From Poriferisphaera corsica (GTDB taxonomy: Bacteria > Planctomycetota > Phycisphaerae > Phycisphaerales > Phycisphaeraceae): a DNA stretch of 64,000 bases. The stretch spans positions 1,720,175 to 1,784,174 of the forward strand of contig NZ_CP036425.1 in assembly GCF_007747445.1 (NCBI RefSeq). The letters run 5' to 3'. The notes below the pieces were generated by a model. The model had not been told where the DNA came from. It did not search any database and worked only from the letters and a program-made list of their open reading frames with translations. Both the position numbers and the translations under genes were made by a program. The first letter of the stretch is position 1; every line of letters begins with the position of its first letter. Of this stretch, positions 1 to 64,000 are shown in pieces.

Positions 1-24
1 TGTTGCTTTTCCCTGACTCAAGCA

Positions 25-100
25 AATTGCATCATGACGTGCCACATGCCCTGCGAAACAATCGGAAGAATGAGGTAAGTAATTTCGTAAGACGCTCTAA
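25..100. repeat. Degenerate repeat, copy 1
   Basis: Bases 25-68 match 2097-2140 at 38 of 44 positions, and 75-100 match 2191-2216 closely. Copy 1 lacks about 50 bases present in the middle of the third copy. It lies just upstream of the first PEP-CTERM gene. It has no evident coding content; its nature (decayed small mobile element or repeated regulatory region) is unknown. Confidence 0.6.
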
Positions 101-201
101 TCAGGGACCGCTATCCTGCAGACCTCGCTGCTGATAGCTTCAATACTCGACGAGGAGGCCGCGACAATCCACGATTGTTCGCAACAATGGAGAGCCAGTT
201 C

Positions 202-900
202 ATGCCAACAATATCACTCACCACATTATTTAGGAAAACAACTTTACTTTGTCTCAGTTCTTTATTCGCTTCAGCATTACTATCGACGACTTCAAACGCC
301 ATACTTCTTCCTGACACATCACTTGATTACTTCACAAAATTCCAGGAAGTCAACGGCAACAACCCCACTGCGACCATCACTAAAGGCGCATACAGCGTCG
401 ATTTCACCGGCCACATCGGTATACGACCCGATGGGCCGCTCTACTTTCAGGACGCTCGTTCATTCTGGACTGAAGAAGACAATATTGACAGTACAGCTAT
501 CCTAAGCCATGCCGCCAATCACATGCAATTCGTCGCGCGTGATCGTGTCCTGCCCGGCAACGCGGATCCCAACGGCACAATCTCTTTTTTCAACGCTTCA
601 AATAGCCTGATCAACGTGGATATCGAAGTCTATGACGCACTCTCCAATGCGTTACTCGCCTCTGACCCCAACCACGGCTCAAACAAGTCAACCATCACGC
701 TCAGCAACGATTGGGTCCGCTACGTCATCACACCAACGGATAACACACAATCAATCTCTCGCCTACTGCTCACCAACGATGACGACACCGGCCGCAGCGC
801 CATCGATAATTTCGGCTTCGTCGTTCCCGAACCTGCAAGCGCATCACTACTCGCGCTCGGTACGCTCAGCCTCTTTGTTCGTTCACGTAAAAAACGCTGA
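202..900 (+). CDS. PEP-CTERM sorting domain protein
   Basis: Exported protein of 232 residues, probably surface-sorted. The C terminus shows the tripartite sorting signal: the motif VPEPAS, a hydrophobic stretch (LLALGTLSLFV) and a basic tail (RSRKKR). In known systems this tail is recognised in the inner membrane by an exosortase; none is encoded in the window. The N terminus has a basic region (FRKT) and a hydrophobic segment fitting a Sec signal peptide. I chose the ATG at 202 because GGAGAG lies 7 bases upstream; an in-frame ATG at 175 would add 9 residues that do not look like signal peptide. The central part has no domain I recognise; it is rich in Asp, Asn, Ser and Thr, as is common in these proteins. 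It stands alone and is followed by a hairpin terminator. Confidence 0.85.
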   Translation: MPTISLTTLFRKTTLLCLSSLFASALLSTTSNAILLPDTSLDYFTKFQEVNGNNPTATITKGAYSVDFTGHIGIRPDGPLYFQDARSFWTEEDNIDSTAILSHAANHMQFVARDRVLPGNADPNGTISFFNASNSLINVDIEVYDALSNALLASDPNHGSNKSTITLSNDWVRYVITPTDNTQSISRLLLTNDDDTGRSAIDNFGFVVPEPASASLLALGTLSLFVRSRKKR

Positions 901-921
901 GTACCTCAACTTAGAATAAAA

Positions 922-954
922 AAAGAGACACGCATTTATGATGCGTGTCTCTTT
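922..954. terminator. Bidirectional hairpin terminator
   Basis: A perfect 14-bp stem (922-935 with 941-954) around a 5-base loop. An A-rich run precedes it and T-rich sequence follows, so it could end both the PEP-CTERM gene from the left and the universal stress gene from the right. Confidence 0.8.
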
Positions 955-1001
955 CTATTCATTCAGTTCTATAACCAACCCAATAATCTCATCAAATCAA
1001 C

Positions 1002-1427
1002 CTACAAGTTCCCATTCCAGTTCGCAGGCAGCAGCAACACCGGCAAGTCTGTCTGGCGAATCAGATTCCCCGGCACGTCTCCCGCGATCAATCGCTTTAA
1101 TACGCCCTTACCTGTTAGCCCAAGCAAAATCATGGTGCATTGCCGTGCGTGAGCGGTGTTTAAGATCGCCTTTGATGTGTCATCCGAAAACAGCATGATC
1201 CCCTCACTGTTGATGCCCTTATCCGCCAGCGATTCAGTCAGCAGCTTCAGTGTCTGCTCGCCTCGATTCGTCGCATCCGATTCATGCTCATCTTCATCCT
1301 GAAGTGTTGCCACATGGGCAATCACCACATCCGATCCCAACCGGGACGCTAAATCCGCGACAGGGCCCAACAGCTTTTCGCTGGCCCACGGTGAACTCAC
1401 TGCTACAAGGATGCGGCTTTTACTCAA
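1002..1427 (-). CDS. Universal stress protein, UspA family
   Basis: Single-domain UspA-family protein of 141 residues, the usual length. It opens with the beta-strand ILVAVSSPW and carries a C-terminal nucleotide-binding pattern G-2X-G-9X-G (GLTGKGVLKRLIAGD). In ATP-binding members the last G is followed by Ser or Thr; here it is Asp, so ATP binding is uncertain. These proteins are cytoplasmic and raise stress survival by poorly defined means. The start is a TTG at 1427 supported by AAGGAG 9 bases upstream; no in-frame ATG lies near. It converges on the PEP-CTERM gene across a shared terminator. Confidence 0.85.
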   Translation of the reverse strand: MSKSRILVAVSSPWASEKLLGPVADLASRLGSDVVIAHVATLQDEDEHESDATNRGEQTLKLLTESLADKGINSEGIMLFSDDTSKAILNTAHARQCTMILLGLTGKGVLKRLIAGDVPGNLIRQTDLPVLLLPANWNGNL

Positions 1428-1664
1428 GATATTTCACTCCTTAAACGATTGAACGCAGCGAATGATATAACCTATCCATTCAAAACCGTCAAAATTAACC
1501 CCTCATCCCCACGGACTGCGTCGTCCCTCATCGCCCTTACCAAGACATCAATCCCGCAAAACATGCAATAACATTGCTTTATCGCAGTTTACACGAATAT
1601 CCATAGGTCTTGTCTGCGAATAACAGCAGCAAAGAATCGCTGAAATACCTTCGTTTCATGTGAT

Positions 1665-1708
1665 CGACCCATTGGTCAACGCATAGATAATTACGCAAGA
1701 CGCTCTAG
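1665..1708. repeat. Degenerate repeat, copy 2 (partial)
   Basis: CGACCCATTGGTCAACG at 1665-1681 corresponds to 2172-2188, and the segment ending GCAAGACGCTCTA (to 1707) corresponds to the 3' part of copies 1 and 3. Sequence further left aligns only loosely. Confidence 0.45.
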
Positions 1709-1837
1709 ATGACTTAGCTGACTAACTTCCAGTAATTGAACACACATTACTCGTTCTTAAACAGGATTGACAATCTTTTTATCGATATCCCTGCATGTTC
1801 CGCCTGCTGTAGGCCAATTATCGCAGTTATCGCTGTA

Positions 1838-1867
1838 AAATCGCCGTTTTATGGCGATTTATTTTTG
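1838..1867 (+). terminator. Orphan terminator-like hairpin
   Basis: An 8-bp perfect stem (1838-1845 with 1853-1860), 7-base loop, then ATTTTTG. No gene lies upstream on this strand within the interval, so it may mark a small RNA or be chance. Confidence 0.35.
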
Positions 1868-2096
1868 CCGATTTACCGCCTGGCACGATTGAATGTCCAT
1901 GGATCGTTCCCAAGGATAACCATACAAAGCGCTCTAAAGACATGTCGATCCAGACTTCCCTCGCAGCATGCACTGGTCAGGGGTCGTTTTCAGAATTTTC
2001 TGGCCTAAAATTACTTTTGTCAGAATATTTTCTCATTCAGCAAGGTTCGCTATCTATATACCGTTCCATATAGCGGTTTTATGAAGAAATAAAGTA

Positions 2097-2216
2097 AGTT
2101 GCATTATTACGTGTCACATGTCCTGCGAAACAATCAGAAGCAGGCTCATGTAATAACCGTTTTTTACTTAACGACCTATTGGTCAACGAGGCAAGTAATT
2201 TCACAAGACACTCTAA
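2097..2216. repeat. Degenerate repeat, copy 3 (longest)
   Basis: The most complete copy, about 120 bases. 2097-2140 aligns with 25-68 and 2191-2216 with 75-100; the middle TTGGTCAACG block is shared with copy 2. It lies upstream of the thioredoxin-like gene. Confidence 0.6.
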
Positions 2217-2394
2217 AGCGGCCGAATAACGCGACTTAGGTGGTGTTTCAAACTCATGTAAACACCAACGTCTGCGCACACGTATTGATGCGCTGTTGAT
2301 CAGACATGCGACGAGACAGCATGACATATGATACAGGCCGTATTGCCTTTGATGACATATGACGCTACGGATGTTCATTCTTGAAGGAAATCAC

Positions 2395-3420
2395 ATGGTT
2401 AATCATCGTAACCTTATCAAAACCATCATGCTCGGGTTGAGTATGCAATGTGCCCTTACACTTTCTCAGACACTCTACGCTCAAGAAGCCCCCGCATCAC
2501 CGAATGCCGCGACGCAGCAAGCAGGTGCAAAAGATCATGGCCCGTGGCAGATCGACGCAGATCTCAAAGATGTATTCGCGCAAGCCAAGCGTGAAAACAA
2601 AGACGTTGTGGTTAAGTTCACCGGTTCAGATTGGTGTCCACCCTGTATTGCACTTGATAAATCGATCTTGAGTCAGAAAGAATTTCAGGACGCGGTCACT
2701 GATGATTTTATTCTTGTGAAGCTGGATTACCCAAGACAAAAATCTCAATCCCCAGAGGTTAAGCAGCGTAACGCAGAAGCGCAGCAGAAATATCGTATTG
2801 AAGGTTATCCCACGTTGATCCTTTTTGATCAGAACGGAACGCCGTACGGGCAGACCGGGTATCAACCGATTAGTCCTGAGAAGTATGCACAGCATTTGTA
2901 TCAGTTGCGCGAAAGCCGGTTGCTGCGTGACAGGATTTTGGATGAAGCGGAAAAACTGCAAGGCACAGCACGTGCTGAAAAACTTGATGAAGCAATCAAT
3001 GTGATTGGCATCGATAACGCTGCACTGGGGATGCGCGATCAGATCAAAGAAATTTCAGAACTCGATGCAAATAACGAAGCGGGTTTAAAAGAGAAATACG
3101 CATCAATCTTGCAGAACATGAAATGGGAAGAAGCGATGCAGCGCGTGATGATGGCTGCCAAGTCGGGAGATCTCGATGAGGCGCTGATTCAGTTGCAGGT
3201 TGTGTTTAATGATGATCCGCCAGCCGAAGCAGATAAGGTACAGGAAATGTACATGCTCAAGGCTCAGTTGTTGGTTGCTAAGGGGGATAACGAAGCGGTG
3301 ATCAAGGCTGTTGAGGATGCGATCGAAGCGGCGCCGAACTCGCAGATGGCTCCGCAATTACGTGCAGCACTCGACAACATGAAAAAATCGTTGGACAAGA
3401 ATGTGTCCACAACAAATTGA
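2395..3420 (+). CDS. Exported thioredoxin-fold protein with helical C-terminal half
   Basis: Protein of 341 residues with an N-terminal signal peptide (hydrophobic MLGLSMQCALTLSQTLYA, likely cut after YAQ), so probably periplasmic. The thioredoxin-like domain (roughly residues 50-165) carries the redox motif WCPPC in FTGSDWCPPCIALDK and the cis-Pro region EGYPTLILFD. This motif is typical of the thioredoxin_7 family, which acts as a disulfide reductase or carrier of unknown partner. Residues about 170-341 are helical and charged with TPR-like character (GDLDEALIQLQVVF...MLKAQLLVAKGDNEAVIKA), suggesting a protein-interaction half. I prefer the ATG at 2395 because GAAGGA lies 6 bases upstream; the earlier in-frame ATG at 2359 has no such site. 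Confidence 0.8.
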   Translation: MVNHRNLIKTIMLGLSMQCALTLSQTLYAQEAPASPNAATQQAGAKDHGPWQIDADLKDVFAQAKRENKDVVVKFTGSDWCPPCIALDKSILSQKEFQDAVTDDFILVKLDYPRQKSQSPEVKQRNAEAQQKYRIEGYPTLILFDQNGTPYGQTGYQPISPEKYAQHLYQLRESRLLRDRILDEAEKLQGTARAEKLDEAINVIGIDNAALGMRDQIKEISELDANNEAGLKEKYASILQNMKWEEAMQRVMMAAKSGDLDEALIQLQVVFNDDPPAEADKVQEMYMLKAQLLVAKGDNEAVIKAVEDAIEAAPNSQMAPQLRAALDNMKKSLDKNVSTTN

Positions 3421-3508
3421 GTTTATTTGACTCGATTGATACATCGTGAGGGGGTGTGATGCGGGATGAAGTTGATTTAAAATTTAGTTGAAGAACTAAT
3501 TGATTGTG

Positions 3509-3541
3509 TGGCTGAACATGTGATGTGTTCAGCCATTTTTT
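3509..3541 (+). terminator. Rho-independent terminator
   Basis: Stem TGGCTGAACA / TGTTCAGCCA (3509-3518 with 3526-3535), 7-base loop and a run of six T, downstream of the thioredoxin-like gene. Confidence 0.8.
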
Positions 3542-3991
3542 ATGATTGTGCGCTAAGTTTGCTCAATTGTTGAAAATTGAAAGTTGCTTTTAGGGGTAAA
3601 AAAAATGGAAGTTGTCGTGCGTGAGGGGCGGGGTGGTTTGGTATGTGTGCTTTTGACGTGTTTTGTGGGGCGGGCAGACTTGCTTGGGATTATATATGGC
3701 GCTATTTTGCGCACAAAAAGTGATTTTCTAAGATTAGTCTGAATTGAAACGATGCAGAATTGGTGAGTTTTTGGCTGTTTTAATTAGTTTTTGACAAAAA
3801 AAATGAGAAAAGAGAAAGAAAATGAAGGTGTTTTAGATTGGGTTTCGTGTTTGTGCGCGCGTTTTGTCTTGTTGTTGATTTGGCATGTAAATTGCTAGGG
3901 TGAAAGAAAATACTTGAACATTTCACTGTTCTATGAAGGATGTGTGTAGTAGACCAATCTATCAGATGTAGAGCAATATTTCGGGAGAACG
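3542..3991. other. Non-coding interval
   Basis: About 450 bases with G- and T-rich composition and no supported gene. It must carry the promoter of the following membrane-protein gene, but I could not single out convincing -35/-10 boxes. Confidence 0.4.
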
Positions 3992-5812
3992 ATGATGGCA
4001 GATCAAGTTTCGGTGATGGAAGTTGAGCATTCGGGAGAGTTGGCTCTGAAGGTTGGACAAGAGATGGGATGGTTGTGGGGTGTGAAGGGAGTGGAGACGA
4101 AGCATGAAATTTTGGGGTGGGTGGAAATAAGCAGTGTGGATTTATGGGAGGTTGGGGTTTGGTTGTGGCCGGAGATTGTTGTGATGGTGGGGAGCTTGAT
4201 GGGGCTGGTGGCCACGGTGTATATGTGGCGATGGATGAGGATTCGCAGGAAGCTGCAGGATGTACGAGTGGGGGAGGGTTATTGCAAACGGTGCGGTTAT
4301 GTGTTGCGTGTGGCTGATGGGAAGAGAGATGCGGTTGTGTGTGCGGAGTGTGGGAAGGAGTTTAAGGTGGAGAAGGTTTCGGTGAGGAAATGGTGGCAGG
4401 TACGGTGGGTGTGTTTTGCTGTGGCGCTTATGGTGATGTTTGTGTGTTGGGGGGGAGCGGCTGTGGTGGGGGTGAGCGCGTGGCGGGCGATGAAGGGGTA
4501 TACACAGGGGATTGGTTATGGAGAGTGGCGGGATGGGACGTGGTGGGATATGAGTGGTGGTGAAGTGATTGACTGGGTGGATTTGCCTTCAGCGAAGTTG
4601 TATGAGTGGATGATGGGGTGGGACGAAAAATGGCGAGTGGTTGGAACGCAGAGGAGTGATGGTATGCATCATGAATTATGGGGGATGTGGTTTGACGAGG
4701 TAAGTGGTGAGGTGAAAAAGGAGGTGCTGGCGCGAGAGTATGCGAGTGAAATTTATTATGAGGTAATCGATGGCGAGAGACGGCGGTTTCAATTGATGAG
4801 GGATAGTTGGGACGGGTTGTTGCCTCGGTTTATCGCGTTTGATGGTGGTTATTTGCTGACCTTGGGGCAGCGGCTCTATTGGTATGAATCGTCTAATGGA
4901 GAGTTAGAGAAGATCGAGATGACAAAAGGTGATGCCGTACCGAAAACGAATGTAATGAGTACGAAGATGTATGATTTAGGGGATGGTTTTGTGGTGGTTG
5001 TGGGTACGATTAACGAGAAATTTAGTAGTGATAAAGCGTATGATGCAGTGGGGAAGCGGGTTAGTACGCGGTTTAGCCGCATTGTGGTGGTGGATGTGAT
5101 GAGGAAGAAGGTTGTGAATGAACAGAATTTTATTGTGAGGCGAGAGGATGTGAACTTGGATGGTGCGCAGTGTGAACCGATGAGGATAGGGCGTGATGGG
5201 GAGTTGTTGTATGACGGGTTGTGTGTGAGTGTAAGTGGTGGTGGAGAGGGCTTTGGAGATTACAGTTGGGGGATTGTAGATGCTGATGGTGTGTGGCATG
5301 GTTTGGGGTTGGAGAAGTTGCGCTCGGTGGGTTTTGAGAAGTTACCTGAGAAGGGATGGCAGCAAGGATGTGATTTTGATTTTGGTGAAGGGGAGAAGGT
5401 GATTGATCAGCGTAGTGCCGATTTTACGAGGAGCTATTTGGGGGAACTGGCAGCGGTGGTTCCGAAACATGGTGATATAACAAAGATGAATCTAACGGCG
5501 GAGCAGAAGGAGATGAGGACGCGGATTGCGCGAGGGGTTTACAATAGTTTTGGAGGGATTGCGTGGCAGCCGGGGTATGATCGACAGAAGTGGGCGATGC
5601 TGGCGGTGGTATCGAAAGATGATGAGAGTGTGGGACGGTTTGTGGCGCTTGAGTTGGGAGAGCTGGGCCGGTATCAGGTTAATCGAGGATGGTTGGCTGC
5701 AGATGGGAATAACAAACGGGTGTGGGTGAGCCGATTTGGATGGGATAAGGCAATCGGAGGAAGCCGAGATGCAGAGGAGGGGTGGGTGAAGGTTTATGAG
5801 ATTGGGGAGTAG
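3992..5812 (+). CDS. Zinc-ribbon membrane protein, function unknown
   Basis: Large membrane protein of 606 residues. Visible parts: a hydrophobic segment near residues 58-82 (IVVMVGSLMGLVATVYMW), a short zinc ribbon near 98-124 (CKRCGY...CAECGK, two CxxC pairs), a second membrane segment near 138-162, then about 440 residues presumably outside the membrane with no family I recognise. The same ribbon-next-to-membrane layout recurs in the gene at 53293. The protein is strikingly rich in Trp, Val and Gly, matching the G-rich coding strand. GGGAGA lies just upstream of adjacent ATGs at 3992 and 3995; either could be used. No neighbour suggests a role. Confidence 0.7.
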   Translation: MMADQVSVMEVEHSGELALKVGQEMGWLWGVKGVETKHEILGWVEISSVDLWEVGVWLWPEIVVMVGSLMGLVATVYMWRWMRIRRKLQDVRVGEGYCKRCGYVLRVADGKRDAVVCAECGKEFKVEKVSVRKWWQVRWVCFAVALMVMFVCWGGAAVVGVSAWRAMKGYTQGIGYGEWRDGTWWDMSGGEVIDWVDLPSAKLYEWMMGWDEKWRVVGTQRSDGMHHELWGMWFDEVSGEVKKEVLAREYASEIYYEVIDGERRRFQLMRDSWDGLLPRFIAFDGGYLLTLGQRLYWYESSNGELEKIEMTKGDAVPKTNVMSTKMYDLGDGFVVVVGTINEKFSSDKAYDAVGKRVSTRFSRIVVVDVMRKKVVNEQNFIVRREDVNLDGAQCEPMRIGRDGELLYDGLCVSVSGGGEGFGDYSWGIVDADGVWHGLGLEKLRSVGFEKLPEKGWQQGCDFDFGEGEKVIDQRSADFTRSYLGELAAVVPKHGDITKMNLTAEQKEMRTRIARGVYNSFGGIAWQPGYDRQKWAMLAVVSKDDESVGRFVALELGELGRYQVNRGWLAADGNNKRVWVSRFGWDKAIGGSRDAEEGWVKVYEIGE

Positions 5813-5930
5813 TGAGGTGCGTGCATCATGAAATGTACTTTTCGAGGAGGCAGGGTTGGTGGGTGTGTTGTTGGGTCGCGGCGGTACACGATTCTGTGGC
5901 TAGGAGGGGGAGTGGTGTATCTATAAACTA

Positions 5931-6239
5931 TTAGGATGCTAATTGTTTTGATAGCCAGGTGGTGAAGGCCTGGATATTTTTGTCGTGACGTTTGCAGTAA
6001 GACCACTTTTGGTGTTTGCGAACGGTGATGAATCCGGCTTGCTTGAGGATGTCGAGGTGGCGGCTGGCGGTTGGTTGGGCGATATCCAGTGCTTCGGCGA
6101 TAAGTGTCATGCATACACCAAAGTTAACGGGGTCGGCGGACCATTGATGTTTGAAGTGCCTGCGTGGTTTGGCGAGCAGTTTAAGGATTTGCATGCGCGG
6201 TTTGCTGGCGATGGCTTTGATTTGTATTGACCGATCCAT
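5931..6239 (-). CDS. ArsR-family winged-helix regulator
   Basis: Protein of 102 residues with the ArsR/SmtB fold. The recognition helix region is LIAEALDIAQPTASRHLDILKQAG, followed by a wing (FITVRKHQKWSYCKR). No clear metal-binding Cys pair is visible (one Cys in GVC and one in YCKR), so the inducer is unknown. It is transcribed divergently from the alpha/beta hydrolase 44 bases away, and the gap holds inverted-repeat candidates, so it probably represses itself and the hydrolase. Confidence 0.85.
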   Translation of the reverse strand: MDRSIQIKAIASKPRMQILKLLAKPRRHFKHQWSADPVNFGVCMTLIAEALDIAQPTASRHLDILKQAGFITVRKHQKWSYCKRHDKNIQAFTTWLSKQLAS

Positions 6240-6254
6240 AGCGTTTATTATATA

Positions 6255-6278
6255 GTCATATCGCTAAATGACAATATG
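6255..6278. promoter_or_regulatory. Candidate ArsR operator
   Basis: In the 44-base divergent gap two interlocking inverted repeats occur: GTCAT (6255-6259) with ATGAC (6268-6272), and CATAT (6257-6261) with ATATG (6274-6278). Dyads of this size between a regulator and its divergent target are typical ArsR-family sites; binding itself is inferred. Confidence 0.4.
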
Positions 6279-6283
6279 AAAGT

Positions 6284-7153
6284 ATGGTGCTTATGCTTGA
6301 GTTACAGTATGAATCGGTGATTGATGGGAATGTCGTGCGGTGGGGGAAGATGGCGTGTCGTGATAAGAACAAGGGAAAAAAAGGGGGGGGTCAGGGGGGG
6401 ATGGCGTTGATTGCGATACATGGGACGCCGTTTTCGTCACAGGTATGGCGGCGGATATTGCCACATCTGACGGGACGATTTACGGTTTATTATTATGATC
6501 TTGTGGGGTATGGGCAGTCAGAGATGCGGGAGGGTCAGGATGTGTCGTTGGGTGTTCAGAACGGGGTGTTGGCGGGGTTGATAGAGGAATGGGGGTTGGA
6601 GCGGCCGCATGTTTTGGCGCATGATTTTGGTGGTGCGACGGCGCTGCGGGGGTATTACTTGAATGGTTTGCGGTATGGTTCGTTGACGATTTTTGATGCG
6701 GTGGCGTTGCCGCCGTGGGGGTCGGCGCTTGTCCAGCATGTGCGGAAGCATGAAAAGGCGTTTAGTGAGATGCCAGGGTATATGCATGAGGCGATGTTGC
6801 GAGCGTATTTGCAGACGGCTGCACATCGAACATTGTCGGAGGAGGCGTTTGAGATCTATAGCGAGCCTTGGCTGGGGGAAGTGGGGCAGGCTGCTTTTTA
6901 CAGGCAGATCACGCAGATGGATCAGACGTATACGGATGAGGTGCAGGGGTTGTATGGGAAGATGGATTGCCCGGTGAAGGTGTTGTGGGGGGAGCAGGAT
7001 GAGTGGATTCCGTACGGGAAGGGGGAGGCGTTGGCGGCGATGATTTCGGAGTTGCCGTGTGAGGTTGTTCGGGATGCGGGGCATCTTGTGCAGGAGGATT
7101 GTCCGGAAGCGATTGTGGCGGCGGTGTTGGGAACGTGGCTGCGGAAGAAATAA
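6284..7153 (+). CDS. Alpha/beta hydrolase with Asp nucleophile
   Basis: Alpha/beta-hydrolase fold protein of 289 residues, no signal peptide, likely cytoplasmic. The oxyanion motif is HGTP (46-49). The nucleophile elbow is AHDFGG, so the nucleophile is Asp114 rather than Ser. The acid candidate is Asp239 in WGEQDEW and the base His267 in AGHL. Asp nucleophiles are typical of haloalkane or haloacetate dehalogenases and epoxide hydrolases, so hydrolysis of a halide or epoxide is more likely than of an ester; the substrate cannot be told. A Lys/Gly-rich insert (residues 27-39) precedes the first strand. The divergent ArsR gene suggests substrate- or metal-dependent control. An in-frame ATG at 6293 is an alternative start. 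Confidence 0.85.
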   Translation: MVLMLELQYESVIDGNVVRWGKMACRDKNKGKKGGGQGGMALIAIHGTPFSSQVWRRILPHLTGRFTVYYYDLVGYGQSEMREGQDVSLGVQNGVLAGLIEEWGLERPHVLAHDFGGATALRGYYLNGLRYGSLTIFDAVALPPWGSALVQHVRKHEKAFSEMPGYMHEAMLRAYLQTAAHRTLSEEAFEIYSEPWLGEVGQAAFYRQITQMDQTYTDEVQGLYGKMDCPVKVLWGEQDEWIPYGKGEALAAMISELPCEVVRDAGHLVQEDCPEAIVAAVLGTWLRKK

Positions 7154-7268
7154 TTGATTGCAGGTTGATGATCGCTGAATTGTGCAAACACCCCATGACC
7201 AGAGGTCATGGGCTTGAAGAAATCTGATTGGATAAGACGCAATAGGCAAATGGGTATTGATGCATGAA

Positions 7269-7297
7269 AAAACAACCTCGCAATGCGAGGTTGTTTT
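7269..7297. terminator. Bidirectional terminator
   Basis: A perfect 13-bp stem AAAACAACCTCGC / GCGAGGTTGTTTT with 3-base loop between the converging hydrolase and TPR/alpha-CTD genes. The T-rich arm on each strand lets it serve both. Confidence 0.85.
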
Positions 7298-7328
7298 GGT
7301 TTGTTTTTGGTTTTAGAGGGGAGAAGGT

Positions 7329-8258
7329 TTAGCCTTCGAGGGTGCGAAGCCCCATGCCCATTTCGGCGAGTTTTTCTTTGATCTCGAGGAGTGAGGTCAT
7401 GCCGAAGTTTTTGACGCCCATGAGTTCGGCCTCTGTGCGGAGGACGACGTCGCCGATGCATGAGACGTTGAGGAGTGCGAGTGCTTTGCGAGCACGTACG
7501 GAGAGGTTGAGGTCAGCGATGGGGCGTGAGAGCATTTCGTTGTCGCCCTGTGAGTCTGCGAGTTGTTCGTAGACTTGTTCTTTGACGGCTTGCTGATGCT
7601 GCTCGACGGATTGGCCGAGACGGAGGCCTTTTTGTGCGAGCATGGCTTTGATCTCTTCGAGAGATGCGTCGCCGAAGTTTTTGAATGAGCGTAGTTCCGC
7701 TTCGGTGACTTTGAGGAGGTCGCCGAGGGTTCGGATGTTCATTTTGCGGAGCGCGTTGCGTGTGCGGACAGAGAGTTCGAAGTCGGTGACAGGCGTGTCG
7801 AGAAGCACCATGTGCTTTTCGTTGCGCTTTTCGGCTTCATCATCGATGATCATGGCTTTGGAAGCGATGATGTCTTTGATGTAGAGCGAAGCGCGTGGGT
7901 GATTGGGGCTTGTGGCGAGAACTTGGCGGATGCATCGTTCTGCTTTGGAAAGCTCGTTGCGGTCTTCGTAGAGAATGGCGAGGTTGATGAGTGCGTTGAG
8001 GTGAGGCTTGTCAGCTTTGATGCACTCTTCGTAGAGGTGTAGTGCTTCGTCTTCTTCGCCGGTGACGTCGAGGGCGTAAGCGAGACGGAAGCAAATGTTG
8101 GCATCATCAGGGTTCGCGGTGTAGGCGGCCTGGTATGCTTTGATAGCGGCAGGGCGGTCGCACTCGGTCTCGGCTGCAAGGCCTTGCTCGTAGTATTTGG
8201 TTGCGGTTGCGGAATCGATTGCCTGTGCGGCACCGAATGTTGCATCAGCGTCTGTCAT
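7329..8258 (-). CDS. TPR protein with two RNA polymerase alpha-CTD domains
   Basis: Protein of 309 residues. Residues about 20-135 form three TPR-like helix pairs (KYYEQGLAAE..., NICFRLAYALDVTGEEDEAL, LNALINLAILYEDRNELSKAE). Residues 155-215 and 245-306 are tandem copies of the C-terminal domain of the RNA polymerase alpha subunit: FELSVRTRNAL...LKVTEAELRSFKNFG and LNLSVRARKAL...LRTEAELMGVKNFG. The Arg equivalent to E. coli alpha Arg265, which contacts UP-element DNA, is kept in both (Arg165, Arg255), as is the Gly of the helix-hairpin-helix. There is no alpha N-terminal domain, so it cannot assemble as RpoA. It may bridge DNA and protein partners or compete for alpha-CTD contacts; that is inference. 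A weak site (CAGGGG) precedes the ATG at 8258. Confidence 0.85.
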   Translation of the reverse strand: MTDADATFGAAQAIDSATATKYYEQGLAAETECDRPAAIKAYQAAYTANPDDANICFRLAYALDVTGEEDEALHLYEECIKADKPHLNALINLAILYEDRNELSKAERCIRQVLATSPNHPRASLYIKDIIASKAMIIDDEAEKRNEKHMVLLDTPVTDFELSVRTRNALRKMNIRTLGDLLKVTEAELRSFKNFGDASLEEIKAMLAQKGLRLGQSVEQHQQAVKEQVYEQLADSQGDNEMLSRPIADLNLSVRARKALALLNVSCIGDVVLRTEAELMGVKNFGMTSLLEIKEKLAEMGMGLRTLEG

Positions 8259-8434
8259 AGTGATTTAACCCCTGAGGTTAAAAGTGTGTTTATATTTTGG
8301 TTTATAAGGATGTAAATGATAATCGTGTGCGGTTTTGGGGGCAAATATTGGGGGTTGGGGAGAAAGTGGTGGATGAAGAGATTATCGGCTTTCAGAGGTT
8401 TGGTAGATGAGTGAGAAGGGGTCTGAGGGGTGTG

Positions 8435-9451
8435 TCAGGTCGATACTGCGGCGGGTTTTGGGGTGAGTGGTGTGAGATCAGGTAGGGGAGGAAGATGGGG
8501 CTCAAGGGCTTGAATGGTGGATTCGGGGCGTGGGAGGTGGCACCAACGGAGGTATTGGTCTGTGGATAAAGGCTTGCGTTTTGGGAGGTTGGCGAGGCAG
8601 GCGAGAGCGGATTTGAGGAGAACGAGAGGGATGCGCCGGCGGTGGTTGATATTTTTGTAGCGGTTGTAGATGGTTTTTAATTGGTTGAGGAGGACAGGGG
8701 GGATGCGGGTGAAGGGGACGTAACGGGTGGTGAAGAGGAAATTGTTGCGGGTGTGGAGGTCGGCTCGCCAGAGGGGGGAGTAGGGGGTGGATGCGGATTG
8801 AGGTGTTGAGGAGGGGGTGACGGCTCGTGGGCCGGGGTCGTGGTTGATGGGGGCAGTGTTTGCGAGTGCGATGAGGAAGCCACGTTGGAAGAGACGTGTG
8901 GAGAGGTCGGCGGCTTCGGTGTACATGGCGAGGTCTTCACGGAAGCCTTGGGCATGGAGGTAGGCGTCGCGGCGGTAGAGGGAGGTGGACTCCATGTATG
9001 CATTGAGAAGTTTGGGTGAATGTGGGTTGGACTGTTTGGATGTGTTGGGAGAGCCTTGCTCCCAATTGTTGGTTTGTGGGTTGAAGCAGGGGATGCCGAC
9101 GATTGCGATGCGGAGGTTTGAGAAATAGGGAAGGGCGCCGGTAACGATGTTCTCGTCGGTGAGATATGCGTCGTCATCAAGGAGAAGAACGATGGGTGTC
9201 TGGGCGAGTTTGACGAGATCGTTTCTGTGTTTGATGTAGTTGTGCTGTTTGTTGTCGGGTGTGAGGAGTTCGACTTGAGGGAATTGGCTGCGGATGACAG
9301 AAACAGTGTCGTCGGTCGAAAAGTCATCGAGGACAATGATGTGGGGTGGGTATGGTTTTTGAGATAGAGTGGATTCGATAGCGCGGATTACGCAGTTAGA
9401 ACGGTTGCGTGTACAGATGAGAACGGTGACGTCATCGATTGAGAGTGGCAT
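8435..9451 (-). CDS. Glycosyltransferase family 2
   Basis: GT-A fold glycosyltransferase of 338 residues. The N-terminal strand VTVLICTRNRS, the motif VLDDFSTDDT and the metal/nucleotide motif LLLDDDAYL (the DXD of the family) are clear. These enzymes move sugars from nucleotide sugars to glycans or lipids; donor and acceptor are unknown. No membrane segments are evident. The C-terminal part is rich in Pro, Thr and Leu, reflecting the strong G bias of the opposite strand. I chose the ATG at 9451 because CAGGG lies about 9 bases upstream; an ATG at 9475 would add 8 residues without a ribosome site. No other cell-wall or capsule genes are adjacent. Confidence 0.85.
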   Translation of the reverse strand: MPLSIDDVTVLICTRNRSNCVIRAIESTLSQKPYPPHIIVLDDFSTDDTVSVIRSQFPQVELLTPDNKQHNYIKHRNDLVKLAQTPIVLLLDDDAYLTDENIVTGALPYFSNLRIAIVGIPCFNPQTNNWEQGSPNTSKQSNPHSPKLLNAYMESTSLYRRDAYLHAQGFREDLAMYTEAADLSTRLFQRGFLIALANTAPINHDPGPRAVTPSSTPQSASTPYSPLWRADLHTRNNFLFTTRYVPFTRIPPVLLNQLKTIYNRYKNINHRRRIPLVLLKSALACLANLPKRKPLSTDQYLRWCHLPRPESTIQALEPHLPPLPDLTPLTPKPAAVST

Positions 9452-9585
9452 TGGATATGACCCTGTTTCGTGCATTTAATAAGAAGTGGCATCATACCAT
9501 AAGCGCAAGATAGATCGGTCTGATGTGTTGTGGGATTTACCCTGAAAATAGGGTTGAAAAAGTGTAATTGAAGCGGATTGAATGT

Positions 9586-9618
9586 AAAAAAAACGCTGCA
9601 CCATTTGTGATGCAGCGT
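9586..9618 (-). terminator. Terminator of ettA
   Basis: Stem ACGCTGCA / TGCAGCGT (9593-9600 with 9611-9618); read on the minus strand it is followed by a run of eight T. It lies just past the stop codon of ettA. Confidence 0.8.
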
Positions 9619-9644
9619 GTGAATGTTTATTGGCGAAGTCGTGG

Positions 9645-11327
9645 TTATCGTGTGAGTTTGCGGTATTTGATGCGGTGGGGTTGATCGGCGTCGTGGCCTT
9701 TGCGGCGCTTGTAGTCGGCTTCGTAATCGGAGTAGTTGCCGGGGTAGAAGACGATTTCTGAGTCGCCTTCGAAGGCGAGGATATGGGTTGCGATGCGGTC
9801 GAGGAACCAACGGTCGTGGGAGACGACGACGGCGCAGCCGACGAATGAGGTGACGGCTTCTTCAAGTGCGCGAATGGTGTTGACATCGAGGTCGTTGGTG
9901 GGTTCGTCGAGGAGTAGGACGTTCATTTGCTGTTTGAGCATGTTTGCGAGGTGGACTCGGTTGCGCTGTCCGCCGGAGAGGTTGGAGAGCTTTTGTTGTT
10001 GGTCTGGGCCAGTGAATGAGAAGCGAGCGCAGTAGGCGCGAGAGTTGATTTGGGAGTCGCCGAGTTTGATGATTTCGTTGCCGCCGGAGAGCGTTTCCCA
10101 GATGGTTTTGTTATCGTCGAGGTCGTCGCGCGTCTGGTCGACGTAGCCGAGTTCGACGGTTTCGCCGACGGTGAGTGAGCCGGAGTCGGGCTGTTCTTCG
10201 CCGGTGATCATGCGGAAAAGTGTGGTTTTGCCTGCACCGTTGGGGCCGATGACGCCGACGATTCCGCCGCGTGGGAGTTCGAAGTTGAGGTTATCCATGA
10301 GGAGTTTGTCGCCGTAGGCCTTGGTGAGGTTGTCGGCTTTGATGACGAGTTCGCCGAGACGTGGGCCGGGCGGGATGTAGATTTGCGCGTCTTTGGCGCG
10401 GTTGCGTTCGTCGTTTGAGGAGAGTGATTCGAATGATGAGATACGGGCTTTGGATTTGGCTTGTCGGCCTTGGGGGGTTTTGCCGATCCATTCGAGCTCG
10501 TGCTTGAGGGCTTGTTGACGCTTTTTGTCTTGTTTCTGTTCGATGGCGAGGCGTTTTTGTTTTTGGTCAAGCCAAGATGAGTAGTTGCCTTTCCATGGGA
10601 TGCCTTCGCCGCGGTCGAGTTCAAGAATCCAGCCGGCGACGTTGTCGAGGAAGTAGCGGTCGTGAGTGATGGCGATGATGGTGCCTTCGTATTGCTGAAG
10701 GTGCCGCTCTAACCAAGAGATAGTCTCTGCATCAAGGTGGTTGGTTGGTTCGTCGAGGAGCAAAATGTCGGGTTTTTGTAGGAGTAAACGGCAGAGTGCG
10801 ACGCGACGTTTCTCGCCGCCGGAGAGGACGTTGACGGGTGAGTCGGGTGGTGGGCAGCGGAGTGCGTCCATGGCCATGTCGAGGCGTGAGTCGAGATCCC
10901 ATGCGTTTAAGAGGTCGAGTTTTTCCTGGACGTCGCCTTGACGGGTCATGAGTTTGTCCATGTCGTCGTCGGACATTTCTTCGGCGAATTTCTCGTTGAT
11001 CTCATCGAATTCTTTGAGGAGGTCGGTGACTTCGGAGACGGCTTCTTCGACGACTTCGCGAACAGTTTTGGTTTCGTCGACGAGTGGTTCCTGCGGGAGG
11101 TAGCCGACGGTGTAGCCTGGTGTGATTTGAATTTCGCCGTCGAAGTCCTTGTCCATACCAGCGATGATTCGGAGGAGTGTGGATTTGCCGGAGCCGTTGA
11201 GGCCGAGAACGCCGATTTTGGCGCCGTAGAAGTATGAGAGAGAGATGTCTTTGATGACGGTCTTATTATTGTATTTTTTAGATACTCCAAGCATGGAGTA
11301 GATGATTTTTTGTGGATCGTTGCTCAT
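9645..11327 (-). CDS. ettA: ABC-F translation factor EttA
   Basis: Energy-dependent translational throttle protein of 560 residues (E. coli EttA is 555). It binds the ribosomal E site and gates the first peptide bond according to ATP/ADP. Two ABC domains are present: Walker A GLNGSGKST and GPNGAGKTT, signatures LSGGEKRRVALCR and LSGGQRNRVHLAN, Walker B LLLDEPTNHLD and LLLDEPTNDLD. Between the first Walker A and signature sits the acidic arm region, and the linker (SSWLDQKQKRLAIEQKQDKK) and C-terminal RIKYRK match EttA specifically among ABC-F proteins. No membrane segments, as expected. It has its own terminator and starts at an ATG at 11327. Confidence 0.95.
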   Translation of the reverse strand: MSNDPQKIIYSMLGVSKKYNNKTVIKDISLSYFYGAKIGVLGLNGSGKSTLLRIIAGMDKDFDGEIQITPGYTVGYLPQEPLVDETKTVREVVEEAVSEVTDLLKEFDEINEKFAEEMSDDDMDKLMTRQGDVQEKLDLLNAWDLDSRLDMAMDALRCPPPDSPVNVLSGGEKRRVALCRLLLQKPDILLLDEPTNHLDAETISWLERHLQQYEGTIIAITHDRYFLDNVAGWILELDRGEGIPWKGNYSSWLDQKQKRLAIEQKQDKKRQQALKHELEWIGKTPQGRQAKSKARISSFESLSSNDERNRAKDAQIYIPPGPRLGELVIKADNLTKAYGDKLLMDNLNFELPRGGIVGVIGPNGAGKTTLFRMITGEEQPDSGSLTVGETVELGYVDQTRDDLDDNKTIWETLSGGNEIIKLGDSQINSRAYCARFSFTGPDQQQKLSNLSGGQRNRVHLANMLKQQMNVLLLDEPTNDLDVNTIRALEEAVTSFVGCAVVVSHDRWFLDRIATHILAFEGDSEIVFYPGNYSDYEADYKRRKGHDADQPHRIKYRKLTR

Positions 11328-11428
11328 GTAGGGCTCTTATGTGAGGATTAGGGGGATTTTCGAGGGGGTATTTTAGTCAGAATCATCAGATGTGACGAAT
11401 AGGGGGGGGATGCTAGAATGGGAAGGCT

Positions 11429-12517
11429 ATGAAAGATCACCGAAGTAACAAGCAGTTCCGCCCTCGGAAGCCACAGGGTTCGTATAAACAGTCGCAGCCG
11501 CAACAGTTTAGGAAGCCGCCACTGCGGATACAGCCGACGACATTGTGGGATTATCCGTCCCAGCATTACGGTGATGATGTTCAGGGTGATCCTAATTATA
11601 GAGGGGCGACGCCGAGCTATGTGATCTGGAATCTGCTCCAGCGGTATACACAAGAGGGTGATCTGGTGGTTGATCCGTGCTGTGGGAGCGGGACGACGCT
11701 GGATGTGGCGAAGGATTTGGGGCGCAATGCGATGGGGTTTGATGTGAATCCGACGCGTGAGGATATCACGAATGCGGATGCAAGGGATTTGCCAGTGAAG
11801 AATGGTGAGGTGGATTTTGTGTTTATTGACCCGCCTTACTCGACGCATCTGGAGTATTCGGATGATGTGCGGTGTATCGGGAAGTTGGATGCGGCGGATG
11901 GGAGTTATTATGAGGCGATGGATCTGGTGTTGGAAGAGATCAATCGGGTGTTGAAGCCGGGCGGTTTTTTGGGGTTGTATGTGAGTGATTCGTATGTGCA
12001 TCGCGGGTTGGGGAAGGGGTTCCATGCGATCGGTTTTGAGTTGTTTGATCAGATGCGAGCGATGTTCACGCCGATTGATATTGTGTCAGTGGTGAGGCAT
12101 AACCGGACGCTTGAAATGGGGAATTACAGGGCCTCGGCAGAGGAAGAGAACTTCTATTTACGTGGGTTTAATTACTTGTTTGTGATGCAGAAGCCGGGTG
12201 GTGAGCATGAGGGGCCGCGTCCATTGCGGGCACCAAAGCAGGCGAAGCCGGATCGGCGCGGTGAGGGGAAGAAGTGGGAAGGTAAGAAGCAATATAGTAA
12301 AAAGGTGGCGAAGCGAGATGCGTTTATAGGTAAGGGTAAGAAGGCGGCGAAACGGCAGCGTGAGCGAGGGCAGGGGCCTGAGTTTCATGGGTCAGGGGAG
12401 AAGATTTATGGGGGTAAGAAGCGGACGTTTCGTGTTGAAGGGGGTGGTCCGACGGATATGCCGGCGAAGAAGAAAAGGTGGAACAAGAAGGGGCCTCGTG
12501 GAAAGAATGATTCGTGA
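11429..12517 (+). CDS. DPPY-type SAM-dependent methyltransferase with basic tail
   Basis: Methyltransferase of 362 residues. Motif I, the AdoMet site, is VDPCCGSGTTLDVA (81-94) and the catalytic motif IV is FIDPPYS (132-138). A DPPY motif is used on amino groups, either adenine N6 or cytosine N4 in DNA, or guanine N2 in RNA. The first 35 residues and residues from about 260 on are low-complexity and very Lys/Arg-rich (KKAAKRQRERGQG and similar), suggesting non-specific nucleic-acid binding. There is no restriction gene beside it, so an orphan DNA methylase or an RNA methylase are both possible; the basic tails make me lean slightly to RNA. The ribosome site GGGAAGG is unusually close to the ATG. 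Confidence 0.75.
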   Translation: MKDHRSNKQFRPRKPQGSYKQSQPQQFRKPPLRIQPTTLWDYPSQHYGDDVQGDPNYRGATPSYVIWNLLQRYTQEGDLVVDPCCGSGTTLDVAKDLGRNAMGFDVNPTREDITNADARDLPVKNGEVDFVFIDPPYSTHLEYSDDVRCIGKLDAADGSYYEAMDLVLEEINRVLKPGGFLGLYVSDSYVHRGLGKGFHAIGFELFDQMRAMFTPIDIVSVVRHNRTLEMGNYRASAEEENFYLRGFNYLFVMQKPGGEHEGPRPLRAPKQAKPDRRGEGKKWEGKKQYSKKVAKRDAFIGKGKKAAKRQRERGQGPEFHGSGEKIYGGKKRTFRVEGGGPTDMPAKKKRWNKKGPRGKNDS

Positions 12518-12626
12518 GAGGTTTGAAGCAGATTGGTTGATGTTTTGTTACACTGATAAGAGCAGGGGGCTGGATATTTTGAGTGTTCTATCAATCTTTT
12601 GAATTTTACCCAGTCGGGAGTAAATG

Positions 12627-12947
12627 ATGTCCGAGAATCAGAAGCAAGTTCGTATTCGTATCAATGATCGTGCTGAGAAGTCAACCTATGTGAATGCATT
12701 CCGTACGGAAACTCAGGCGGATGAGTTTGTGTTGGAAGTGGGTATGAATACAAGCGTGCAGAGTGTGCAGGGCGACGACGATGTTGCTGGTGAGATTCGC
12801 TTTGACCTAGAGAATCGTCTGGTTATGAATCCATACACTGCGAAGCGTTTGGCAATTACACTGGGCAACTACATTCGTGAACACGAAGAGAAATTTGGTG
12901 AGTTGAAGCTGAATGTTGCTGACCGTATGGTTCAGCCAACATCATAA
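12627..12947 (+). CDS. DUF3467 family protein
   Basis: Small protein of 106 residues matching DUF3467: a strand with YVNAFRTETQADEFVLEVGMN, then the pattern RLVMNPYTAKRLAITLGNYIREHEEKFGEL. The function of the family is unknown; no catalytic residues, signal peptide or membrane segment. Adjacent ATGs at 12624 and 12627 are possible; CGGGAG is 6 bases from the second, which I prefer. It stands alone and is followed by a strong terminator. Confidence 0.85.
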   Translation: MSENQKQVRIRINDRAEKSTYVNAFRTETQADEFVLEVGMNTSVQSVQGDDDVAGEIRFDLENRLVMNPYTAKRLAITLGNYIREHEEKFGELKLNVADRMVQPTS

Positions 12948-12966
12948 AATTTGGATGATAAAATTA

Positions 12967-13002
12967 AAAACGAGAGCCGGCAAAGCCAGCTCTCGTTTTT
13001 TT
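12967..13002. terminator. Strong bidirectional terminator
   Basis: Stem AAAACGAGAGC / GCTCTCGTTTT (12967-12977 with 12989-12999) with an inner GGC/GCC pair and a run of seven T. It ends the DUF3467 gene; the A-rich left flank means the converging GH2 gene could use it too. Confidence 0.85.
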
Positions 13003-13021
13003 GTGCTTAGTATTGATCGTG

Positions 13022-14869
13022 TTATGTGGTTGAGACCGCATCTTCCAAAGGTGAAGGATCATCGAGATAATGTTGGATGCGGATATTCGCTCCAGTTGTC
13101 ATCTTATTGATCATCTCGATAGGGATTTTTGGTGTACGGTCCATTTTCAGGAGGCCGTTGGCTTCTTGATATGTGTCGGTTAGTTGCGTGTAACAGAAAC
13201 CCCCAAAGAGGTCTTTCTTGTTGGCGAAACGCAGCAATAACATATATGCCTGCGCGAAATCTTTTGTATCGGAAGCGTTTGTGTAACCCCATGAATCGTT
13301 GCCCTCATCGGATAGCTTGACGCCGCCGAATTCGCTTAGGACAACAGGTTGATTTTCGTATACACGGTCATCGAGCAGAAGCTGCCTGTGTCCGGGTTGC
13401 TCTTGCTTGAAGATTTCTGGCCAAGTACGTTGTGAGAGATCGTAACGTTGGTTGAGTATATCAGCATTGCCTTCGTAGTCGTGCACTGCGATGATGTCGG
13501 TATCAAACATTTCCCAGCCATCGTTGCCGATGACAAGGCGGGTTGGGTCGATTGCTCTTGTGAGATGATAGAGACTACGCATTGCATGTACTTGTTGTTG
13601 ATCTTCGAGCAATGCTGGGTAGCCCCAGGATTCATTGACCGGTACCCAAGCGACAACACACGGATGGTTGAAGTCACGTTGTACGCGGCGGATCCAGATT
13701 GATTGTATTTTGGTGAAATCATCGGGAACGAATGCGTAGTTGCTTCCAAGTTCCCCCCATACCATGAGGCCTAATCGGTCAGCCCAATATAGGTAGCGTT
13801 CTGATTCTACTTTTTCATGTAGACGTACGCCGTTGAAACCCATGGCTTTGGTGAGTTCGACCTCTTTACGCAGGGCATTGTCGTCGGGAGCGGTGAGGCC
13901 ACTTTCCTGCCAATAGCCTTGCGCAAGAACCATTCTGCTGAAGTATGGCATGCCATTGAGTGTGAGGCGTCCATCAAGGGAACCGATCGCACGCATAGCA
14001 GTGTAGCTTTTTATTTGGTCAATAGTATTGCCTGAGTCATCAACAAGCTTGATATCGATGTCTATCAGATTTGGGTGTTCTGGTGACCATGTAAGTTCGG
14101 CTCGTTCATCGATGACGCCGGGATCATCTATTGTGATACGACGTTGGATGAGCTTGCTGCAAACTTGATAGCGATCAGATGCTAGAAGTTTGTCGTTGTG
14201 GGTTAAGGTAACTTCGAGCCAACCGTTCCATGGGGCGCGTCGCTCATCGTTTCCTGAGAGCATTATGTCTAGGCCGATATTCCATGAGGTGACGCGCGGG
14301 TCGAAGCGAACTTTTTCAATACTGGTTTCAGGTACATCTTCAATCCAAACGGATTGCCAAATGCCTGTCGTGCGTGGATACCAAATGATGTGTGTTTGTT
14401 CACGCCAATCTTGCTTGCCGCGTGATTGAGTCATATCAGAGGGGTCGTCAATGACGTGTACGACGACCTCTTGTTCACGCTGATTGAGATGCTGCGTAAT
14501 ATCAAGAGATGAGCGTACAGGCCCGCCAATTTTGCCGGCGTATTGATTGTTGACCCAAACTTCAGCAGTTTGATCGACAGCCTCGAAATGAAGAATCGAC
14601 TTGCTGTTGTTTTTCGTATTCCATTCGAATTTACGGCGGTACCAACATGACATAAAACGATCAGGTACGGTGACACCACTAAGTTCTGTTTCAGGAGCAA
14701 AGGGAACGCAGATACGTTGATCATACGTAATCTTATCGTGTGAATCGGAGTTACTTAGATTTACAGTAAAGTCCCAAAGTCCGTCAAGTAATTGCCATGC
14801 GTTTTCGCGTTTTAGTTGTGGACGCGGGTAAATCATTTCAGCATTGATATTATTACTTGGTTCGTTCAT
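13022..14869 (-). CDS. Glycoside hydrolase family 2
   Basis: GH2-type enzyme of 615 residues (beta-galactosidase, glucuronidase or mannosidase group). Order: N-terminal jelly-roll sugar-binding domain (LDGLWDFTVN..., CWYRRKFEW, FEAVDQTAEVWVNNQYAG), an immunoglobulin-like domain, then a TIM barrel. The acid/base Glu is in WVPVNESWG and the nucleophile Glu in VVLSEFGG. No signal peptide is seen, so it probably acts in the cytoplasm on imported oligosaccharides; substrate unknown. The start is the ATG at 14869: AGAGGA sits 5 bases upstream of it, inside what would be the first codons of a longer frame starting at 14884. Neighbouring AraC, BNR and ABC genes suggest one sugar-use regulon. Confidence 0.88.
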   Translation of the reverse strand: MNEPSNNINAEMIYPRPQLKRENAWQLLDGLWDFTVNLSNSDSHDKITYDQRICVPFAPETELSGVTVPDRFMSCWYRRKFEWNTKNNSKSILHFEAVDQTAEVWVNNQYAGKIGGPVRSSLDITQHLNQREQEVVVHVIDDPSDMTQSRGKQDWREQTHIIWYPRTTGIWQSVWIEDVPETSIEKVRFDPRVTSWNIGLDIMLSGNDERRAPWNGWLEVTLTHNDKLLASDRYQVCSKLIQRRITIDDPGVIDERAELTWSPEHPNLIDIDIKLVDDSGNTIDQIKSYTAMRAIGSLDGRLTLNGMPYFSRMVLAQGYWQESGLTAPDDNALRKEVELTKAMGFNGVRLHEKVESERYLYWADRLGLMVWGELGSNYAFVPDDFTKIQSIWIRRVQRDFNHPCVVAWVPVNESWGYPALLEDQQQVHAMRSLYHLTRAIDPTRLVIGNDGWEMFDTDIIAVHDYEGNADILNQRYDLSQRTWPEIFKQEQPGHRQLLLDDRVYENQPVVLSEFGGVKLSDEGNDSWGYTNASDTKDFAQAYMLLLRFANKKDLFGGFCYTQLTDTYQEANGLLKMDRTPKIPIEMINKMTTGANIRIQHYLDDPSPLEDAVSTT

Positions 14870-14884
14870 CACATCCTCTTTCAC

Positions 14885-15235
14885 ATTGCGCTAGCCAGAT
14901 TTGACGTAAATATTTTGATGTGGATGCGGTAAGAGTATTGTTTACAAATCGTCATCCAGCAGGCCCGCAATTTACTGTTAAAAATCAACGGTCAGGGTAA
15001 TGCTAGGGTATTTAAATGACCTTTCAATGCTACTGATCTTGATAATATTGAAATTCAATAAAATACTGAAAAATACGAGAATTTCATTGCGCATATCGTT
15101 TGTAGCATAGCTGTGATCACATGTGCAGAGGTGTGTTAGAAAAGGAGAGAAGAGCGGTGATATCGTTTGTGTATAAATGTGAAAAATAAAAAAAGTGTGT
15201 ATTGATCTGAGTATGTGTTTCAGCGTTTTGAATAT
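14885..15235. other. Non-coding upstream region of the GH2 gene
   Basis: About 350 AT-rich bases between the GH2 start and the terminator of the AraC gene. Both flanking genes are on the minus strand, so this holds the GH2 promoter and probably regulator sites. No gene and no unambiguous operator is seen. Confidence 0.4.
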
Positions 15236-15262
15236 GAAAAAAGCCGCAAGAAAATTGCGGCT
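15236..15262 (-). terminator. Terminator of the AraC gene
   Basis: Stem AGCCGCAA / TTGCGGCT (15242-15249 with 15255-15262), 5-base loop; on the minus strand a run of six T follows. It lies about 80 bases past the AraC stop codon. Confidence 0.75.
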
Positions 15263-15343
15263 ACTGTTTATGGTTGTTTTATTAATGGTATAGGTTATGG
15301 ATTGTTACTAAACAGGCTGATCATTCCTATTTAATACTATAGT

Positions 15344-16198
15344 TTATAAGGACCTGTAAGCCATTGGTGAGTAGCCCATAATTCGCTTGAAAGCGCGTGA
15401 GAATGAAAATGCGTTGTCGTAGCCAATCGTAATGGCGATTGCTTCGAGCTTAAGATTAGTTCGTTTGAGGAGGTTTGCGGCGTGCTGCATGCGTAAATAT
15501 GCAACGTAATTCATGGGGCTAGTATTATGGTGTTTGCGGCAGAGTACGCGGAGGTATTCTGGTGAGATATGGCCATATTTAGCTAGGGATTGAATACACC
15601 ATTTTTTGTTTAAATTACGATTCACGTGATCCCAGATATACCAAAGCCGATCTGGTATGCGCCACGATTCTAGAATAGTCGAGACGTAATCATGTACGAG
15701 ATTACTCCAAATCTCTAGCTTGTGCGGGTCAGCTTTAGAACGATATTCCTCGTTTAAGCCAGTGATTGCAGCATAAAGCGTTTTGGGGTTCGCTTGTGTT
15801 ATTGTGGGGATATCGAGAGAGACAGTTGGGACGATGTCTTTGGGGTCATGATAGGTTACCCAGCAAACGGTCCACATTTTTCGTGAAACACCTCGGTAAG
15901 CGTGCATGATATCACGTGGGGTGATGTATGCGTGACCTTCGGGTAATGGTTGCCAACCATCTTCAGTATAAACTTCACCTTGGCCTTTTACGGTAATTAG
16001 TATTTGACTTAGGTCGGGTTTTAATCGAACAAATGAAAATTCATCAGACGCAATTGATGTACCCGTGAAAATAATATTGTTGTTTCGAAGAGCAGGTATT
16101 TGTTCGCTGCCAACAAGCTGTTCGTATGTATTTTCACCGATGTTGTAAGTTTCAATGCTTGGAATATCTTCGTGTTTTGGTTCGCAGATAAGTGGCAT
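15344..16198 (-). CDS. AraC-family transcriptional regulator
   Basis: Regulator of 284 residues. The N-terminal half looks like a cupin-type sensor (GEVYTEDGWQPLPEGHAYITPRDIMHAY). The C-terminal 100 residues form the double helix-turn-helix of AraC/XylS: SLAKYGHISPEYLRVLCRKH, then the family signature AIAITIGYDNAFSFSRAFKR and GYSPMAYR. It likely binds a sugar and controls the divergent BNR/ABC operon and perhaps the GH2 gene downstream of it. GAGGTG lies 6 bases before the ATG. A 380-base AT-rich divergent region separates it from the next gene. Confidence 0.9.
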   Translation of the reverse strand: MPLICEPKHEDIPSIETYNIGENTYEQLVGSEQIPALRNNNIIFTGTSIASDEFSFVRLKPDLSQILITVKGQGEVYTEDGWQPLPEGHAYITPRDIMHAYRGVSRKMWTVCWVTYHDPKDIVPTVSLDIPTITQANPKTLYAAITGLNEEYRSKADPHKLEIWSNLVHDYVSTILESWRIPDRLWYIWDHVNRNLNKKWCIQSLAKYGHISPEYLRVLCRKHHNTSPMNYVAYLRMQHAANLLKRTNLKLEAIAITIGYDNAFSFSRAFKRIMGYSPMAYRSL

Positions 16199-16580
16199 GA
16201 TGGCACCTCAGACAATTAAGAATTGAATCGAAAGTGTGTTATCTGCAATGAATCATAATTCAAATAGTGCAAAGTACAAGAGTGTATTTGCAATAAAAAC
16301 AAAAATCATTCAGTCGATATTTACGCGATAGATTTAAAGATGTATTTAAAAAATAGTGTAGATGGTTATTATTTATGAAGTTAAGCTAACTGGTAAGGTG
16401 TGATAGTGAATTGGAAACTTTATTTATTTCAATAAGCGCATTTGGTATTTGCGCAATAGAGTTCTGTAACATAGGTATGGTTAGTCTTTTGTAAAGTGAT
16501 ACACTACGTGTGAGAAATTAATGCTCATTATCATCGTGTATAGCAAGACCCGTGTTTAAAGACTTAAAGAGTTAAACCAT
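16199..16580. promoter_or_regulatory. Divergent regulatory region
   Basis: AT-rich region of 382 bases between the AraC gene and the BNR/ABC operon. It contains an inverted repeat GCGCA...TGCGC at 16436-16454 that could be a regulator site. Promoters for both directions must lie here, but I cannot assign them with confidence. Confidence 0.4.
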
Positions 16581-17831
16581 ATGTATAGAGAACACATCAG
16601 TTATTCTTTTAATAAACGATTGCAAGCATATATGTGCATCTATGTTTTAAGGATAGTTTGGTGTTTAGCTTTTTTGTTCTTTACTACTAATATACTTTTG
16701 TACGGACTTGCTGTAGATAACATGTCGATTCGATGGGAAGATAGTTACAAGAGTGCCCCCAGTGCAAAGGGGTTTGTTGTTCTGGAAAATGGACGACTTT
16801 TGACTACGGAAACGGTCAGGCGAGATGATGAGCATGTGATTGTTTGTTGGTTGAGTGATAATGATGGACGCGATTGGCGTGAGCAATCAGTCATCAAAAC
16901 TGCGGACAAGGATGTCGATCTTGGTGATGGGCATCTTATTGAATTGCAGGACGGCGTCTTACTGTTTTCTTATCGATACAATTTGTACCGAGGTGTGTAT
17001 CAGCATGAGCGATCGTATCGTATTGCTGTTTCTGCGAGTCGGGATGAGGGCAGAACCTGGAGCGATCATTCAATAGTAGCGGAATCGAATATTGGGGATA
17101 GCCAGGTGCAGGCAGGTTTATGGGCGAGCTTCTTATATGAAGATACCAAGGGTAATGTTTTTTGTTTATACGATGACGAGGAATGGCCAAATCGAATAGG
17201 ATTTAAACGTCACCAGTGGGTGACGATGAAGAAACTGAATCGTTCAAAGAAGACATGGGGGAGGCCACGGATCGTTGGACGTGCCTCTAACAAAAAAGAA
17301 CTTTCAAGAGATGGCATGCCTAGTGCTGTGTCATGGGAAAATGGCGAGGTGCTGGTCGTTTTTGAATCGGTTGATCCTAATCGGCCGCATGCGAATGTTA
17401 TTAATGCGACGCGATCGTATAACGGCGGCGCTTCATGGAATTGGCGAAAAAACCGTGAGGTTGTTTATCGAACGAAGGTAAAAAACCATTTGGCGATATC
17501 GCCATGGATTACGCGCATCGGTGAGGATGGCGTTATCTGCGTTTTCGCGACGGATGAAGATGAATCGAAGGCAAATAGATCTGGAACACCTCCTCATAAA
17601 ATGAGAATGAGCTTGAAATACATATTGAGTGCTGATCGGGGACGGACATGGAGTAAATCGTATCGTTTGAATAGTGAGGCCGGTAGTATTTATAAGCCGG
17701 GAGTTGGCGTTGTGGGTCGTACAAAAAAAAACAACGAAGCTGAAGTATTAGTTATGTATCAAGATTTCAAGAAGAATGGCTTTTTTTCATTTCATGGACG
17801 TATAAAAAGTGAGGCCATAGATAATGAGTAA
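16581..17831 (+). CDS. BNR/Asp-box repeat protein, sialidase-like
   Basis: Protein of 416 residues with an N-terminal hydrophobic segment (about 25-45) acting as signal peptide or anchor. It carries Asp-box blades typical of six-bladed sialidase propellers: SDNDGRDW, SASRDEGRTW, SYNGGASW and SADRGRTW. These boxes occur in sialidases and other exo-glycosidases and also in non-enzymatic propellers; a clear arginine triad or FRIP motif is not evident, so activity is uncertain. It is the first gene of a tight operon with an ABC importer (the next start overlaps its end by 8 bases), which suggests it releases or binds the sugar that the importer takes up. An in-frame ATG at 16632 is an alternative start. 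Confidence 0.78.
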   Translation: MYREHISYSFNKRLQAYMCIYVLRIVWCLAFLFFTTNILLYGLAVDNMSIRWEDSYKSAPSAKGFVVLENGRLLTTETVRRDDEHVIVCWLSDNDGRDWREQSVIKTADKDVDLGDGHLIELQDGVLLFSYRYNLYRGVYQHERSYRIAVSASRDEGRTWSDHSIVAESNIGDSQVQAGLWASFLYEDTKGNVFCLYDDEEWPNRIGFKRHQWVTMKKLNRSKKTWGRPRIVGRASNKKELSRDGMPSAVSWENGEVLVVFESVDPNRPHANVINATRSYNGGASWNWRKNREVVYRTKVKNHLAISPWITRIGEDGVICVFATDEDESKANRSGTPPHKMRMSLKYILSADRGRTWSKSYRLNSEAGSIYKPGVGVVGRTKKNNEAEVLVMYQDFKKNGFFSFHGRIKSEAIDNE

Positions 17832-19113
17832 TCTTTTGATATGGTCAAAGCGTGTTTTACTGATCGCTGTTGTTTGCCTGTTTGTGGTTGTATTACTAGC
17901 ACGGATTGGTGGTAATTCCATGGGTGGAGGCAAGGTACAGATTCGGTGGTGGAATATGTTTGCTGGACCAGATGGGAAGCATGCATTAGGGATGGTTCGA
18001 GCTTTTAATGAATCGCATCCCGAGGTACATGCCAGTATGCAGCGGCTGGAATTCAATACGTTTTATAGTAAAGTTTTTGTTGCTGGGCTTGGTGGCAGGT
18101 CGCCAGAAGTATTTATTGTCCACTCAGATTTATTGCCTCGTTTTGTGCAGGCAGGGCTTGTACGGCCGCTAGATGATTTGATTGCGGAGAGTGGGATCAG
18201 TAAGCAGGATTTTGATCCAAATATATTTGAAGCAGTCACTTTTGAGGACAGCGTTTATGCGATCCCGTTGGATATTCATCCGATGGGGATGTATTACAAC
18301 GCAACGATGTTTGAGAAGGCGGGTGTTGTCGATGAGAATGGAACTGCTAAAGCGCCGGAAACGGGCTTAGAGTTTTTAGAAGCAATAAAAAAGATAACAA
18401 ATATTGGGGGTAGGGCATTTGTTATTACATGGGCGCGAATCAACATGTATACGATCATGCAGCAGTTTAATGGACGCATGTTTAATGAAGATTTTTCAGT
18501 GTGTACTTTAAACAGTGCTGAGAATGTTCGAGCTCTGAAATATATCGTTGATTTGATTTATGAGGATGAATTGATACCTAGGCCACAAAATCTCGATCCC
18601 TATACGGGCTTTCGCCAGGGCAATGTAGGCATTGTTTTTGAGGGGCCGTGGATGATGCATGATTTTATGAAATCAGAGGATTTTGAGGTAAAAGTCGCGA
18701 GTATACCGCAGTTTGGTGAGCGTCCGGCGACTTGGGCGAACTCACATAGTTTGGTCATTAGTGCGGATATTCCGGATGAAAAGCTTGATGCAGCATGGTC
18801 GTTTATTGAGTACATATCTGATGAAAGTTTGACATGGGCGAAGGCAGGGCAGGTGCCTGCAAGACGATCAGTGCGTGAGAGTGAAGGATTTAAGTCAATG
18901 ATTGCGCAGGGTGAATTTGCTCGTCAGATTGAGAATGTCGAGTATTTTCCACGCGTGCCTTATTTGTTTGAGTTTTTGGGTGAGTTTGATCTGGCAATTG
19001 AAAGGGCTTTGCGGGGTGAGATGAGTCCCCAGGAAGCTTTGGATCGTGCGACGGATCGGATTAATGATGTTATTGAGCGGAATCATGATATGAAAAGAAA
19101 TGGTGCCTCATGA
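17824..19113 (+). CDS. ABC sugar importer, solute-binding protein (family 1)
   Basis: Extracellular solute-binding protein of 429 residues. The N terminus has one hydrophobic segment (VLLIAVVCLFVVVLLARIGG) without a lipobox, so it is probably membrane-anchored or cut by signal peptidase. The mature start WWNMFAGPDGKHALGMVRAFNESHP and later WSFIEYISDE match carbohydrate-binding proteins of the CUT1 group. It overlaps the BNR gene by 8 bases and the first permease by 4 bases, so they are translated together. GAGG lies about 9 bases before the ATG. Confidence 0.9.
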   Translation: MSNLLIWSKRVLLIAVVCLFVVVLLARIGGNSMGGGKVQIRWWNMFAGPDGKHALGMVRAFNESHPEVHASMQRLEFNTFYSKVFVAGLGGRSPEVFIVHSDLLPRFVQAGLVRPLDDLIAESGISKQDFDPNIFEAVTFEDSVYAIPLDIHPMGMYYNATMFEKAGVVDENGTAKAPETGLEFLEAIKKITNIGGRAFVITWARINMYTIMQQFNGRMFNEDFSVCTLNSAENVRALKYIVDLIYEDELIPRPQNLDPYTGFRQGNVGIVFEGPWMMHDFMKSEDFEVKVASIPQFGERPATWANSHSLVISADIPDEKLDAAWSFIEYISDESLTWAKAGQVPARRSVRESEGFKSMIAQGEFARQIENVEYFPRVPYLFEFLGEFDLAIERALRGEMSPQEALDRATDRINDVIERNHDMKRNGAS

Positions 19114-19964
19114 AAAAACATATCACAGGTTATTTATTCGTCTTGCCGTACATGTGTGTGTTTTTACCCTTTGTTGTGTTGCCTTTGATCATTGGTTTAG
19201 GGTTGGGTTTTGTGCGTTGGGAGATGTTATCTTCTGAGGGACCAAGCTTTATCGGTTTTGAACAGTTTGCAAGGGCGTTTAACGATCCATATTTTTGGTT
19301 TGCATTAAAAGCGACAAGCTTATTTGTGGTGTTTTGCGTTCCATTGACGGTGCTGCTGTCATTGACGATTGCGATGGGCTTACAGGCACTTAAAAAGCGT
19401 CAAGCGTTTTACCGAAGTCTATTTGTGCTGCCGATGATGGTTAATATCACGGTTGTCGGCATACTTTGGCGGTGGATGTTGAATACAGATTTTGGGGTGT
19501 TTAATGGATATTTAAAGTCGATTGGACTTCAAGTGCCGTGGACAGGGGAGCCGGGTTGGGCCATGTTATCGATTGTGTTGCTGACACTCTGGTGGGGGAT
19601 TGGTGCACCGACTATCATTCTACTGGCGGGGTTGAAGCAGATTCCTACGCAGTATTATGAAGCAGCGATGATTGATGGCGCGAACGGATACAGACGGTTT
19701 TTGGCGGTCACAATACCGTTGCTTAAGCCATCTATGATCTTTGTCGTGATTACTCAGTTGATCGGGTCGTTTCAAATTTTCGGACAGACATTTATTGTAA
19801 CGCGTGGCGGGCCAAGTAATTCGACGCGTGTACTTATGCAGCATATCTATGAGACAGCGTTTGTTCAGTATCGCATCGGTTATGGTGCGGCGATGAGCAT
19901 GATGCTATTTGTTGTGATTGCTATCGTTTCCTTGACGCAGTATTTAGTGATGCGAGAACGTTGA
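19110..19964 (+). CDS. ABC sugar importer, permease (MalF/UgpA type)
   Basis: Inner-membrane permease of 284 residues with about six transmembrane helices. The EAA loop that docks the ATPase is EAAMIDGANGYRRFLAVTIP. The start overlaps the stop of the binding protein (ATGA). Together with the next gene it should form the heterodimeric channel of a CUT1-type importer for an oligosaccharide. Confidence 0.92.
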   Translation: MKKHITGYLFVLPYMCVFLPFVVLPLIIGLGLGFVRWEMLSSEGPSFIGFEQFARAFNDPYFWFALKATSLFVVFCVPLTVLLSLTIAMGLQALKKRQAFYRSLFVLPMMVNITVVGILWRWMLNTDFGVFNGYLKSIGLQVPWTGEPGWAMLSIVLLTLWWGIGAPTIILLAGLKQIPTQYYEAAMIDGANGYRRFLAVTIPLLKPSMIFVVITQLIGSFQIFGQTFIVTRGGPSNSTRVLMQHIYETAFVQYRIGYGAAMSMMLFVVIAIVSLTQYLVMRER

Positions 19965-19965
19965 T

Positions 19966-20784
19966 ATGAAAATGCGTAGAGTGATTGAATTGGGCGTGTT
20001 ACTATTGGCGATTTGTTTTTTTCTGCCAGTACTGTTGATCTTTGTGACGTCGTTTAAGTCAGAAAGTGAAATATTGCATTTCACTTCATTTTGGCCTGAG
20101 AGTTGGTCATTAAGCAATTACTGGCAGCTTTTCGCGAATCCAGAGGAGATTCCGATTGGCGTATGGACAATCAATAGTTTCTTGTATGCTTCAACTACGA
20201 CATTGATTGTGCTGAGTGTTGACGCACTTGCGGCTTATGGTTTGGCTCGCTTGAATCTGCCGTTTGCAAAAATCATGCTTGGTATTTTCGTTATCACGAT
20301 GATGGTTCCAGCTCAAGTTCAGTTGATCCCGACTTATTTGGTTCTCAATCAGCTTGGTTGGTTGGATACGATGTTGGCGATTGTCATTCCACCCGCATCA
20401 AATGCTTTTGGTGTTTTTCTGCTTTATCAATTTTTTAAAGGCATACCAAAAGATTTAGAGGAGGCGGCGGCATTGGATGGATGTTCACGGATGGCGATGT
20501 TTTTTCATATTGCTTTGCCGCTCTCAAAACCAGCGCTTGCCACGTTGGCGATATTTATTTTCTTAGGCAGCTGGAATGATTTCTTGGGGCCGTTGGTGTT
20601 TCTTGACTCATCTGATCGACTGACGCTGCCTGTGGGGATTGCTACTTTCCAGTCAAGCTACTACAGCGAATACGGGCTCACATTAGCTGCAGGCACTATC
20701 GCCACTGTGCCTGCTTTGATTGCATTTCTTGTCTTCCAGAAATCAATTATTGAGGGGATCTCACGCAGTGGGATGAAGGATTAG
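19966..20784 (+). CDS. ABC sugar importer, permease (MalG/UgpE type)
   Basis: Second permease subunit, 272 residues, about six transmembrane helices, with EAA loop EEAAALDGCSRMAMFFHIALP and the typical MalG-type C terminus (FQKSIIEGISRSGMKD). It begins one base after the previous stop. No ATP-binding subunit follows; CUT1 systems often share an ATPase encoded elsewhere (MsiK/UgpC type), so this operon is probably complete as it stands. Confidence 0.92.
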   Translation: MKMRRVIELGVLLLAICFFLPVLLIFVTSFKSESEILHFTSFWPESWSLSNYWQLFANPEEIPIGVWTINSFLYASTTTLIVLSVDALAAYGLARLNLPFAKIMLGIFVITMMVPAQVQLIPTYLVLNQLGWLDTMLAIVIPPASNAFGVFLLYQFFKGIPKDLEEAAALDGCSRMAMFFHIALPLSKPALATLAIFIFLGSWNDFLGPLVFLDSSDRLTLPVGIATFQSSYYSEYGLTLAAGTIATVPALIAFLVFQKSIIEGISRSGMKD

Positions 20785-21475
20785 ATTCTTTCGGAAAAGT
20801 GATATCAGATCTAATCGGGGGGCAAGGTGTCATTGCTGTTTTGGTTACGTAAGAATGACGCAGGATGTGTGAGTGTAAGAGCGAAAGTAAACAGCATCTT
20901 AGGATTTTTGCATTGCTGCCGATGCGTTGGGTTTGGGTAACGGGCTATATGCTTGCACTTGAGGTGGGCACGTGGTGTATTTCTCATAGGAATGAGGCAG
21001 GACGCAATCTTTTTGTGGGCCTTGTTTTTATCATGCTCATATCTTGAGAAGCATACTTTGAGTGCAATTCGCCTGAATTTGTCAGGACTTGGATAGATAT
21101 TGTGATCGCTGGGTAGGTTATGCACTCAAGTAGCATGACTTAAGTAGCATTAATGACATAATAGCAAATAATTATCGGGTCAAGATCTGGAATGTAGGTT
21201 AAATTACGTAAATCATTTGGGGATAAAGCAAGCGTTTGTCATTGAATGAACGATTTGTAAGCGCATTATTTACAGTAACTTAAGTTTGAATTTTCGCAAG
21301 ATGGAAAAATAAACCTCTCGTTATTGCGACAATCACTTATCAGCCGTTATACTGCACTTCTTATGGGGCATTAGAAATATAAGTCGAATAAATTATTTAT
21401 TTCTATTAAGTCGCATTTATTTAACGATCATTCTGGGCAATCACACCCGTCTAATAAAACTACGGAGTATGAGGT
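20785..21475. other. Non-coding interval before the autotransporter
   Basis: About 690 bases without a supported gene. The right-hand half is AT-rich and includes the candidate promoter for the autotransporter. Confidence 0.45.
21324..21353 (+). promoter_or_regulatory. Candidate promoter of the autotransporter gene
   Basis: TTGCGA (21324-21329) and TATACT (21348-21353) are 18 bases apart, matching the sigma-70 boxes at 4 and 5 of 6 positions. This would leave a 5' leader of about 115 bases. Confidence 0.35.
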
Positions 21476-24400
21476 ATGACTGTAATTACGAAGACTCGCC
21501 GCAGGTTAACCCTAAGTACGAGCGTACTACTCAGCGCATGGATGTGCATGGGAGGCTCAGCGTTTGGCGCTGATGTCGATTGGGATGATGAGGGCGGAGA
21601 CATGGCATGGTCCACAGCGACCAACTGGGGTGGCGACACCGCACCGGGCACAATTGACACGGCAGTATTCAATGCTGATAACTCGTATGTCATCAATGTT
21701 GATACGGACTCAACTGTTCGCAGTGTGAAGTACGAAGGTGGGCTTGCAACCATCGCCGTCAATATCAATGCAGGCACAACACTTAATACTGCAAGTATTG
21801 TCAATGAATCTTCGAATCGTAAGACAATCACGGGCACTAACAATACCGCTCTCCTTCAGGCCAACGGTATTTTAGGGCTGACTGTCAGTGGTGCTGTGGA
21901 TTATAGTGGTGGCCAAATTGACACCAATGGTCGCGCGCTCACCGTATCCAGTGGTGGTTCATTCCGCGTAAGTGGTGATGCTTTCCAAGGTGCTCAAGGA
22001 ATTATTAAGCAGGGTGATGGTACTCTTCATTTATATGATGCGAATTCATACGCTGGTGATACTGATCTGAACGGCGGTATGATCATTGCAGGTAATAATG
22101 GTTCTCTTGGTACTGGTGACATCGACTTCAACAGCAACTCAGCTGTTCTACAGATGGGTAATGGCGTTCAGATTACGAATGTGATGGACATCGCAAGTGT
22201 CAGTACGATTAATTTAGACGGTTATCGCCCGAATAATGTCGCGAGCCACATCTCAGCCGAGATGACTTCAGATCTTCTGCTCAACGGCAATAAGACCTTT
22301 AATGTTAGTGACGCCTATAGTCATATCACACTCTCTGGTGTTATTGACAATGACTTGACTCGTCGTGAGCTTATCAAGACCGGTGCAGGTGATTTGATCC
22401 TTGCAGGCAATAATATCTTTGATGCTGATACCATACTTCAGGCAGGTACGCTGACGCTAGCTCACAACAATGCACTTGGCCAAGAAACAAACGAGTTGCA
22501 TGTCACCGGTAGTGCGGCACTATCAACGGTTGATGCACTGACTGTTGCAAACAACTTCATTATTGATGGCGGCTCTAACGTCAATGTGGTCATTGAAAAC
22601 CAAAGTGCACCAGGTAATCCGGCTACAACAACAGAGTTCACAGGTGTTATTACGGGTGCAGGTAGCCTGACAAAAGGCCAACTTGTTTTCCGTAATGGTA
22701 ATGGCCGATTGATCCTCTCAGGGCAAAACACCTACTCAGGTGGAACAACTCTAGCTGAGGGTATTCTTGAGCTCACTAACGATAGCGCAATCGGTACCGG
22801 CGCATTAACCTTCTATAAAGAAGATGCTGTTCTTGAGTTGCATGATGGTGTTGTGATCTCGAACCAACTCAACTGGAATCCAGTTAACCGGGTCACGATT
22901 AATTCATTCGGCAATAGTGAACTCACTAGCAATATTCAGTTGAACTCTGAAAAATCGATTGAAATTCAACAGAATGTCATCAAGCTTTCCGGTGATATTT
23001 CTGAAGATCAGTTTGCTCGTATCATCGCAAAAGATGGTGATGGTACATTGGTCCTTTCTGGCAACAACTCATACTCAGGTGGTACACAGCTCAACCGCGG
23101 TATTCTGGTTGTTCAAAATAATAACGCTTTGGGTAGCGGCACATTTGTTTTCCAGCCAGGGACGAACCCAGCCACACTTAATCCATACTATGCTGAACTG
23201 AACGTGGCGGATGGTATCAACATCGGTAACGACTTCGAGATTGAAGCTGGTGTTGACACGATCAACCTCAATAGTGATGGCACGGGTACGCTGTCTGGTG
23301 ATACGCAACTCACTGGTGGCGACAAGACGATGAACATTGTTAGCAATAACATTGTTCTGTCAGGTGTCATCAGCGAAGAGGCTGGCAACGCACGTGCAAT
23401 CATTAAAGATGGTGCAGGTAACTTGATTCTTCAAGGTGACAGTACCTACACAGGTGGAACAACGCTTGATAACGGCACATTGACCCTTCAGCACAATAAT
23501 GCGATTGGTACTGGTGCACTGACAATCAACAGCAATACAGCAAACCTGATTCTTGGCAACAATATTACTATTGACAACGATCTAAACATTGATGCGGTCA
23601 ATACCGTCAATGTTCTTAGTGAAGGCACCAGTACGCTCTCCAGCGATGTGACATTCAATGGTGATAAGCTGATCAATGTTGGCGTCAATAAGGTTGTACT
23701 TTCTGGTGATATTGATGAGGATGCTCCAGGTCGTACGCTCACAAAGAGTGGTGCTGGCGATCTTGAAACTTCCGGTTCATCAATCGTTGTAAGCAATACT
23801 AATATTCTAGCGGGCAAAATGATCAATTCATCGAGTTCAGCAGAATATGGCGTAACGCAGATCTTAGGTGGTGCGACTCTTGTCAATGAGGGTGATCTGA
23901 TGGTTAGGAATCTCAGTGGTGCAGGTGGCCTTGAAATCAAGGATTCATCAACAACCACCATTGATTCCAGCAGTGATGCGACCTTCTCCGGCATTATCTC
24001 CGGTGATGATGGCCGCATCGATTTTATCGGTGATGGCGTCGCTAAGCAGACCATTACTGGCAACAACACATATAGCGGCTACACCGCCTTGAACTCAGGT
24101 GCTGTTGTCGTTGCAGCCACACATACTGCTTTCGGCGACAGTTTAATCTCGTTTGAAGACAATACTGCGAAGCTGATCATCAATAACAACGTCATTCTTG
24201 AAAACCAAATCGACATTGATAACGCTGGCGTGATCAATCTTGATTCAGATGGTGTTGGTACCATCAAAAATGACATTGAACTTTTTGGTAATAAAACCTT
24301 CTCGATCGCGAGCAACACCATTGTTTTTGATGGTGAAGTTAGTGATTTTGGTTCCGCAAAATCTATAACAAAAACGGGTGCAGGCAATCTGATTCTAAAT

Positions 24401-27400
24401 GGTTACAACGAGTTCTCTGGCGGTGTTAATCTGTCGGCAGGTACCATTACTGCGGGTCACAACCTCGCATTCGGTTCAGGTCTCTTTACAGTTAATGGCA
24501 ATGCCACAATGAGCTTTGCAGGTGATCGCCAAATCGCCAACAACGTTGCTTTGGCTGCTGATCTTACCATTGACAATGCAACCAGTGCGGAACTCTCAGG
24601 TATCTTTAGCGGTACAGGTAGCCTTACCAAAACGAGCGTGGGCAACCTGACATTGTCTGGTGCGAACACATACTCCGGCCAAACCAACTTAAATCTCGGC
24701 ACACTGACTCTGGGCAACGATACCGCACTCGGTACCGGTGCACTGGTTATGGCTAATAATACGACACTCGCAACAAGCGGCGCCCGTTCGATCAATAATG
24801 TGATCACTTTGGCAGATGGCGGCAACGCTAACATCTCTGGTGATGGCTCACTGACGCTTAATGCGGATTTGAATATCGGCGGCACAGGCAGCACGATTAC
24901 CAATAATTTTGCTAACGGTAACGAGATTGTCTTCAACAACAAACTACTCGGTGGAGACCTCACATTAGAAGGTACCGGCGTGAGCCGTATCACGACCAAT
25001 GCGACATATGCTGGCACGATTACTGTTAATGACGGTGTTGTGATCAATGAATCCAACCTTATTACGATCACGGTTCCTGTTGGTGGAGACGGTATTTTGC
25101 TGAAAACCGCCTCTAGTCATGTTGGAAACATCACACTTGATGCCAACAACGGCTTCGCTGTATCACATGTCGATGGTGTTTCAAATATCATTATCGACAA
25201 CCTCATCGTCGCTGGTGACAGCACGATTGCTGGTACGGGTACTCTTGAAATTCAAGGTTCTTCGACATTCGGTAACACCAACCGTACCCTTAACATTCTC
25301 GAAACGCGTTTCGTACTCTCCGGCAGCCTTGTTGATACTAACGGTCAACTCACGCAAACCGGTACAGGTACACTTGTCCTAGATAGCACTGATCAGTACA
25401 TCGGCGATGTCATTGTCAATGGCGGCACGATGGAGGTACGTGGTGCAGGTCTTGGCGGTGACACGACTGCAAATAACGCGACGATTAATCTCTTTGCTGC
25501 AACGGCAGGCGATGTTGGAATCGGCGATAACAGTACACTAATTCTTTCAGCTGATAATGTCCTCACCTCTGGTAAGACACTAACGCTTGGTAATAATTCA
25601 AGCGTCACGACAGCTGGCGGACCACGCTCAATAGATACGCAACTCGCACTATCTACTGGCAACACCGTTAACTTTGGTGGTGGTGAGACAATTACATTCA
25701 CTGCTGACCAAGACATTAACGGTATGAATGTGGCTCAGACATTCGATATTGCTGACAACACGACCCTCGTGCTCGCAGGCAATATGACGGATAGTGCTGG
25801 TGCGGACGATAACATCAATCTCACTAAGAATGGCAACGGTAACCTCGATATCACCGGTACATTTACTGGCGACGTCACCATCAACAATGGTAGTACAACC
25901 ATTAATGGTGGCGGTGTGATCGGTAACGTCAATATCAACAATGCTGTGCTAGCGGGTACGGGTGATATCTCAGGCAACCTTAGCGTTACTGGTAGTACTC
26001 ATAATCCAGGCAATAGCCCAGGTGTTGTGAATATTGCAGGTGATTACAATCTTGGTGCAGGTTCAACTCTGAACCTTGAACTCGGTGATGTGAACTATGA
26101 TCAAATCAATGCGACTAACATCACATTGGACGCAACTGCTACGATTAACGTCATCAAGCTCAATGATAACATTGCCAAGGGCCAAATCTTCGACGTCTTG
26201 AACGCAACAAATACACTAGACGACCAAGGCGCGGAGCTTGTAGAAAACTATGTGTTCTACAACTTTGATAAAGTTACGTCTGGTCCAGACTACGATGCTA
26301 ATTCCTACAAGATCAAAGCAAGCCGTGCAGCTGACTTTAGTGATATTGTTAGAAATGATAATGCTCGCTCGCTAGCAATCGCAGTTGATGACTACGCTTA
26401 TAAGGGTGGTCTGACGGCTGATGAGCTAAACGATCTTGCACTTGTAACATCAATGTCACTTAACGAATTCGAGGAAGCTGCACGTCAGCTTTCCACCGAA
26501 GTTCACCTTGTTAGCCTAAGCAGTATCTATGACAACGTAATGTCCAACAACAACTACGTTAGTGACCGTATGCTTAGCATCCGCAGCAATATTGAAGAAG
26601 CGACGCCGCAAGCAATTGAAGATATCGATTATCGTAAATTCATCAATAGCTCCACGAATCTCGCTCCAACCAAGCAAGAAGAGAAGCCACAACCTACGTT
26701 TGATGAAAAAGGCTACAACGCTTGGGCTAACATCTATGGTTTGTTCTCTAATCAGAGCGACACAGATGACCGATCAGGATACGAGGCTACGACTGGTGGC
26801 ATCATTGGTGGTGTCGATTTTGCACTCAACGATAAAATGTCAGTCGGTGTCCTTGGCTCAGTTAGCCAAACTTCACTTGATTTCACATATGATCGCGGCA
26901 CAAGTGATATCACAACTGCCCGTACCGGTGTCTATGCCACCGGCTATGTCAACGAGAACATCTACATCGATACGATTGCATCTGTCGGCATGAACTGGAT
27001 TGACACCGAGCGAAGCATCAAGTTTGCTAGCCGTGATACTGATGCATCCTACGAGTCATACGACATGTCACTCTATGTCAGTGCTGGCTACGAGTTCGAG
27101 ATTGATTCATTCACGATTGCTCCAAATGTTTGGGCAAACTACACCTACTACAGCCAAGATGGTTTCAAAGAAGATGGTGCAGGTACCTTCAACCTTGATG
27201 TTGATGAGTACACCAATACCTTCTTCCGTACACAGCTCGGTGTGACAATCTCGCAGGTTGCAGAATACAACGGCATCCCATACATGCCTGAATTCTCAAT
27301 TGGTTGGGCTCACCACTGGGGTGATCTCGAAGAAATCGAAGCGACATTCGCAAACGATAACAGCACGTTTGCGTTCCAGCAGGAAAGCGTGAATCGCGAT

Positions 27401-27532
27401 GCAATCGTATTTGACGGTGGCGTTTCGCTCCTTATGGACAACGATAGTGCTCTGTTCGCCAAGTTCAACGGAGATCTCGGTGCTGATGGCAACATCTTTG
27501 GTCTCTCCGCTGGTTATAAGATGAACTTCTAA
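21476..27532 (+). CDS. Giant autotransporter with PATR repeats
   Basis: Type V secretion autotransporter of 2018 residues. Order: signal peptide (residues 1-31, MGGSAFGA); a passenger of about 1,600 residues predicted as a beta-helix; then a C-terminal outer-membrane barrel (about 1,745-2,018: YNAWANIYGLFSNQ..., GGIIGGVDFALNDKMSVGVLG) ending in Phe as barrels do. The passenger has about eleven copies of the autotransporter-associated repeat, of the type GAGNLILQGDSTYTGGTTL followed by GTLTLQHNNAIGTGAL, spaced about 60-125 residues. A linker with HNPGNSPGVVNIAGDY precedes the barrel. The role of the passenger (adhesion, enzyme or surface layer) cannot be read. GGAG lies 8 bases before the ATG, and a terminator follows. 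Confidence 0.93.
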   Translation: MTVITKTRRRLTLSTSVLLSAWMCMGGSAFGADVDWDDEGGDMAWSTATNWGGDTAPGTIDTAVFNADNSYVINVDTDSTVRSVKYEGGLATIAVNINAGTTLNTASIVNESSNRKTITGTNNTALLQANGILGLTVSGAVDYSGGQIDTNGRALTVSSGGSFRVSGDAFQGAQGIIKQGDGTLHLYDANSYAGDTDLNGGMIIAGNNGSLGTGDIDFNSNSAVLQMGNGVQITNVMDIASVSTINLDGYRPNNVASHISAEMTSDLLLNGNKTFNVSDAYSHITLSGVIDNDLTRRELIKTGAGDLILAGNNIFDADTILQAGTLTLAHNNALGQETNELHVTGSAALSTVDALTVANNFIIDGGSNVNVVIENQSAPGNPATTTEFTGVITGAGSLTKGQLVFRNGNGRLILSGQNTYSGGTTLAEGILELTNDSAIGTGALTFYKEDAVLELHDGVVISNQLNWNPVNRVTINSFGNSELTSNIQLNSEKSIEIQQNVIKLSGDISEDQFARIIAKDGDGTLVLSGNNSYSGGTQLNRGILVVQNNNALGSGTFVFQPGTNPATLNPYYAELNVADGINIGNDFEIEAGVDTINLNSDGTGTLSGDTQLTGGDKTMNIVSNNIVLSGVISEEAGNARAIIKDGAGNLILQGDSTYTGGTTLDNGTLTLQHNNAIGTGALTINSNTANLILGNNITIDNDLNIDAVNTVNVLSEGTSTLSSDVTFNGDKLINVGVNKVVLSGDIDEDAPGRTLTKSGAGDLETSGSSIVVSNTNILAGKMINSSSSAEYGVTQILGGATLVNEGDLMVRNLSGAGGLEIKDSSTTTIDSSSDATFSGIISGDDGRIDFIGDGVAKQTITGNNTYSGYTALNSGAVVVAATHTAFGDSLISFEDNTAKLIINNNVILENQIDIDNAGVINLDSDGVGTIKNDIELFGNKTFSIASNTIVFDGEVSDFGSAKSITKTGAGNLILNGYNEFSGGVNLSAGTITAGHNLAFGSGLFTVNGNATMSFAGDRQIANNVALAADLTIDNATSAELSGIFSGTGSLTKTSVGNLTLSGANTYSGQTNLNLGTLTLGNDTALGTGALVMANNTTLATSGARSINNVITLADGGNANISGDGSLTLNADLNIGGTGSTITNNFANGNEIVFNNKLLGGDLTLEGTGVSRITTNATYAGTITVNDGVVINESNLITITVPVGGDGILLKTASSHVGNITLDANNGFAVSHVDGVSNIIIDNLIVAGDSTIAGTGTLEIQGSSTFGNTNRTLNILETRFVLSGSLVDTNGQLTQTGTGTLVLDSTDQYIGDVIVNGGTMEVRGAGLGGDTTANNATINLFAATAGDVGIGDNSTLILSADNVLTSGKTLTLGNNSSVTTAGGPRSIDTQLALSTGNTVNFGGGETITFTADQDINGMNVAQTFDIADNTTLVLAGNMTDSAGADDNINLTKNGNGNLDITGTFTGDVTINNGSTTINGGGVIGNVNINNAVLAGTGDISGNLSVTGSTHNPGNSPGVVNIAGDYNLGAGSTLNLELGDVNYDQINATNITLDATATINVIKLNDNIAKGQIFDVLNATNTLDDQGAELVENYVFYNFDKVTSGPDYDANSYKIKASRAADFSDIVRNDNARSLAIAVDDYAYKGGLTADELNDLALVTSMSLNEFEEAARQLSTEVHLVSLSSIYDNVMSNNNYVSDRMLSIRSNIEEATPQAIEDIDYRKFINSSTNLAPTKQEEKPQPTFDEKGYNAWANIYGLFSNQSDTDDRSGYEATTGGIIGGVDFALNDKMSVGVLGSVSQTSLDFTYDRGTSDITTARTGVYATGYVNENIYIDTIASVGMNWIDTERSIKFASRDTDASYESYDMSLYVSAGYEFEIDSFTIAPNVWANYTYYSQDGFKEDGAGTFNLDVDEYTNTFFRTQLGVTISQVAEYNGIPYMPEFSIGWAHHWGDLEEIEATFANDNSTFAFQQESVNRDAIVFDGGVSLLMDNDSALFAKFNGDLGADGNIFGLSAGYKMNF

Positions 27533-27554
27533 ATCAGCTCTAAATAGCAACTCT

Positions 27555-27586
27555 GCAAGGCCGGCTTTTGCCGGTCTTGCTTTTTT
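27555..27586 (+). terminator. Terminator of the autotransporter gene
   Basis: Stem GCAAGGCCGG / CCGGTCTTGC (27555-27564 with 27571-27580, one G-T wobble) then six T. Confidence 0.85.
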
Positions 27587-27771
27587 ATATGTGTATAGTG
27601 CTATCGCGTTAAGTTTGTATTTACGAGAGTATTTGGTGTTTCTTACACGATTTAGCACAGTCGAATGCAGGTAATAAGTGGCTATTCTGACTGTAAATAT
27701 CTTCTTCACAGCTGATTATTTCGATTATTATTTCCAGAATGTTTGTGAATATCACAGTGAAGTAGTCTGGC

Positions 27772-27799
27772 TTGCCATAGTCACATTTTTCGCTAAAAT
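27772..27799 (+). promoter_or_regulatory. Candidate promoter of tRNA-Thr(TGT)
   Basis: TTGCCA (27772-27777) and TAAAAT (27794-27799) are 16 bases apart, each 5 of 6 to consensus. Transcription would begin about 20 bases before the tRNA. Confidence 0.5.
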
Positions 27800-27827
27800 A
27801 CCTCTCTCCAAGGCGATAAGCCTCGGT

Positions 27828-27900
27828 GCCACCCTAGCTCAATTGGCAGAGCAGCGGTTTTGTAAACCGCAGGTTGTCGGTTCGATTCCGATGGGTGGCT
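27828..27900 (+). tRNA. tRNA-Thr, anticodon TGT
   Basis: A 73-base cloverleaf. The acceptor stem pairs GCCACCC (27828-27834) with GGGTGGC (27893-27899), followed by discriminator T. The anticodon stem GCGGT/ACCGC encloses TTTGTAA, giving anticodon TGT, which reads ACA. The T arm has GGTTCGATTCC. CCA is not encoded. A T-rich run follows directly. It faces the tRNA-Thr(CGT) gene 1.1 kb away. Confidence 0.95.
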
Positions 27901-27951
27901 TTTTTCATATCCGCATTTTCTGCATCAACTTACAGTTCAAAAACAGACTAC

Positions 27952-28937
27952 CGCCTTTTCGCGGCAAGCGTGGAAAATGCCATTTACGCTTCCATTACGG
28001 ATGAAATGCGTGAGCGTGTGCAGCGCATATTCAATTTGCTATAGCGATGTGCAGCGGTTCATGAACGATCAGCGTAAAGCAGGCAAAGCGCCACGCACAA
28101 TCAACGGCTACCTGCAAGCGTTCAAGCAGTTCTGCAAGTGGGCAGTGTAGGAGGGGCGGCTATCACAGTTACCAGTTGAACATGTGCAAGCCGCATCATT
28201 GAACGGTGATATTCGCAGAAAACGTCATGTTTTCAGCATCGAGTAGCTTGATAAGCTGCTAAGTTTCACAATGACAACTAAGAAAAGCTACAAGATTAGT
28301 GGCTTTGAACGTGCGATACTGTATCGCTTCGCAGTTGAGTCAGCATTCAGAGCGAATGAGATGCGTTCGTTATTTGTCCGAAATTTTGATCTATCATCAA
28401 AAAAGCCATCTGTATGATTGGAAGGTAAGGATGCGAAGAACCGCAATGAGGCGAAGCAACCATATAGCAAAGATTTGGCTTTGTGCCTAGCGGAGCTATT
28501 CGAAGGCAAGCCGCCAAGCGATGCAGCATTCAACCTCCCAAGCAAGTACAACATGGCCAAAATGCTTCGAGCTGATGTCGAGGCAGCAGGGCTTGAGACG
28601 GAAGGCGAGGATAGACTTCCATTCACTTCGTCACCAGTCGGTCACATTGCACAGCATGTCGGGAACAAATCTCAAGGTCACTCAAAAACTCATGCGGCAT
28701 AGTGACCCCAAGCTAACGATGGGTGTATATACACATACCAATCAGCAAGCGATGCGTGAAGCTGCGGATGGTTTGCCGATCCGAGATATGGCAGGGTCAA
28801 GAGTGTATGCAGGTGAAGAAAATTGCGGGAACGGATCGGGTGATGAATCATCCGATCCTGCTTATATCTTCGATCCGGTCGAAAATGCTTGCGCCGTGCT
28901 TGCGCGAGAGCATGGAAAAACACGGACAAAGTCCTAA
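27952..28937 (+). pseudogene. Decayed tyrosine recombinase (phage-type integrase)
   Basis: Broken site-specific recombinase of about 320 codons. The N-terminal SAM-like part reads ITDEMRERVQRIFNLL in one frame, then after a shift near 28042 GKAPRTINGYLQAFKQFCKW. That second frame is interrupted by stops at 28148, 28244 and 28415; a further frameshift near 28600-28620 leads into the catalytic end. The family's catalytic residues can still be traced: Arg in NEMRSL, Lys in EGKDAKNRNE, HSLRH, the His of LMRHSDPK and the Tyr of GVYTH. With three stops and two frame changes it cannot make an active enzyme. It sits between two inward-facing tRNA-Thr genes, the kind of target such elements use, so it is probably the last remnant of an integrated element. 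Confidence 0.85.
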
Positions 28938-29026
28938 CAAACGAAAATGTAAATATTGACTGTGAGATTGACGCTAAAGATATGGATTGTAAGGAGTTAG
29001 CGTCCGAAATAGTGGGTAAGATTAAA

Positions 29027-29099
29027 AGCCACCCATCGGATTCGAACCGACGACCTATGCTTTACGAAAGCATTGCTCTACCAACTGAGCTAGGGTGGC
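29027..29099 (-). tRNA. tRNA-Thr, anticodon CGT
   Basis: A 73-base cloverleaf on the minus strand. The acceptor stem pairs GCCACCC with GGGTGGC; the anticodon stem ATGCT/AGCAT encloses TTCGTAA, giving anticodon CGT, which reads ACG. The T arm has GGTTCGAATCC. CCA is not encoded. Its last 32 bases plus trailer match those of tRNA-Thr(TGT) with two differences, in inverted orientation. Confidence 0.95.
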
Positions 29100-29468
29100 A
29101 ACATCCTGACAATAAAGTGCTTGCAGCATTCAGCAGCCACGAGACCGCATCCTAGCAAACGCCCTGCAGGACAGGCAAATATTTTACGCCCATCCACTTT
29201 TTCTGCAACCACAACATCGATATAAACAATCAGCCATCCGCAATTCCCGATCAACTAAGATTTCGACAAGCCCAACTCCCCCTTTGGCCGATAAATACCC
29301 CCAAGGAGAACACGAACCATAGCTTTCCAAACCACGGTTCAGTTGCTGTTCCTCTCTCTTATTCTCCACAATAAACCCGGAGAAATATCCTAAGCCGGTA
29401 GCCAGTTCATACTCAGAGTGATACGCTCAAGACAGCTGCCGCATCCGCCAACGAAAGGATTGTTAAGC
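29100..29468. other. Non-coding interval before the M16 peptidase
   Basis: About 370 bases between the start of tRNA-Thr(CGT) and the peptidase start. It should hold the promoters of both, pointing outward. No further gene is seen. Confidence 0.4.
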
Positions 29469-32342
29469 ATGACCATCAGACTAAGCACTTCAATCTTACT
29501 CATCGTGCTGACCGCATACTCTCTTATCAGCTGCACCGCAGCCACAGATCCCATCGACAAACCCGCCTCAGCTTCCAACAAAACCAAATCAACTTCAGCT
29601 CATCCGCTTGAAAAGGACAATGGCTTGCGCGTACTGCAAAACCGTCAAGATCGTCTCATCGTCGAACTCCCTAATCGCATGATCGTCATCGCGCAGGAAG
29701 TTCCCACCGCTCCCGTTATCTCAGTCCAAACTTGGATCAAGACCGGCTCCGTCTATGAACAAGAGCACGTCGGGGCAGGCCTCTCACACTTCCTCGAACA
29801 CCTCCTCTCAGGCGGCACAACTGCCACACGTCCCGAGTCCGAATCCTCCGCAATCCTCGGTTCAATGGGCGCTCAAACCAACGCCGCCACCAGCCTCGAC
29901 ACTGTCCGCTACTACATCAACACAACAAATCAACACACAGAAACAGCAATCGATCTACTTTCTGACTGGATGCAGAATAGCTCCATTACAGACGAAGAAT
30001 ACGCACGTGAACGTGACGTCATTCAACGCGAGTTCGACATGGGCAAAGGTGAACCCAGCCGCATCATGTGGAAGCTCTCGCAAAAAGTTCGCTACGAGCA
30101 CCACCCCGCCAAGCATCCAACCATCGGTTACATCGATGAATTTCTCAAAATCTCACGTGATGAAATCTACGACTTCTACAAACGCATGTACGTTCCGAAC
30201 AACATGGTCTTTGTTGTCGTCGGTGACATTGATAAAGATAAAGTTGTTGAGCAAATCACCAACCTCTGGAGAGATCAGCCCACCGGCCAACTCCCCGAAA
30301 TCAAACTCCCAATCGAACAAGAAATCACCGGCCCCAAATCTTCAACGGGCTACGCAGATATTCAACGCACACAAATTCGGCTCATGTGGCCTGGCACACA
30401 GCTCACCGAGCCCGGTGATTATGAACTTGATCTCCTCGCCAAAATCCTTGGTCAAGGTGAATCGTCACGTCTCGTCCAAACCATCCGCGACCAAGACAAA
30501 CTCGTCACCTCCATCTCCGCTTACAACGCATCCTTCCCATGGGGAAAAGGCTTCTTTGGTGTTGACGCTGAAATAGCGTCCGAAGAGATAGCTCACGATC
30601 AAATTAAACAAGCGATCCTCGATCAGATCACCCTTCTCCGTGATCAACCTGTCACGGATGAAGAACTCGCACGTGCAAAACGACTTGTTTTGTCGAGTGT
30701 TTTGCAGTCCAATCAAACCGCCCAAGGCATCGCCTCCACCATCGCTAGCGACACCATCGGCTCTGGTGATCCCGATTACCTTCAAAAATACGCAACCAAA
30801 ATCCAGTCTCTCACACAGTCAGATATTCAGAACGCAGCGCAGCGTTTCCTCAACGATAACCGCCTCATCCTCGTGACTCTCGAGCCACAAAAGGGTGAAG
30901 CTCCCAACGATCTTGCACGTGATGAGGTTAAAGACGAAAAACTTGCAGGCATCGAATTTGAGCCGGTTGACCTTGATAACAGCAGCGTGATTAATGAAAT
31001 GATCGCGAACTTTGCTAAAGCGAGCAATGACGTAAACCCCATCGAAGTTGATAAGCCTGTTCACTACACACTGGACAACGGTCTACGCGTCATTGTCCAG
31101 CGATCAACCGTCGTACCAGCCGTCTCTATGAACATGTACTGGAAAGGCGGCCTCCTTGCTGAAAAACAAGGCGAAGAAGGAATCGCAAACGCCGCCGCGA
31201 TGATGCTCACCCGCGGCACGACTTCCATGACCTCTCTTGAGCTTTCAAATACGATCGAGAATCTTGGCGCAGGCATTGGTGCAGCTTCCGGCCGCAATAC
31301 CTCTTATATCACCTCCTCCGCACTCAAAGAGGATTGGAAGCAGGTCATGTCCATCCTCGCCGACGTTGTCTTAAACCCAACCTTCCCCGAAGAAGAATGG
31401 CTCAAGCTCCAGCCACGTCTGCTCGCCGCGATTGATGGCGAAACCAACTCATGGTCTGGTGAACTCCGTGAAAGCTTCCGTAAAACCTATTTTGGTGATT
31501 ACCCTTGGGCATACTCGACTCTCGGCCGAAAGGATGTTGTCGAGCAACTCAATTCCGATAAACTCAAACAATATCACATCAATCATCTCGGCGCGTCTAA
31601 TACAGTGTTAGCGGTGGTTGGCGACGTGAGACCAGAAGAAATCAAAGCTGAGATTGAAAAGCTGTTCAGTGATCTGCCCGCAGATTCGGCGATCGCTTTT
31701 GAGCCTAAAACACCTCAAACCCCGCAAGCAGAAGTTAAGCAGTTTGCTACTCAAAAACCACTCGCCGCCGTGCAAATCGGTTTCGGCCCAGGCATCACTC
31801 GAGATAACCCTGACTACGCAGCACTTCAAGTCCTGAGCCGCGTGATGAGTGACTTCCCCTCCGGTTGGCTTGAACAACAGCTTCGCGGCAAAGGGCCCGG
31901 TCTCGTCTACGCCGTCGGCGCAGGCAACGTCACTGGCCTTGTCCCCGGTTACATGACCATCCTTTTTAATACTTCCGCGCAGCAAGCACCTGAAGCCATT
32001 CGTCGCACGATGTCCGTCGTTAATCGTGCAAAACAAGGCGATTTCCCCAAGGCCGACATTGACCGTGCTATACAAAAAGTGCTTACCGATGAGTTTATGT
32101 CTAAGCAGAGCAATGGTTCACTCGCAACAGAGGCCGCGCTTGATGATCTTTACGGTGTCAACGACCCCGGCGCGAAACGCTTCATGGAGGATGTCACCAG
32201 CATGAATGCTGACAAACTGCGTGAGATTGCTCAAAAATACCTTAATAATCCCGTTGTTGTGGTGATCACCGACCAGAAAATTCCGCAAGAACTTCTTGAC
32301 GAAGCAGCAACGATAAAAGTAGAGCAGCAAGTAAAACAATAA
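29469..32342 (+). CDS. M16-family zinc peptidase, lipoprotein, two-domain
   Basis: Pitrilysin-type metallopeptidase of 957 residues. The start at 29469 gives a lipoprotein signal peptide ending LISC (lipid on Cys22), so it sits on a membrane facing the periplasm; AAAGGA lies 9 bases upstream. A GTG at 29418 would bury this signal. The zinc motif is HFLEH (107-111), the inverted HxxEH of the family, with the third ligand Glu expected in the ARERDVIQREF region near 180-188. The second half (from about residue 530) repeats the fold but has NAAAMMLTRG where HxxEH would be, so it is a non-catalytic half closing the chamber. Such enzymes degrade peptides. It stands alone with its own terminator. 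Confidence 0.92.
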   Translation: MTIRLSTSILLIVLTAYSLISCTAATDPIDKPASASNKTKSTSAHPLEKDNGLRVLQNRQDRLIVELPNRMIVIAQEVPTAPVISVQTWIKTGSVYEQEHVGAGLSHFLEHLLSGGTTATRPESESSAILGSMGAQTNAATSLDTVRYYINTTNQHTETAIDLLSDWMQNSSITDEEYARERDVIQREFDMGKGEPSRIMWKLSQKVRYEHHPAKHPTIGYIDEFLKISRDEIYDFYKRMYVPNNMVFVVVGDIDKDKVVEQITNLWRDQPTGQLPEIKLPIEQEITGPKSSTGYADIQRTQIRLMWPGTQLTEPGDYELDLLAKILGQGESSRLVQTIRDQDKLVTSISAYNASFPWGKGFFGVDAEIASEEIAHDQIKQAILDQITLLRDQPVTDEELARAKRLVLSSVLQSNQTAQGIASTIASDTIGSGDPDYLQKYATKIQSLTQSDIQNAAQRFLNDNRLILVTLEPQKGEAPNDLARDEVKDEKLAGIEFEPVDLDNSSVINEMIANFAKASNDVNPIEVDKPVHYTLDNGLRVIVQRSTVVPAVSMNMYWKGGLLAEKQGEEGIANAAAMMLTRGTTSMTSLELSNTIENLGAGIGAASGRNTSYITSSALKEDWKQVMSILADVVLNPTFPEEEWLKLQPRLLAAIDGETNSWSGELRESFRKTYFGDYPWAYSTLGRKDVVEQLNSDKLKQYHINHLGASNTVLAVVGDVRPEEIKAEIEKLFSDLPADSAIAFEPKTPQTPQAEVKQFATQKPLAAVQIGFGPGITRDNPDYAALQVLSRVMSDFPSGWLEQQLRGKGPGLVYAVGAGNVTGLVPGYMTILFNTSAQQAPEAIRRTMSVVNRAKQGDFPKADIDRAIQKVLTDEFMSKQSNGSLATEAALDDLYGVNDPGAKRFMEDVTSMNADKLREIAQKYLNNPVVVVITDQKIPQELLDEAATIKVEQQVKQ

Positions 32343-32370
32343 CAATTAAGTTTACGTCAAGTAACAATGC

Positions 32371-32403
32371 AAAACCTCAGCCAGCGAAGGCTGGGGTTTT
32401 TTG
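32371..32403 (+). terminator. Terminator of the M16 peptidase gene
   Basis: Stem AACCTCAGCC / GGCTGGGGTT (one T-G wobble) with a run of six T, about 30 bases past the stop. Confidence 0.8.
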
Positions 32404-32853
32404 CTTACTAACGATCTTGATACGTGAGCTCACATCCACTTCTTCAACCCTGCCACCGCCGGTGGCAGGGTGTTTGACAATGAATCGTTCATTGCGATAC
32501 CGAGGAAGTAGATCTCTTCATATGCGCGCACAAATATGATGGTTGCAGCGCGCAAATTCTGAATCTCACTGGCCAAAGTTGGCCGTTTATCGCGCTAACT
32601 CTTAAATTCTTTTACATTCTTGGTGCGTATATTTTCAAAATTAGCTAAATCTTGCTCTAAACGTAAAAAAGCACGCTTTTACAAGCGTGCTTCGTAACAT
32701 CTTACGATTACATATGTTGACAGATCTGTGATCAAAACATGCGAGAATCAGCATGTTTTGCGATCCGAATGATGCGCACAAATCCGCATTTCTGCTGCGA
32801 CTCATTTGCAATTTAAACGTTCAACTGACGTTCCGATTGATTTCCAGATTGGC
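32404..32853. other. Non-coding interval with three strong hairpins
   Basis: 450 bases without a gene. Three perfect hairpins: 32447-32471 (ACCCTGCCACC / GGTGGCAGGGT, 3-base loop, no T run), 32669-32692 (AAGCACGCTT / AAGCGTGCTT) and 32733-32760 (CAAAACATGC / GCATGTTTTG, 8-base loop). Confidence 0.6.
32663..32692 (-). terminator. Probable terminator of pgi
   Basis: Perfect 10-bp stem with 4-base loop (32669-32678 with 32683-32692); on the minus strand it is followed by six T. It lies about 160 bases beyond the pgi stop. Confidence 0.6.
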
Positions 32854-34473
32854 TTAGAGTGCGCTGTATTGGCTGCGAGCTTTTTTCACCAAACGTTTGT
32901 TTGCCGCAATATGTTCAACAATATGGAAGATCGATTCAACGGCATCTTCCTTACCCATACCAGCAGCTAACTCGTCAATATTAAATGTGTTGCCCTTATT
33001 GGATTGCAGGAAGCTGATAATCTCATTTTGTAGTTCAAGAACTGTTGCTGCCGCTTTCTTGCCGGCTTCAACGCCCGGCTGATGGTACGCATTAATATTT
33101 GTCAATGTACCGTAATAGCCTGTTGCGCGTTCATATAAGGCGATCAATGCGCCGAGTGTTTTCGCATCCATCTTATCGCACGTGATGGTCATCGATTCGC
33201 GGCCTTCTTCATACAATGCCGTACGTGTACCTTGCCAAAAACCGTTGAGGTAATCACCGGATGTAACATCTGGATCGACATCAACTTCCGGATCGCGGCC
33301 GGGTCTTGCTGTGTCCTGCAATACGACAATAAACGTCGCGAAGAAGTTGTTCACACCTTCGCGGAGTTGTTGTACGAATGCGTGCTGGTCGGTTGAACCT
33401 TTGTTGCCGTAGACGGCGATGCCCTGATTGACGACGTTGCCGTCGATATCAAATTTCTTGCCGAGTGATTCCATGATCAATTGCTGCAAGTAGCGAGAGA
33501 GTAAAAGTAAACGGTCTTTGTAGGGCAATACGACCATGTCTTTTTCACCTTTGCCGCCTGTGGCGTAGTACCACATGAGTGCGAGCTTTGCGGCTGGGTT
33601 TTTCTTCACGTCCTTGACGCGAGTCAACTCGTCCATCTTCGCAGCACCGTCGAGCAGCGATTTCATATCAATGCCTTGGAGGCCGCAAGGCACGAGACCA
33701 ACGGTTGCCATGACGGAGGTGCGTCCGCCGACCCAGTCCCACATGGGGAAACGCTTGATCCAGTTTTCTTTGACTGCGATTTTGTCGAGGTGCGAATCTT
33801 TGCCGGTGATTGCAACGGCTTGCTTGGCGAAATCAAGGCCGGCGCGTTCGAATGCGGCTCTGGCTTCGAGCATGCTGTTACGTGGCTCGGGTGTGCCGCC
33901 TGATTTTGAGATGACGAGCACGAGTGTTGATTTGAGACGAGCGCCAAGTGATTTGATCACGCGGTGCATGCCGTCGATATCGGTGTTGTCCATAAAGTGG
34001 AGTTTGAGTTTATCGCGATGCGTGCCGAGCGCGTCGGAGATGAGTTGCGGGCCGAGCGCTGAGCCGCCGATGCCGATGGAGAGGACGTCGGTGTAACGTG
34101 CGGCGTTGGGCGGGATGATTTCTTTTTTATGGACTTTAGAAACGAAATTCATGACGTCGGCGAATGTGTCGTTGATTTCGTTTTTGATTTCGGCGTTTGG
34201 CGCGATGTCTGCATTACGTAGCCAGTAGTGTCCGACCATGCGGCCTTCATCGGGGTTGGCGATGGCGCCGGATTCGAGTGCGTCCATGGCTTCGAAGGCT
34301 TTGTCGATTTGTGGCTGCATGGAACGGAAGAAGCTGTCTTCAAAGTTCATGCGAGAGATATCGAGGTTGATGCCGAGGCCTGGGCATTTGGTGAGGTGCT
34401 TTTTGTAACGCTTCCAGAGTACGCTTGGTTCCACTGATGTAACTCCCAATATATCTGATAGTTGTGATGGCAT
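32854..34473 (-). CDS. pgi: Glucose-6-phosphate isomerase
   Basis: Cytoplasmic enzyme interconverting glucose 6-phosphate and fructose 6-phosphate in glycolysis and gluconeogenesis. It has 539 residues, the usual bacterial length. Both SIS-type phosphosugar motifs are present: [12 protein letters not shown] and [13 protein letters not shown]. The family signatures [18 protein letters not shown] and [18 protein letters not shown] are intact, with the catalytic Glu region in the latter. No neighbouring gene belongs to the same pathway apart from glmS 5 kb away, which uses its product. No good ribosome site precedes the ATG at 34473. Confidence 0.95.
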
Positions 34474-34748
34474 GGGCGGTCAAAAAGGCCCGTGCGGGGC
34501 TGCGATGCAGGTGCACCACAGAGTGTATACATCGGTAGAGTTGAAGTCAGAAGTAGGTTTTTGTCAATTTTTGGGCGATTTAAGCCGTTTATTTGCGTGA
34601 AACGGAGCGAAATGGGGGTAAGTGGCGGTTTATCTCAGGGGCAGCATGTTTGCGCACATTTATGTGTAAAGTCATTTTGATCTTGATAGTCAAGAAAAAA
34701 TAATGTTTAATAGAAATTGTTACTGTTTGTAGATTTATCACGGGGCAA

Positions 34749-35402
34749 ATGATGTTACATCCAAAACCACTTCTGTCTGTATTAATCGCTTTTATCGTCA
34801 TGTTTGTATGTTCTACCGATGCAATGGCGATGTACAATCCCAAGCTTGCGCGGTTTATGCAAAGAGATATTTCAACCCAAAATGTTGCGATGGGTGAGTA
34901 TAAAGATGGCTTGAATTTGTATCAATATGTGAAATCAAATCCGTTGAGATATGTTGACCCGTCAGGTCTCACACTAACTAGTGTTCATCAGCCAAAGAGC
35001 ATTGCACTATTGTGTGAAATGGGTATGGATGGAGTTCTTGCGGCAGCGGGGGTTGCAACTGTGACTGTAACAACACTCACGGCGATTGATTGGGCTAAGA
35101 AAATGAATAAAGAGTTTGGCCCTACATGTCGCCCATCTTTGTTAGATGCTTTTAATAAAGCAATCGATGCATTGAAACCAAAAGCAAGGAGATGTAAACC
35201 GAATATGTCATGTGCAGAGCTTACTGTATTAATTGCTTTACGTCGTGCAATGATAACTTTACGCCTTCAACGTGAAAATAGGTGTTGGCGGGGTGGGGAT
35301 TATGGACATAGAAAGCAAACTGCAGATCATCTTACTGGTCTTCGTAATTGTGTTAGAGAGTTTTATGCGAATAATTGTGCGTGTGTAATGTGTCCGAAAT
35401 AA
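34749..35402 (+). CDS. Secreted short RHS-core protein with C-terminal toxin-like domain
   Basis: Protein of 217 residues. Residues 1-27 are a Sec signal peptide (LLSVLIAFIVMFVCSTDAMA). Residues 29-74 are the terminal core motif of RHS/YD proteins: YNPKLARFMQRD, then DGLNLYQYVKSNPLRYVDPSGL spread over 53-74. In classical RHS proteins this motif ends a repeat cage of over 1,000 residues and marks the start of a variable toxin domain; here the cage is missing. After it come a hydrophobic stretch (95-113) and a Cys-rich helical domain with CWRGGDYGH (179-187) and a following Cys201. From memory this resembles the C-terminal domain of some polymorphic toxins (CxGGDxGH type, Ntox16-like), of unproven activity. 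The next gene may encode immunity. Composition is more AT-rich than its neighbours, suggesting transfer. Confidence 0.75.
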   Translation: MMLHPKPLLSVLIAFIVMFVCSTDAMAMYNPKLARFMQRDISTQNVAMGEYKDGLNLYQYVKSNPLRYVDPSGLTLTSVHQPKSIALLCEMGMDGVLAAAGVATVTVTTLTAIDWAKKMNKEFGPTCRPSLLDAFNKAIDALKPKARRCKPNMSCAELTVLIALRRAMITLRLQRENRCWRGGDYGHRKQTADHLTGLRNCVREFYANNCACVMCPK

Positions 35403-35439
35403 CGTGAATGTATTATCTAGGATATAATAAAGGTTGTGA

Positions 35440-35940
35440 ATGAATAGGTATTTACAGGTTCGGGATAGTTTTGATTCGGTTTTCCCCGGTATTAAGCTTG
35501 CGGCAGAAGTCATAAGTCAACCGTATAGTAGAAGTGAAAGAGAATTTGAACAGCATCTGATGCACCATTCTAGAGACGATATTGCACGAGATTTCTGGCG
35601 ACAAAATGGTGATAATGTTACATTGCTATTACCAGAGGCATTTCGGTATTTCTTGCCGTCAATAATTAAATATTCAATTAATGAATTGTTGCTTGTGTAC
35701 GGTGAGGATAGTTTGTGTGAAGGAGTTACCGAATGTGTAGTTATGAATAATATTTTGCTAGCCTCAGGTGCAAATTTGACTGGGAATGATTGGTATCTGT
35801 TGCGGATAAAGCAAATGCCAAATAGTGAAAGATTATGTGTGATAGACTATATTAATTTGTTGAGTACTCATAGTGACATATTATTGGAATTTTATATAGA
35901 TCGTACACACATACAGAAGTGTATAGATGTGTGGCGATAA
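35440..35940 (+). CDS. Unknown protein, putative immunity partner
   Basis: Protein of 166 residues beginning 37 bases after the RHS-core gene, with AAAGG 6 bases before its ATG. No signal peptide or membrane segment, so cytoplasmic. It is acidic and helical; the phrase LLPEAFRYFLPSIIKYSI resembles a motif seen in small DUF6714-like proteins, a recollection I could not test. I infer an immunity role from its place directly after a toxin-like gene, its small size and its similar AT-rich composition. It could also be an unrelated hypothetical gene. Confidence 0.55.
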   Translation: MNRYLQVRDSFDSVFPGIKLAAEVISQPYSRSEREFEQHLMHHSRDDIARDFWRQNGDNVTLLLPEAFRYFLPSIIKYSINELLLVYGEDSLCEGVTECVVMNNILLASGANLTGNDWYLLRIKQMPNSERLCVIDYINLLSTHSDILLEFYIDRTHIQKCIDVWR

Positions 35941-36154
35941 GTGATATGTGTTGAGATAAATTTCGTGAACTCCATATTGTGCTTACTACACATGTTGACT
36001 TATTTGCCGGTGTTTATCGCAAGCATATGCATATATTGATGTTTGAATTATTGAGGAATTGCAGGATGGAATGTGTGCACACCTGATTAACCGAAGAATC
36101 AAAATTGCACATTAGCAGAGTAGCTTAGCCTTATGAATTAAGGCACTTTTCCGT

Positions 36155-36613
36155 TTACCAGAAGAGGCCGGGGTCGTCGCGGACGGGGGGGGAGTTGAGG
36201 CGGTAACGTTTTTCGGAGATTGGGTCGTAGAGTTCGGTGAGGACGACAGGGAAACTTCGTTCGGGCTTGAGGAATGTGCCGGTGGGGAAGGGTTGCTCGA
36301 ATTCATTGATGCAGGTTTCGAGGCTGTAGAGGTTGTTGGTGCCGATCTTGATTGTGTCGATGCGCTTGACGTACTGCTGGTTGATCCAGAGTTGGATGTC
36401 GGTATATTCCCATGGCGTGCGGTTGATGAGGCGGAGGTTATGGCCTTCACGCTGTGCGACGATGTCGGGGTTTGGGGCGTATTGGGCGTCTGCGGGGTAA
36501 GGGATCGCGGCGAGTTCTTGGCGCTGCTGAGGTGTGGTGGCCATGGAGGCGCAGCCGACGGAGAAGAAGGCGGTGAGGATCAGTAGGAGCAGGATGGGTA
36601 AAGTGGTCTTCAT
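36155..36613 (-). CDS. Lipoprotein, function unknown
   Basis: Exported lipoprotein of 152 residues. The signal peptide MKTTLPILLLLILTAFFSVGC ends in a lipobox with Cys21. The start at 36613 places this signal first; a longer frame from 36649 would bury it. The mature part contains a beta-rich segment (RLINRTPWEYTDIQLWINQQYVKRI) but no domain I recognise. It stands alone, transcribed divergently from the dihydrouridine synthase gene. Confidence 0.7.
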   Translation of the reverse strand: MKTTLPILLLLILTAFFSVGCASMATTPQQRQELAAIPYPADAQYAPNPDIVAQREGHNLRLINRTPWEYTDIQLWINQQYVKRIDTIKIGTNNLYSLETCINEFEQPFPTGTFLKPERSFPVVLTELYDPISEKRYRLNSPPVRDDPGLFW

Positions 36614-36802
36614 AATGTGTATAATGACGGAATGTGGGCGATTGGGCAAACGTTTTGCTCCCCCCGGCCCCCGGAAGTTATCTGCGGCTCACGGAAGTCG
36701 GAAGATGGTGGGTGATCGGCATTGGGGAAGCGCCGCGAAGTGTCGCGGCGGCTAATGGTAGAAGTTGTGTGGGTTGTGAAGCAAGGAAGATAAGTTTAGA
36801 AG

Positions 36803-37945
36803 ATGAATGAATTGAGATTACCGAGTGATGGGCCGCTGAGTTGGGCGGCGGAGTTGCCGTTCTATCAGGCGGGGCTGGCGGGGTATTCGGATTATGCGAT
36901 GCGCATGGTGGCACGGAAGCATGGCTGCCCGTACTGTATTACGGAGGCGATGCTGGATCACTTTTTGATTAACGGTGGGAAGGGTTTGGAGGTGGCGGAA
37001 TTGCGAGAGGATGACCATCCGATTTGCGGGCAGTTGATGGGTTCGCATGCGGATGAGATCGCGGCGGGTGCGAAGATTCTGGATGGGCTGGGTTATGATG
37101 TGATTGATGTGAATATTGCGTGCCCGCAGAAGAAGATCAAGCGGAAGAGCAGAGGGGGGCATTTGCTGTCGGTGCCTGATGAGGCGATTGAGATTTTAAA
37201 AGCGGTAGCGGATGCTGTGGAGGGGAGCCGGCCGCTGACGGTAAAGATGAGACGTGCGTTTGATGATTCTAATGAGGCATTAGATGGATTTCACAAGATT
37301 TTTCAGGCGGCGATTGAGCTTGGGTATAGTGGGGTGACGGTGCATGGGCGGACGGTTGAACAGAAGTATATCGGGCCATCGACGTGGGAATCGCTGCGGA
37401 AGATTGTGGATGAGTATGGTCATGAGCATGTACGTCATGCGGCGACGAAGCACCAAAAATTTATGATTGGCGGGTCGGGAGATATTTGGCAGACGAGCGA
37501 TATTTTTGCGATGATCGAGCAAACGGGCGTGGATGTGGTGTCGGTGGCGAGAGGTTGTATTGGGAACCCGTGGATTTTTGAGCAGGCACGCGCGATGGCG
37601 CAGCGTAAAAAGGGTGGGGGCCAAGGGGTAGGTGATAAACAAGGGGGAGATGCGCCGAGGATTTATGAGCAACGTGATGTTTTGCTTGAGCATTTTGAGT
37701 TGTCGATGCAGTTGTATGGGGAGCAACAAGCGGCGCGGATGATGCGTAAGTTTGGAATCCGGTTTTCGCGTCATCATCCGGAAGGTGAGCAAATCAAGGC
37801 TGCGTTTATTAAGGTAAAGGGGTTGGATGCCTGGCAGGGAGTGCTGGATGAGTTTTATGCGGTGGATGGAGTAGGGGTGGGTGTTGATGCTGCGGTGCCT
37901 GATGAGGCGCGGACGCAGGTGTCGGAAGAGAGTTGCGGATCATAG
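36803..37945 (+). CDS. tRNA-dihydrouridine synthase
   Basis: FMN-dependent enzyme of 380 residues that reduces uridines in the tRNA D loop using NADPH. It opens with the FMN barrel strand FYQAGLAGYSDYAMR and has the catalytic Cys in NIACPQKKIKRKSRGG, FMN-binding VTVHGRTVEQKYIG and the phosphate loop IGGSGDIW...VARGCIGNPWIF. The C-terminal helical domain (YGEQQAARMMRKFGIRFSRHHP) matches DusB-like members, but the subfamily is not certain. It follows no operon partner. The start ATG at 36803 has AGGAAGA upstream at a long spacing. Confidence 0.9.
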   Translation: MNELRLPSDGPLSWAAELPFYQAGLAGYSDYAMRMVARKHGCPYCITEAMLDHFLINGGKGLEVAELREDDHPICGQLMGSHADEIAAGAKILDGLGYDVIDVNIACPQKKIKRKSRGGHLLSVPDEAIEILKAVADAVEGSRPLTVKMRRAFDDSNEALDGFHKIFQAAIELGYSGVTVHGRTVEQKYIGPSTWESLRKIVDEYGHEHVRHAATKHQKFMIGGSGDIWQTSDIFAMIEQTGVDVVSVARGCIGNPWIFEQARAMAQRKKGGGQGVGDKQGGDAPRIYEQRDVLLEHFELSMQLYGEQQAARMMRKFGIRFSRHHPEGEQIKAAFIKVKGLDAWQGVLDEFYAVDGVGVGVDAAVPDEARTQVSEESCGS

Positions 37946-37974
37946 TCGACTAATCAACGGATAGCTAGCGACAG

Positions 37975-38448
37975 TTATTGACTTCGCAAGCGGAGTTGCT
38001 GTTGTTGGTTTGGTGGTTGGGATCGATTATCGATTTGTTGTATTTTTGCTTGTTGACTGGAGGTAGCGTGTTTGCGGCTGCTGATTTTTGCATTTGCGGC
38101 AAAGATAAGCACGGCGATGGTCAGGGTGGTGAAGACAAAGAGAACGATGACGCCTGAGGCATATTTGGCGCGTCCGATCTTTTGGCCGTGCTTACGACCG
38201 AGGAGGTTTGAGATGAGTGTGTGAACCCATTGCCAATGGAGAGCGAGGTGGATGAGGATGATGGCGATGGCGGCGATGCCGAGGTAGAAGTGAAGGGAGC
38301 CTAGGTCGTGGCGTGTCCAGCCCCAGACGGTAGATGAGCGGCTACCTGGGGGGAGAATGTAGTACATGATGAGGCCGGTGAGCAGGATAATATATAAGAT
38401 TAGGCCGAGTGTTATGTCTAATATAAGGTTGATATGGTTGCGTTTCAT
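37975..38448 (-). CDS. DUF4405-type membrane protein
   Basis: Small membrane protein of 157 residues with three transmembrane helices: near 8-30 (ILDITLGLILYIILLTGLIMYY), 50-70 (LGSLHFYLGIAAIAIILIHLALHW) and 94-115. The conserved His residues in HDLGSLHFYLG and LIHLALHW fit the DUF4405 family, thought to be related to cytochrome b-type haem-binding membrane proteins. The tail is Gln/Ser-rich and charged. The ATG at 38448 has CGGAGG exactly 6 bases upstream; the TTG at 38454 directly abuts this site and is excluded. Confidence 0.8.
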   Translation of the reverse strand: MKRNHINLILDITLGLILYIILLTGLIMYYILPPGSRSSTVWGWTRHDLGSLHFYLGIAAIAIILIHLALHWQWVHTLISNLLGRKHGQKIGRAKYASGVIVLFVFTTLTIAVLIFAANAKISSRKHATSSQQAKIQQIDNRSQPPNQQQQLRLRSQ

Positions 38449-38716
38449 GGCCAACCTCCGATGTTATTTAGGGCGATAAAAGGATCATAATGTCGTTAAA
38501 CAGGTCAAATCAATGGTTGGATGAATAAAAATTGTTGGAGTTTGGGCGGGATTAAGATTTGGAGTTAATAGGGAGAGTCGTGTGAGCGATGTTATATAAG
38601 GTGGTGTGAAGGGTTATTGTGATCCGATAATGATGTGGCATTGCTGTCATTCGAGTGAAGGATCACTTAGAATGAGTGACTTTATGAAGTGTTGGGTATG
38701 ACGAAAGGTAGATCAC

Positions 38717-39661
38717 TTGCGAATCGCTTTGATTGGTGACATTCATTTGTATAACTTGCAGCTTAGGCCGCGACAGTGGTTTAGTCGTCGGGTGATGGGG
38801 CATACCAATCTGTTGCTGAACAGGCGATTTCGGTTTAATCATGGGTTGCTTCATCCACTCATGGATAAGATCCGCGAGATCAAGCCGGAGATGGTGCTGT
38901 GTTCGGGTGATGTGACAACGACATCGTTGGAAAGTGAGTTTTCAGATATCGCGAAGTTTTTGAAACCGTTGTCTAAAGAGATCCCAACGGTGGTGGTGCC
39001 TGGGAATCATGATCGGTATACGTTTCGTGCGCAGCGGAAGCTTCGGATGGAGAAGATATTAGAGGGGATTATGCCGGATACGTTTCCGTATTACAGACGG
39101 TTGACGGACAGGTGGCATTTGATTGGGTTGGATTCGGCGATACCACAGATTTTGATGTCGCGTGGTGCTTTGAAGAAGAAGCAGTTCAGCGCGTTTGAGA
39201 TGCAGTTGGGTCAGTTGTCGAAGGAAGATGCGTTGGTGTTGTTGTGTCATTATCCAGCGTCATCGCCGCCGGGGATACCAAATAGCTGGGCGCATAATCT
39301 GGCGGAAGCGCATCAGTTGCGGAAGATGTTGAATGATTGTCCGGCGCGGGTGTTGTATATGCATGGACATATTCATCAGCCATGGTATTGGCAGGCATCA
39401 CATAAAGGGGTGGCCGCAAACACGGATTGTACGGGAGAGTTAGCGTTTTTGAATGCGGGTTCGCCGTGCATGACGAGTAGCAAGTATCCATCAGGGCAAG
39501 GTTTTTGGGAGGTGGAGTTGCCGCAAGATCCATCAAAGCAGATTGGTCTGATGCATCATGTTCCGGTAGCGAAGCGTGTGATTGGCTCAAAGCGGCCTAA
39601 GAACCAGGATCATCTGACGGTGATTGATGGGATCACATGGAATAGCAGAACTGTTTTATAA
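38717..39661 (+). CDS. Calcineurin-like metallophosphoesterase
   Basis: Metallophosphoesterase of 314 residues with all family motifs in order: GDIH, GDVT, PGNHDR, LLCHYPA and MHGHIHQP, which provide the ligands of a two-metal centre. Substrate unknown (nucleotide, phosphoprotein or lipid). No signal peptide, so cytoplasmic. The start is a TTG at 38717: it places MRIALIGDIH directly at the N terminus as in relatives, and GAAAGG lies 8 bases upstream. It precedes glmS by about 100 bases on the same strand. Confidence 0.88.
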   Translation: MRIALIGDIHLYNLQLRPRQWFSRRVMGHTNLLLNRRFRFNHGLLHPLMDKIREIKPEMVLCSGDVTTTSLESEFSDIAKFLKPLSKEIPTVVVPGNHDRYTFRAQRKLRMEKILEGIMPDTFPYYRRLTDRWHLIGLDSAIPQILMSRGALKKKQFSAFEMQLGQLSKEDALVLLCHYPASSPPGIPNSWAHNLAEAHQLRKMLNDCPARVLYMHGHIHQPWYWQASHKGVAANTDCTGELAFLNAGSPCMTSSKYPSGQGFWEVELPQDPSKQIGLMHHVPVAKRVIGSKRPKNQDHLTVIDGITWNSRTVL

Positions 39662-39766
39662 TCGATAATTCATCGATCGCTCAAGATTGTTTGTTAGCAT
39701 GCAGTAGATTGGAATGCTGACAGGTGAGTGAAGCGAAGAGAAGGAAACCTTAGGAGAAATTGCTCA

Positions 39767-41659
39767 ATGTGTGGGATCGTAGCTTATGTAGGGAACAGGG
39801 CGGTGACGCCGCTGTTGATAGAGGGTTTGAAACGTCTTGAATATCGAGGGTATGACTCGGCAGGGATTGCTGTGCGAGGGAATTCGGGTGAATTGTCTGT
39901 GACGCGGGCAGTTGGTCGAGTGAGTAACCTTGAGTTATTGGTTGAGGAAGATGCACAGTACGACGAGGGGTTTATTGGGATTGCACATACACGTTGGGCG
40001 ACGCATGGTGAGCCATCGGTTGATAATGCACACCCGCATGTTGGTCTGACAAAAGATGGGCATACGGTTGCGGTGGTGCATAACGGGATTATCGAGAACT
40101 ATTCATCGCTTAGAACGTATCTTGAAGGGAAGGGGCATACGTTTTATTCGCAGACCGATACGGAAGTGTTGGCGAAACTGATTGCTGAGTTGTATGTTGA
40201 TGATCTTGAGACGGCGGTGCAGAAAGCATTGCAAGAGGTGAGCGGCGCGTATGCAATTGCGGTGATGATTGATGGTTGGCCGCATACGTTGGTGTGTGCG
40301 AGGAAAGGTTCGCCGTTGATTGTCGGTGTGGCGGATCATGCATATGTAGTGGCGTCTGATGCCTCAGCGATTGTTTCGCATACGACGCAGGTGTTTGCGT
40401 TGGAGGATTATCAGGTTGTGAAGCTAAGTGCTGGGCCTGTGGATGAGAAGAATGGGACGGGTGAGCCATGGTCGAGCGAGTTGCGAACGACGACGATTGA
40501 TAATGTGGTGGTGGATCCGGAAATCACTGAGCTTGAAATGGATCTGGAACAGATCGAGCTGGGTGGTTATTCGCATTATATGTTGAAGGAGATCATGGAG
40601 CAGCCGGAGGCGGTGAGGGACTGCTTGCGTGGTCGTGTGGATCTGCGTGATAGCAAAATTATCTTGGGTGGGATTCAAGATTTTAAACGGCAGATGGTAC
40701 GTGCGAAACGATTTATTTTGACTGGTCAGGGTACGGCTTATCATGCGGGGTTGATTGGTGAGTATTTGTTTGAAGATCTGGCGCGTGTGCCAGCGCGGTG
40801 TGAGTATGCGTCAGAGTTTCGATATCGTAACCCGATTATCGAGGACGATACGATTGTTGTTGCGGTAAGTCAGTCGGGCGAGACGGCAGATACGCTGGCG
40901 GCATTGGCTGAAGCGAAAGATCGTGGCGCGTTGTCGATTGGCGTGGTGAATGCAGTTGGTTCGACGATTAGCCGGGAGACGGATGCAGGGGTTTATTTGC
41001 GAGTTGGGCCAGAGATTGGTGTGGCGTCGACGAAAGCGTTTGTGGGGCAGGTGATGGTGTTGACGTTGTTGTCACTGTACTTGGGCAAGCGGAAGCATAT
41101 GTCTAATGAACGCGTGGATCATTATCTGAAGCAGTTGAGCCAAATACCGGATCAGATTGAGAAGGTACTGAAGCAGACAGATCATATTAAGAACTGTGTG
41201 AAGCAGGTGGCGGATCGAGATAATTGGCTGTTCCTTGGTCGCGGGTATAACTATCCTGTGGCGATTGAGGGGGCATTGAAGCTGAAGGAGATCTCGTATA
41301 TTCATGCTGAGGGGATGCCTGCGGCGGAGATGAAGCATGGGCCGATTGCGCTCATTGATGAGGGGATGCCGGTGGTGTTTGTGGCGACGCAAGGCACGCA
41401 GTATGAGAAAGTGATTTCGAATATTGAAGAAGTGCGTGCGCGTGGCGGGAAGATTATTGCGGTCGCTACTGAGGGGGATACCCATATCCACAAATATGCG
41501 TCAGAGGATTGTATTTTCTATGTGCCGGACGTGATGGAGGCGTTGCAGCCGTTGTTGACGTCTGTGCCGCTGCAGTTGTTGGCGTATCATGCGGCTGTGG
41601 AACGTGGTCATGACGTGGATAAGCCTCGAAATCTGGCGAAAAGCGTGACGGTCGAGTAA
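39767..41659 (+). CDS. glmS: Glutamine-fructose-6-phosphate aminotransferase (isomerizing)
   Basis: First enzyme of hexosamine synthesis: fructose 6-phosphate plus glutamine gives glucosamine 6-phosphate for cell-wall amino sugars. 630 residues. The start at 39767 is fixed by chemistry: MCGIVAYVG places the catalytic Cys as residue 2, exposed after Met removal, and AGGAGA lies about 10 bases upstream. The glutaminase domain has HTRWATHGEPS and HNGIIENY; two SIS sugar-isomerase domains follow (TGQGTAYHAG...SQSGETADTL, then GRGYNYPVAIEGALKLKEISYIHAEG). The C terminus KPRNLAKSVTVE is intact. I saw no ribozyme-like leader. A terminator follows. Confidence 0.96.
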   Translation: MCGIVAYVGNRAVTPLLIEGLKRLEYRGYDSAGIAVRGNSGELSVTRAVGRVSNLELLVEEDAQYDEGFIGIAHTRWATHGEPSVDNAHPHVGLTKDGHTVAVVHNGIIENYSSLRTYLEGKGHTFYSQTDTEVLAKLIAELYVDDLETAVQKALQEVSGAYAIAVMIDGWPHTLVCARKGSPLIVGVADHAYVVASDASAIVSHTTQVFALEDYQVVKLSAGPVDEKNGTGEPWSSELRTTTIDNVVVDPEITELEMDLEQIELGGYSHYMLKEIMEQPEAVRDCLRGRVDLRDSKIILGGIQDFKRQMVRAKRFILTGQGTAYHAGLIGEYLFEDLARVPARCEYASEFRYRNPIIEDDTIVVAVSQSGETADTLAALAEAKDRGALSIGVVNAVGSTISRETDAGVYLRVGPEIGVASTKAFVGQVMVLTLLSLYLGKRKHMSNERVDHYLKQLSQIPDQIEKVLKQTDHIKNCVKQVADRDNWLFLGRGYNYPVAIEGALKLKEISYIHAEGMPAAEMKHGPIALIDEGMPVVFVATQGTQYEKVISNIEEVRARGGKIIAVATEGDTHIHKYASEDCIFYVPDVMEALQPLLTSVPLQLLAYHAAVERGHDVDKPRNLAKSVTVE

Positions 41660-41687
41660 TCGGCCTGAGAAATGAATGAAATACTAG

Positions 41688-41717
41688 CCCGGTCGTATGG
41701 GCGATCGGGTTTTTTTA
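41688..41717 (+). terminator. Terminator of glmS
   Basis: Stem CCCGGTCG / CGATCGGG (one wobble), 6-base loop, then eight T. Confidence 0.85.
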
Positions 41718-41848
41718 TGCGCGAGTAGGAGGAAAGGAGGAAGACAGGGGGGATAGATCCACAATGGAAATCTAACTAGCCCATTTTCACGCGCTGAATT
41801 ACAATTGGGGCTGTCAGATTAATCTTCATGGTTAGTGAGGTATCTTGG

Positions 41849-42670
41849 ATGAGCAAGCACACAATGACATACTCGTTTCTCGCTGGCCTTTGCATGATTT
41901 TTGCGGGCTGTACCACATACATCAATATTCCTGCAGAGCAGGGGAGTATCGCGTCGAGCGATCCGAATACGGGAACGGTTAATAAGGTTATCGTGTCGGC
42001 AATTGATGCGCTGATGGTGCAGCAGGGGACGACTGAGCAACCGATTGAATTGCTATTGCCGGAGGGGACGAGTGGGGCATCCGCCTGGATGATTCAGGAA
42101 AAATTGGGCGATTACGTATTCAGTCGAAGTGCTGAGAAGGTGGTGCTCAAGCGGTTTGAGGATTACAACCCAGAGATCGATGTGCTAGCTGAGGGTGAAG
42201 TGACCGAGCTGGAGGTGGATGGGTCGGTTGAAGAAGAAATGATCAATGGAGAGGAAGGTATCGTCGAGGATACTGACGCTGAGCCAGAGGATGCTGTTGA
42301 AGTGGTGACAGGGATGGATGTGCTGGCTGAAGTCGAGGAGAGTGAAATTGCTGAAGGTGAGATGGTAGAAGCGGTGGCTGAAGTTGAAGATGTGGAGCCA
42401 TTGAGGCCAGAATTTATACGAGTGGTTTTGTCGCAAGGCGATGCGCCTGAGACGGATGTGCAGTACGACGTGAAGGGTGTTCGGGTACGTGGGATCAAGG
42501 CTGAGGTGGATGTGTATAAGATGACTCACTACACACTTGATCAGTTTTATTCGATCAAGCTGAATTATGAGGCGTTTACGGGCTGGCGTGTGAAGCGGAT
42601 AGATTCACTGGGCGTGTTGCGTGATGCGAAGCTGGATGGGGATGTGTTGCCGGTGAAGGAAACGCCGTAA
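41849..42670 (+). CDS. Acidic lipoprotein, function unknown
   Basis: Lipoprotein of 273 residues. The signal peptide MSKHTMTYSFLAGLCMIFAGC ends in a lipobox (FAGC). I chose the ATG at 41849 because GTGAGG is 8 bases upstream and it puts the signal at the N terminus. Residues about 115-190 are extremely acidic and low in complexity (runs such as EVTELEVDGSVEEEM and EVEESEIAEGEMVEA). The flanking parts look folded. No family recognised. The secreted protein that follows and this one may form a two-gene unit, but a 150-base gap separates them. Confidence 0.7.
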   Translation: MSKHTMTYSFLAGLCMIFAGCTTYINIPAEQGSIASSDPNTGTVNKVIVSAIDALMVQQGTTEQPIELLLPEGTSGASAWMIQEKLGDYVFSRSAEKVVLKRFEDYNPEIDVLAEGEVTELEVDGSVEEEMINGEEGIVEDTDAEPEDAVEVVTGMDVLAEVEESEIAEGEMVEAVAEVEDVEPLRPEFIRVVLSQGDAPETDVQYDVKGVRVRGIKAEVDVYKMTHYTLDQFYSIKLNYEAFTGWRVKRIDSLGVLRDAKLDGDVLPVKETP

Positions 42671-42823
42671 ACCTGAGATGAAATTGATACGTATAAAGGC
42701 TGGCAGAAGATTCTGGCAGCCTTTTCGAATAGAATGTCATATAAGAGATGTGATAGTTATAGTGATCGATCAGTTTGGATGCAGTCAGATCCATGATGAA
42801 ATTTGATTGAGTTTGGAGATCAG

Positions 42824-43459
42824 ATGATGAGAGGTCTTAGCAGATTTGTAATGATATTTGCCGCAGCGATTGCGTTTGTACTGGGGTCGGCGTCGTTGTA
42901 TTCGCAGGCACAGGATTCGGAGAATGAAGAGGCAGGGGTTGGGCAAGCACCTGCGGTGATTGATACATCGGATACGGGGAAGGCGACGGATGTACCGGAA
43001 TCGGATGAGGTGATGCGTGAGTTGCTGCTGAAGCGTAAGAAGCCGCCGGTGATTACGCCGTCACGCAGGCCGGATGTTGAACCGAATAAGGAAGCGTTGC
43101 CGGTGATGCCTGCTGCGACGGTGAATATTGATCCGACCGTATTGGGTGTTGCTCCGGGTGATGAACTTCCGCCGCTTTTGGTTGATGGGACAATGGTTGT
43201 GAATCGTACCGGTCGTTTGAAGCGGACACCTGAGGGGTTCCAGATTTTTGTGTTTGAGGCAGATGATAGTGAGAAGCCAGAGCGGCCACTGATCATGCAG
43301 CCTTGCAAGAAGCTGGAGAGTATGGAGAAGATCGTTCAGGAGTTGGGAGATCGTGTGATCTTTACGGTTTCGGGTCAGGTGCAGTTGTATCGGAATAATA
43401 ACTATCTGCTGCCAACGATGGTGAAGTTGGATTACGAGCGTGATAATCTGAGTAACTAA
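42824..43459 (+). CDS. Exported protein, function unknown
   Basis: Protein of 211 residues with a signal peptide (RFVMIFAAAIAFVLGSASLYSQA, cut probably after SQA). The mature part begins with an acidic linker and continues into a region LLVDGTMVVNRTGRLKRTPEGFQIFVFEADD. No domain known to me. TTGGAG lies 6 bases before the ATG at 42824, which I prefer over an upstream TTG at 42803. The FmdB gene follows 38 bases later. Confidence 0.7.
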   Translation: MMRGLSRFVMIFAAAIAFVLGSASLYSQAQDSENEEAGVGQAPAVIDTSDTGKATDVPESDEVMRELLLKRKKPPVITPSRRPDVEPNKEALPVMPAATVNIDPTVLGVAPGDELPPLLVDGTMVVNRTGRLKRTPEGFQIFVFEADDSEKPERPLIMQPCKKLESMEKIVQELGDRVIFTVSGQVQLYRNNNYLLPTMVKLDYERDNLSN

Positions 43460-43497
43460 CGATTGATTAGTATGAGATTGGTCTGGGAGATTGAGCC

Positions 43498-43725
43498 ATG
43501 CCGTTTTATGAGTATGCGTGTGCAGATTGTGAAGAGGTGACTGAAGCGATGCGTTCTATGAAGGATGCGGATGATGCGCCTGAGTGTGAGCATTGCGGAT
43601 CGAACAAGACATCCCGAAAGATCAGCTTGTTTATGGCATCCTCTGACGCGGCACCTGAGATGCCGGGTGGTGGAGCGGGGGGAATGGGTGGATGTTGCGG
43701 CGGCGGGGGATGCGGGTGCCATTGA
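43498..43725 (+). CDS. FmdB-family zinc ribbon protein
   Basis: Small protein of 75 residues. The first 45 form the FmdB/CxxC regulatory-type zinc ribbon: MPFYEYACADC with a later CEHCGS. The tail is Gly- and Cys-rich (GGCCGGGGCGCH), common in this family. It may bind metal; a regulatory role was suggested for FmdB long ago but is not established. Confidence 0.9.
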   Translation: MPFYEYACADCEEVTEAMRSMKDADDAPECEHCGSNKTSRKISLFMASSDAAPEMPGGGAGGMGGCCGGGGCGCH

Positions 43726-43750
43726 TATTGACAGAAACATATGAAAAAGA

Positions 43751-43784
43751 AAAGGCAACATCAAAAACGATGTTGCCTTTTTTG
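43751..43784. terminator. Bidirectional terminator
   Basis: Perfect 12-bp stem AAAGGCAACATC / GATGTTGCCTTT between the converging FmdB and pntB genes, with A and T runs on the two sides. Confidence 0.85.
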
Positions 43785-43804
43785 TTGGTTGAGCAGTGCG
43801 AAGC

Positions 43805-45268
43805 TTAGCTTTCGATGAGCTCTTCGGTGAGTGACATGATGATTTTCTTTGCGTCGCCGAAGATCATGCCTGTGTTTTCCATGAAGTAAAGCTCGTTTTG
43901 GATACCAGCGAAGCCGGGGTTCATGGAACGTTTGATCACGAAGACTGTGCGCGCTTTATCGACATCGAGGATGGGCATGCCATAGATTGGGGAGCCGGTA
44001 TCGTGACGTGCTGCGGGGTTGGTGACGTCGTTCGCGCCGATGACGAGGGCGACGTCGGTTTGCTCGAATTCGGGGTTGATCTGGTCGAGGTCAGCGAGTT
44101 GTTCGTAAGGTACGCCTGCTTCTGCGAGCAAGACGTTCATGTGCCCGGGCATGCGGCCGGCGACGGGATGGATGGCGTACTTGACGGTGATATTGCGTTT
44201 GGCGAGTTCCTCGGTGAACTCTTTGACAGCGTGTTGCGCTTGGGCGACAGCCATGCCGTAACCGGGGACGATGATGACTTGACTGGCGGCATCAAGGACG
44301 ATGGCGGCGTCTTCTGGCGTGAACTCGCGTGCTTCACCTTGTGGGCCTGCACCAGAGGATTTACTGGAGCCGCCGCCGACACCTCCAAAGAGAACATTTA
44401 AGAGTGAGCGGTTCATGGCCTTGCACATGATATTGGTGAGAATGATACCGGAGGCGCCAACGAGTGAGCCGGTGATGATGAGTGCGGAGTTGTTAAGTAC
44501 GAAGCCAGCCATGGCGGCAGCAATGCCGGAGTAGCTGTTGAGAAGTGAAACGACGACGGGCATGTCGGCGCCACCAATGCCAATGACAAGAAGAATACCA
44601 AGGATGAGTGAAGCAATCGCGATGATGATGAGGCTTGACCATGCCTCATGGTTTGCGGTGATGTAGAAGGCTAAGAAAAGCGAACCGATGAGAAGGATGC
44701 CGATGATCGCTTTTTGTCCAATGAATTGAACAGGTTTATCGGGGATGATTTTAAGGCCTTGCAGCTTGGCAAAAGCGATGAGGGATCCGGTGAAGGTGAC
44801 ACCGCCGATGAGGGTTGCCAGACCGATGGCGAGGATCGCGTTCCAAGGTTCATCGAGAATGAGATTGTTGTTGTAGTTGCGTGCGTATTCGCCACAAGCG
44901 ACGAGAAGCGAAGCGATGCCACCGAAGCCGTTTAGGAGGGCAACCATCTGGGGCATGCCGGTCATGGGGACTTTGATGGCGAGAGTTGAGCCGACGATAG
45001 CGCCAATGATGAGGGCGACAGCAATCCATGTGAAACTGATAAAAAAACTGGTTTCACCGGCATTGTTGTTGATTTGGAAGAGTGTGACGACGGCGGCAAT
45101 GAGCATACCGATGGCGGAGATCAAGTTGCCACGTCTGGCGGTTTTGACAGAGGTGAGTAATTTTAGACCGTAGATGAAGAAGACTGCAGCGGCAAGATAG
45201 ATGAGGTTGACGACATCATTCTGCGAAAGCACTGCGAGAGTGTTGATGGGTGAGGTGAAAAAACTCAT
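43805..45268 (-). CDS. pntB: NAD(P) transhydrogenase, beta subunit
   Basis: Membrane subunit of the proton-pumping transhydrogenase, which moves hydride between NADH and NADP using the proton gradient and so supplies NADPH. 487 residues: an N-terminal half of about eight to nine transmembrane helices (GSTLAIKVPMTGMPQMVALLNGFGG and on) and a C-terminal NADP-binding domain (VIIVPGYGMAVAQAQHAV, GRMPGHMNVLLAEAGVPYE, ALVIGANDVTNPAA). Third gene of a three-gene operon; its ATG overlaps the stop of the preceding gene by 4 bases. Confidence 0.95.
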   Translation of the reverse strand: MSFFTSPINTLAVLSQNDVVNLIYLAAAVFFIYGLKLLTSVKTARRGNLISAIGMLIAAVVTLFQINNNAGETSFFISFTWIAVALIIGAIVGSTLAIKVPMTGMPQMVALLNGFGGIASLLVACGEYARNYNNNLILDEPWNAILAIGLATLIGGVTFTGSLIAFAKLQGLKIIPDKPVQFIGQKAIIGILLIGSLFLAFYITANHEAWSSLIIIAIASLILGILLVIGIGGADMPVVVSLLNSYSGIAAAMAGFVLNNSALIITGSLVGASGIILTNIMCKAMNRSLLNVLFGGVGGGSSKSSGAGPQGEAREFTPEDAAIVLDAASQVIIVPGYGMAVAQAQHAVKEFTEELAKRNITVKYAIHPVAGRMPGHMNVLLAEAGVPYEQLADLDQINPEFEQTDVALVIGANDVTNPAARHDTGSPIYGMPILDVDKARTVFVIKRSMNPGFAGIQNELYFMENTGMIFGDAKKIIMSLTEELIES

Positions 45269-45603
45269 TTGTCACCTCCTTCTTTTTTACTGAACATTTT
45301 GAGCATGCGATCGGTGACCATGTATCCGCCGACAACATTGATGGTGGCGAAGATGACGGCAAGTGTTCCGAGAAAGACACCTAGGCTGCCGAAGGAGTCA
45401 CTGAACGAACAGAGCAGGGCACCGACGAGAGTGATGCCTGAGATGGCGTTGGAGCCGCTCATGAGTGGCGTGTGTAGTGTGCTAGGAACCTTGGTGATGA
45501 TCTCGAATCCAATAAAGATGGCGAGAACAAAGATAATGATGCTGACAACGAACGGGTCGATGACGTTCGTTGCTGGATCAGTATTTATAAGAAATGTGGG
45601 CAT
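45265..45603 (-). CDS. pntAB: NAD(P) transhydrogenase, alpha-2 membrane subunit
   Basis: Short membrane subunit of 112 residues with three to four helices; the segment STLHTPLMSGSNAISGITLVGAL is the family hallmark. In E. coli this part is fused to the C-terminus of PntA; here alpha is split in two, as in Rhodospirillum-type enzymes. It overlaps pntB by 4 bases and lies 51 bases after the alpha-1 gene. Confidence 0.93.
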   Translation of the reverse strand: MPTFLINTDPATNVIDPFVVSIIIFVLAIFIGFEIITKVPSTLHTPLMSGSNAISGITLVGALLCSFSDSFGSLGVFLGTLAVIFATINVVGGYMVTDRMLKMFSKKEGGDK

Positions 45604-45654
45604 GATTTTACCCTTATATTTAAGGTGTATTGCAAGTATGGAAAGAATTTTGTG

Positions 45655-46803
45655 TTATGCGGTGGCATCCGCGACACGTTGATTGGTGATGTTGCCGTTA
45701 TGTGTGATCATGGTGCCTGCGATGAGGTCATCTTCCATGTTGAGGTTGATGTTCCCCTCTTTGATGAAAAGTTCACAAAAAGCATACATGTTGTTGGCGT
45801 AGACTTGCGAGGCATTGCTGGAGAGCAGGCCTGCAAGGTTTTCGTAGCCGATGATGGTGACACCATTATCGGTATTGAAAGATTCGCCGGGTTTGGTAAT
45901 TTCGCAGTTGCCACGATTGTGTTCTGTGCTTGCTGCAAGGTCCACGAGAACTGAACCGTTCTTCATATCGCTGACAACGTTTTGATCGATGAGCATGGGT
46001 GGATCTTTGCCGAAGATGGCGGCTGTGGTGATGACGATGTCGGCGCCGGTGACGTGCTTGGCCATGAGTTCGGCTTGCTTTTGCCGCTCTTCATCGGTTT
46101 GTTCTTTGGCGTAGCCGCCTGTGGATGCGTCGTCTTGGGCTGCGGTAGGGAGTTCGACGAAGCGAGCACCTAATGACATGATTTGTTCTTTGGTCGCGGC
46201 TCGGACATCGAAAGCTTCGACTGTTGCGCCGAGACGTTTGGCGGTAGCGATGGCTTGAAGGCCTGCAACGCCAGCACCGATGATGAAGACTTTTGCTGGG
46301 GCGATGGTGCCTGCTGCGGTGATCATCATCGGGAACATTTTCGGGCAGGCATTGGCAGCTAAGAGAACCGCTTTGTAACCTGCAAGGTTTGCTTGACTGG
46401 ATAAGACATCCATCGACTGTGCGCGGCTGGTACGCGGGAGATATTCCATTGAGAAAGAGGTAATGCTGCGATCACAGAGTGATTGAAGCAGTTCCTTTTC
46501 ACCCACGGGGTTGAGCATGCCGACAAGGATAGCATTGTTTTTGAGTTTGCTGGCCTGATCGGTTGTGGGTGGATTGATGGTGATGACGATATCGCAATCA
46601 GCCCAGAGTTTTTCTGAAGCATCGCCAGGCGGGATGATCGTCGCGCCTGCGGCTTGGTAATCCGCATCAAGATGATGCGCATATTGACCAGCACCACTTT
46701 CGACTATGACATCGCAACCAAGTTTGACTAATTTTTTAACGACTGCTGGGATAATGGATATGCGTGATTCATGCTCACGCTGACGGGGCACACCTACTTT
46801 CAT
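45655..46803 (-). CDS. pntAA: NAD(P) transhydrogenase, alpha-1 subunit
   Basis: Soluble NAD(H)-binding subunit of 382 residues, related to alanine dehydrogenase. Visible: MKVGVPRQREHESRISIIP, the Rossmann loop FIIGAGVAGLQAIATAKRLGA, the mobile-loop region GGYAKEQTDEERQKQ and VLVDLAASTEHNRGNCE. It forms the transhydrogenase with the next two genes. The ATG at 46803 has GAGG 9 bases upstream; a TTG directly before it would add one residue and is less likely. Confidence 0.94.
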   Translation of the reverse strand: MKVGVPRQREHESRISIIPAVVKKLVKLGCDVIVESGAGQYAHHLDADYQAAGATIIPPGDASEKLWADCDIVITINPPTTDQASKLKNNAILVGMLNPVGEKELLQSLCDRSITSFSMEYLPRTSRAQSMDVLSSQANLAGYKAVLLAANACPKMFPMMITAAGTIAPAKVFIIGAGVAGLQAIATAKRLGATVEAFDVRAATKEQIMSLGARFVELPTAAQDDASTGGYAKEQTDEERQKQAELMAKHVTGADIVITTAAIFGKDPPMLIDQNVVSDMKNGSVLVDLAASTEHNRGNCEITKPGESFNTDNGVTIIGYENLAGLLSSNASQVYANNMYAFCELFIKEGNINLNMEDDLIAGTMITHNGNITNQRVADATA

Positions 46804-47111
46804 CAAGCTGCCTCACTCTCATTCATTAGAATCATCATTACGGATTACGGTATATATAACCGCGTTATCAATTAACTGATTTTTGTTCGGATCAACGTAA
46901 ACACTGCGGTTTTAAGCCATCACTGACGGGTAGGCATTCACGATCGCAAGCAGGATTCTGTTAAGTTAATACGATGAGCCAAACATTTCATACAACACGA
47001 CTTGAACTTCAATTTATTAGACAGGCAATACATACTGTTATATCAATACACTAACGTCTCTTCTGTATTGGTATATCGGACATAACATCCCCATCTCATC
47101 TGTTTTCCCTT
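46804..47111. promoter_or_regulatory. Divergent regulatory region with inverted repeat
   Basis: 308 bases between the pnt operon and yjbQ. It contains a 12-bp inverted repeat (47039-47050 with 47064-47075, one wobble, 13-base spacer) 36 bases before yjbQ. No gene is seen. Confidence 0.45.
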
Positions 47112-47528
47112 ATGATTAACCATATGCATAAGACAAATCTTGCAATCAAGACCGATAAGCGTGACCAAATGGTTGAGATTACGCATCAAGTACAGCGCGT
47201 CATTGATGCATCTGGCATACGTGATGGTTATGTCATTGTGTACTGTCCGCATACAACTGCTGGGATCACGATCAATGAAAACGCTGATCCTGATGTGGTG
47301 CATGACATGTTGCTGCAGTTGGATGAGATGGTGCCGTGGCGGCAGCCGTTTTACCAGCACGCTGAGGGGAATTCCACTTCACACGTCAAAGCGACGATGA
47401 CGGGTCTCTCGCAGACGGTGATCGTCGAGAATGGGCGCATGATTTTGGGCACTTGGCAGGGCATCTATTTTTGTGAGTATGACGGCCCGCGCAATCGTAC
47501 GGCAATTGTGTCTGTATTCGCTGCGTGA
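47112..47528 (+). CDS. YjbQ family protein (UPF0047)
   Basis: Protein of 138 residues with the conserved motifs of the UPF0047/YjbQ family: VYCPHTTAGITINENADPDV, HAEGNSTSHVKATMTG and LGTWQGIYFCEYDGPR. The His and Glu residues line a metal-binding pocket. Some members have thiamine-phosphate synthase activity in vitro; the true role is unsettled. The start could be 47112 or the ATG at 47124; neither has a good ribosome site. Confidence 0.9.
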   Translation: MINHMHKTNLAIKTDKRDQMVEITHQVQRVIDASGIRDGYVIVYCPHTTAGITINENADPDVVHDMLLQLDEMVPWRQPFYQHAEGNSTSHVKATMTGLSQTVIVENGRMILGTWQGIYFCEYDGPRNRTAIVSVFAA

Positions 47529-47645
47529 GAGCCAATCTGGTAACCTATCTGCCCGATTCCGCTTTTTCTTTTCTTTTGTGTAAAAGCGGCAGATATTTGA
47601 ATTAAACCGTGTTTACTGTGTTGGACACGCAATAGGAGCAAGAAT

Positions 47646-48122
47646 ATGCCAGATTATAAACAGATTAAATTCGAAACTACTGAAGGCGATTTTATTGTCG
47701 AATTGTGGGACGATGTCGCCCCTGGGCATGCTGAAAACATGACCAAACTCGTCAATGAAGGCTTCTATGACGGTCTTGCCTTCCACCGCATCATCCCCGG
47801 CTTTGTCATTCAGGGTGGCTGCCCTCGTGGTGATGGTACAGGCGGTCCCGGCTGGAACATCAAGGCTGAATTCAATGATCGTGAGCATCACCCTGGCGTT
47901 CTCTCCATGGCTCGCTCAGCTGATCCAGATTCGGCAGGCTCACAGTTCTTTGTTTGCCTGACCCGCGAATACTGTCAGCATCTTGACGGCCAATACACGG
48001 GGTTTGGTAAGGTTGTCGAAGGCTTTGAGAATGTCGAAAAGATCGCAGCCACGCCGCTTAGCAATCCGCAGGCAGGCACACCTGAGAACGCCCCCAAGAT
48101 TAACAAGGCAACCTGCCTCTAA
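47646..48122 (+). CDS. Peptidyl-prolyl cis-trans isomerase, cyclophilin type
   Basis: Cytoplasmic cyclophilin of 158 residues, no signal peptide. It has the active-site stretch FHRIIPGFVIQGGCPRGDGTGGPGW (catalytic Arg and Gln included), the substrate-binding SADPDSAGSQFFVCL and HLDGQYTGFGKVVEG. It speeds proline isomerisation in folding proteins. AGGAG lies 7 bases before the ATG. Confidence 0.95.
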   Translation: MPDYKQIKFETTEGDFIVELWDDVAPGHAENMTKLVNEGFYDGLAFHRIIPGFVIQGGCPRGDGTGGPGWNIKAEFNDREHHPGVLSMARSADPDSAGSQFFVCLTREYCQHLDGQYTGFGKVVEGFENVEKIAATPLSNPQAGTPENAPKINKATCL

Positions 48123-48149
48123 AATCAGTATATTTTGATGTATTCAATA

Positions 48150-48182
48150 AACGTGACGGATTGATTCCGTTGCGTTTTTTTA
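48150..48182 (+). terminator. Terminator of the cyclophilin gene
   Basis: Stem AACGTGACGGA / TCCGTTGCGTT with two wobble pairs, then a T run. Confidence 0.75.
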
Positions 48183-48280
48183 TTCGATTTGAATCTTTGA
48201 TCGTGCTTCCGCCTCGCCTCCAACACGTTTCGTACGGTCTACTTCCGATAATCCAATCTCGGAACTAATGACTTTGCCTA

Positions 48281-48316
48281 AAAACAAACCCCGCTGTCAC
48301 CGAAGCGACAACGGGG
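48281..48316 (-). terminator. Terminator of the ROK kinase gene
   Basis: Stem of CCCCG.TGTC type (48289-48298 with 48307-48316, one wobble); on the minus strand TTTGTTTTT follows. It is about 120 bases past the stop codon. Confidence 0.6.
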
Positions 48317-48434
48317 CGGAGGGGAGAAAGCAATGTTGATAGTCATGAATTCGACAACATCAGACGAATTTCTGCACTTTTTTTGATAAAAACTCACAAT
48401 TAAATTCGTCTGCTTGCGATTTATAAGTCGTTCA

Positions 48435-49406
48435 CTATTCAGACTTTTGGCTTAGGCGTTCGCAGGCGAGCAGCCCAGCTCCGATAATCCCTGCGTCGTC
48501 GCCAAGCTCGCTGGCAACCACCTTACAATCGTGGCCGTGCGGGAAGACGTATTTTTTGTATTGTTCATTCACCATCTTGATCCATGGTTTACCAAGTGCT
48601 TCAGTGAGTCCGCCGCCGACCACAACGTGCGGCAAGCTGAGCATGGTGACGGTGTTTGCGATCGCAATACCGACATACTTTGCTGCATCTTGTAAGACTA
48701 GCGTGGTGAGTTGATCGCCTTGTGCGAACGCTTCTGCGATCACGCGCGATTTGATCTTGCTTAAATTACCTTCGGTCAATTCAGTGATCACACTGGGGTG
48801 GTTTGCAGCGATGAGCTTACGCAAGATGTCCGCGATCGCGGTGCGGCTAGCCAAGTTTTCAAGTGTTCGTCTGCCCAAGCTGCCGTCGGCTTTGACAAGT
48901 GTGTGTCCAATTTCGCCAGCAGTCATGTGGTGGCCGTAGTAAAGCTTGTTGTGAATCGCCAGCCCGCCGCCGATCCCTGTGCCGATGAAAATGCCGAGCA
49001 TGTCCTCAGTGTGACGACCGCCTCCGACACAAAATTCGCCCCATGTGCCCACGTTCACATCATTGTCAACGGTGACAGGCCAGTGTGTGTGCTTTGAGAG
49101 CGAATCCGCTAAGGGGAAGTTATTCCATCGGAGATTGGGGGCGACGATGACGCTCCCTTTTTTAACATCAATCGCACCAGGTGCGCCGATGCCGACGGCT
49201 TGGACTTCATCATGCGTAACGCCAGCTTGATCGCAAACTCGATCCATGATTTTGGCGATGCGTTCAATGACAGTATCGCTACCACCTTCGGCTTTGGTTT
49301 TTATTTTATCTCGCGAAAGAATCCCGCCTTCGGGTGTGACGACACCCGCACCGATATTTGTTCCGCCAAGATCGATACCAATAAAAAGCTTCTGCTTCTC
49401 TGACAT
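48435..49406 (-). CDS. ROK-family sugar kinase, probably glucokinase
   Basis: ROK-family kinase of 323 residues. N-terminal phosphate loop IGIDLGGTNIGAGVV, sugar-binding region VDNDVNVGTWGEF, GIFIGTGIGGG and EIGHTLV (the His otherwise used as a zinc ligand). Glucokinases of this type convert glucose to glucose 6-phosphate, the Pgi substrate. Oddity: the usual CxCGxxGCxE zinc motif after EIGH is replaced by GSLGRRTLENLASRTA, which has no Cys, although the flanking sequence aligns. The fold must be held without zinc. Start ATG at 49406. Confidence 0.88.
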   Translation of the reverse strand: MSEKQKLFIGIDLGGTNIGAGVVTPEGGILSRDKIKTKAEGGSDTVIERIAKIMDRVCDQAGVTHDEVQAVGIGAPGAIDVKKGSVIVAPNLRWNNFPLADSLSKHTHWPVTVDNDVNVGTWGEFCVGGGRHTEDMLGIFIGTGIGGGLAIHNKLYYGHHMTAGEIGHTLVKADGSLGRRTLENLASRTAIADILRKLIAANHPSVITELTEGNLSKIKSRVIAEAFAQGDQLTTLVLQDAAKYVGIAIANTVTMLSLPHVVVGGGLTEALGKPWIKMVNEQYKKYVFPHGHDCKVVASELGDDAGIIGAGLLACERLSQKSE

Positions 49407-49576
49407 GCTAAATTCTCACTCACTGCATTCAGGGTATGTGCAGCTTCATCCGTACTGCACGCATTTTCTCCACCCGCGATCATAAACACCATCGGCCTGA
49501 TGATCGACCCTAATCTCGTTTTTCCGTATTAAAAAAGCTGGTAAATTGCATTACCAGCTTTTGCTTTGTCTTGTGT

Positions 49577-51043
49577 TTACATTTTCGGACGTTCAAGATT
49601 GTAATCGGTTGCCGCTTCGTAGATTCTTGCGATGCGAAGCAGGCTCGTTTCTTCAAACGCAGGCCCAAGTAGTTGCATTCCGATCGGCATCTGCTTGCCG
49701 TCAACCTCTGCTGTACCCGCCGGCATGCTGATGCCAGGGATGCCGGCGAGGTTTGCTGTGACGGTGTATATATCGTTTAAGTACATCGACAGCGGATCAT
49801 CTTTCTTCTCACCAAGTTTAAATGCTGGCCCTGTTGTCGTCGGGCAGAGGATTGCGTCGCACGATTCAAACGCAGTCTTGAAGTCGTTGCTGATCAAGCG
49901 GCGAACCTTTAACGAACGATTGTAATAAGCGTCGTAGTAACCGCTGCTCAGTGCATAGGTGCCGAGCATAATGCGGCGTTTCACTTCATCGCCAAAACCC
50001 TCAGCACGGCTTCTCGCATACAAGTCCACTAGATCGTCCGGCGTCTGCGTCCGATGGCCATAATGCACACCGTCATAGCGAGCTAAGTTCGAGGATGCCT
50101 CGGCTGTCGCCACGATGTAGTACACAGGGATGCCATACTCGGTGTGGGGCAGGTCGACTTCAACAATCTCGGCTCCAGCAGCTTTGTAAATCTCGATAGC
50201 TTTGACCAATGCAGATGCAACCGCTGGATCATTCGCTTCATCGCTCATGTATTGTTTGGCAATACCAATGCGTAATTTTTTGGGCTTCGTATCAACATCA
50301 TCCAAATCTTCGGGAATCGCGATGTTGGCACTGGTTGAATCCAGTTCGTCATGACCACCCATATATTTCAGTAGCGTTGCGCAGTCTTTCACACTGTGGC
50401 CGAAAGGACCGATCTGATCCAAGCTTGATGCAAACGCAACCAAGCCCCAACGTGACACACGACCATAGGTCGGCTTCAATCCTGTGACACCACATAAAGA
50501 AGCAGGTTGCCTGATCGAGCCGCCCGTATCACTGCCCAATGAACCCGCACAGAAGTCCGCAGCCATTGCCGCAGCCGCGCCGCCAGATGAGCCGCCCGGA
50601 ACATAATCTGTATCCCATGGATTCTTTGTCGCACCGAACGCACAAGTCTCGGTTGATGAACCCATGGCAAATTCATCCATGTTTGTTTTACCCAAGACGA
50701 TCGCACCCGCGTCTTCAAGACGTTTCACAGCGGTGCTGTTGTAAAATGCTTCGAATTTTGCAAGCATTTTTGATGAGCAGCACGTCTTGCCGTACTCCGT
50801 ACACATCAAATCTTTGATTGCGATCGGTACGCCAGCTAATGGCCCTTCGATTTTGCCTTCATCCACCAGTTTCGCACGTTCAAGAGCTCGCTCATCGTAA
50901 GTCTCACGGTACGCGTTGATCTTGCCGTCATACTTGGCGATGCGATCCAGATACGCCTGCGTCATTTCGACAGCCGACACCTCTTTCCCTGTTACCGCTT
51001 CCCGCACCTCACTTAACGTCGTCTTGGTAATATCCATTGCCAT
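49577..51043 (-). CDS. gatA: Glutamyl-tRNA(Gln) amidotransferase subunit A
   Basis: Amidase subunit of 488 residues of the GatCAB complex, which amidates Glu-tRNA(Gln) or Asp-tRNA(Asn). The Ser-cisSer-Lys triad lies in GVPIAIKDLMCTEYG (Lys) and VPGGSSGGAAAAMAADF...GSDTGGSIRQPA (both Ser). The C-terminal end IGMQLLGPAFEETSLLRIARIYE is typical. gatC lies 94 bases upstream on the same strand; gatB is not in the window. Confidence 0.96.
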   Translation of the reverse strand: MAMDITKTTLSEVREAVTGKEVSAVEMTQAYLDRIAKYDGKINAYRETYDERALERAKLVDEGKIEGPLAGVPIAIKDLMCTEYGKTCCSSKMLAKFEAFYNSTAVKRLEDAGAIVLGKTNMDEFAMGSSTETCAFGATKNPWDTDYVPGGSSGGAAAAMAADFCAGSLGSDTGGSIRQPASLCGVTGLKPTYGRVSRWGLVAFASSLDQIGPFGHSVKDCATLLKYMGGHDELDSTSANIAIPEDLDDVDTKPKKLRIGIAKQYMSDEANDPAVASALVKAIEIYKAAGAEIVEVDLPHTEYGIPVYYIVATAEASSNLARYDGVHYGHRTQTPDDLVDLYARSRAEGFGDEVKRRIMLGTYALSSGYYDAYYNRSLKVRRLISNDFKTAFESCDAILCPTTTGPAFKLGEKKDDPLSMYLNDIYTVTANLAGIPGISMPAGTAEVDGKQMPIGMQLLGPAFEETSLLRIARIYEAATDYNLERPKM

Positions 51044-51137
51044 TCAATTCCATGTATAGCTTCAACTCGAGACATGCTGCGAATAAATAAAAGCCGCATT
51101 ATGTCACGCGTATGATTTTTAATTCACACTTCTAAAA

Positions 51138-51449
51138 TTAAGCCCCGGAGCCTTCACCCAAAACCTTGGGGACCTCGAAGTACGCATCATCACTTGCAGG
51201 TGCATTCTTTAAAGCATCCTTCGTCGAGATACCGTCCACTTCAATGTCTTCACGCAGGACATTGCTCATGTCCATCGCGTGAGCCATCGGCTCCACACCC
51301 TCAACGTCCAGCTCATTCAGTTTGCTGATATATCCCAGCACTGCTTCTAGCTGTTCCGTGAAATGATGGATCTCATCATCGTTCAAGCGCAAGCGGCTTA
51401 ATTTCGCCACATGCCTTACGTCTTCTTCTGTGATTTTCTGCTCACTCAT
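51138..51449 (-). CDS. gatC: Glutamyl-tRNA(Gln) amidotransferase subunit C
   Basis: Small scaffold subunit of 103 residues. ITEEDVRHVAKLSRLRLNDDEI and VEPMAHAMDMSNVLREDIEVDG match GatC, which wraps around GatA and stabilises the complex with GatB. It precedes gatA on the same strand, probably one transcript. Confidence 0.94.
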   Translation of the reverse strand: MSEQKITEEDVRHVAKLSRLRLNDDEIHHFTEQLEAVLGYISKLNELDVEGVEPMAHAMDMSNVLREDIEVDGISTKDALKNAPASDDAYFEVPKVLGEGSGA

Positions 51450-51663
51450 AGTCTCAACAGGATACCAGAAACTGCCCTCTTAGGAGTCCGCGCCCACTTT
51501 TTCACCATCCATTCTCTCTTCGCGTTCAGCTCACCGAGTCGATACTTTCGCTCTCCGCCTTCGAGCCCCGACAAATACCCAACAAACCTGCATAATCCAC
51601 CGACCAACACCAGTTTAGACCCCATATTTGCCCCCCACTCACACTCACCACTATCATACGCTC

Positions 51664-52029
51664 ATGGCTGATACAAAAATCCTCGATTTCTTCGACAACC
51701 CCAATGGAACAGACGGTTCCGCTCACCCCTTCGTCATTGAACATATTAACGAAGAGTTCACCTCCGTCTGCCCCGTCACAGGCCACCCCGACTTCGGAAC
51801 CATTATCCTCCGATACATCCCCGATAAAACCTGTGTCGAACTCAAATCTCTAAAGCTCTACTATCAGGATTTCAGAAACGAAGGCATCTACTACGAAGCC
51901 GTGACCAACAAAATTGCCAAAGACCTGAACGACGCTATGTCACCTGTCTGGCTCCAAGTCGAAACCCAGTGGAAAGGACGCGGCGGCATCCGCTCCAACA
52001 TCACCGTCGAGTTCGGCAAGAAACCATAA
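51664..52029 (+). CDS. queF: NADPH-dependent 7-cyano-7-deazaguanine reductase
   Basis: Last step of preQ1 synthesis: reduction of the nitrile preQ0 to the amine preQ1, a precursor of queuosine in tRNA. 121 residues, the short unimodular form. The catalytic Cys is in FTSVCPVTGHPDFG and the family QueF motif is ELKSLKLYYQDFRNEGIYYE. The ATG at 51664 starts the conserved protein; an in-frame upstream start at 51628 would add 12 residues without family match. I saw no preQ1 riboswitch-like aptamer in the pyrimidine-rich leader. A terminator follows. Confidence 0.94.
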   Translation: MADTKILDFFDNPNGTDGSAHPFVIEHINEEFTSVCPVTGHPDFGTIILRYIPDKTCVELKSLKLYYQDFRNEGIYYEAVTNKIAKDLNDAMSPVWLQVETQWKGRGGIRSNITVEFGKKP

Positions 52030-52041
52030 CTAAAAACCCAT

Positions 52042-52076
52042 ACTCCTCCTGAATGATCTCGGGAGGAGTTTTTATT
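52042..52076 (+). terminator. Terminator of queF
   Basis: Stem ACTCCTCC / GGAGGAGT (52042-52049 with 52062-52069), 12-base loop, then T-rich sequence. Confidence 0.75.
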
Positions 52077-52283
52077 TCACGCAATCCTCATCCCACACCT
52101 CCCCCTCATTGCCACACCCTCCCTCAGCCCCTCGGCATAATCTCACACAAGTGCAACACCGCACCAGCCGATAAAACACTAAGCCGCCCGCTCTGCCGGA
52201 CGACTTGACCTAACGTCAACACCCGCTGCAGGGCTAATACAAACCATTTTGTGAACCAACTTACACAAAGTGACTCTTAAATC

Positions 52284-53189
52284 ATGAGCATCTTAGTCGA
52301 CAAAAATACACGCGTTATCTGTCAAGGCATTACCGGCTCCGCCGGCGCTTTCCACACCAAAGGCTGCCTCGAATACGGTACCAACATGGTGGGTGGTGTC
52401 ACGCCCAATAAAGGCGGTACCAACGACGTTAATGGTCTGCCTATTTTCAATACCTGTCATGAAGCCGTACAAGCTACTGGCGCCAGCGCGACCATGATCT
52501 TTGTACCACCTGCCTTCGCTGCTGATGCGATCCTCGAAGCCGCAGACGCAGGCATCGAACTCGTCGTCTGTGTCACCGAAGGCATCCCTGTTTCCGACAT
52601 GATGCGTGTTCGCCGCGTACTCGATCAACCTCGTTTCCGATCACTCCGCCTCATCGGCCCCAACTGTCCCGGTGTCATCACACCCGGTCAGTGCAAAATC
52701 GGCATTATGCCCGGTTACATCCACAAGGCCCCACAGGAAGCTGAAGCCAAACGCTCCGTCGGCATCATCTCACGCTCCGGCACGCTCACCTACGAAGCTG
52801 TCTGGCAAACCTCCAACCTCGGCATCGGTCAGACCACATGCGTCGGCATCGGCGGTGACCCCGTTCGCGGCATGAACTTCATCGACAGTCTCATCATGTT
52901 CAACGCCGACCCTGAAACCGACGGTATCGTCATGATTGGTGAAATCGGTGGCACGGACGAGGAGAAAGCTGCAGAGTTCATCAAGAACCACGTACACAAA
53001 CCTGTTACCGCATTCATCGCTGGCCGCACAGCTCCTCCGGGCCGTCGCATGGGCCACGCTGGCGCGATTATCTCAGGTGGTGAAGGCACCGCAGATTCCA
53101 AGATCGCCGCACTCCGTGCTGCAGGCTGCTTCATTGCAGAATCCCCAGCCGACCTAGGCTCGACCATGCACGCAGCACTCGGCCTCTAA
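52284..53189 (+). CDS. sucD: Succinyl-CoA synthetase alpha subunit
   Basis: Catalytic subunit, 301 residues, of the TCA-cycle enzyme forming succinate and ATP or GTP from succinyl-CoA. CoA-binding [33 protein letters not shown], the phosphate loop [12 protein letters not shown] and the phosphohistidine in [13 protein letters not shown] are intact. The partner subunit gene sucC normally lies directly upstream; here the upstream 250 bases are non-coding and then queF, so sucC must be elsewhere or replaced. Confidence 0.95.
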
Positions 53190-53219
53190 TCAGCCGCTGC
53201 AAACAATCTAGAAAACACC

Positions 53220-53250
53220 AAAGACTGTAGACTTCCTGCAGTCTTTTCTT
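53220..53250 (+). terminator. Terminator of sucD
   Basis: An 11-bp stem AAAGACTGTAG / CTGCAGTCTTT with one wobble and 5-base loop, then TTTTCTT-like sequence. Confidence 0.75.
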
Positions 53251-53292
53251 TGGCCCATTGTCAACCGCGCTTAATCAATTACACTCATCACT

Positions 53293-53859
53293 ATGAGCGA
53301 CCCGCAAATCAACGAAACAGAATTGGACAATCTGACCCAGCTCCTCGAACACACCGACGTTCCATGCCCCAAGTGCAATTACAACCTCCGCACCAACACC
53401 ACTGGCCTATGCGCCGAGTGTGGCTCCCCCTTCACCTTTCAATCGCTCATCAATTCCCCTCGTGAAAAGCTGCTTCCATATTTGCTTACACTCATCACAC
53501 TTGCGACCATCCTTCCCCAATCTCTTATCCTTTGGCAGCGTCTTGCCATCCGTCATGCCGTCCATTACGGCATCCAATGGTACAACGGCCAGTGGCAGCT
53601 CCCGCCATTCACAATTTTTCAAAGCCTCACCATGATCGCTTCTCACCTCTTCTGGTTCGGTATGCCCCTTTGGGTCACCTGCCTGCTCATCTTCCGACGC
53701 CGTTTCATCGCACTCCCAAAACCGATCCAATGGGTTATCGCCGCCACCGCCTTCGTTCTCGTTTTTCTTGCCTACCGTCGCTATCAATTTTGGTACTACA
53801 GCTTCAATTTTCACAACGGACAATGGCCACCCAACGATCTCTGGTATCTTACGCCTTAA
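53293..53859 (+). CDS. Zinc-ribbon membrane protein, function unknown
   Basis: Protein of 188 residues. A zinc ribbon near residues 25-44 (CPKCNYNLRTN, then CAECGS) is followed by three hydrophobic helices near 62-82, 110-132 and 145-162. Its ribbon resembles that of the 606-residue protein at 3992, but the rest differs. Proteins with this ribbon are common in Phycisphaerae and unassigned. No operon partner is evident. Confidence 0.75.
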   Translation: MSDPQINETELDNLTQLLEHTDVPCPKCNYNLRTNTTGLCAECGSPFTFQSLINSPREKLLPYLLTLITLATILPQSLILWQRLAIRHAVHYGIQWYNGQWQLPPFTIFQSLTMIASHLFWFGMPLWVTCLLIFRRRFIALPKPIQWVIAATAFVLVFLAYRRYQFWYYSFNFHNGQWPPNDLWYLTP

Positions 53860-53907
53860 TCTTTCAGTTCACACTTCATCGATCCACGGGTATGATCACA
53901 TCTAGTC

Positions 53908-54411
53908 ATGTGTCAAAGCCTCCCCCTATTTTCCGAAACACCATCAGTTAATCGCATCACGCCCGATGATTGTATTGTCCTCAGCCTTCATCCAAACGCA
54001 TGGCAGATGGTTCTTTCAGGACAAAAATCTTATGAATTTCGCCGTCGTTTCCGTCGACACCCAACACTTGCCTTCATCTACGTTACTGTTCCTGTAAAAG
54101 CAATCGCTGGTGCAATTCTGCTTGATAACTCAATAGAAGGCACAGCTAAGCAAATTGCAGATATTGCCGATGCCGCCATTCCCGGTAACTATCAGTCGGT
54201 CTACGACTATTTCATCACTAAAAACCACGGCCTCGCCATCCCAATTCGACATGTATGTCAAATCCGCACACCGCTCTCACTCGAATACCTTCGTCAGACC
54301 TATCAGTTTACCGCACCCCAATTCTATCTTACACTAAAAAACCGCATAGATTTGCTCAATGAACTGCTCCATGCGGCTAATATATCTATCAATAAACTAA
54401 TGCTCGATTAG
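53908..54411 (+). CDS. ASCH/PUA-like domain protein
   Basis: Protein of 167 residues. The segment CIVLSLHPNAWQMVLSGQKSYEFRRRF matches the ASCH type of PUA-like fold, where a strand, a helix and a Lys/Glu/Arg-rich turn (KxYEFRR) line an RNA- or nucleotide-binding cleft. Such proteins are linked to RNA modification or processing; some are amidohydrolases on modified nucleosides. The C-terminal half has no match I know. It converges on the large gene at 54426, ending only 14 bases from its stop. Confidence 0.7.
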   Translation: MCQSLPLFSETPSVNRITPDDCIVLSLHPNAWQMVLSGQKSYEFRRRFRRHPTLAFIYVTVPVKAIAGAILLDNSIEGTAKQIADIADAAIPGNYQSVYDYFITKNHGLAIPIRHVCQIRTPLSLEYLRQTYQFTAPQFYLTLKNRIDLLNELLHAANISINKLMLD

Positions 54412-54425
54412 TTCATGTTTATCTT

Positions 54426-57400
54426 TCACACATACCGTGGCACAAGACAAACCTCCAGCATCTCAACCTCACCTGTACGGTCAAATATAGCTCGGCTTGT
54501 TTTTTTATCTAACTTTAAACTCTCAATCGATTCAATCGCACCATCCTTACGATTCACCAGTACATGCGGTTCCCCAGTTGTCGATTGCTTATACAAAATC
54601 GGCACCTGACAGAACGTATACCCCAGCGAATACGGCGGCAACGTCATCCGTTTTTCCTCACCATTCACATCTAAATATGTGATACGTTGATCTGCCCCAA
54701 AATACTCTTGTTCACGCAGTAAATGCGGCCTAAATACCACACAGCCATCCTCAACAAACAAACCCAATTCCTTATATCGTGTCAGTATTTCTTCTTTAAC
54801 TTGACCTGTCATCCCCGGTTGTTGTGCGCCCCTTTCCCAAGGCGTATGCGAGTATGGGTCCGATGGAAATGCGCCATAGGATTCTGCCGTTTTATTAAAA
54901 CCAAGTCCTTCGCGTATGTCGTAGTACGCTTCGCGCAGAGCATCAACAATCTCACTATCCACATCCATCTCATATGCTTCCACATATACTTCCTGCACCG
55001 CGAGTAGCAGCTTACTAACCATGTGCCAATAAATACTCCCTAGTCCCTCATATGCATACATCGTTCCTGATCGTCCAGTGAAACTGTGATGATTGAATTC
55101 CGTTTCGAATTGTTTAATCGTCTGTTCGTAGCATGCGTCAACAAGCTCATCATATTCCGCCACCTCACGCAGCTTATCCATCGCCATTTTCAAGCTCGTT
55201 GTATCTCGTAATTCAGCGCTATACCGCAGGTTTCCTTCTTCATCTCGTGCCACCAATCCCGTATCCCCATCAGATAAGCATTGTTTTAGTAGTTCATTGT
55301 TTTCAATCACCGTTTTATCAAGTCGATTTCGAAGCAAATACCCCGCGATATCTCGGAAGGGATACAAGATGTAACTATGCTGATCGGATCTGTAAAGATC
55401 ACTTTGTCGTAAACGTTTCAATAAGCGAAGTGCATTCGGTGCGTCTAGATACCCTGAACTAAGCACCGCCACTTGGCCCTCTAACATTAAAGTTAGCTTC
55501 TCAATCTCAGCACTGTTTGCTTCAATTTTCACAACGTTATAACTATCGAATAGATAGTCAGATCGCATACTCGTTTCAAGTGTCTGATCTAAACATTCAA
55601 GTGTATTATCTAGTACCGATAGAATTTCTTTATTACTAATTTCTTCAAATCCCTCGGAATTTTCAGTGTAGGCAGATTTACGGTATGTCTCATACATTCG
55701 CCCTGCCCGAGACATATACTCCCAGCGCGCTGCTGGATCGTCAGCTCCCTTGCCGATTTCACAATGTGCTCGCAATGCGTCACCTATGCCACGCGCCCAC
55801 ACCACCACACTTGATGTGACATCGTAGCTCTCCCTTTCATCTCCTTCTAGCAACTGCTTTATAAACGCGCAGTACCTTCTCAAGTAACATAACGTTACTA
55901 TTGAAACCCCATACCCCGCTAACGCATTATTCGCATCATTCCATTCAGGCCGTTGCGTATTCATCCATATCCCTCCACCAGGAACCAAATTTGATACCTT
56001 TGCCAGCATCGCGATCAGCAACTTCTCCATCATCGTGACATGCACAACCTGATCTGTTTCATCCATAACCAAGCGAGCATCAGACCCCAAGGCTTCAACC
56101 TTTTTAGCAATCGAGTCATTAAGTTCACGATCAAAATCTATCGTAATACGAGGATTATCCGCTATTGCCTCAAAACCTCTCAATCGATATGGAACATTTG
56201 CAAATGAGAATAACCGTTCATTTAATAGCAGCCTCAACTCACCCGCATGGTACGACTCCGACAACTCCAGCAGCTTTAGCAGATATATAATTTGATGATC
56301 ACCCCAATACCCATAGTTCGCCCACGCCGTTCCCTCCTCCGGCACCTCCCAGTCAATCCCCTCTCTTGAAATACGATACGGATTATTTCCATCAGTTGTC
56401 GATGCATTTAAAAACTTCGCAACAATATGGGTGATAAATCCCGGGTAACTAACTGATAACGCTTCCCAATTCTGAAAGATATCTCGCCAATTTCCCTGAT
56501 AATCCAACACATCATTCTGTTCATCGTCTTTCAAATTTATTTCAAAGTGATTCCAAGGCCGTGATGGGTCACCATGCCTCCGCCCAAATGTGATCGGTAA
56601 ATATTCAAAAGTTAAACGAATCACATCTACATCACCCGATTCAAATGCCCGCCTTTTCAGTTCATGCAAATCAACCCTTGTCTCTGAATCAAGCAAGATC
56701 TTTGTGAACTTATGAGCCGCAGCCTTATTTCGCATCGATACAAAGCTCATCAAATCATGCTTAGGCGCATATCGCGTGTCGTCATACACCCCACCACGCA
56801 TATTATTGAACAGCACGTTCCCAACATGATGCGCACATGCCGCTTGGTCAGCCGTCCATTGCTGTGCATCAGTCCTCGCAAGGTTTCGACGCAATGCTTC
56901 TGTTGCATCATCACATGCCCGCCTGATAGCACGATCTAAATCTCCCTTGTTTTGTAGCATTACTTTTGTCGCTACCACATTATTCTGTGTTTGATGCGCA
57001 TCCATCACCATGTGCCATACCTGCTCACTTTCTGCTTCGATTTGTACCTCCGCTGCCGCAAAATACGAACTCCGCTCACCCCTTAATAGATGCTCTTCTT
57101 TGATCTCCTCTGCACCTTTCTCAAAAAACACCCTCATCTGTTTTTGTGATAACAAATACTTCGCATCCTTTAGCCCCCATTGCCAGAACGTATTCGCATG
57201 AAACGATTCAGCAGGTTCAGTTGTGTCAGAAATCTTCGACGTTAGCGCAACAACACACAAACTATCCGCATTAATCAGTTCAGTCTGGATATACGCGTTC
57301 ATCAAGCAACTTGTTGTTTGCAGCATCCCAAGCCCATCCATGCCCGCAGGCAACAAATTTGTCACCCCATCTAGTACATCGACCTTTACCCGCACCGCTG

Positions 57401-57890
57401 TCGTATTCTCAAGGTAACTCGTCCGTATCAATCCCAATTTTTCTGTTGCGCACCACTTGTAAGCAAAACGCAAACCCAACCTCTCATTGAACTCTTCAAA
57501 CACCACCACATTACCCAACACACTCTTATACAAATTTCGTTTCACATCCTCACTCGTAAAATCAAAGAACGGCCGCCAAACCTCACCACCCACACGCAGC
57601 ACCGTCATCGGGCCCGTACGATGCCCCGCTGCATGTAAGTTGTTATCCGTCTCATACGGAAATAAGCAATGTTCAGGTTTCGTCCGACCCGCCGTCAATG
57701 CACCGCTACTCGATACATACACCCAAAAATCACTCGCACTCACCACATTCATTAGGAACGGGTCCATCCGATCAAAATCTGCAATTCGGTACATCTCTTC
57801 CCCGTAGGCCGTCACAAACCCTTCGCCACCAATCAAATTCTCTGCTAGCTTCGTATCACGCATCACAACATTCCCTTCCTTATCAACCAT
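54426..57890 (-). CDS. Large glycosidase/phosphorylase-like protein
   Basis: Cytoplasmic-looking protein of 1154 residues without signal peptide. The N-terminal 250 residues look like a beta-sandwich typical of carbohydrate-active enzymes with (alpha/alpha)6 barrels (HAAGHRTGPMTVLRV, SYLENTTAVRVKVDVLDG). Later segments DYQGNWRDIFQNWEA, GYWGDHQIIYLLKLLE, MNTQRPEWNDANNALAGYG and YAYEGLGSIYWHMVSKL resemble the helical barrels of the GH94/GH15 group in style. I cannot name a family or the catalytic acids. It may be an uncharacterised glycoside phosphorylase. It diverges from the LacI gene, with a polysaccharide locus beyond, so it probably belongs to the same sugar pathway. Confidence 0.6.
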   Translation of the reverse strand: MVDKEGNVVMRDTKLAENLIGGEGFVTAYGEEMYRIADFDRMDPFLMNVVSASDFWVYVSSSGALTAGRTKPEHCLFPYETDNNLHAAGHRTGPMTVLRVGGEVWRPFFDFTSEDVKRNLYKSVLGNVVVFEEFNERLGLRFAYKWCATEKLGLIRTSYLENTTAVRVKVDVLDGVTNLLPAGMDGLGMLQTTSCLMNAYIQTELINADSLCVVALTSKISDTTEPAESFHANTFWQWGLKDAKYLLSQKQMRVFFEKGAEEIKEEHLLRGERSSYFAAAEVQIEAESEQVWHMVMDAHQTQNNVVATKVMLQNKGDLDRAIRRACDDATEALRRNLARTDAQQWTADQAACAHHVGNVLFNNMRGGVYDDTRYAPKHDLMSFVSMRNKAAAHKFTKILLDSETRVDLHELKRRAFESGDVDVIRLTFEYLPITFGRRHGDPSRPWNHFEINLKDDEQNDVLDYQGNWRDIFQNWEALSVSYPGFITHIVAKFLNASTTDGNNPYRISREGIDWEVPEEGTAWANYGYWGDHQIIYLLKLLELSESYHAGELRLLLNERLFSFANVPYRLRGFEAIADNPRITIDFDRELNDSIAKKVEALGSDARLVMDETDQVVHVTMMEKLLIAMLAKVSNLVPGGGIWMNTQRPEWNDANNALAGYGVSIVTLCYLRRYCAFIKQLLEGDERESYDVTSSVVVWARGIGDALRAHCEIGKGADDPAARWEYMSRAGRMYETYRKSAYTENSEGFEEISNKEILSVLDNTLECLDQTLETSMRSDYLFDSYNVVKIEANSAEIEKLTLMLEGQVAVLSSGYLDAPNALRLLKRLRQSDLYRSDQHSYILYPFRDIAGYLLRNRLDKTVIENNELLKQCLSDGDTGLVARDEEGNLRYSAELRDTTSLKMAMDKLREVAEYDELVDACYEQTIKQFETEFNHHSFTGRSGTMYAYEGLGSIYWHMVSKLLLAVQEVYVEAYEMDVDSEIVDALREAYYDIREGLGFNKTAESYGAFPSDPYSHTPWERGAQQPGMTGQVKEEILTRYKELGLFVEDGCVVFRPHLLREQEYFGADQRITYLDVNGEEKRMTLPPYSLGYTFCQVPILYKQSTTGEPHVLVNRKDGAIESIESLKLDKKTSRAIFDRTGEVEMLEVCLVPRYV

Positions 57891-58154
57891 AGTTTCTGTC
57901 CCTTCGCATTCTAATTAATAGTCAAAATACTAATCATGACAAAACAAGTAATTAGTTTTATCCGCCTTTACAACCATCATGCAGAAGTCGTTCTATCTGG
58001 CTTTCAAGTGTCCTACCTCAATATTTGAGCAACTAATTTTTAAGAAAAATGTGATTCAACTGCATAATTAACACAACTCGTATCGTTCAATATACTTTGC
58101 CACAAAACGAGTTATGCTCCGATGCACAGTTCACATTTCACACGTAAAAAAGTC
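57891..58154. promoter_or_regulatory. Divergent control region of the second sugar locus
   Basis: About 264 bases between the large glycosidase-like gene and the LacI promoter. A 7-bp inverted repeat AACTCGT (58075-58081) / ACGAGTT (58107-58113) could be a LacI-family half-site pair, though the spacing is long. Confidence 0.35.
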
Positions 58155-58182
58155 TTGACACTCAAGAACGCCCTTGTATGAT
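58155..58182 (+). promoter_or_regulatory. Near-consensus sigma-70 promoter of the LacI gene
   Basis: TTGACA (58155-58160, 6 of 6) and TATGAT (58177-58182, 5 of 6) with a 16-base spacer. Transcription should start near 58189. Confidence 0.75.
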
Positions 58183-58226
58183 ACATGGGTGAAACAGTTT
58201 CATCAACAGTTTTGAACGGGAAACGG

Positions 58227-59249
58227 ATGAGTACAGTCAGATCAATCGCTAAAAAAGCCGGTGTCTCAATCACCACTGTCTCGCGTGTGCTTAATAACCA
58301 CCCACGCGTCTCAAATGAAGTACGTGAACGCGTCCTCGCAGCCGCAAATGAATCCCGTTATGTCCCCTCCGTTGGCCGCAAATCCACCACCAATATCGCC
58401 TTTATGTATACCGGTGAACTGACACTCGGTTCGCCATTCGATGCCGCTCTTATGCGTGGTATGGCTCTCGGCATGGAGGAATACAGCTACGATCTCATGG
58501 TCCTTGATGCACGCCGCGCTCGATTGCCCAAAGAAACATTCTCGCAAATGTTTATGCGGAAAGGCATCAAAGGTGTCGTTCTTCGCACCACGCAAGACAC
58601 CCTCTCCATTGGCGATACCATCGCCAATGAAGGTTTTCCTTGCGTTATGGTCGGTGCCAGATCAGACAACCCAAACACCAGTTATATCTACAGCGACTCG
58701 CGTAGCTCATCTCTCGAAGCTATCGAATATCTCATCGGCCTCGGTCATCAACGCATCGCAATTTGTCTCAATGTCGTCGATGACTCCGATCACGTTGATC
58801 GTTACGAAGCCTACAAAACAGCTCTTGAAATCAACAACATTGATTTCGATCCCAAGCTCGTCCTTCGCGCACCGGCAAGGCGTGATGGCGGCGAGCAACT
58901 CATTAAACGCATCATGACCATGCCTCAACGTCCAACGGCTGTTTTCATAACCGATCCCATGACAACGATCGGGGCTCTCTCTCAAGCTCGCCGTATGAAC
59001 GTCGACATACCCAAAGATCTTTCTGTTGTCGGCTTCGACGATTCCGAATCACGCTATACAGTCTTTCCGGAAGTGACATCCGTTTGCCAGGATGCAATCA
59101 AAATCGGCCGTGACGCCTTTACCGTTCTTCACGACCGTATTGAATCATCAAATTCAGAGAAAACAATCAACGAATCTATTCATGCTGCACTGACCAGCTG
59201 GTTCGAAATTCACGAATCCACATGTGCAGTTACCGAGATGAACACTTAA
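58227..59249 (+). CDS. LacI-family transcriptional regulator
   Basis: Sugar-responsive repressor of 340 residues. Helix-turn-helix and hinge: TVRSIAKKAGVSITTVSRVLN, then VSNEVRERVLAAANESRYVPS. The sensor domain is of the periplasmic-binding-protein type (IAFMYTGELTLGSPFDAALMRGM..., GVVLRTTQD, VVGFDDSESR). The start at 58227 fits best: an in-frame ATG at 58185 lies within 4 bases upstream of the predicted transcription start at about 58189, and the DNA-binding domain begins properly here. It is followed by the PEP-CTERM, prepilin-like and hydrolase genes on the same strand and divergent from the large glycosidase-like gene. Confidence 0.9.
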   Translation: MSTVRSIAKKAGVSITTVSRVLNNHPRVSNEVRERVLAAANESRYVPSVGRKSTTNIAFMYTGELTLGSPFDAALMRGMALGMEEYSYDLMVLDARRARLPKETFSQMFMRKGIKGVVLRTTQDTLSIGDTIANEGFPCVMVGARSDNPNTSYIYSDSRSSSLEAIEYLIGLGHQRIAICLNVVDDSDHVDRYEAYKTALEINNIDFDPKLVLRAPARRDGGEQLIKRIMTMPQRPTAVFITDPMTTIGALSQARRMNVDIPKDLSVVGFDDSESRYTVFPEVTSVCQDAIKIGRDAFTVLHDRIESSNSEKTINESIHAALTSWFEIHESTCAVTEMNT

Positions 59250-59471
59250 AGCAGTATCTCTCGAATCATCAATATGACATTCGCTTGCCTCTTAACAAGG
59301 AGACTACTTATATATTGGTATTCGCGGCCTACCCATCATTTCAACCTACGCCGCAGTCAGTCAAAATGTCAATTGCAGCTATGTCGTTCCGCTGGCAATC
59401 ATTCACTTCAATATTTTTATCTATAGCATTTTCAACACAATATAAAAAACAGGACAAGGAGAGATTACACC

Positions 59472-60137
59472 ATGGCAATGACATCACACAAGATACGATC
59501 CGCAGGGACTCTATTAGGCATTATTGCATCATTCGGATTAATGACAGTGAATGCAAATGCAGCGAATTTGCTCACTAATTCCGGTTTTGAAGCGGATACA
59601 ATTCCAGACGGTGTCGATGATGTGGCCGGAGCATCAGGATGGGGTTCGTTTAACTTCACTTTTACTTCAAAAGCCTTATCGAATACAGACGAAAAATCGT
59701 TAAAGCTTTATGGCCCTTGGTTCGATGGTGGCGGTTCAGGCGTGACCCAAGGCGGCTTTGCAGCCTCGGAAGGTCAGCAATGGCACGCTAGCACAATGGC
59801 ACTCAATTCCAGTATCGATGCGTTGACAGAAAATAATTTTGCGTTGATCAAAATCGAATTCTTTGATGCCGCAAACAATGTTATTGCAGCTGTTGAAAGC
59901 GACAAAGTAGAGTCAACTTCGCCTCTGGATACATGGACAATGCTGACCGTTGATGCCCTTGCTCCAGTCGATACCGTTTCGGCTCAAATCGTCCTTGTAC
60001 ATGTGCAGTTAGATCCAGTTGCAGGTGGGGCAATCTTTTTCGATGATGCGGTCCTTGAACAGGTTGTACCAGAGCCTGCCTCAATTGCTCTACTCGGACT
60101 AGCCAGCCTCGTACTTCTACAACGAAAACAGCATTAG
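59472..60137 (+). CDS. PEP-CTERM sorting domain protein
   Basis: Exported protein of 221 residues. Signal peptide 1-31 (LLGIIASFGLMTVNANA). The mature part starts NLLTNSGFEADTIPDG, a phrase typical of carbohydrate-binding-like beta-sandwich modules, and continues with WGSFNFTFTSKALS and FFDDAVLEQ. The C terminus has VPEPAS, a hydrophobic stretch and a basic tail (LQRKQH). A strong AAGGAGAG precedes the ATG. Its place in the LacI-controlled locus suggests a surface glycan-binding role, which is inference. Confidence 0.85.
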   Translation: MAMTSHKIRSAGTLLGIIASFGLMTVNANAANLLTNSGFEADTIPDGVDDVAGASGWGSFNFTFTSKALSNTDEKSLKLYGPWFDGGGSGVTQGGFAASEGQQWHASTMALNSSIDALTENNFALIKIEFFDAANNVIAAVESDKVESTSPLDTWTMLTVDALAPVDTVSAQIVLVHVQLDPVAGGAIFFDDAVLEQVVPEPASIALLGLASLVLLQRKQH

Positions 60138-60264
60138 CAATCTATATAACGATATACACGAGTTTTACAACACTGTCTGTTCGCATAATCGTGTGCAGAC
60201 AGATTCTAACAAAGTTTATTCATATTTATCAAAAACAAAGTCCTCTCTTACAGTGAGACATATC

Positions 60265-61050
60265 ATGGCTAGATCTAAACACGCCTTTACACTAATTGAA
60301 CTGCTAGTTGTAATTTCCATCATAGCTCTCCTTATTGGCATCCTTCTTCCTGCGCTTGGAGCCGCAAGAAAAACAGCACTATCTATGCAGTGCCTCTCCA
60401 ATGAGCGTCAAATGGGCATCGGCTTCGCTGCCTTCTCGATGGCAAATGATGACTTCCTACCTTGGGGTTGGTATTGGATTGATAGTGATGGTTCAGATTG
60501 GACCATCGAAATCAGTGGTTACATAAATTCCAGTAATTCAACTTATGAGACCGGCGGTAAATCTAACCCCGTCTTCCAATGCCCAAGCGGCCTTGATATC
60601 GGCGACAAGCACTACACCGGCCACCCAATACTTCTACCTTCACTCGGCTGGGGCATACCAGATGATAAGGTTCGTTACGATTCGCAACGTCGTACCACAG
60701 AAATCATGATCATCGCCGATGGTACGCAAATACCAAACCCCGGCAGCATTTATGAGGACGGTAACGCGCGCGCTAATGCTTATAACGTCTTTAATGGGGA
60801 CAACCTCACTCTTTCCAATCGCGATAATTGGCTATACCGCTCATCCAAAACCGACAGTGATGACGTCGTAGACATGGGCCCAAACACCGACGACTACGGC
60901 TCCGAAGGCTATCTACGCTTCAGGCACGCTTCTGAAAAAGCATGCAACATGCTCTTCCTTGATGGCCACGCTTCAACTGTACAGGAAAACGATTTCGTAT
61001 TGAAAAATATACGTCTTGATTATTATCCAGAAATGAATGATGAATCGTAA
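60265..61050 (+). CDS. Prepilin-type N-terminal cleavage/methylation protein
   Basis: Pseudopilin-like protein of 261 residues. The N terminus ARSKHAFTLIELLVVISIIALL is the type III signal: prepilin peptidase would cut before Phe and methylate it, leaving Glu at +5. The body ends with RFRHASEKACNMLFLDGHAS, the H-X9-DG type C-terminal motif found in planctomycetal prepilin families expanded in sugar loci. GTGAG lies 7 bases before the ATG at 60265; an upstream GTG at 60193 would bury the signal. Its role in these loci is unknown, perhaps a surface pseudopilus fibre for substrate capture. Confidence 0.85.
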   Translation: MARSKHAFTLIELLVVISIIALLIGILLPALGAARKTALSMQCLSNERQMGIGFAAFSMANDDFLPWGWYWIDSDGSDWTIEISGYINSSNSTYETGGKSNPVFQCPSGLDIGDKHYTGHPILLPSLGWGIPDDKVRYDSQRRTTEIMIIADGTQIPNPGSIYEDGNARANAYNVFNGDNLTLSNRDNWLYRSSKTDSDDVVDMGPNTDDYGSEGYLRFRHASEKACNMLFLDGHASTVQENDFVLKNIRLDYYPEMNDES

Positions 61051-61106
61051 GTACATTACAACAAGTTTTATACCATTCGATTGATTACAACATAAGGCCT
61101 ACGTTC

Positions 61107-62906
61107 GTGATTACACATTCTATCAATTATCTTTGCGTGTTAGCCGTCGCAATATTCATAACCCCGTCGCTCATGGCCAAGCCCAGTGAAACGTTGATTC
61201 GCAAACAGAACGACTCGTGGGTTCTCATCCACAACAATCAGCCATACCGTATCAACGGGGCAGGCGGCTATCAATACCTCGATAAACTCAAACAGGCTGG
61301 TGGAAACTCTATCCGCACATGGGGCATAAGCGATAAAACCCAGGCTATCCTCGATGATGCGCTCGCTAATAATATCACTGTGACCCTTGGCCTATGGCTT
61401 GGTCATGAACGACATGGCTTCAATTACAGCGATCCAAGTCAAATCAAAAAACAACTGGATGAAGTACGACAAGCCGTCCAACAATTCAAAGACCATCCCG
61501 CTCTTCTCATGTGGGGTGTTGGCAATGAAATGGAAGGTGATGGTAGCAACCCTATTGTGTTCAAAGCCGTCAACGATGTTGCCAAGTTGGTCAAGCAGCT
61601 TGACCCCAATCATCCCACCATGACTGTTATTGCCGAGCTTGGGAGCGAAGCTTCCAAAGTAAAATCACTCAACAAGTTCTGCCCTGACATCGACATCATC
61701 GGCATCAACACCTACGGCGGTGTCTACAATGCACTCGATCGTTACAAGCAAGCCGGTGGCGCCCGTCCTGTCGTTGTCACCGAACACGGCCCGCTCGGCC
61801 ACTGGGAGTCACCCAAAACTAAATGGGGCGCTCCACTTGAACCTACAAGCACCGAAAAAACAAAGTTCTATCGTGAGGGTTACACAAACGCCGTCCTCAA
61901 TCACCCAGAGACTACTCTTGGCTCATATGCTTTTCTCTGGGGGCAAAAACAAGAAACAACTGCAACGTGGTATGGCATGTTCCTCCCCGATGGCACACGT
62001 CTTGCTGCCGTCGACACCATGACCAAACTTTGGACAGGCAAGCCTCCTACCAACGCTTGCCCCGAAATCATTGAACTCAAAATCACCAGCGACCATATCG
62101 TTGAGCCTAACGATTACATCTCTGCTGAACTCAATGCAATTGATCCAGATAACGACCCACTTGATATTCAGTGGATACTCAGAGCTGCCGACGGCAAAAC
62201 CGGCTGGGGTGGTGACGCTGAAGAACGCAACACCGCATTCAACGACGTCATTGAAACCTCAACTGATAAAAGTGTTCGCATCAAAATGCCTGAAAAACAA
62301 GGCCCATACCGCCTCTTCGCCTATGTCCGTGACAATAAAGGTAACGGTGCTGTTGGCAATATCCCGATCTTTGTCAGAGTCCAGCAAGCAATGAATGAGA
62401 CTCAGCCAGCACCCATTCCTTTCCGTATCTACACGGACACGCAACCCGACATGCCATACCAACCATCTGGCTATATGGGCAATCATTCACAAGTCCAAAT
62501 GAATGAAGCTTCAAACCAAAATCAAAATTCTGGCGCCACTTGCATTGAAATCAAATACAACGACCCAGGGCAATGGGCTGGTGTGGTATGGCAGCACCCG
62601 TACAACGACTGGGGAGACAAGCCCGGCGGCTATAGCCTGACCGGCGCTAAAAAACTGACATGGTATGCACGAGGTGCCAAAGGTGGTGAAAAAATCAAGT
62701 TCGGCTTCGGCCTCCTCGGTATGGATAAAACATATCATGACACCGCCTCTTTCGAATCAGAATACACACTCACGGATCAATGGATGCAATATTCAACCGA
62801 TCTCACAGGTAAAGACCTCTCGCGCATCAAGACCGGATTCTACTGGGTTCTTGCCGGGCAAGGCGCCCCAATAACCTTCTACCTGGATGATATTAAATAC
62901 GAGTAA
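61107..62906 (+). CDS. Clan GH-A glycoside hydrolase, secreted
   Basis: Exported hydrolase of 599 residues. The start is a GTG at 61107, which begins a clear signal peptide (LCVLAVAIFITPSLMA). A TIM barrel spans about 35-315; the acid/base Glu141 is in WGVGNEMEG and the nucleophile Glu226 in VVVTEHGP, arranged as in GH2/GH5-type clan A enzymes. A middle immunoglobulin-like domain (about 320-430: DPDNDPLDIQWILRA) and a C-terminal jelly-roll-like carbohydrate-binding region (about 440-599) follow. It probably cuts a beta-linked polysaccharide outside the cytoplasm. A close paralogue follows directly. Confidence 0.85.
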   Translation: MITHSINYLCVLAVAIFITPSLMAKPSETLIRKQNDSWVLIHNNQPYRINGAGGYQYLDKLKQAGGNSIRTWGISDKTQAILDDALANNITVTLGLWLGHERHGFNYSDPSQIKKQLDEVRQAVQQFKDHPALLMWGVGNEMEGDGSNPIVFKAVNDVAKLVKQLDPNHPTMTVIAELGSEASKVKSLNKFCPDIDIIGINTYGGVYNALDRYKQAGGARPVVVTEHGPLGHWESPKTKWGAPLEPTSTEKTKFYREGYTNAVLNHPETTLGSYAFLWGQKQETTATWYGMFLPDGTRLAAVDTMTKLWTGKPPTNACPEIIELKITSDHIVEPNDYISAELNAIDPDNDPLDIQWILRAADGKTGWGGDAEERNTAFNDVIETSTDKSVRIKMPEKQGPYRLFAYVRDNKGNGAVGNIPIFVRVQQAMNETQPAPIPFRIYTDTQPDMPYQPSGYMGNHSQVQMNEASNQNQNSGATCIEIKYNDPGQWAGVVWQHPYNDWGDKPGGYSLTGAKKLTWYARGAKGGEKIKFGFGLLGMDKTYHDTASFESEYTLTDQWMQYSTDLTGKDLSRIKTGFYWVLAGQGAPITFYLDDIKYE

Positions 62907-63043
62907 GGCGTCCCTCATCATAAATAATGGGTTACTTGGTATGATAAGACTTCACATCAAATCAATGATGAAAATAAAAACATAGTGCCATTATTGATAT
63001 AAAAACAAGGTGAAGTTTATATAACTATACTGGGATACTACGC

Positions 63044-64000
63044 ATGTTTCGATTCGCCAGAACCATAAGTGTTGTTGCATCTTTACTCCTTACTTTACTC
63101 CTTAATGTCACTCTGAATGCAGAACCAAGCAGCACGAAGCTCGAGAAAAACGGTAAGTTTTGGTCACTCATTCACAACGGAAAACCATACCGTATCAAAG
63201 GCGCTGGTGGCCAGGTATACCTTGAGCAAGTCATTCAAGCTGGCGGCAACTCCATCCGAACATGGGGTGTTAATGACAATACGCAAAACATCCTTGATGA
63301 TGCATTCGCAAAAAATATCACCGTCACCTTCGGTATATGGCTCGGACACGAACGGCACGGATTCGATTACAGCGATCCTGATAAAGTCAAAAAACAGATC
63401 GATAAAGTTGAAAATGCTGTCCTGAAATATAAAGATCACCCCGCATTACTCATCTGGGGGCTCGGCAACGAAATGGAGTGGAAAAATAACAACCCAGATG
63501 TTTACAAAGCCGTTAATGACATCGCAAAACGCGTCAAGCAACTCGACCCCAACCACCCCACCATGACTGTCATCGCCGAACTCGGTAAGAACGGCTCGAA
63601 AATCAATGCACTCAATAAATACTGCCCAGATATCGACATCATCGGCATCAATACCTACGGCGGTGTCAACACGGTACTCAACCGTTACCGCAAAGCCGGT
63701 GGCACACGCCCCGTCATCATCACCGAATATGCCGGCCCCAGAGATAAGGAATCAAAAAAAACATCATGGGACGCTCCCATAGAAGACACCAGTACTCAAA
63801 AAGCCCACGACTACTACAACGGCTACAAGAACACCGTTTTGAGCAATCCTGACCTCACACTAGGTTCTTACGCTTTCAAATGGGGCGAAAAACAACAAAC
63901 AACCGCCACCTGGGTCGGCATGTTCTTACCCGATGGCACAAGACTCGCACCAGTTGACACCATGACGCAGCTCTGGTCAGGCAAGCCTCCAAAAAACAAA
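63044..64000 (+). CDS. Clan GH-A glycoside hydrolase, secreted (3' end beyond window)
   Basis: Partial gene: 319 codons are visible with no stop before the window edge. Signal peptide MFRFARTISVVASLLLTLLL... to about residue 26. The barrel is closely similar to that of the preceding gene (shared GNSIRTWG, GHERHGF, YCPDIDIIGINTYGGV), with acid/base Glu143 in GLGNEME and nucleophile Glu228 in IITEYAG. Tandem duplication is evident; the copies differ at many positions (for example TEYAGP for TEHGPL), so substrates may have diverged. Confidence 0.85.
   Translation, partial: MFRFARTISVVASLLLTLLLNVTLNAEPSSTKLEKNGKFWSLIHNGKPYRIKGAGGQVYLEQVIQAGGNSIRTWGVNDNTQNILDDAFAKNITVTFGIWLGHERHGFDYSDPDKVKKQIDKVENAVLKYKDHPALLIWGLGNEMEWKNNNPDVYKAVNDIAKRVKQLDPNHPTMTVIAELGKNGSKINALNKYCPDIDIIGINTYGGVNTVLNRYRKAGGTRPVIITEYAGPRDKESKKTSWDAPIEDTSTQKAHDYYNGYKNTVLSNPDLTLGSYAFKWGEKQQTTATWVGMFLPDGTRLAPVDTMTQLWSGKPPKNK

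What the first reader, a model, noticed from the sequence alone, without database searches (positions are those of the whole stretch)
34749..35940. Signal-peptide/RHS-core/toxin protein without the RHS cage, with a putative immunity gene
Seen: a Sec signal, then directly the terminal RHS core motif (ending YVDPSGL), a hydrophobic stretch and a Cys-rich domain with CWRGGDYGH; a small soluble protein follows 37 bases later. Known: in polymorphic toxins this core marks the junction to the toxin domain and immunity genes follow. Inference: this is a minimal 217-residue toxin module exported by Sec, lacking the cage normally needed, possibly a planctomycete-specific design or a displaced tip cassette.
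Basis: partly seen in the sequence, partly recalled or inferred. Interest (0 to 1): 0.8.

Follow-up and report, generated by a model that had tools for sequence, protein, structure and literature searches.

The report
Cage-less secreted RHS toxin with immunity gene
A marine planctomycete carries a small, probably exported protein that keeps only the last piece of a giant toxin-carrying RHS protein, joined to a predicted toxin and followed by its likely antidote gene; dozens of related proteins have the same short front end with different tails, which suggests a stripped-down weapon format.

Summary
ORF 34749-35402 (217 aa) has a signal-peptide-like start, then the last 40 of 76 positions of the RHS core, then an Ntox16 toxin domain (PF15523, above cut-off) with its DxxH motif. 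ORF 35440-35940 follows 37 bases later.

It belongs to a family: I recovered 63 distinct proteins from 32 genomes (31 of the window's class, 1 outside it) with a signal-like start directly before the core and very different tails. Between same-genome paralogues, tail DNA is on average no more alike than shuffled DNA, while signal and core stay alike. Both aspartates of the RHS autoprotease and the DxxG glycine are invariant in 56 of 56 members tested.

In 6 of 6 PF15523 loci found in 298 class genomes, and in a divergent seventh, a DUF6714-type gene follows; the window's 166-aa gene is a divergent member. Four of four relatives examined lack the pair at the syntenic site.

Best reading: a Sec-exported, cage-less polymorphic toxin with its immunity gene. 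Toxicity, autocleavage and delivery are untested. Novelty: new variant of a known kind. DUF6714 as partner of Ntox16 was not found in the literature library searched.

The parts
34749..34829 (+). signal peptide (residues 1-27, predicted cleavage ...STDAMA|MYNP)
   Evidence: alike in paralogue L002 and same-genus proteins L007 and L021. Heuristic call, no SignalP.
34830..34970 (+). C-terminal half of the RHS core (residues 28-74), with both autoprotease aspartates D40 and D70 and the DPSGL motif
   Evidence: TIGR03696 E 3e-10 at profile positions 37-76; D, D and G each 56/56 in the family
34971..35402 (+). variable tail: hydrophobic stretch (residues 95-113), then Ntox16 domain (residues 143-202; D184xxH187), stop
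   Evidence: PF15523 E 3.4e-7, above cut-off
35440..35940 (+). putative immunity gene, divergent DUF6714 (166 aa, no export signal)
   Evidence: profile of four other Ntox16 partners finds it at E 3e-5 among 3,659 ORFs; hhalign E 2e-4, probability 45 %; no direct Pfam hit up to E 10
34577..36153 (.). extra segment of about 1.5 kb absent from the same site in the same-genus relative ZRK32; holds the pair
   Evidence: ZRK32 aligns to window 34522-34576 and 36154-36541 with 76 bp between

Best explanation
A cage-less polymorphic toxin and its immunity gene. SHOWN by sequence: a constant carrier (signal-like peptide + last ~45 residues of the RHS core) joined to exchangeable tails; this tail is Ntox16; the next gene is a DUF6714 relative; the pair lies in a segment missing from relatives. 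INFERRED: Sec exports the protein, the signal is cut at A.A|MYNP, and the mature protein starts at the core stub. The stub is kept as (i) an aspartyl autoprotease or release site (D40, D70, DPSGL) and (ii) the constant junction where tail+immunity cassettes are swapped. After leaving the cell (route unknown; four secretin matches are present) the Ntox16 domain enters neighbouring cells and acts in their cytosol, where the DUF6714 protein protects siblings. The chemistry of Ntox16 is unknown; I expect a helical enzyme using the R and DxxH residues.
For: Ntox16 and RHS core above curated cut-offs. 63 proteins with a signal-like segment directly before the core. Same-genome paralogues, 68 pairs: mean DNA identity signal 0.76, core 0.69, tail 0.54, shuffled tail 0.53. 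Tail families include TGL (2 of 60), Aspzincin_M35, Ntox44, Zn_dep_PLPC (1 each). 17 of 56 tails match tails of RHS proteins lacking this start (16 if the ambiguous short group is left out). Partner families include SUKH, ankyrin and HEAT, each in 1 of 56 partners; these are immunity types in PMC3482391 (passages). DUF6714 follows Ntox16 in 6 of 6 PF15523 loci plus L156. Tail and partner GC are below the rest of the locus while signal+core is not: 0.505, 0.503, 0.565, rest 0.578 (n=62). D, D, G 56/56. Empty site in 4 of 4 relatives.
Against: No activity data. In this locus the signal+core part is AT-rich too (0.39), so the GC contrast seen in the family is absent here. The window's partner has no direct Pfam hit and only a moderate hhalign score. 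DUF6714 also occurs without Ntox16 upstream. Homologous tails on the two carriers rarely have BLAST-detectable homologous neighbours (1 of 20 cross pairs, and that one involves an ambiguous short gene). At least 40 of 60 members match no Pfam family. The other own-genome member (L054) has a 54-aa tail and no convincing partner; the same-genus L060 has a repeat tail that does not look like a toxin and no partner under the stricter rule. The AF2 models are useless (pLDDT 37 and 36).
Confidence: 0.75

Rival explanations
1. Cassette store: these short genes are reserve tips that recombine into full-length RHS genes. The signal peptide merely keeps the product out of the cytosol, and the protein itself is not a weapon.
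For: 17 of 56 tails match tails of RHS proteins lacking this start; arrays of such genes exist; the genome has two long RHS genes. Salmonella has an orphan rhs gene beside a full-length one (PMC7043789, abstract in search listing).
Against: Signal and, in some genomes, upstream DNA are conserved between paralogues. The catalytic aspartates are invariant. In the own genome the nearest long RHS gene found is about 50 kb away.
Confidence: 0.13
2. The core stub works in trans: it docks as the inner plug into a full-length RHS cage made elsewhere and is delivered with it.
For: The core's end region seals the cocoon and holds the protease in RhsA (PMC8765631, passages). Two long RHS proteins are in the genome.
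Against: The long proteins carry their own core and tail. The long spacings between the two aspartates (30-64 in 38 of 54 members) would fit a plug poorly, though some RHS proteins without this start have them too. Co-occurrence was not tested.
Confidence: 0.05
3. Secreted non-toxin proteins (hydrolases, surface proteins) that share an export-and-fold leader of RHS origin.
For: Some tails are repeats (L060); at least 40 of 60 match no Pfam family; of 10 tails looked at singly only two were above a cut-off.
Against: Ntox16 and Ntox44 tails; a downstream ORF in 61 of 61 members with room (55 of 56 under a stricter rule); lipoprotein partners 20 of 55 against 10 of 265 for other genes; immunity-type partner folds in a few.
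Confidence: 0.07
4. Broken 3' end of a full RHS gene, or a chance reading frame.
For: RHS remnants without a signal do exist in this genome (L003, L006).
Against: Same signal+core start in same-genus and other genomes; empty site in relatives; conserved pairing with DUF6714.
Confidence: 0

Closest known systems
RHS/YD-repeat polymorphic toxins (T6SS Rhs such as RhsA and Rhs1; Tc toxin C components)
   Same: Core end with two aspartates and DPxGL just before a variable C-terminal toxin; partner gene downstream; some tails shared with RHS proteins of the same class
   Different: No RHS repeats and hence no cocoon, no PAAR or T6SS domain; only a signal peptide in front; 125-392 aa (one 98-aa copy at a contig edge) instead of about 2,300 aa as in this genome's long RHS proteins
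Orphan rhs-CT/rhsI modules (Salmonella and others)
   Same: Short gene carrying part of the core plus toxin plus immunity gene
   Different: Own signal peptide, shared across paralogues and genera; not beside a long RHS gene here
SitA/SitI lipoprotein toxins of myxobacteria (PMC5562445, abstract and section list only)
   Same: Exported polymorphic toxin with cognate immunity gene
   Different: SitA are lipoproteins passed by outer-membrane exchange; this protein shows no lipobox and has an RHS core stub
Ntox16 (PF15523)
   Same: Domain above cut-off, R and DxxH present
   Different: In 4 of the 5 other class loci it sits on a protein with an RHS core and no such start; in the 2012 table its immunity column is empty (PMC3482391, passage)
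DUF6714 (PF20461)
   Same: Partner aligns in the AF-FLP region and sits in the same position after Ntox16
   Different: Too divergent for a direct Pfam hit

Membership tests
Polymorphic toxin system (as described in PMC3482391) | constant trafficking part with exchangeable C-terminal toxin domains | tested here: met
   41 tail clusters among 56 proteins (two false rows dropped); paralogue tails at shuffle level. That all tails are toxins is not shown
Polymorphic toxin system (as described in PMC3482391) | immunity gene directly downstream | tested here: met
   by association: DUF6714-type gene in 6 of 6 PF15523 loci and L156; neutralisation not tested
Polymorphic toxin system (as described in PMC3482391) | toxic activity blocked by the cognate partner | not testable with these tools
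   needs expression assays
RHS cage toxin | RHS/YD repeats forming a cocoon | tested here: not met
   predicted mature protein starts at position 37 of 76 of the core model; nothing upstream but the signal
RHS cage toxin | autoprotease dyad and DPxG before the tail | tested here: met
   D40, D70, DPSGL; D, D, G 56/56 in the family; 83/84, 84/84, 84/84 in RHS proteins without this start. Spacing 22-23 in 16 and 30-64 in 38 of 54 members. Cleavage itself untested
Ntox16 (PF15523) | score above curated cut-off | tested here: met
   30.8 bits against 25; the match covers profile positions 23-83 of 85
Ntox16 (PF15523) | R and [DNE]xxH residues | tested here: met
   D184-Y-G-H187, R188 (motif from PMC3482391; which R is meant is not stated there)
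DUF6714 (PF20461) | score above curated cut-off | tested here: not met
   no Pfam hit up to E 10
DUF6714 (PF20461) | homology to the DUF6714 partners of other Ntox16 genes | tested here: met
   E 3e-5 among 3,659 ORFs; hhalign E 2e-4, probability 45 %
SitA-type lipoprotein toxin | lipobox cysteine after the signal | tested here: not met
   C21 is preceded by F-V, no [LVI][ASTVI][GAS]C (consensus recalled); cut predicted at AMA|MY
Orphan rhs tip | adjacent to a full-length rhs gene, no own export signal | tested here: not met
   nearest long RHS gene found about 50 kb away; own signal

The most novel reading that the evidence does not exclude
The last ~45 residues of the RHS core are by themselves a working, cage-independent autoprotease or release tag. 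Phycisphaerae turned them into a universal secreted carrier for dozens of toxins, about a third of them with lipoprotein partners that point to targets in the cell envelope: a stripped-down secretion-and-release format distinct from T6SS Rhs, Tc and CDI carriers.
Probability: 0.3. Interest if true: 0.85.

Novelty: new variant of a known kind. Interest (0 to 1): 0.66.

Why it matters
In the RHS toxins with known structure the toxin is held in a hollow cage. A family that keeps only the protease end of the core behind a signal peptide makes it directly testable whether that end works without the cage. The family also gives a list of candidate toxin/immunity pairs in a little-studied class, and it names a likely immunity family (DUF6714) for Ntox16, whose immunity entry was empty in the 2012 survey.

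Tried and rejected
Structure prediction of both window proteins without an alignment: mean pLDDT 37.4 and 36.4, not used; no fold search was run on them.

'Partners of the short proteins are exported more often than partners of RHS proteins without this start' was tested. With two false rows dropped (first run with them, 20 of 57 and 38 of 57) it holds for lipoproteins (20 of 55 against 11 of 81, Fisher p 0.003) but not for lipoprotein plus signal peptide (38 of 55 against 47 of 81, p 0.21), nor against a small ambiguous group of short genes (2 of 13 and 8 of 13, p 0.20 and 0.74). So envelope partners are common to RHS-type genes here, not special to the short ones. Against other genes both differ (10 of 265, p 2e-10; 91 of 265, p 3e-6). 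ORF calling and localisation were crude and the same rules were used for each group, but spurious ORFs among the 'other' genes may lower their rate.

Dropped rows: L098 (doubtful signal); for and the recounts also L224, contig-edge genes and tails under 60 aa, leaving 56 of 63. The Pfam scan of members used 60 of 64; the scan of partners used 56 of 61. The 63 proteins were chosen because they had a signal-like start, so they give no prevalence. One search found core matches (E <= 1e-8) in 209 of 397 class genomes; its capped match list mixes matches with the signal part and matches over the core only. One search found matches (E <= 1e-12) in 18 of 392 genomes drawn from the phylum. Repeats at the insertion ends: nothing convincing. 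Promoter and terminator scans: no better than shuffles.

Literature, eight searches: the listings showed no paper describing this signal+core-stub architecture; DUF6714/PF20461 occurred in no paper of the library. Listings were capped at 10-20 rows, the library lacks most subscription papers, and supplements could not be read, so the 2012 survey's own tables of architectures were not checked. Papers seen: passages of PMC3482391, PMC8765631 and PMC8636562; abstract and section list of PMC5562445; others only as search listings.

Full report
WHAT IS THERE. The 217-residue ORF at 34749-35402 has a signal-peptide-like start, the last 40 of 76 positions of the RHS core model (TIGR03696, E 3e-10) and an Ntox16 domain (PF15523, E 3.4e-7, above cut-off). 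The 166-residue ORF at 35440-35940 follows after 37 bases on the same strand. Nothing of the RHS repeats precedes the core piece: the predicted mature protein begins at MYNP, profile position 37. The signal call rests on a hydropathy and AxA rule of my own and on conservation, not on SignalP.

WHERE IT SITS. The window lies in a single-contig 4.29 Mb genome. That the class is Phycisphaerae I infer from record titles of matching contigs. The pair lies between a gene that reads like pgi (minus strand) and a small lipoprotein-like gene followed by a gene that reads like a tRNA-dihydrouridine synthase (names from my reading of the translations). In 4 of 4 relatives examined the matches to the two outer genes lie 671-1077 bp apart, against 2330 bp here. 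ZRK32 DNA aligns to window 34522-34576 and 36154-36541 with only 76 bp between, and the other three relatives show no BLASTN match inside 34577-36153. So about 1.5 kb holding the pair is extra here, and it is AT-rich (signal+core 0.39, tail 0.42, partner 0.36; flanking genes 0.51 and 0.54). No convincing terminal repeats were seen.

IT IS A FAMILY. The own genome has a second protein with the same start (54 % identity over residues 2-79) and an unrelated tail (L002). With the whole protein as query 13 of 301 genomes of the order matched. From the loci fetched I recovered 64 distinct proteins with a signal-like segment ending right before the core. One (L098) is doubtful, leaving 63 of 98-392 aa from 32 genomes: 31 in the class and one elsewhere in the phylum (L126). 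They were chosen for having the signal, so this is a catalogue, not a frequency.

CONSTANT START, VARIABLE TAIL. For 68 pairs of paralogues within one genome, DNA identity averages 0.76 in the signal, 0.69 in the core, 0.54 in the first 300 bases of the tail and 0.53 for shuffled tails; 63 pairs with enough upstream DNA give 0.62 there, from 0.53 to 0.94 by genome. After dropping two false rows, 56 tails fall into 41 BLAST clusters, and 17 of 56 match a tail among 99 RHS-core proteins without this start (16 if 15 ambiguous short ones are left out). Pfam on 60 members finds 17 families at E <= 0.01, some below their cut-offs, among them protein-glutamine gamma-glutamyltransferase (2 members), Aspzincin_M35, Ntox44, Ntox16 and zinc-dependent phospholipase C; at least 40 of 60 match nothing. 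Of 10 tails scanned singly two were above a cut-off. Over 62 members signal+core has host-like GC (0.565 against 0.578 for the rest of the locus, p 0.10) while tails (0.505) and partners (0.503) are lower (tails against rest p 2e-10, 60 members). This is what tail+partner cassettes joined to a resident carrier would give; the window itself is an exception, since its carrier part is AT-rich too.

THE CORE STUB IS NOT DECAYING. In 56 members with enough tail and downstream DNA the first aspartate, the second aspartate and the DxxG glycine are each 56/56, the next best full columns 54/56; RHS proteins without this start show 83/84, 84/84 and 84/84. The members were found with a core profile, which favours conserved columns, but other heavily weighted columns vary. 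In RhsA of Pseudomonas protegens the two equivalent aspartates (D1324, D1346) match the autoprotease dyad of Tc toxins, and changing either to Asn stops cleavage (PMC8765631, passage). In Photorhabdus Rhs1 the catalytic Asp lies in the second DPLGL motif (PMC8636562, passage). Spacing between the two is 22-23 in 16 of 54 and 30-64 in 38 of 54 short proteins (2 of 56 not measured); RHS proteins without this start range from 22 to 58, median 23. That the stub cuts itself without a cage is inference.

THE PARTNER. PF15523 was found in 6 of 298 class genomes, one of them the window's. In all six a DUF6714-type gene lies directly downstream, and a seventh, more divergent Ntox16-like gene (L156) has one as well. 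Four of the five other partners were scanned against Pfam and hit DUF6714 above its cut-off; the fifth (L143) was found by the profile of those four. The same profile finds the window's 166-aa protein at E 3e-5 among 3,659 ORFs (overlapping loci included), after DUF6714-type proteins only; hhalign gives E 2e-4 with probability 45 %, over a stretch with AFRYFLP. It has no direct Pfam hit. DUF6714 is not restricted to Ntox16: other copies have no Ntox16 upstream, and the own genome has a double-DUF6714 protein elsewhere.

PARTNERS IN THE FAMILY. Every member with room downstream (61 of 61, L098 included) has a same-strand ORF of 60 aa or more within 300 bp, 55 of 56 under a stricter rule; this alone is weak, because 265 of 353 other genes have one too. 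By one crude rule for all groups the partner is a lipoprotein in 20 of 55 short proteins, 11 of 81 RHS proteins without this start and 10 of 265 other genes; lipoprotein or signal-bearing in 38 of 55, 47 of 81 and 91 of 265 (first run). Pfam on 56 partners finds WG and WD40 repeats (2 members each) and SUKH, ankyrin, HEAT and TPR (1 each). Homologous tails have homologous neighbours more often than other pairs (10 of 54 tail-homologous pairs; 172 of all 11,325 pairs; odds ratio 15.6), but only 1 of 20 pairs that cross the two carrier types does so by BLAST.

MECHANISM, with what is shown and inferred. Shown: architecture, family, pairing, extra segment, conserved dyad. Inferred: export by Sec; maturation at MYNP; stub as release site and swap junction; toxin acting in the cytosol (its DUF6714 partner has no export signal); other tails acting in the envelope where the partner is a lipoprotein. 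Route past the outer membrane unknown; four secretin matches exist in the genome but no link was tested.

LIMITS. No assay data; single-sequence AlphaFold models unusable (pLDDT 37 and 36); crude gene calling; the literature library is partial. Eight literature searches listed no description of the architecture, and DUF6714 occurs in no paper of that library.

Noticed in passing
G000:C1:1396083-1397111 (L147/L155): A 357-aa ORF with two DUF6714 stretches directly behind a gene that reads like truB, with no toxin upstream: possibly an orphan double immunity protein.
   Followed up: partly
G000:C1:3029064-3029207 (L003) and 149786-149890 (L006): Two similar RHS-core remnants without signal peptide in the same genome; L003 is interrupted soon after the core.
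   Followed up: partly
G000:C1:1805637-1812599 (L056) and 2607669-2614559 (L057): Two RHS proteins of about 2,300 aa in the own genome with other tails; the first is about 50 kb downstream of the finding.
   Followed up: partly
L062 (G366:C218), L073 (G339:C99), L093 (G492:C12), L064 (G020:C118): Runs of signal+core+tail genes alternating with partner genes, often lipoprotein-like, with about 1.3-3.2 kb between successive copies in L062, L093 and L064.
   Followed up: partly
L060:5221-6114 (G052, same genus): Tail made of about ten GLPENIDPGFGRQSP-type repeats instead of an enzyme-like domain.
   Followed up: no
L061, L062, L093 (HExxH); L059, L064, L077 (GHG); L063, L085, L106 (GxSxG): Many signal+core tails match no Pfam family, yet several carry enzyme-like motifs by eye: a possible reservoir of new toxin domains.
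   Followed up: no
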